This document shows positions 1 to 16,401 of a stretch of DNA of 16,401 nt, piece by piece. Positions within the stretch are counted from its first letter, which is position 1; every line of letters starts with the position of its first letter. The translations under genes were made by a program, and so were the position numbers. Source of the DNA: Tannerella sp. Lineage in GTDB: Bacteria; Bacteroidota; Bacteroidia; Bacteroidales; Tannerellaceae. The stretch is from the NCBI GenBank assembly GCA_031272655.1, contig JAISTJ010000215.1, positions 1 through 16,401 of the forward strand, in the 5' to 3' direction. The notes under the pieces are model-generated. The model ran no database searches, was not told the origin of the DNA, and saw only the letters and a list, made by a program, of their open reading frames with translations.

Positions 1-137
1 GGGTAACTGTTTTCGTGAACCAGTTTGCCCTCATAGACGAGGTCGGATGTATGTTCCATAGTGATACCGTTGGCAAACAGCCACAGTTTCCGCTTGCAAA
101 CAAACCAGTAATTCAAATGTGTGCCTGTAATGTTCAT
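1..137 (-). CDS. cas4: Cas4 CRISPR adaptation nuclease, N-terminal part
   Basis: This is the first 45 codons of Cas4, the RecB-like iron-sulfur exonuclease that helps Cas1-Cas2 select and trim prespacers. The gene leaves the window on the left. The visible protein starts MNITGTHLNYWFVCKRKLWL and continues with FANG, MEHTSDLVYEGK and HENSY. The CKRKLWL segment carries the first cysteine expected for the Fe-S cluster, and the H-T-S-D-L-V-x-E-G-K/H-E stretch is typical of the Cas4 N-terminus. The ATG (137-135) overlaps the TGA of the upstream DUF3307 gene (136-134) in an ATGA arrangement, so the two are probably translationally coupled. The catalytic D/E/K nuclease motifs and the C-terminal cysteines lie outside the window. 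No competing plus-strand gene is credible here. The family call is strong despite the short length. Confidence 0.86.
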   Translation of the reverse strand, partial: MNITGTHLNYWFVCKRKLWLFANGITMEHTSDLVYEGKLVHENSY

Positions 138-856
138 ATTAAAGTGATTAAAACTCCCATCAATATTGCAATTCCGAAACTTAAAAGCGTACCAATCAGA
201 ACATATTCGCTTTTGCGGATAGCCTGAAAGCGAACAATCGCCTTTGCTGCAATGATAAAGCCGATGGCGCTAAATTCGCCTGCCAAAACAAGAGTCAGCG
301 TTATCAACCGTTCTAAATTTCCAATCAATCTGCCTGCCTTGGCAAGTTCGTCGTTCGGCAGGCTCTCTTTGGGCATAAGTGCATACGAATCAAATATATA
401 ACGTATGATGATATTTGATGGTTTCAAACAGACAATATAAGCAGCAGTTATATACAGATACTTGCAGGGAATATTTATGAGCAGGTCAGACAGACTATAA
501 TAATTACTGTAAATCCATGTTACTAAACATATTACAGACAGATGAACTATCTGGTCAAGAGAAAAAATCCACAGTGAATATTTCTGAGCCTGACGAGCAT
601 TTTTAGCGAAACGGCGCTCGGCGATAGATTTCAAGCCGTCAATGGACAGATGAAGCATGGCTAAAACAAGAGCAAAAGGAGCAAAAGACCAGGACAGCGA
701 GGCAATCCAGGACGCCGTAAAGACAATGCCTGCATGGATGTACAGTAACCGCGACCTGAAACCTTTTATCTGTTTGTCGCTGCACCAGTTTTGAGGCTGG
801 AAGCAGAAGTCGGCAAGCAGGTGCGCAATAAATAGACACAGGAGCAGATTATTCAT
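134..856 (-). CDS. DUF3307 multi-pass membrane protein embedded in the cas operon
   Basis: A 240-residue integral membrane protein of the DUF3307 family; its biochemical function is unknown. About six hydrophobic segments are visible, at roughly 1-19, 43-73, 101-117, 132-145, 184-206 and 218-240. Polar residues that look conserved in the family lie in or beside the membrane: H12 and D16 (HLLADF), H41, H69/D73/K76 (HLSIDGLK), D101/Q102/H105 (DQIVH), and the later GRLIGNLER (175-183) and IGFIIAAKAIVRF (198-210) blocks. The spaced His/Asp residues could bind a metal, but that is inference. It starts four bases after the satD stop (861-863), and its own stop overlaps the cas4 start, so all three are probably one transcript. 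SatD and DUF3307 genes are commonly paired in Bacteroidota, from recollection of that family context. Here the pair is inside a CRISPR operon. Confidence 0.8.
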   Translation of the reverse strand: MNNLLLCLFIAHLLADFCFQPQNWCSDKQIKGFRSRLLYIHAGIVFTASWIASLSWSFAPFALVLAMLHLSIDGLKSIAERRFAKNARQAQKYSLWIFSLDQIVHLSVICLVTWIYSNYYSLSDLLINIPCKYLYITAAYIVCLKPSNIIIRYIFDSYALMPKESLPNDELAKAGRLIGNLERLITLTLVLAGEFSAIGFIIAAKAIVRFQAIRKSEYVLIGTLLSFGIAILMGVLITLI

Positions 857-860
857 AGTA

Positions 861-1553
861 TTAAAATTTGCATTGTTCGTAAAAAGTTAAAGCCTTGTCG
901 ATAGCCGCCCAGCCGGCAGAGGTAGAATGTTGATTGACGGCAGACTGGCTCATCTTCAGTGATTTACTGATTTCCGCTTCCGATTTTCGCATCAATTTGT
1001 GATACAGGATATTGCACTGTTTAGCAGTTGCCTTGTTCAATACGAAATCAATCAGCAATAATAGACTGTCAAACAGCAAATTACGCCGTGCGTCTCCCGA
1101 CTCGAAGAATAGCGTGCGCTTGACAATCACTTTGCTCTTACCGGACGTCTTCTGCTCTTCAATTTTTCGCCCGCTTCGGGTTATAGCCTCTCCGTTCCAT
1201 ACGCCTTCAACTGATGTAACAGGGTTCATTTTGCCGACGCCTATTGACAGACGCAGCCCGTAAGCGCTGAAAAGCCGCCGCTGCTTGCTAACGGTAGCAG
1301 GCAAATATGCTTTCACACAGGTTTTTAGCAACAATGCAGCCCGCAACGCATCTTTGGGTCGCTCAAAAAAACACTCAACGGAATCGCCCTTTACGATGCG
1401 CCCGTAGAAGTTCATTTTGCTACGTTTGTTCAGCGTTGCCGCCAGCGTATCTATCGCTGCTTTCAACTTCGCTGTTAACTCTTCCATATCATTGTAACCA
1501 AGCGAAGTAGAAGCCACAATGTCCGCCGAAATACATGCCTTGTTCTTTGTCAT
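861..1553 (-). CDS. SatD-family protein with C-terminal helix-turn-helix
   Basis: A 230-residue protein matching the SatD family. The N-terminal ~145 residues resemble the class III nucleotidyl-cyclase fold: SADIVAST (9-16, with D11), KGDSVECFF (55-63, with D57), RLSIGVG (101-107), and NGEAITRSGRKIEE (120-133, with R129). The two Asp residues sit where class III cyclases bind metal. The usual purine-selecting Lys is not at its normal place, and the catalytic Asn aligns with T125, so activity is uncertain. Residues ~188-220 form a helix-turn-helix (EISKSLKMSQSAVNQH). The ATG at 1553 was chosen because upstream in-frame codons would run through the A/T-rich operator region and match nothing. 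It follows cas7 after a 125-base gap and precedes DUF3307 by four bases. It may be an autoregulator binding the dyads just upstream; that role is inference. Confidence 0.78.
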   Translation of the reverse strand: MTKNKACISADIVASTSLGYNDMEELTAKLKAAIDTLAATLNKRSKMNFYGRIVKGDSVECFFERPKDALRAALLLKTCVKAYLPATVSKQRRLFSAYGLRLSIGVGKMNPVTSVEGVWNGEAITRSGRKIEEQKTSGKSKVIVKRTLFFESGDARRNLLFDSLLLLIDFVLNKATAKQCNILYHKLMRKSEAEISKSLKMSQSAVNQHSTSAGWAAIDKALTFYEQCKF

Positions 1554-1576
1554 ACCGTTCGTTTTATTATTGAAAA

Positions 1577-1658
1577 TATAAGTTAATTCGCTTATAAAAG
1601 CATTATATAAGTTAAATCGCTTATAAATTACAACGCAATATAAGTGAAAAAACTTATA
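1577..1658 (-). promoter_or_regulatory. Triple-dyad operator array upstream of satD
   Basis: Three copies of a 20-bp perfect dyad, TATAAG-N8-CTTATA, lie at 1577-1596, 1606-1625 and 1639-1658. The centre-to-centre distances are 29 and 33 bp, close to three turns of DNA. The first two copies also share most of the N8 core (TTAATTCG and TTAAATCG); the third core is different (TGAAAAAA). Each copy is followed by a further A on the plus strand. The array fills the only long gap inside the cas operon, between the cas7 stop and the satD start. The natural candidate ligand is the helix-turn-helix of SatD, but this is inference. A loose -7-like TATATTTT (1580-1573, minus strand) overlaps the satD-proximal dyad; no convincing -33 element was found. 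Confidence 0.72.
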
Positions 1659-1678
1659 AAATCTAAAATTAAGCAAAA

Positions 1679-2749
1679 TCATTTATTAATGTCCATTTGC
1701 GCTTCATAAGGAAACTTTTTCATCATCTCTATCAGTTTTTCTTCTGCTTTGGCGAGGGCATCGGCGCTTTCGTTGATAGTTACGACGTAACTTGAGCATG
1801 GCAGGGTAATGAACACATCGGCGCCTGCCGTTTCGTCGATGATAGGTTTGGCTTTGGGCTTGCTGACGTCGCCACCGTCGTCGAAGAGTTTGGCACGGAT
1901 GGCGCCTGCAATGGTGTTGGCATTGTCGCTGATAGCGACAGCAAGGGTTTCCATGAGGCTGAACGTGCGCGCCTGATTGGACGTGATGCGCCAGTTCAGC
2001 AAGGCGTGCGCTAAAGCAGGGATGATTTTGTCGCGTTCGGATGATGGCAGCACGAGGCAAGCGCCAAAGACGTTTTTCGCTTCTACCCAGTCTTTGGATT
2101 TCAGTTCCTCGATTTTGTCTTTTGTGAGTTCCGGTTCGTGCTGATTGGTGGAGACGGCGAATAGGGTGCGCAGGTCGATTGCGACGTCATAAACGAAGAG
2201 ACCGCCGGTTCTGGCATTGTCGGGTATCCAGTTGCGGCGCGGCAAAGTGCGGTTGTTGGAATTGAGGAACTCTTCGATTTCTTCTTCCGACAGGAGGCGG
2301 TCGCCCAGACGGACATTTACGGGGTTGTTGTCCGGTTTGTCGCTACGGTCGAAAGTGAGATTTTCCTTATCCACACCTGCAAGCAACGGATGCAGAGGGC
2401 GCATGGCAGAAATTGACAGCGGGCTGCGGCGTTTCAGGGTAATACCTTCGCCTGCCCGCATCCATCCGCCTATCAGTTGGTCAATGAACGCAGGGTCGCA
2501 GGGGGACCAAGGCTCTTTGTTTTCCAACTCTTTCTTCGCAGTGATGTTGTAGTTGAACGTGATAGGCGCCATCTGGACGTTCAGGTCGGAGGTCAGAGTG
2601 TCAAGTATGGAACGTTTGACCTGTTGCCCGCTCGAATATGCAACCAAACGGTTGAACTGCGGGTCGTAATACGTTTTCTGACCGTCCTGGACACAGAAAA
2701 CAGTGTGTTCGGCGTGTTTCAACGCCCTGAGATAAATGTACGGGTTCAT
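1679..2749 (-). CDS. cas7: Cas7-like Cascade backbone subunit
   Basis: A 356-residue protein called Cas7, the subunit that polymerises along the crRNA in type I effector complexes. The call rests partly on position: it lies between the large subunit and the adaptation-side genes, and no other gene here can supply the backbone. In the sequence, the block ITLKRRSPLSISAMRPLHPL (about 103-122) resembles the R-R-S-P-L-S-x-S segment of DevR/Cst2-like Cas7 proteins. The N-terminal YIYLRALKHAEHTVF and the central RTGGLFVYDVAIDLRTLF are consistent with an RRM-type core, and ALAHALLNWRITSNQARTFSL looks like the conserved helix region near the C-terminus. It is somewhat longer than many Cas7 proteins. 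The gene begins 13 bases after the cas8 stop. Sequence similarity is too weak by eye to fix the subfamily. Confidence 0.7.
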   Translation of the reverse strand: MNPYIYLRALKHAEHTVFCVQDGQKTYYDPQFNRLVAYSSGQQVKRSILDTLTSDLNVQMAPITFNYNITAKKELENKEPWSPCDPAFIDQLIGGWMRAGEGITLKRRSPLSISAMRPLHPLLAGVDKENLTFDRSDKPDNNPVNVRLGDRLLSEEEIEEFLNSNNRTLPRRNWIPDNARTGGLFVYDVAIDLRTLFAVSTNQHEPELTKDKIEELKSKDWVEAKNVFGACLVLPSSERDKIIPALAHALLNWRITSNQARTFSLMETLAVAISDNANTIAGAIRAKLFDDGGDVSKPKAKPIIDETAGADVFITLPCSSYVVTINESADALAKAEEKLIEMMKKFPYEAQMDINK

Positions 2750-2762
2750 AATGTTCTGTTTT

Positions 2763-4043
2763 TTAATTGATTTTACTTGTTACTGCATAGCGGAAGCGGA
2801 GCAAAGTCAGAAAATACGGTACATTGTCTGTCGGCATAAGATGGACAGTTTCCGCAATCCGGCTTAGGGATTCTACTTCCTGTGAATTGTTTACGATGGT
2901 TGTCAGTCCGTCGATAAACTGTTTTTTGCTGACTGACGACAGCAATTTGGCGACCTCCTGACTCCTTTTGGTTGTCGCGCCGGAACCGCCTTTTGAATAC
3001 TCGCTGAGGGTGAGCGCTATCTGTTGCGCCTGTTCCCATAATTGTTCGTTACTTAACATAGATAGTAGCCAAATTTGATATGTATTAAAAATAATTGTCT
3101 CTTTATCAGAATATTTAGGGATAACGCCTTTGTCTAAAACGTCTCTAAATCCTCTTGGTTCAAGGGCATTGACGCCTATTGCGCCCATCTGACATGCTTT
3201 GGTAAAGCCTATAGCGGTGCCGAAGATGTTTTCTACCTGCACACAGTCGGTAGTTCCGAAATACTTTTCGTACAGTTCGTATGGACGCCTTATTTTGGGC
3301 AATTCAAACGGAATAAAGCCGACGGTAATGTTAGTCTGTCCGAGACTGTAAACGTAAGCGGTCTCTGTGGAAGCGGAATATGTGCGGGCTATGCCGAGCA
3401 ATACCTTTGTCCATGCTTGGGTCTCAACTTCCATAGCGCCATCTTTCGCAGTATTGAAGGGGTTGAACGACGCCATCGGACGCATCGGGTCGTAAGTCAT
3501 GCGGTTATAACGATGTGCAAGCCATTGCCCGTTCCATGTATTTATCTGATTACCACGCAACTGAGGGGTTTGGTTCAATACGTCGCGGTATAACTGCCAC
3601 CCATCGAATAAATCCAGCAGTATTTGCGGGTTGTCGAAAAGCATAGACAAGCCGCTTTGTACGCCAACACCGAACCCGCTGCCAATCCAAGACAGATAGA
3701 CGTCTTCTTCGTTGAGCGGCAAGGCAAGATTGGTTATCTGACCTGAGGTTGTGGCATTTATATCGAGTGAAGGGAAACCAATGGCAATGCTTGCGTCTGC
3801 GCCGCTACCTGCAATTTTCTCAATCAGGGTTTGCAGTTTCTGTTTACGTTCTTCCGGCGTTGGGGCTACACCCTTCTTAATACCTTGAACGAAAGGAGAA
3901 TTTGTTACCCATTGCATGTATTTATCATGGGCGAAAAACAATTTCCAATAGACGTCCACGAAAAACTCTTTTGCAGAGTAATTTTTGTTGAACTTCCGGT
4001 TGTAAGCCTTTAAGAATGTGCGTCCTATGTTTGTTGCTATCAT
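2763..4043 (-). CDS. Cas8-like large subunit of the type I effector complex
   Basis: A 426-residue protein in the large-subunit position, predicted to act in PAM recognition and R-loop formation in Cascade. I recognise the general Bacteroidota pattern (MIATNIGRTFLKAYNRKF, then AKEFFVDVYWKLFFAH and WVTNSPFVQG), not a specific named Cas8 subfamily. No CxxC zinc-finger motif of the kind found in many Cas8b/Cst1 proteins is visible. The C-terminal ~120 residues are helical in character (EQLWEQAQQIALTL, LSRIAETVHLM, YFLTLLRFRYAV), as expected for the Cas8 C-terminal bundle. The ATG at 4043 was preferred over an upstream in-frame start at 4142. The upstream start would overlap cas3 heavily and adds a low-complexity, non-matching leader. 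The chosen start is four bases after the cas3 stop. Confidence 0.62.
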   Translation of the reverse strand: MIATNIGRTFLKAYNRKFNKNYSAKEFFVDVYWKLFFAHDKYMQWVTNSPFVQGIKKGVAPTPEERKQKLQTLIEKIAGSGADASIAIGFPSLDINATTSGQITNLALPLNEEDVYLSWIGSGFGVGVQSGLSMLFDNPQILLDLFDGWQLYRDVLNQTPQLRGNQINTWNGQWLAHRYNRMTYDPMRPMASFNPFNTAKDGAMEVETQAWTKVLLGIARTYSASTETAYVYSLGQTNITVGFIPFELPKIRRPYELYEKYFGTTDCVQVENIFGTAIGFTKACQMGAIGVNALEPRGFRDVLDKGVIPKYSDKETIIFNTYQIWLLSMLSNEQLWEQAQQIALTLSEYSKGGSGATTKRSQEVAKLLSSVSKKQFIDGLTTIVNNSQEVESLSRIAETVHLMPTDNVPYFLTLLRFRYAVTSKIN

Positions 4044-4047
4044 ATTG

Positions 4048-6174
4048 TTAAAGAAATTGTAGTGAGTTATCGTAATGTTCGGGTTTGGCAAAGTCGGACA
4101 GGTAACCTGCTTCCTCGTCGTAAGCCTTATGCGGGACGACAAACGGTTTTGAGCCGCAGGAAGAACGGTCTAACCCGCTGTGTCCGACGGCACGGTAGGA
4201 GACGGGGATTTCCAACAGCGCCTGTTCGCCGCAGGTTGTACGGTCGTAATATTCCCTGTCATACTCGTCGATGCAGGTAACAGAGTCAATATCAAGTGTT
4301 TCCAACAACGCCGATTTAGGATTGTGCCATAACTCTTTGAGTTGCCACTGACCGTTGTTGAAGACAGAGTTCAGGTCGATGTTAACAAATTGAATGTCAG
4401 GATATACAGCGTCAATGATTTGCCGGACGTCCCGTTCTCTCATCAGTTCATTATCAGGAATAACCTCGAATGTACGTTGCAGAACGTCAAGGCAATACGG
4501 CTTGGCGTCTTCGGCTTTTTCGGGCGGTCGCAGCACATATACCGGTTTGTAATGACCGACAGTGGCTTCTGTTCTGCGTCTGTTGATACGTCCAAAGCGC
4601 TGAATAAGAGCGTCTATCGGCGCGCAGTCGGTTATCATCAGGTCGAAACTTATATCGAGGCTGACCTCAACGACCTGCGTGGAAACGACGATGCAGGCAT
4701 AATCGGCGTCATTATAGACAAGTCGCAAGTCGTTTTCGAGGCGGTTGCGGTCTTTACGCTTGAAACGGCTGTGTACCAACATTTTTGGTACAGAAGGATA
4801 TGCATCCTGAATAATTCCGAACAGTTCCTGCGCCCGTTTAACGCGGTTGCAGACGAGCAGTATTTTTTGACGAGCCGTAATTGCTTCATCCACAACGTTT
4901 TTCAACTCATCGAAAGAATTTGCTTTATGGACGATGTGCCTGTCAAACCTATCCAATTCATTATCAGGGAGTTTTATTTCACAGACATTTGAGGCGCCGC
5001 CAAGCAGTTCCAACAGTCTGGCATATAAAACGCTTGGCATTGTGGCGGTTCCGATATGCAGGCTGCAACCTAATGACGCTAATATTTCCACTATCTTCAA
5101 AACTATTGCCTGCGTAGTTTCGGAATAGGTATGAATCTCGTCGAGGATGACGTCGCAGCCTTTAAGGTCGGCAATCAGGGCTTCATAACCTTTTGTAGCA
5201 AAGACTATTGCAGCCAACTGATGTGGCGTCAGCACTTTGACCGAAGCCCCAATATGTCGCTGCAAAATCGTTTCTTCCAATTTTCCTTTCTCTAATCTCA
5301 AACTCGAAGAGGCATGCAGCAGGCGGACGTCGGCGTCCGTGTCTTTCAAATCGTCCTTAATACGCTCATACATAGCGTTTATAGACGCCTGAAACGGTAG
5401 CGTATAAAAAACTCTGCCTTTTGCGCGGCGAAGCAGAAAATCTGTCTTACCGGCGCCGGTGGGGGCGGTTACAATAGTGTGAGGACGGCGGTCATCGGCA
5501 GAAATCAGTGATAGCGGATACAAACTGCTTTGCCGCGAAGCGTAGTATCGTAAGTCAGGCTGCTTGAAAAGTCCGTGTGTCGGCGTATTGCCCTCCAACG
5601 CTGAAGCAAGATGGTCGGCGGCCATCAATACCCCTTTCCACAGCGAATAGCCATACTGACGGGCTTCGCAATACTCCACCACTTCCCAAAAACCGTCTTC
5701 CGCCTGTCGGCGCGTAATCGATTGCGTCTTAATACTTAGCCGGTTAAGAAGCAACAAAGCATCGTCAACCCATTCTTCAAAACCTTTCAAATGTGCTTCA
5801 AGCGTGTCGGGACAGTTTTCTATCAAATCTAAAATGCCTTTCTCGCCCGCATCCATGTAAATTGATTTGTGATGTGCTACAATCATCTCTGTAACAGGCG
5901 CTTTTTCCTCATCTGACAATAGAGACAGGAAGAACAGCGAGGCTATTTCGTGCCTGAAAACGAAGCCGGGCGGGCGCTGCCAACTCTCATTAAGCGTCTG
6001 CTGAAAAACTGTGCTTGCCTTCCCAATGTCGTGAAACACAGCGCCTTTGTATGCAATAGCCTCGTCCAAGCCGAGATTTCGTGCTACAACAACGGCAATC
6101 TGCGCCACTTCCTGCAAGTGCCTCAGTAGGGGCGTACCTTCGCTTTTTGCTAATATTTCGTTGACGTCTCTCAT
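4048..6174 (-). CDS. cas3: Cas3 HD nuclease-helicase
   Basis: A 708-residue Cas3, the enzyme recruited by Cascade to unwind and degrade target DNA. The N-terminal HD nuclease domain shows HD at 48-49 (FHDIGKAS), H75 (FRHE), the paired H101/H102 (AHHKS) and D187/H188 (AADHLAS). The helicase domains follow: Walker A TAPTGAGKT (236-244), motif Ia-like TLPFQASINAMYE (258-270), Walker B DEIH (345-348), motif III GTATMP (375-380), STQVVEVSLDISFD (498-511), and motif VI QRFGRINRRR (525-534). All key residues appear intact. HD and helicase are fused in one chain, as in most I-B and I-C systems, though it is rather short for the family. It starts 25 bases after the cas5 stop and is followed by cas8 after four bases. 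The position between cas5 and cas8 is not the usual I-B order. Confidence 0.95.
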   Translation of the reverse strand: MRDVNEILAKSEGTPLLRHLQEVAQIAVVVARNLGLDEAIAYKGAVFHDIGKASTVFQQTLNESWQRPPGFVFRHEIASLFFLSLLSDEEKAPVTEMIVAHHKSIYMDAGEKGILDLIENCPDTLEAHLKGFEEWVDDALLLLNRLSIKTQSITRRQAEDGFWEVVEYCEARQYGYSLWKGVLMAADHLASALEGNTPTHGLFKQPDLRYYASRQSSLYPLSLISADDRRPHTIVTAPTGAGKTDFLLRRAKGRVFYTLPFQASINAMYERIKDDLKDTDADVRLLHASSSLRLEKGKLEETILQRHIGASVKVLTPHQLAAIVFATKGYEALIADLKGCDVILDEIHTYSETTQAIVLKIVEILASLGCSLHIGTATMPSVLYARLLELLGGASNVCEIKLPDNELDRFDRHIVHKANSFDELKNVVDEAITARQKILLVCNRVKRAQELFGIIQDAYPSVPKMLVHSRFKRKDRNRLENDLRLVYNDADYACIVVSTQVVEVSLDISFDLMITDCAPIDALIQRFGRINRRRTEATVGHYKPVYVLRPPEKAEDAKPYCLDVLQRTFEVIPDNELMRERDVRQIIDAVYPDIQFVNIDLNSVFNNGQWQLKELWHNPKSALLETLDIDSVTCIDEYDREYYDRTTCGEQALLEIPVSYRAVGHSGLDRSSCGSKPFVVPHKAYDEEAGYLSDFAKPEHYDNSLQFL

Positions 6175-6199
6175 TATAAGCCTTTTACAGTTGGTTAGA

Positions 6200-6763
6200 T
6201 TATAAACCTTTGACCGGTTTACCGGTTATTTCGAGCCTTCCATACATCGGATTGGCGTCGTTGAAACGGTTGAAGCCTGCAAGTAAGGCGCCTGCTTCCT
6301 CCTCGCCGAAGCGCAGTTCAAAACCGTCAATATGCTCAAATTCAGCCTCTTCCATTCGTTCTACTTCGAGGGGCAACAAGACGTCTTCGTTGCGGCATAG
6401 ACAAATATGCTGTGTAGCAGCCCGTTGCGCATCGTCCTGATTATCAAAGGCAAGCGCCAAAAGCGGTTCAAGCATAACGCCCCGTTCCAAAATGGAACGC
6501 TGGCGGATAAACATTTTCTTTTTATATTCCCAACCGCGCGGCTGCGTCTGTTCCTGCTGAACGCTTATTGCGCTGTAAGTCAGTTTGTGCCTGATTATCT
6601 TGAAAATACCTTTCCGGTCAAGTAGTTCGGGGAACAACTTCTTCTCAATGCCTTCAATGATTGAGGGCGTAAGGAATTGCTGGCTGAAGGTCTTACTGTC
6701 TCTAACCGCCGTCCATGGCTTAATAAAGCCAAATATGCCTGAATATTTTACAACATAGTACAT
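6200..6763 (-). CDS. cas5: Cas5 crRNA 5'-handle-binding subunit
   Basis: A 187-residue Cas5, which caps the 5' handle of the crRNA in type I effector complexes. The N-terminus MYYVVKYSGIFGFIKPWTAV is followed by RDSKTFSQQFLTPSIIEGIE. Its start resembles the Cas5 beta-strand followed by an aromatic/proline turn. The stretch QEQTQPRGWEYKKKMF (about 90-105) and RQRSILERGVMLEP are also consistent with Cas5. The ATG at 6763 was chosen, 13 bases after the cas6 stop. An upstream in-frame TTG at 6793 would overlap the 3' end of cas6 and adds only ten residues of no recognisable value. The C-terminus ends PMYGRLEITGKPVKGL. Subtype assignment (Cas5b-like) is inference from the operon. Confidence 0.75.
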   Translation of the reverse strand: MYYVVKYSGIFGFIKPWTAVRDSKTFSQQFLTPSIIEGIEKKLFPELLDRKGIFKIIRHKLTYSAISVQQEQTQPRGWEYKKKMFIRQRSILERGVMLEPLLALAFDNQDDAQRAATQHICLCRNEDVLLPLEVERMEEAEFEHIDGFELRFGEEEAGALLAGFNRFNDANPMYGRLEITGKPVKGL

Positions 6764-6776
6764 ATATCTCTGTTTA

Positions 6777-7439
6777 TTAATATATTGCGCCAAATCCTAT
6801 TCCGGTTGAATTGCCAAGTCCTACGTTCCAAGCAAAGGCTTTTGTATCCCTCTTTCCTTCAATGATAACGGGGCAAAGGCTGGCTCGATTGCCAATCTTC
6901 TTGTAGTGAATGACTTTCGTTCTCCGTGCCTGATAAGTAGTGTCGAATCTGATGCTCAAACTCTCGTCTCTATGCAGTCCGGCAATGTCCATTTTGTATA
7001 ACAATTTGTCAGTGAGCAGTTTGCCGGATTCTTCGTCTTCAAATGTATAATGCTTGCCGTCATTGCGGTCGGGTGAGTTTTTAAGAAATATCGGGCTGGC
7101 GCATCTGAAAAGCGTTTGATTTGAGAAATCAGGCTCTTCCTGAATGGTAACGTCGATGACTGACATGCCGTTGAACATCTCAGGTTCGCACAGTATAGTT
7201 CTGATAACCTGCTTCATATAGTGGTCGTCGAAGAAACTGATAAAGAACTTTGCCCCGTCCGGAAAGTACAATCCGTCGCTTCCTGCTTTGGCATTCAGTA
7301 GCCATGAAAACGAGAAGAGCGCAGTGTTGCCATGCAACTCGTTACATCCCAGCCACTTATGGATAGTACCCACCATAAGAGGCTGATAATTAAAGAGTAC
7401 CATAGCGTTATTAGGCGTTGTTCTTAAATGTATTCTCAT
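6777..7439 (-). CDS. cas6: Cas6 pre-crRNA endoribonuclease
   Basis: A 220-residue complete Cas6, the ribonuclease that cuts CRISPR transcripts inside the repeats to make crRNAs. The N-terminus MRIHLRTTPNNAMVLFNYQP is a typical first RRM strand and loop. It is followed by TIHKWLG, in which H27 is a candidate catalytic histidine. The C-terminus carries the diagnostic glycine-rich loop GLGNSTGIGFG (207-217). The length is normal for the family. It is the first gene of the cas operon. The start ATG is preceded on the minus strand by a short leader with a Bacteroidota-type -7 box about 20 bases upstream. A second, truncated cas6-like fragment lies immediately upstream at 7554-7769 and belongs to a different Cas6 subgroup (it starts MRFKL and has LPLSYQYELS). 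Confidence 0.9.
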   Translation of the reverse strand: MRIHLRTTPNNAMVLFNYQPLMVGTIHKWLGCNELHGNTALFSFSWLLNAKAGSDGLYFPDGAKFFISFFDDHYMKQVIRTILCEPEMFNGMSVIDVTIQEEPDFSNQTLFRCASPIFLKNSPDRNDGKHYTFEDEESGKLLTDKLLYKMDIAGLHRDESLSIRFDTTYQARRTKVIHYKKIGNRASLCPVIIEGKRDTKAFAWNVGLGNSTGIGFGAIY

Positions 7440-7458
7440 ATCTTCAATGTTTAGGGTA

Positions 7459-7466
7459 CAAAAGTA
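7459..7466 (-). promoter_or_regulatory. Probable -7 box for the cas operon
   Basis: On the minus strand the octamer TACTTTTG matches the Bacteroidota -7 consensus TAnnTTTG. It lies 19 bases upstream of the cas6 ATG, so the leader would be only about 12 bases. No TTTG is present at the expected -33 distance (the bases there are CCCA or close to it), so the promoter is either weak or activator-dependent. The gap up to 7519 holds nothing else I can identify. Confidence 0.45.
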
Positions 7467-7519
7467 ATCATTTTTTTCTTATTTTATGGGAGGTATGGGC
7501 AAAATTTTGTTTGGAGCGA

Positions 7520-7551
7520 GGGATATTTGTTCGACTATGTTGAAGTCGGAG
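7520..7551. repeat. 32-bp direct repeat, copy 1 (CRISPR-like pair)
   Basis: This 32-bp block is identical to 7586-7617; the flanking bases differ on both sides. The two copies are separated by 34 unrelated bases (7552-7585), which matches a repeat-spacer-repeat unit. Each copy has an internal stem: TTCGACT (7530-7536), loop ATGTTGA, AGTCGGA (7544-7550), with one G-U pair. The ends do not show the GAAAC-type 3' terminus common in type I-B repeats in either orientation. It may be a relic of a CRISPR array or some other dyad repeat. Confidence 0.6.
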
Positions 7552-7553
7552 TA

Positions 7554-7769
7554 TTAAGTTTCTGCCACAAACTTCGTCACTGTGCGGGATATTTGTTCGA
7601 CTATGTTGAAGTCGGAGCCGACAATATGTAGCCAATCTGAAACAGAATCCCGCGCAATAATCGCCCTGTAAACAAAAGCGCTCAGTTCGTACTGGTAACT
7701 CAACGGCAGCAATGAGGCATTTTTGGAGTTGAAAGCAGTAGCAACTTTCAACATAAGTTTGAAACGCAT
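7554..7769 (-). pseudogene. Truncated 5' fragment of a second cas6-like gene
   Basis: A 71-codon frame whose first ~50 residues look like a Cas6 N-terminus: MRFKLMLKVA, then LPLSYQYELSAFVYRAI (21-37) and DSVSDWLHI (41-49). From residue 51/52 onward the frame reads through the 32-bp repeat (SDFNIVEQIS) and then into the 34-base interval, where it stops. The rest of Cas6, including the glycine-rich C-terminal loop, is missing. The subgroup differs from the complete cas6 downstream, so this looks like a leftover of another CRISPR-Cas locus, not a recent duplicate. No good promoter was seen upstream. Alternatively it is an unrelated small protein; the Cas6 resemblance is by eye and covers only about 50 residues. 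Confidence 0.5.
7586..7617. repeat. 32-bp direct repeat, copy 2 (CRISPR-like pair)
   Basis: Exact second copy of the 7520-7551 block. Its right end (7617) coincides with the point where the cas6-like fragment on the minus strand stops resembling Cas6, so the repeat sits at the breakpoint of that gene. No third copy was found on either side, up to cas6 on the left and the antiporter gene on the right. Confidence 0.6.
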
Positions 7770-7882
7770 ATATAATTGATTATTAGTTTATTAAAACGAT
7801 TAGATTTTCCATACAAAGCATCCTCACCTCCATTCAGGTCTGATGGAATTACAATGAATTTACTACAAACGTACAGCAAAAA

Positions 7883-7914
7883 TTTGAATAATCCAATTTT
7901 TTTTATTATTTTTG
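7883..7914 (+). promoter_or_regulatory. Bacteroidota-type promoter for the antiporter-suf operon
   Basis: A -33 TTTG (7883-7886) and a -7 TATTTTTG (7907-7914) are separated by exactly 20 bases, matching the Bacteroidetes sigma factor consensus TTTG-N19-21-TAnnTTTG. The expected start site is near 7921, giving a leader of about 67 bases before the ATG at 7988. The stretch 7770-7882 between the cas6 fragment and this promoter shows nothing else that I can support. Confidence 0.72.
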
Positions 7915-7927
7915 CGGGCTGAAGATT

Positions 7928-7955
7928 ATACAGGATGAACTTTTTTATCCTGTAT
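7928..7955 (+). promoter_or_regulatory. 5' leader hairpin upstream of the antiporter gene
   Basis: A perfect 9-bp inverted repeat, ATACAGGAT (7928-7936) and ATCCTGTAT (7947-7955), with a 10-base loop, followed by TTTTAA. It lies just after the predicted transcription start and 32 bases before the ATG. It could be an mRNA-stabilising 5' stem, an attenuator, or a DNA operator. As a terminator it would be weak, because the stem is A/T-rich and the T-run is only four bases. Confidence 0.55.
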
Positions 7956-7987
7956 TTTAATGATTACTAACTTTTTAGGTATTTTTT

Positions 7988-10258
7988 ATGGGACACTTGC
8001 CTCCACTTATTCACGACCTTGCGCTGATTCTTATCACTGCGGGCGCGGTTACTATACTTTTTAAATGGCTTAAACAGCCGGTCGTACTGGGTTATATTGT
8101 TGCCGGCTTCCTTGCCGGTCCTAATTTCGTGTTCTTCCCTTCGGTCGGCGATGCAGTCAATATAAGCATTTGGGCTGATATAGGCGTAATTTTTCTGCTA
8201 TTTGCTCTTGGACTGGAATTTAGTTTTAAAAAACTTATTGCAGTGGGGGGATCGGCTTCAATAGCTACGATTATAAGTATGGGTTCGATGATGGCAATTG
8301 GTTATATCGTTGGAAAATTGTTTGGATGGTCATCTATTAACAGTATTTTTCTCGGATGCATGATTTCGATGTCGTCAACTACCATTATTATTAAGACATT
8401 GACAGACATGGGGTTACAAAAGCAGAAATTTGCCGGCATAGTCTTTGCGATGCTGATAGTAGAAGACCTTGTAGCTATTTTGATGATGGTATTACTTTCT
8501 ACCCTTGCCGTCAGCAAGCAGTTTGAAGGCGCTGACTTAGTACAGAACATCATTGTTCTTGTGTTTTTCCTATTGATATGGTTTGTTGGCGGTATATATC
8601 TGATACCAAGCCTGTTGAAGCGTTTTCAGAAGTATCTAAACAATGAAACGCTATTAGTAATAGTCATTGGCTTATGTCTCGGAATGGTGCTTTTTGCTTC
8701 ATCTGCAGGCTTTTCGGCTGCTCTGGGAGCGTTTGTGATGGGTTCGATTTTGGCTGAAACTGTTGAAATGAAGCGTATCGAGCATTTGGTTGAACCGTTG
8801 AAAAACCTATTTGGGGCTGTGTTTTTTGTCTCCGTCGGAATGATGATAGACCCTTCAATAATTGCGGAACATATTGGTACTATCCTGACTATCAGCCTGA
8901 CGGTCATTGTTTGTATGATTTTTTTCTCTACATTGGGAGTATCTGTATCCGGTCAGAGTCTCAAAGTGGCTATTCAAGCCGGTTTTTGCCTGTCTCAGAT
9001 TGGCGAATTTTCTTTTATCATTGCTACTCTGGGACTTAGCTTGGGAGTGATAGATAAATTTCTCTATCCGGTAATTGTAGCCGTCTCAACGTTAACTACT
9101 TTCTGCACTCCATATTTCATCAAAGCCTCGCCGTCGGTTTACACTTTCCTTGAGAAAAAAATACCTTCCAAATGGGATAAACTGCTGAAAGGATATGCTG
9201 CTTCGGGGTATGCCACGACAGTCAACCGACGTTCGGAATGGAATATCCTTTTAAAGAACGTGTTAAACATTGTTGTGATATACCTGTTAATTTCAATGTC
9301 AATCATTTTCCTTTCAAGGCAGTTCTTAAATCCTTGGATAACGGAACGTTTACCGTCTATTTGGGGGCATATAATAATAGCAGTTGTAACCATTCTCGCC
9401 TTAGCTCCTTTTATGAGGGCTATTGTTGTGCGCAAAAGCAATTCCAAAGAAGTCAAAAAACTTTGGGCAGACAACAATTTGAACCGTACCGGCCTAATTT
9501 TGCTGACAATTGCACGGTATTTAATATGTATTGGATTAGTTCTTGCTGTACTGATGCCGCTTTTCCCTAATGCCACCGCCATACTGTGCCTTATTTCAAT
9601 GATAGTTGTTGCAGCTGTAACATGGTCGCAAGTAGTAAAGAAGCAGTCGAGACGAATGGAACGTGTTTTCATGGAAAACCTCAACCGGAAAGAGTTGGAA
9701 GAAGAACGAAAAACAACATTAGGTAAAAAGACGGTTAAAGATTTGTTAGACAAGGATGTACATGTTGAAGAAATAACCGTTTCGCCAATATCTCCAAGCG
9801 CAGGCAAAACACTCAAAGAACTAAATTTCAAGCAGGTAGCAGGAGTTAATGTCGTTTCTATCATTCGTGGTTCTAAAAAGATAAATATACCGGACGGAAA
9901 TGTACGTCTTTATCCTTACGACAAATTAGTTGTAGTAGGTTCTGATGAGGAGATACAGAAGTGTCTAAACAGAATAGCTCAATATCAGGATAATCCTGAA
10001 GAGGAAGACGAGGCAATCCATCACATAGCGCTATCTAACTATGTTGTTGAAGCAGATTCGCCTTTGTTGGGCAAGACAGTTCGCGAACTTAATACCCGCG
10101 AGCGAGCCGAGTGTATGATAATAGGTATTGACCGTAACGGACATACTATGAGCAACTTCACAGCCGACTTGATGCTTGAAAAAGGCGATGTATTATGGCT
10201 TGCAGGCGAAAAAGATGATGTGGATGGTTTCGGGGAGAAATATATAGAAAACGCTTAA
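7988..10258 (+). CDS. Kef/CPA2-type cation:proton antiporter with two TrkA-C domains
   Basis: A 756-residue inner-membrane monovalent cation:proton antiporter. Residues ~1-380 form the Na+/H+ exchanger membrane domain, with many hydrophobic helices and typical CPA2 motifs (LGYIVAGFLAGPN near 35-47, FALGLEFSFKKL near 72-83, SMSSTTIIIKTL, VEDLVAILMMVLL, SQIGEFSFIIATLGLSLG). Four further hydrophobic segments at roughly 430-560 are followed by a charged linker and two tandem RCK_C/TrkA-C modules (about 590-660 and 675-750). Each module ends in a conserved KLVVVGS or VLWLAGE strand. The NAD-binding RCK_N domain usual in KefB/KefC is absent. The ATG at 7988 is the first in the leader. It is 13 bases upstream of sufC and probably heads that transcript. 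The transported ion (K+ or Na+) cannot be told from sequence. Confidence 0.88.
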   Translation: MGHLPPLIHDLALILITAGAVTILFKWLKQPVVLGYIVAGFLAGPNFVFFPSVGDAVNISIWADIGVIFLLFALGLEFSFKKLIAVGGSASIATIISMGSMMAIGYIVGKLFGWSSINSIFLGCMISMSSTTIIIKTLTDMGLQKQKFAGIVFAMLIVEDLVAILMMVLLSTLAVSKQFEGADLVQNIIVLVFFLLIWFVGGIYLIPSLLKRFQKYLNNETLLVIVIGLCLGMVLFASSAGFSAALGAFVMGSILAETVEMKRIEHLVEPLKNLFGAVFFVSVGMMIDPSIIAEHIGTILTISLTVIVCMIFFSTLGVSVSGQSLKVAIQAGFCLSQIGEFSFIIATLGLSLGVIDKFLYPVIVAVSTLTTFCTPYFIKASPSVYTFLEKKIPSKWDKLLKGYAASGYATTVNRRSEWNILLKNVLNIVVIYLLISMSIIFLSRQFLNPWITERLPSIWGHIIIAVVTILALAPFMRAIVVRKSNSKEVKKLWADNNLNRTGLILLTIARYLICIGLVLAVLMPLFPNATAILCLISMIVVAAVTWSQVVKKQSRRMERVFMENLNRKELEEERKTTLGKKTVKDLLDKDVHVEEITVSPISPSAGKTLKELNFKQVAGVNVVSIIRGSKKINIPDGNVRLYPYDKLVVVGSDEEIQKCLNRIAQYQDNPEEEDEAIHHIALSNYVVEADSPLLGKTVRELNTRERAECMIIGIDRNGHTMSNFTADLMLEKGDVLWLAGEKDDVDGFGEKYIENA

Positions 10259-10271
10259 ATTTATTTCGATA

Positions 10272-11018
10272 ATGTTGATAATAAAAAATTTACATGCATC
10301 TGTAGGTGGTAAAGAGATATTGAAAGGTATAGATTTAACAATAAAAGCCGGTGAAGTTCATGCAATTATGGGACCTAACGGGTCAGGCAAAAGCACTCTG
10401 AGTAGCGTACTCGTTGGTAATCCGGCTTTTACAGTTACCGAAGGAAGCGTAACATACAAAGGTAAAGATCTTTTACAAATGTCGCCGGAAGTGCGCAGTC
10501 GCGAAGGTTTGTTCCTAAGTTTTCAATATCCGGTAGAGATTCCGGGCGTCAGTATGGTTAATTTCATGCGGGCAGCTGTAAATGCCCACAGGGAATATCG
10601 AGGAGAAGAGCCTGTTTCGGCTACCGACTTCCTCAAACTATTACGTGAGAAAAGAGAAATCGTGGAGTTAGACAGCAAACTTGCAAGCCGAAGCGTCAAC
10701 GAAGGCTTCTCCGGCGGTGAAAAAAAACGTAATGAGATTTTTCAAATGGCAATGCTTAACCCCTCGCTCGCTATCCTCGACGAAACGGACAGCGGACTTG
10801 ACATTGACGCTCTGCGTATCGTTGCAAATGGAGTGAATAAGCTTCGAACGCCGGAAAATGCAGCAATTGTAATTACTCATTATCAGCGGCTTTTAGATTA
10901 TATTCATCCGGATGTAGTGCATGTGCTCTACAAAGGCAAAATAGTCAAGACTGCCGGTCCGGAATTGGCGCTTGAACTTGAGAAATCGGGATATGACTGG
11001 CTAAAAGATGATTTTTGA
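10272..11018 (+). CDS. sufC: Fe-S cluster assembly ATPase SufC
   Basis: A 248-residue SufC, the ABC-type ATPase that drives iron-sulfur cluster assembly on the SufBC2D scaffold in the cytoplasm. Visible motifs are Walker A GPNGSGKST (35-43), the Q-loop in SFQYPVEIPG, the signature FSGGEKKRNEIFQ, and Walker B with SufC-specific continuation LAILDETDSGLDIDAL. ITHYQRLLDYI contains the H-loop histidine. The protein is full length. It follows the antiporter by 13 bases and precedes sufD by 68 bases. In most Bacteroidota sufB is directly upstream of sufC; here it is not in the window. Confidence 0.95.
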   Translation: MLIIKNLHASVGGKEILKGIDLTIKAGEVHAIMGPNGSGKSTLSSVLVGNPAFTVTEGSVTYKGKDLLQMSPEVRSREGLFLSFQYPVEIPGVSMVNFMRAAVNAHREYRGEEPVSATDFLKLLREKREIVELDSKLASRSVNEGFSGGEKKRNEIFQMAMLNPSLAILDETDSGLDIDALRIVANGVNKLRTPENAAIVITHYQRLLDYIHPDVVHVLYKGKIVKTAGPELALELEKSGYDWLKDDF

Positions 11019-11024
11019 TATATG

Positions 11025-11077
11025 ATTTTAGATTTATGATTTATCAATTCTAAAATCTAAAATCTAAAATCTAAAAT
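11025..11077. repeat. Heptamer tandem repeat and inverted arm between sufC and sufD
   Basis: Four perfect tandem copies of CTAAAAT occupy 11050-11077. Upstream, ATTTTAGATTT (11025-11035) is the exact reverse complement of AAATCTAAAAT, which occurs in three registers within the tandem array. The 68-base gap can therefore fold into an A/T-rich 11-bp stem in alternative registers. A single related heptamer unit is also seen near 1659-1669, upstream of satD, so the motif may be scattered in this genome. Confidence 0.7.
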
Positions 11078-11086
11078 ATTTTATAG

Positions 11087-12424
11087 ATGAATCAATATAT
11101 TGATATATACAGGGAATATGAGGAGTTGATACGCATGAATGCTCCTGCGTGCATGAATCCTTTACGTGAAAAAGCTTTTGAAGACTTCCGGAGGCTTGGT
11201 TTTCCGTCGCTAAAAGACGAAAACTATCGTTACACGGATGTAGCGAAGGCTTTTGCTCCGAATTACGGTCTTAACCTGAGCCGCCTTAAAACACCGCTTA
11301 ACCCATTAGACGTCTTTAGTTGCGACGTACCAAACATGAGCACACAGTTGTATTTTGTTGTAAACGACTCATTTTACAGCGAATTGATGCCCAAAGCTTC
11401 TCTACCTGAAGGAATTTATGCAGGCAGTCTGCGACGTTTTATGGAGATTTATCCCGAAAAAGCTATTCAATATTACGGTAGTGTTGCGGATAGTTCCAAA
11501 GATGCGATTACTGCCCTCAACACTATGTTTGCACAAAACGGATTCGTCATTTATATTAGTAAAGGCTTGAAACTCAAGCGTCCAATACAATTAATTAATA
11601 CTTTCCGCACTAAAACAGATATAATGGCTAACCGAAGACTGTTAATCATTCTGGAAGAAGACTCGGAAGCACAACTTCTCGTTTGCGACCATACAATGGA
11701 TAATGTGCAATGTCTTTCTACTCAGGTTGTTGAGATCATCGCTTCAGAAAATTCCCGCTTTGATTACTACGACCTTGAAGAAAGTTCAGTCAGAACTACC
11801 CGTTTTTCGACTGTGTATGCCCGCCAGAAAACAGCTTCCAACGTGCTTATTAACGGTATTACGCTTAATAATGGTTTGACCCGCAACGATTATTATATCA
11901 CATTAGAAGGCGAACATGCCGAAACAACCCTCTGCGGCATGGCAATACTGGATGGTAATCAACATGTGGACACATGGTCGCATGTTACCCATGCCGCTCC
12001 GCACTGCAAAAGCACTGAACTGTTTAAAAATATACTCGACAATGCGTCATCAGGCAGTTTCAGCGGGCGTATTTTAGTATGCAAAGATTCACAAAAGACT
12101 GAAGCATATCAACTTAACCGTAACTTATGTTTGTCGCGAGAAGCCCGAATGTACAGCAAGCCGCAATTAGAAATTTATGCCGACGATGTCAAATGTTCAC
12201 ACGGCATGAGTACCGGTCAGCTTGACGAACAGGCGCTATTTTACATGCAAAGTCGCGGCATTTCCCATAATGAAGCAAAGTTGCTGTTAAGCATAGCTTT
12301 TACTGCCGATGTAACCGGCAAAGTACGCCTCGAAGCGCTTAAAGACCGTCTTCAATATTTAACAGAGAAACGCTTCCGCGGTGAACTCGCCCAGTGCGCC
12401 GGCTGCAACACCTGCTGTAAGTAA
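11087..12424 (+). CDS. sufD: Fe-S cluster assembly protein SufD
   Basis: A 445-residue SufD, the scaffold partner of SufB and SufC. The N-terminal helical part includes FRRLGFPSLKDENYRYTDV (about 30-48), the usual SufD start. The central beta-helix region carries LIILEEDSEAQLLVCDH. The C-terminal region has the family signature KSTELFKNILDNASSGSFSG, YSKPQLEIYADDVKCSHGMS and GISHNEAKLLLSIAF. The protein ends in an extra cysteine cluster, C437-x2-C440-x2-C443-C444, one residue from the terminus. It starts 68 bases after sufC and ends 15 bases before the histidine kinase. With sufC it gives two of the three SufBCD scaffold components; sufB must be elsewhere. Confidence 0.93.
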   Translation: MNQYIDIYREYEELIRMNAPACMNPLREKAFEDFRRLGFPSLKDENYRYTDVAKAFAPNYGLNLSRLKTPLNPLDVFSCDVPNMSTQLYFVVNDSFYSELMPKASLPEGIYAGSLRRFMEIYPEKAIQYYGSVADSSKDAITALNTMFAQNGFVIYISKGLKLKRPIQLINTFRTKTDIMANRRLLIILEEDSEAQLLVCDHTMDNVQCLSTQVVEIIASENSRFDYYDLEESSVRTTRFSTVYARQKTASNVLINGITLNNGLTRNDYYITLEGEHAETTLCGMAILDGNQHVDTWSHVTHAAPHCKSTELFKNILDNASSGSFSGRILVCKDSQKTEAYQLNRNLCLSREARMYSKPQLEIYADDVKCSHGMSTGQLDEQALFYMQSRGISHNEAKLLLSIAFTADVTGKVRLEALKDRLQYLTEKRFRGELAQCAGCNTCCK

Positions 12425-12439
12425 TTATAAATCAGAAAG

Positions 12440-13771
12440 ATGCGATTAAATAAATATAAATATCGTCTTGCATTGAAGATCATTTGGCTGGTGATTACTT
12501 CCGGCGCGGTCGCTTATTGTATCTCCCGCCAGTGGTACTGGGCGGGTGGGGGATGCGCCGTATTTTTTGCTGTGGCTGTTAAGAAACTGTCTGAGTTTCA
12601 GTATCGAACGTTTAAAGATATGCGGCGGCTGATTGATGCGATACAGTTTTCGGAGCTTAATATAACATTTAAATATCTCATACCCAAAGGATTAGCGCCC
12701 GAACTTGTGCCCGAAATGGAAAAAGCGGTGGCGCAATTCAACTTACGGCAAAGAAAATATATGTCGGAGCAAATTTTCTATGATTTGTTGCTCAATCGCA
12801 TTGATTTTGGCGTTATTGTCGTTGAGGGAAAGGGGGACATTTTGTGGCTAAACAAGTGGATAACAGACCTTTTCGTCAGTCCGTACCCTAAACGCCTCGC
12901 CGACTTTGCGAAGCTGGCGCCTGAACTGCCTGAAATATTGGAAAATATTATCCCAAATGAGACTAAACTCCTAAGTATCAACAATATTCAAGTTGCAGCG
13001 ACGGCTATTTATTTTTACAGCGAGAACAAACGCCTGAAAGTCATTAGTTTAAAGAATGTAAAGGCTGTGCTTGAAGAAAGCGAGAATGATGCGTGGCGCA
13101 AGCTAATCCGTGTGCTGACACATGAAATGATGAACTCTCTGACGCCGATTATCTCGCTGTCGGAAACGTTTTCGGAGGAAAATCCGGATATGTTGCAGAC
13201 GCCTGTTTTGGAAGATAGCTTCGATACTCCCGATGATGGGGGATTTCAGATGATGAAGCGTGCGATGCAGACTATTCATCGGCGCAGTAAGGGTTTGGTA
13301 ACGTTTGTGAGCAATTACCGCAAACTTGCGCAGATTCCCCAACCCGTAAAAGCGCCTTTTGATGCTATAGACTGGATTGAAGATATCAGTCGTTTGCTTG
13401 CTCCGGACGGATACCGCTTCGTTTACAGCGTAAATCCCCCCAAACTGATTATAAATGCCGACAGGGCGTTGCTCGAACAGGCGCTCATAAACCTTATCCG
13501 CAACGCTTGCGAATCATCGGCACAGCAGCCCGATGTGAATGTGGAAATAGAGAGAGATGGATATAATCGCCTGTATATCAGGGTGAAAGATACCGGCGAC
13601 GGTATCCTGCCCGAAGTTATGGACAGGATTTTTGTACCGTTCTTTACCACCAAACCAAGCGGTTCGGGCATCGGTCTTAGTATATGCCGCCAAATAGTGA
13701 AGCTACATGGCGGCACAATCTCTGTCTATTCGCAATCGGGAGAGGGCAGCTGTTTTACAATAGTTATTTAG
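12440..13771 (+). CDS. Membrane sensor histidine kinase, PAS-containing (NtrY-like)
   Basis: A 443-residue sensor kinase. Two membrane segments near the N-terminus (about 11-28 and 33-47) leave almost no periplasmic loop, so the signal is probably sensed in the membrane or cytoplasm. A PAS-like segment (NRIDFGVIVVEGKGDILWLN) lies near 115-140. The dimerisation/phospho-acceptor box is RVLTHEMMNSLTPI with H228. The ATP-binding domain shows the N box NLIRNACESS (351-360), VKDTGDGI, FVPFFTTKPSGSGIGLSIC and a closing GGTISVYSQSGEGSCFTI. All catalytic boxes are intact. It starts 15 bases after sufD. No response regulator is in the window, so it is an orphan locally; the usual partner type would be an NtrC-like regulator. 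Its 3' end overlaps the convergent GH92 gene by 8 bases. Confidence 0.9.
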   Translation: MRLNKYKYRLALKIIWLVITSGAVAYCISRQWYWAGGGCAVFFAVAVKKLSEFQYRTFKDMRRLIDAIQFSELNITFKYLIPKGLAPELVPEMEKAVAQFNLRQRKYMSEQIFYDLLLNRIDFGVIVVEGKGDILWLNKWITDLFVSPYPKRLADFAKLAPELPEILENIIPNETKLLSINNIQVAATAIYFYSENKRLKVISLKNVKAVLEESENDAWRKLIRVLTHEMMNSLTPIISLSETFSEENPDMLQTPVLEDSFDTPDDGGFQMMKRAMQTIHRRSKGLVTFVSNYRKLAQIPQPVKAPFDAIDWIEDISRLLAPDGYRFVYSVNPPKLIINADRALLEQALINLIRNACESSAQQPDVNVEIERDGYNRLYIRVKDTGDGILPEVMDRIFVPFFTTKPSGSGIGLSICRQIVKLHGGTISVYSQSGEGSCFTIVI

Positions 13772-16058
13772 CTTCCATATCCATAACCAACTCTCCGCCA
13801 CGCATAATATCCCTGTAATCAAGGTAATACTTCTTATACTTCTTGCCGTTTAGCTTCATGTCTTTGATGTAGATATTTTCGGGCGAGTTATTGCGGGCGG
13901 TGATTACAAACTGCTTATTGTCAGCGAGATTGAAGGTGATGCGCGAGAACACGGGCGAGGTGATTTCGTAGCGTGTTTCGCCTGGGCAGACAGGGTGGAG
14001 GCCGCTTGCAGCAAGAACGTACCAGGCCGACATCTGTCCTACGTCTTCGTTACCTACCAAGCCTTCGACCTTGTTGGCGTAGGCGTTGGCGCAGATATAG
14101 CGCGTCCATTTCTGTGTCAGGCGGGGCGCGTCGAGACGGTTGAAGAGGAACGGTATATGATGAACCGGCTCGTTGGCATGGTTATAGTAGTCGTTCCAGA
14201 GCAGGTCGGCAGGCGTTTTCTCAAAAAACTCCGTCAGGTCGGCAAGGGTTTTCTGCTTGCCGCCCATTAGCTGCAGCATGCCCTTGAGGTCGTGCGGCAC
14301 GAACCAGCCTTGCTGATAGGGATTAGATTCGGCGCAGCCGTAGTCGTGATGCAGGCGATAGTCCTGTTCGGTACGTCCTTTGGGCAGTTCTTGCCACGAG
14401 CCATCGTCTTTGCGGGGGCGAAACCATCCGGTAGCGCTGTCGAAGGTCTGCGCATAGTTGGCGGCGCGTTGGCGGAAGTACTGCTCGTCGGCTTTCTTGC
14501 CAAGCGCACGCGCTAATTCGGCCATACACCAGTCGGAATAGGCATATTCGAGCGTACAGGAAATGTTGCCCGCTGTGTAGCCAAGCGCTCCGTTACCCGA
14601 CACTTCCGACGTCTTTTTCGCTATATTGTAGGCTTTTTCGACGTCGTAATCGCGTATGCCCTTTGCATAAGCGTCTGCCAGCACAGAGATGGCGGGGTTG
14701 CCCAGCATACAGCCGGAATAGGCGTTGAGGAACTCCCACCTTTCGTAGTAGCCGCGTCCGCTCTCTTGTGCAAGCGCGATGAACGAGTTTATCTCGTCGT
14801 TAATAAGTGTCGGATTTATAATGGTTTGCAACGGGAACTGGCTGCGAAACACGTCCCAACCGCTGAAGATAGTGCGGCGATTGTAAGCCTCTGATTTATG
14901 TATCTGTTTGTCGCCGCCGGGGAAGCGCCCGTCAATGTCGGAAAAAAGGCGCGGGTCGAGCATAGTATGGTAAAGCGCTGTATAGAAGATAGTACGCTCG
15001 TCGTAGCTGCCGCCCTCGACGGTGATTTTCGACAACGCCTCGTCCCACAACGTGCGCGCCGATTCTCTAACCTCGTCGAAGGAAGCGTTCTCAAGTTCGG
15101 CTTTGAAGTTCTTCTCGGCGCCTTCCATGTCAACAAACGAAATACCGGACTTGAAGACGAGCTGCTCGCCGACTTGCGTCGGGAACTCTGCGAAGAAACC
15201 GAGATGATTGCCCTCTATTGCGTCGTTGTCCGGATTTCTGAACACCTTCGCATTTGCCACAATATTCTGATACTCAGCCGAGATGACGTCGTTGCGATGT
15301 CGTTTGCGGTCAGCAGGGATATCGGCGCTCCAGAAGCCGTAGCTGTCAAGTGGTTTATTGAAGCGGGCGTAGAAATAGACGGTATAATCGGGATGACCAG
15401 CGCCGTCGCCCCAGCCTCCGCCGTCCGGCGTACAGCGCATCCAGCCGCGAATAGTATGTATATCAACCACTTGTACATATTGCCGGACTGACGTCCCCCC
15501 TACCCTTCGCGCCAGGTCTATCTGAATACGCGAGGCTTTATTTTCGGGAAAAGTGAAGCGCAGCGCCCCGCCATGCGGCGAAGCAGTAGCCTCGGCTTTC
15601 ACCTGATAATCAGTTAGAAAAACAGAATAATAACCGGCTTTCGCCGTTTCCGACGCTTTGTCGTAGCGCGAGCGATAGCCGGCTTGGGTGTCAGCGTCCT
15701 TACCGGCGACGGTCTTAAGAGCGCCTGTTGTGGGCATTACTAACAGGTTGCCGAGGTCGCCGTACCAGCCTACCCCGCTCATTTGCGTAAAAGCGAAGCC
15801 TTCGATGCTGCGGTGTTCATCGCTGTAGCCGCTACCATTGTCGCCGCCGGTGATAGTGTTAGGGCTGACCTGGGTCATGCCGAAAGGCGTCGCCGCGCCC
15901 GGAAAGGTCTTGCCAAGCCCGTGATGCGCCCGCGCAATGGAAGTGTTCGTACTTGCACCGATGCGGGGATTGACATAGTCAGACAAGCGCGGCTGTTGTG
16001 CGCTCGACGTTATGACACAGATTACAATTGCTGCGGCTGAGAAAAATTTCCCGCTCAT
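13764..16058 (-). CDS. Secreted GH92 alpha-mannosidase-type glycoside hydrolase
   Basis: A 764-residue exported enzyme of glycoside hydrolase family 92, calcium-dependent exo-alpha-mannosidases that trim mannose from N-glycans and mannans. A signal peptide spans about residues 1-20, with probable cleavage at SSA/QQ. The mature N-terminus reads YVNPRIGAST, then KTFPGAATPFGMTQVSPNT, the GH92 opening block. The C-terminal catalytic domain carries AESNPYQQGWFVPHD, where E577 aligns with the family general acid, and GNEDVGQMSAW (669-679), the conserved acidic base/calcium-site motif. The C-terminal beta-domain ends RGGELVMDMEAK. It lies one base downstream of xylA on the same strand and is probably co-transcribed. 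The usual specificity is alpha-1,2-mannosidase, but linkage cannot be fixed from sequence. Complete and intact. Confidence 0.93.
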   Translation of the reverse strand: MSGKFFSAAAIVICVITSSAQQPRLSDYVNPRIGASTNTSIARAHHGLGKTFPGAATPFGMTQVSPNTITGGDNGSGYSDEHRSIEGFAFTQMSGVGWYGDLGNLLVMPTTGALKTVAGKDADTQAGYRSRYDKASETAKAGYYSVFLTDYQVKAEATASPHGGALRFTFPENKASRIQIDLARRVGGTSVRQYVQVVDIHTIRGWMRCTPDGGGWGDGAGHPDYTVYFYARFNKPLDSYGFWSADIPADRKRHRNDVISAEYQNIVANAKVFRNPDNDAIEGNHLGFFAEFPTQVGEQLVFKSGISFVDMEGAEKNFKAELENASFDEVRESARTLWDEALSKITVEGGSYDERTIFYTALYHTMLDPRLFSDIDGRFPGGDKQIHKSEAYNRRTIFSGWDVFRSQFPLQTIINPTLINDEINSFIALAQESGRGYYERWEFLNAYSGCMLGNPAISVLADAYAKGIRDYDVEKAYNIAKKTSEVSGNGALGYTAGNISCTLEYAYSDWCMAELARALGKKADEQYFRQRAANYAQTFDSATGWFRPRKDDGSWQELPKGRTEQDYRLHHDYGCAESNPYQQGWFVPHDLKGMLQLMGGKQKTLADLTEFFEKTPADLLWNDYYNHANEPVHHIPFLFNRLDAPRLTQKWTRYICANAYANKVEGLVGNEDVGQMSAWYVLAASGLHPVCPGETRYEITSPVFSRITFNLADNKQFVITARNNSPENIYIKDMKLNGKKYKKYYLDYRDIMRGGELVMDMEAK

Positions 16059-16059
16059 G

Positions 16060-16401
16060 TCAAATGTACATATTGACGATGGACTCGTAGAGTTCCTGTT
16101 TGCCGCTGCGCTGTTTCGGCTCGCCGTTCTGCTTGGCGTAGGCTACGAGGGCTTCGAGCGATAGTTTGCCTTCCTCGAACTCCTTGCCCTTGCCGCTGTC
16201 GAAAGAGCCATAGCGCTCTTTGAGCATCTGCTGGTAAGGCGACTTTTCAAGTATGGCAGCCGCCGTTTCGAGGGCGCGGGCGAAGGTATCCATGCCTGTG
16301 ATGTGGGCGATAAAGATGTCTTCGAGGTCGGTGCTGCTGCGACGGGTCTTGGCGTCGAAGTTGGTGCCGCCGCCCTGCAGACCGCCGCTCTTGAGGATGA
16401 C
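16060..16401 (-). CDS. xylA: Xylose isomerase, C-terminal part
   Basis: The last 113 codons of xylose isomerase, which converts D-xylose to D-xylulose with Mg2+ or Mn2+. The 5' part lies beyond the right edge. The frame entering the window reads VILKSGGLQGGGTNFDAKTR, then RSSTDLEDIFIAHITGMD. The GGTNFDAK block is the conserved family motif with the metal-ligand Asp. The C-terminal helical tail follows: SPYQQMLKERYGSFDSGKGK, LSLEALVAYAKQNGEPKQ, SGKQELYESIVNMYI. This closely resembles the longer group of XylA proteins found in Bacteroides. The TGA stop is one base from the GH92 ATG, so the two share a transcript. The internal ATG at 16293 is not the start; homology continues upstream of it. Confidence 0.94.
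   Translation of the reverse strand, partial: VILKSGGLQGGGTNFDAKTRRSSTDLEDIFIAHITGMDTFARALETAAAILEKSPYQQMLKERYGSFDSGKGKEFEEGKLSLEALVAYAKQNGEPKQRSGKQELYESIVNMYI

Follow-up and report, generated by a model that had tools for sequence, protein, structure and literature searches.

In a type I-B CRISPR operon of Tannerella sp., cas7 and cas4 are separated by a gene pair encoding a SatD-like regulator and a predicted membrane protein, DUF3307, and we read this pair, with a probability of roughly two in three, as an autonomous, autoregulated cassette that was inserted there and brought with it an internal, SatD-controlled promoter and possibly a membrane effector. The two genes are almost constantly paired, tandem palindromes stand upstream of them, related cas loci lack them, and other operons contain them. 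The pair may control the CRISPR genes downstream of it; judged from sequence, it is probably not a part of the CRISPR system, since related pairs lodge inside quite different operons elsewhere. Of 395 genomes sampled from the phylum, roughly one in four has each of the two families (SatD in 98, DUF3307 in 113), and the combination of a candidate operator code with operons that do and do not carry the cassette makes its regulation and effect directly testable. Such an insertion would be one route by which CRISPR adaptation genes could fall under an unrelated cellular signal.

The cas operon and the embedded pair

The window, by which we mean the whole 16,401-nucleotide stretch that was analysed, belongs to a MAG of 2.18 Mb, 72.5% complete and in 225 contigs; its relevant features are collected in Table 1.

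Table 1. Genes and operator-like elements of the cas locus (positions in the window)
Feature	Position	Strand	Evidence or remark
cas6	7439-6777	-	TIGR01877 1.3e-22; PADLOC Cas6b
cas5	6793-6200	-	PDLC02093 6.4e-87; PADLOC Cas5b
cas3	6174-4048	-	TIGR01587 1.8e-63; PDLC02079 1053 bits; PADLOC Cas3b
cas8b	4043-2763	-	PADLOC PDLC01511 1.6e-169 (Cas8b)
cas7 (Cas7b)	2749-1679	-	PADLOC PDLC01493 1.3e-179
Distal operator-like dyad	1638..1659	-	33 bp from middle dyad
Middle operator-like dyad	1605..1626	-	29 bp from proximal dyad
Proximal operator-like dyad	1576..1597	-	overlaps -7-like TATATTTT at 1580-1573
SatD-like regulator, 230 aa	1553-861	-	55 homologues at E<=1e-3
DUF3307, predicted membrane protein, 240 aa	856-134	-	PF11750 E 7e-23
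cas4, N-terminal 45 aa only	137-1	-	PF01930 E 5.4e-14

The sequence-only reading had described a type I-B-like operon running on one strand from cas6 to cas4, with the SatD and DUF3307 genes 4 nt apart between cas7 and cas4 and an ATGA overlap into cas4. All of this was confirmed: every gene of the run is on the minus strand, and the I-B models of PADLOC recover the set of Cas8b, Cas7, Cas5, Cas6 and Cas3. Co-transcription of the pair with the cas genes is likely. The contig edge falls 137 bp into cas4, at base 1, which is why cas1, cas2 and the array lie beyond the visible locus; the cas4 start agrees with those of two related loci (L110 and L113). A search of the assembly for one CRISPR repeat pattern like that of the relatives gave no match; with the assembly 72.5% complete, this does not imply absence. 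The gap between cas7 and the SatD start measures 125 nt and contains three tandem palindromes, features that the sequence-only reading had passed over.

A MAG of this completeness and contig number raises the suspicion that two contigs were wrongly joined, but the pair is bounded by two separate seamless junctions, one of them an exact start/stop overlap, and a SatD 97% identical to that of the window occurs on another metagenome contig (P0001), whose gene context is outside the view. An assembly artefact is thus extremely improbable.

Distribution of the pair in cas loci and other operons

In the cas stretches fetched from 29 other genomes of the same cas7/cas8b type, searched with the single sequence and with a profile, the pair was found in none, and in many of these genomes cas7 runs directly into cas4. 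Other open reading frames stand between cas7 and cas4 in four relatives (L114, L120, L127 and L128). Among 131 other loci of the pair, none contained cas7, cas4, cas1 or cas2 of the window's type, and although SatD and Cas8b occur together in 4 of the 395 genomes, they are adjacent only in that of the window. The proposal that the pair has become part of this CRISPR system is not supported: the pair is missing from these cas stretches and adjoins unrelated genes elsewhere, an outcome that the sequence-only reading had itself named as refuting it. A module dedicated to the I-B system, whether controlling acquisition or providing a membrane-level abortive output, would account for the tight codirectional embedding and the overlap with cas4, but it is already contradicted by these counts and by the presence of the pair within housekeeping operons, and we consider it very improbable.

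DUF3307 directly follows SatD in 120 of 123 loci; the exceptions are L153, L150, where the calls overlap, and L024, which lies at a contig end. Outside cas loci, the pair is found inside or beside V-ATPase, nuoL|nuoM, type I restriction, Na+/H+ antiporter or tilS genes, with the order nuoL-pair-nuoM in L065, the order hsdS-pair-hsdM in seven loci, a V-ATPase context in eight and, in a laboratory flavobacterial strain, a place before tilS. The 30 V-ATPase loci examined all lack the pair, and in each DUF2764 leads directly into atpA; on this comparison of loci, the pair behaves like an inserted cassette. A convergent gene lies downstream in 41 of the 120 adjacent pairs, so that many copies are plain stand-alone units. 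One plasmid of 3,770 bp carries the pair as its main cargo.

The SatD-like protein

The PF16264 family takes its name from streptococcal secretion and acid tolerance genes. For the window protein this profile was not reported at E<=10 (the HMMER filters drop weak matches), nor was it matched in the genome search, where the same family matched in no control genome either. Because Pfam gives no match, the assignment to SatD rests on relatives, and the earlier identification holds by homology while lacking direct profile support: PF16264 is carried by 10 of the 55 homologues and matched at E<=0.1 by 23 of 60 aligned members. Like the PF16264-matching relatives, the protein has a cyclase-like domain followed by a helix-turn-helix (HTH) and precedes DUF3307. 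Its N-terminal domain gives weak PDB profile matches to class III cyclases (E 0.0018-0.0046), and its C-terminal HTH to LuxR-type HTH domains (E 0.013 and up). D11 and D57, the presumed metal Asp positions, are invariant in 60/60 aligned members; the position that we take to be that of the catalytic Asn of class III cyclases holds Thr in the window protein and Tyr in 29/60, and Arg is retained in 46/60. We infer a degenerate class III cyclase-like domain, probably a nucleotide- or metal-binding sensor, joined to an HTH, and the protein is likely to be a DNA-binding regulator.

The apposition of a cyclase-like fold and a predicted membrane protein recalls Pycsar, in which PycC is coupled to an effector, and one could imagine a cyclic nucleotide made by SatD opening or activating DUF3307. 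The invariant aspartates and a PycC match in PADLOC, weak at E 5.7e-6, are compatible with such signalling; the expected catalytic Asn is replaced, however, DUF3307 has no match to known Pycsar effectors or any other PADLOC model at E<=0.1, and the HTH and the dyads point to regulation, which makes it quite improbable.

Operator-like palindromes and a candidate internal promoter

The exact 22-bp dyad of the window occurs three times in the 2.18 Mb assembly, each time in the cas7-satD gap, and the candidate promoter matches TAnnTTTG with one mismatch. Tandem palindromes before SatD genes are new here. Of 130 loci, 97 have at least two dyads with the same arms in the 200 bp before SatD, and no tandem array was detected in the other 33. 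Dinucleotide shuffles gave such arrays in 55 of 650 cases and control stretches in 0 of 125. In a search that admitted only 28-33 bp, the spacing was 29 bp in 103 of 121 intervals from 72 loci and 28 bp in 16; a stricter test chained only two of the three dyads of the window. Across 49 non-redundant loci, dyad similarity tracks similarity of the SatD HTH when the N-terminal domain is held constant (partial r 0.31, reached in 2 of 1000 permutations), and the reverse test gives a partial r of -0.07. The link between dyad and SatD is correlational, and shared ancestry is not fully removed from it. No paper naming both families was found in a literature search, and the portions of the SatD literature that it returned, the search being aimed elsewhere, mention neither tandem palindromes nor operon embedding.

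The pair might also be a neutral passenger that landed in the operon by chance and leaves cas expression unaffected. Its single occurrence in such a cas operon and the other reading frames found at the same place in four relatives fit this reading, which is possible but, we think, does not have the odds on its side, given the three operator-like dyads in the gap directly upstream and the close spacing of 4 nt and ATGA into cas4. In the preferred reading, the cassette would have entered between cas7 and cas4 codirectionally with the operon, and related cassettes appear to have entered other operons in the same way. SatD would bind the dyads and repress the internal promoter, which would read on into cas4 and presumably cas1-cas2, so that the adaptation genes would come under SatD's signal. 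The suggested control of spacer acquisition survives, in altered form, as the possible action of a regulator with its own operator-like sites and a probable internal promoter upstream of cas4.

DUF3307 as a possible effector

The identity of DUF3307 was upheld (81.5 bits for PF11750, against a cut-off of 23), and its AF2 model is all-helical with a mean pLDDT of 93.4. H105 and E182 are invariant residues. The 17 DUF3307 places fetched were those left unpartnered under the first SatD profile; a wider profile found a SatD-like gene close by in 12 and none in 5. Four of these five are full length, namely three genes of one genus and L235, and each of the four carries changes at positions that do not otherwise vary among 68 proteins: G175E in the three, with S226N additionally in one of them, and I178V in L235, plus K205T/E217K in a gapped stretch. 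As a hypothesis, DUF3307 could be a membrane-embedded, possibly metal-dependent effector kept in check by SatD and harmful upon loss of SatD or a change in its signal, in which case the cassette could act in an addiction-like manner for the operon that carries it. We hold the effector role only weakly, because the three genes of one genus and L235 are without SatD.

A stronger version has DUF3307 as a membrane toxin and SatD as repressor or antitoxin, the pair guarding its host operon like a toxin-antitoxin system and making cells dependent on it. Antitoxins are usually smaller than the 230-aa SatD, and the altered SatD-less proteins amount to only two lineages; these points count against a guard. 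It would fit those substitutions themselves, the near-constant pairing, the autoregulation-type dyads, the plasmid, and the published report that satD is essential yet accessory in Streptococcus pyogenes, being present in 178/249 genomes (PMC11323703). On balance we think it rather unlikely. Unlikely too, and by a further step, is the idea that such pairs form a new class of mobile elements, 'operon stowaways': addiction-like cassettes with a membrane effector and operator arrays of 29-bp period that would insert between genes of host operons (those of V-ATPase, complex I, restriction and CRISPR), take over downstream transcription and make the host depend on the operon, and that would here govern the spacer-acquisition genes.

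Comparison with known regulators of defence loci

Restriction-modification controller (C) proteins and WYL-type defence regulators are autoregulators with operators at the start of defence operons. The putative autoregulator SatD resembles them in having operator-like sites within a defence operon, but differs in its fold, in its membrane-protein partner and in its occurrence in V-ATPase, nuo and tilS operons. CreTA, CreR and CrePA are small CRISPR-linked addiction or control elements found within or next to cas loci, which they regulate or guard; they need crRNA-like RNAs and Cas proteins (PMC9458426, PMC12737573), whereas SatD-DUF3307 consists of two proteins, has DNA sites of its own and occurs free of CRISPR elsewhere.

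Results and discussion

Contig C221, at whose start the window lies, belongs to a metagenome-assembled genome of 2.18 Mb in 225 contigs (72.5% complete). Gene calls, Pfam, NCBIfam and PADLOC identify, all on the minus strand, the series cas6-cas5-cas3-cas8b-cas7, then a SatD-like gene, a DUF3307 gene and cas4, present up to its codon 45 (Table). The embedding of the pair in the cas operon described by the sequence-only reading is therefore real, as are the 4-nt gap between its two genes and the ATGA overlap with cas4. The SatD assignment holds in a looser sense: the protein has no direct match to PF16264 but is a member of the same homologous group, and its profile retrieves from the PDB class III nucleotide cyclases (E 0.0018–0.0046) and, more weakly, LuxR-type helix-turn-helix (HTH) domains (E 0.013 and up).

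Table. Features of the window around the SatD-DUF3307 pair.
Feature	Position	Strand	Remark
DUF3307 gene	856-134	-	
SatD-like gene	1553-861	-	
Dyad	1576-1597		proximal
Dyad	1605-1626		spacing 29
Dyad	1638-1659		spacing 33
Repeat	7520-7551		32 nt
Repeat	7586-7617		32 nt, identical to the preceding
Na_H_Exchanger-family antiporter	7988-10258		divergent, adjoins cas6

The pair is not a CRISPR component

The further claim that the pair forms part of the CRISPR system is not borne out, since it was found in none of the cas stretches fetched from 29 other genomes with related cas genes and has unrelated neighbours elsewhere. Cas8b of the window's type occurs in 23 of 395 genomes of the phylum; in the stretches fetched for 20 of the 22 others (two partial matches were left out), neither SatD nor DUF3307 was detected with a single sequence or by profile. 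In many of these 20, cas7 runs straight into cas4-cas1-cas2, as in the loci L110 and L113, and in L110, where cas1 and cas2 were confirmed by Pfam, a cas7 81% identical to the window's lies 10 nt from cas4. Cas7b was found in 14 of 393 genomes of the order; after fragments in two genomes had been dropped, the 11 other full-length loci, eight of them with cas4 inside the fetched flank (up to 1.5 kb), all proved free of the pair. Two genomes (G298 and G454) are common to both sets, hence the 29 distinct genomes.

The search from the side of the pair gave the same picture. Four of 395 genomes have both SatD and Cas8b, and the window's is the single one in which the two are neighbours. Searches with cas proteins of the window matched nothing near the pair in the best 80 of 137 relatives recovered by a scan of species genomes, and no cas gene of the window's CRISPR type was found in 131 pair loci (L002–L084, L139–L186) with query sets from seven relatives that contained cas7, cas4, cas1 and cas2; the four matches in that search were to non-cas ORFs of L113. 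A role as a CRISPR component was accordingly rejected, related cas stretches lacking the pair and other operons hosting it. The pair is best described as a widespread cassette, probably autoregulated, that landed in a cas operon once within our sample. As the window's SatD and its Cas8b are each present in one of 37 genomes of the genus, namely the window's own, the entire locus appears to be a recent arrival in the genus, many of the 37 genomes being incomplete.

In L120 and L127, small ORFs occupy the cas7-cas4 interval, with starts that by eye resemble a transposase or a GIY-YIG protein; the interval seems to tolerate insertions.

A cassette-like pair in several operons

DUF3307 directly follows SatD in 120 of 123 loci, with a gap of at most 15 nt between ORFs in 111 of the 120; the exceptions are L024 (contig end) and L153, both without DUF3307, and L150, with overlapping calls. 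The next gene is codirectional in 67 of the 120 (within 60 nt in 32 of these, by a crude start rule) and convergent in 41, with none within 400 nt in nine and a contig edge in three. DUF3307 matches are present in 113 of 395 phylum genomes, and comparison of the lists by hand left 26 places with no SatD match nearby. We fetched 17 of these (nine weak or partial ones were set aside) together with three having a known partner; under a wider profile, a diverged SatD-like gene lies near 12 of the 17, and five have none: L232, L233 and L234, from one genus, L235 and the fragment L246. The four full-length SatD-less proteins, representing two lineages at most, depart from residues otherwise invariant in a 68-row alignment: G175E in L232–L234, one of which also has S226N, and I178V, plus K205T and E217K in a gapped stretch, in L235.

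Neighbourhoods of the best 80 of the 137 relatives were analyzed by ORF calling and clustering, with a Pfam check of ten representatives. In 19 of these 80, all Flavobacteriaceae, the pair precedes tilS, with a chorismate-binding enzyme upstream in 18, the other being cut at the contig end. In 12 it precedes hsdM (hsdS upstream in seven, hsdR in one) and in four a Na+/H+ antiporter. In a further eight (L032, L036, L041, L047, L052, L055, L059, L084) V-ATPase subunit A follows the pair, after one extra ORF in L036, and six of these eight have DUF2764 called on the upstream side. In L065 the pair lies inside a complex I operon (nuoL-pair-nuoM-nuoN, L065:7935-12921), and in L074 it precedes queC; the remainder, and most of 40 further loci, have other neighbours or the pair alone. 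In a tree of 83 SatD proteins the restriction context appears in at least two places; the window's protein sits on a long branch (0.97), nearest to L005 at 50% identity, and branches of such length are placed with little certainty.

Of 139 genomes of the order, 49 have DUF2764, and in all 30 V-ATPase loci examined there atpA directly follows it (at ORF-call distances of -73 to 85 nt); none of the 30 has the pair. L252, one of these pair-free loci, shares 79% identity in DUF2764 with the pair-bearing L036. V-ATPase loci exist with and without the pair, and its distribution is what would be left by a cassette moving into established operons and keeping them unbroken.

In L008, L010 and L014, counted among the 12 hsdM loci, an hsdM-like piece of 73–169 aa is all that follows the pair, as if the restriction operon had decayed while the pair stayed.

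DUF3307 is also encoded on 17 of 72,556 plasmid records, and those opened include plasmids of Vibrio, Salinivibrio, Sphingomonas, Segatella, Fusobacterium and the archaeon Haloplanus. On one of the 17, the 3,770-bp plasmid L186 (NC_019077.1), the annotated genes comprise rop, mobA, one for a small hypothetical protein, one that scores as SatD-like by profile (E 7e-9) and DUF3307; no near match to this pair was found in the complete E. coli genomes searched.

Putative operators and likely control of cas4

At least two palindromes with the same arms lie within 200 bp upstream of SatD in 97 of 130 loci. Dinucleotide shuffles gave such sets in 55 of 650 cases, and control stretches 800–1000 bp upstream in 0 of 125. 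The arms vary by locus (TTATAAG, TTATTAG, TATCGG, AAATCAA, TTTAGCC); the period, in 72 loci passing a second test that allowed 28–33 bp, is 29 bp in 103 of 121 intervals and 28 bp in 16. When the N-terminal domain is controlled for, loci with similar HTHs tend to have similar dyads (49 non-redundant loci, partial r 0.31, as high in 2 of 1000 permutations, with shared ancestry not fully removed); for the N-terminal domain with the HTH controlled for, the corresponding value is -0.07. In 76 of 126 loci, TAnnTTTG, which we take to be the Bacteroidota -7 box, lies no more than 75 nt from the start, versus 155 of 2520 mononucleotide shuffles.

The second test chained two of the three window dyads, which have no exact copy elsewhere in the assembly and two one-mismatch sites. 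The proximal one overlaps TATATTTT, one mismatch from the box. Given these dyads and the box-like site, the 125-nt cas7-satD gap likely holds a control region brought by the cassette itself. The likely consequence of landing in the cas operon is an extra promoter that SatD would control ahead of cas4 and the genes beyond. Of the proposal that a regulator and a membrane protein had joined the CRISPR system, the gene order stands and the role as a component does not, control of a cas4 promoter being a likely consequence.

Protein features and possible effect

D11 and D57, presumably the metal-binding positions of class III cyclases, are invariant in 60 of 60 SatD-type proteins, and Arg129 is kept in 46. 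Where, by mapping on those cyclases, we would expect the catalytic Asn, the window's protein has Thr and 29 of the 60 have Tyr; since this Asn is replaced and the metal positions are kept, the N-terminal domain appears ligand-binding and probably non-catalytic.

DUF3307, predicted from its sequence to reside in the membrane, is modelled with high confidence as all-helical (pLDDT 93.4), and no clear relative was found in the PDB. Its conserved residues (H12, D16, Q20, H41, H69, D73, D101, Q102 and H105 in the N-terminal half; invariant G175, I178, G179, E182, R183, G199, K205, E217, G222 and S226 in the C-terminal half) look better suited to an enzyme or channel core than to an anchor.

One study reports that satD of Streptococcus pyogenes scores as essential in transposon screens although only 178 of 249 genomes carry it (PMC11323703). 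To be essential and still dispensable by lineage is a combination expected of an antitoxin or of the repressor of a harmful partner; an addiction-like reading of the pair is attractive but unproven.

Other features of the locus

Upstream of cas6, the two 32-nt repeats, offset by 66 bp with a 34-nt spacer between them, are the only copies in the assembly when up to 3 mismatches are allowed, and they differ from the I-B repeats of relatives; each can fold a CGACT/AGTCG hairpin. Proteins of a single cluster, in L042 of the same Pfam family as the window's antiporter, lie directly 3' of the pair in L042, L045, L057 and L064; an antiporter beside cas6 in the window and beside the pair in four loci may be coincidence.
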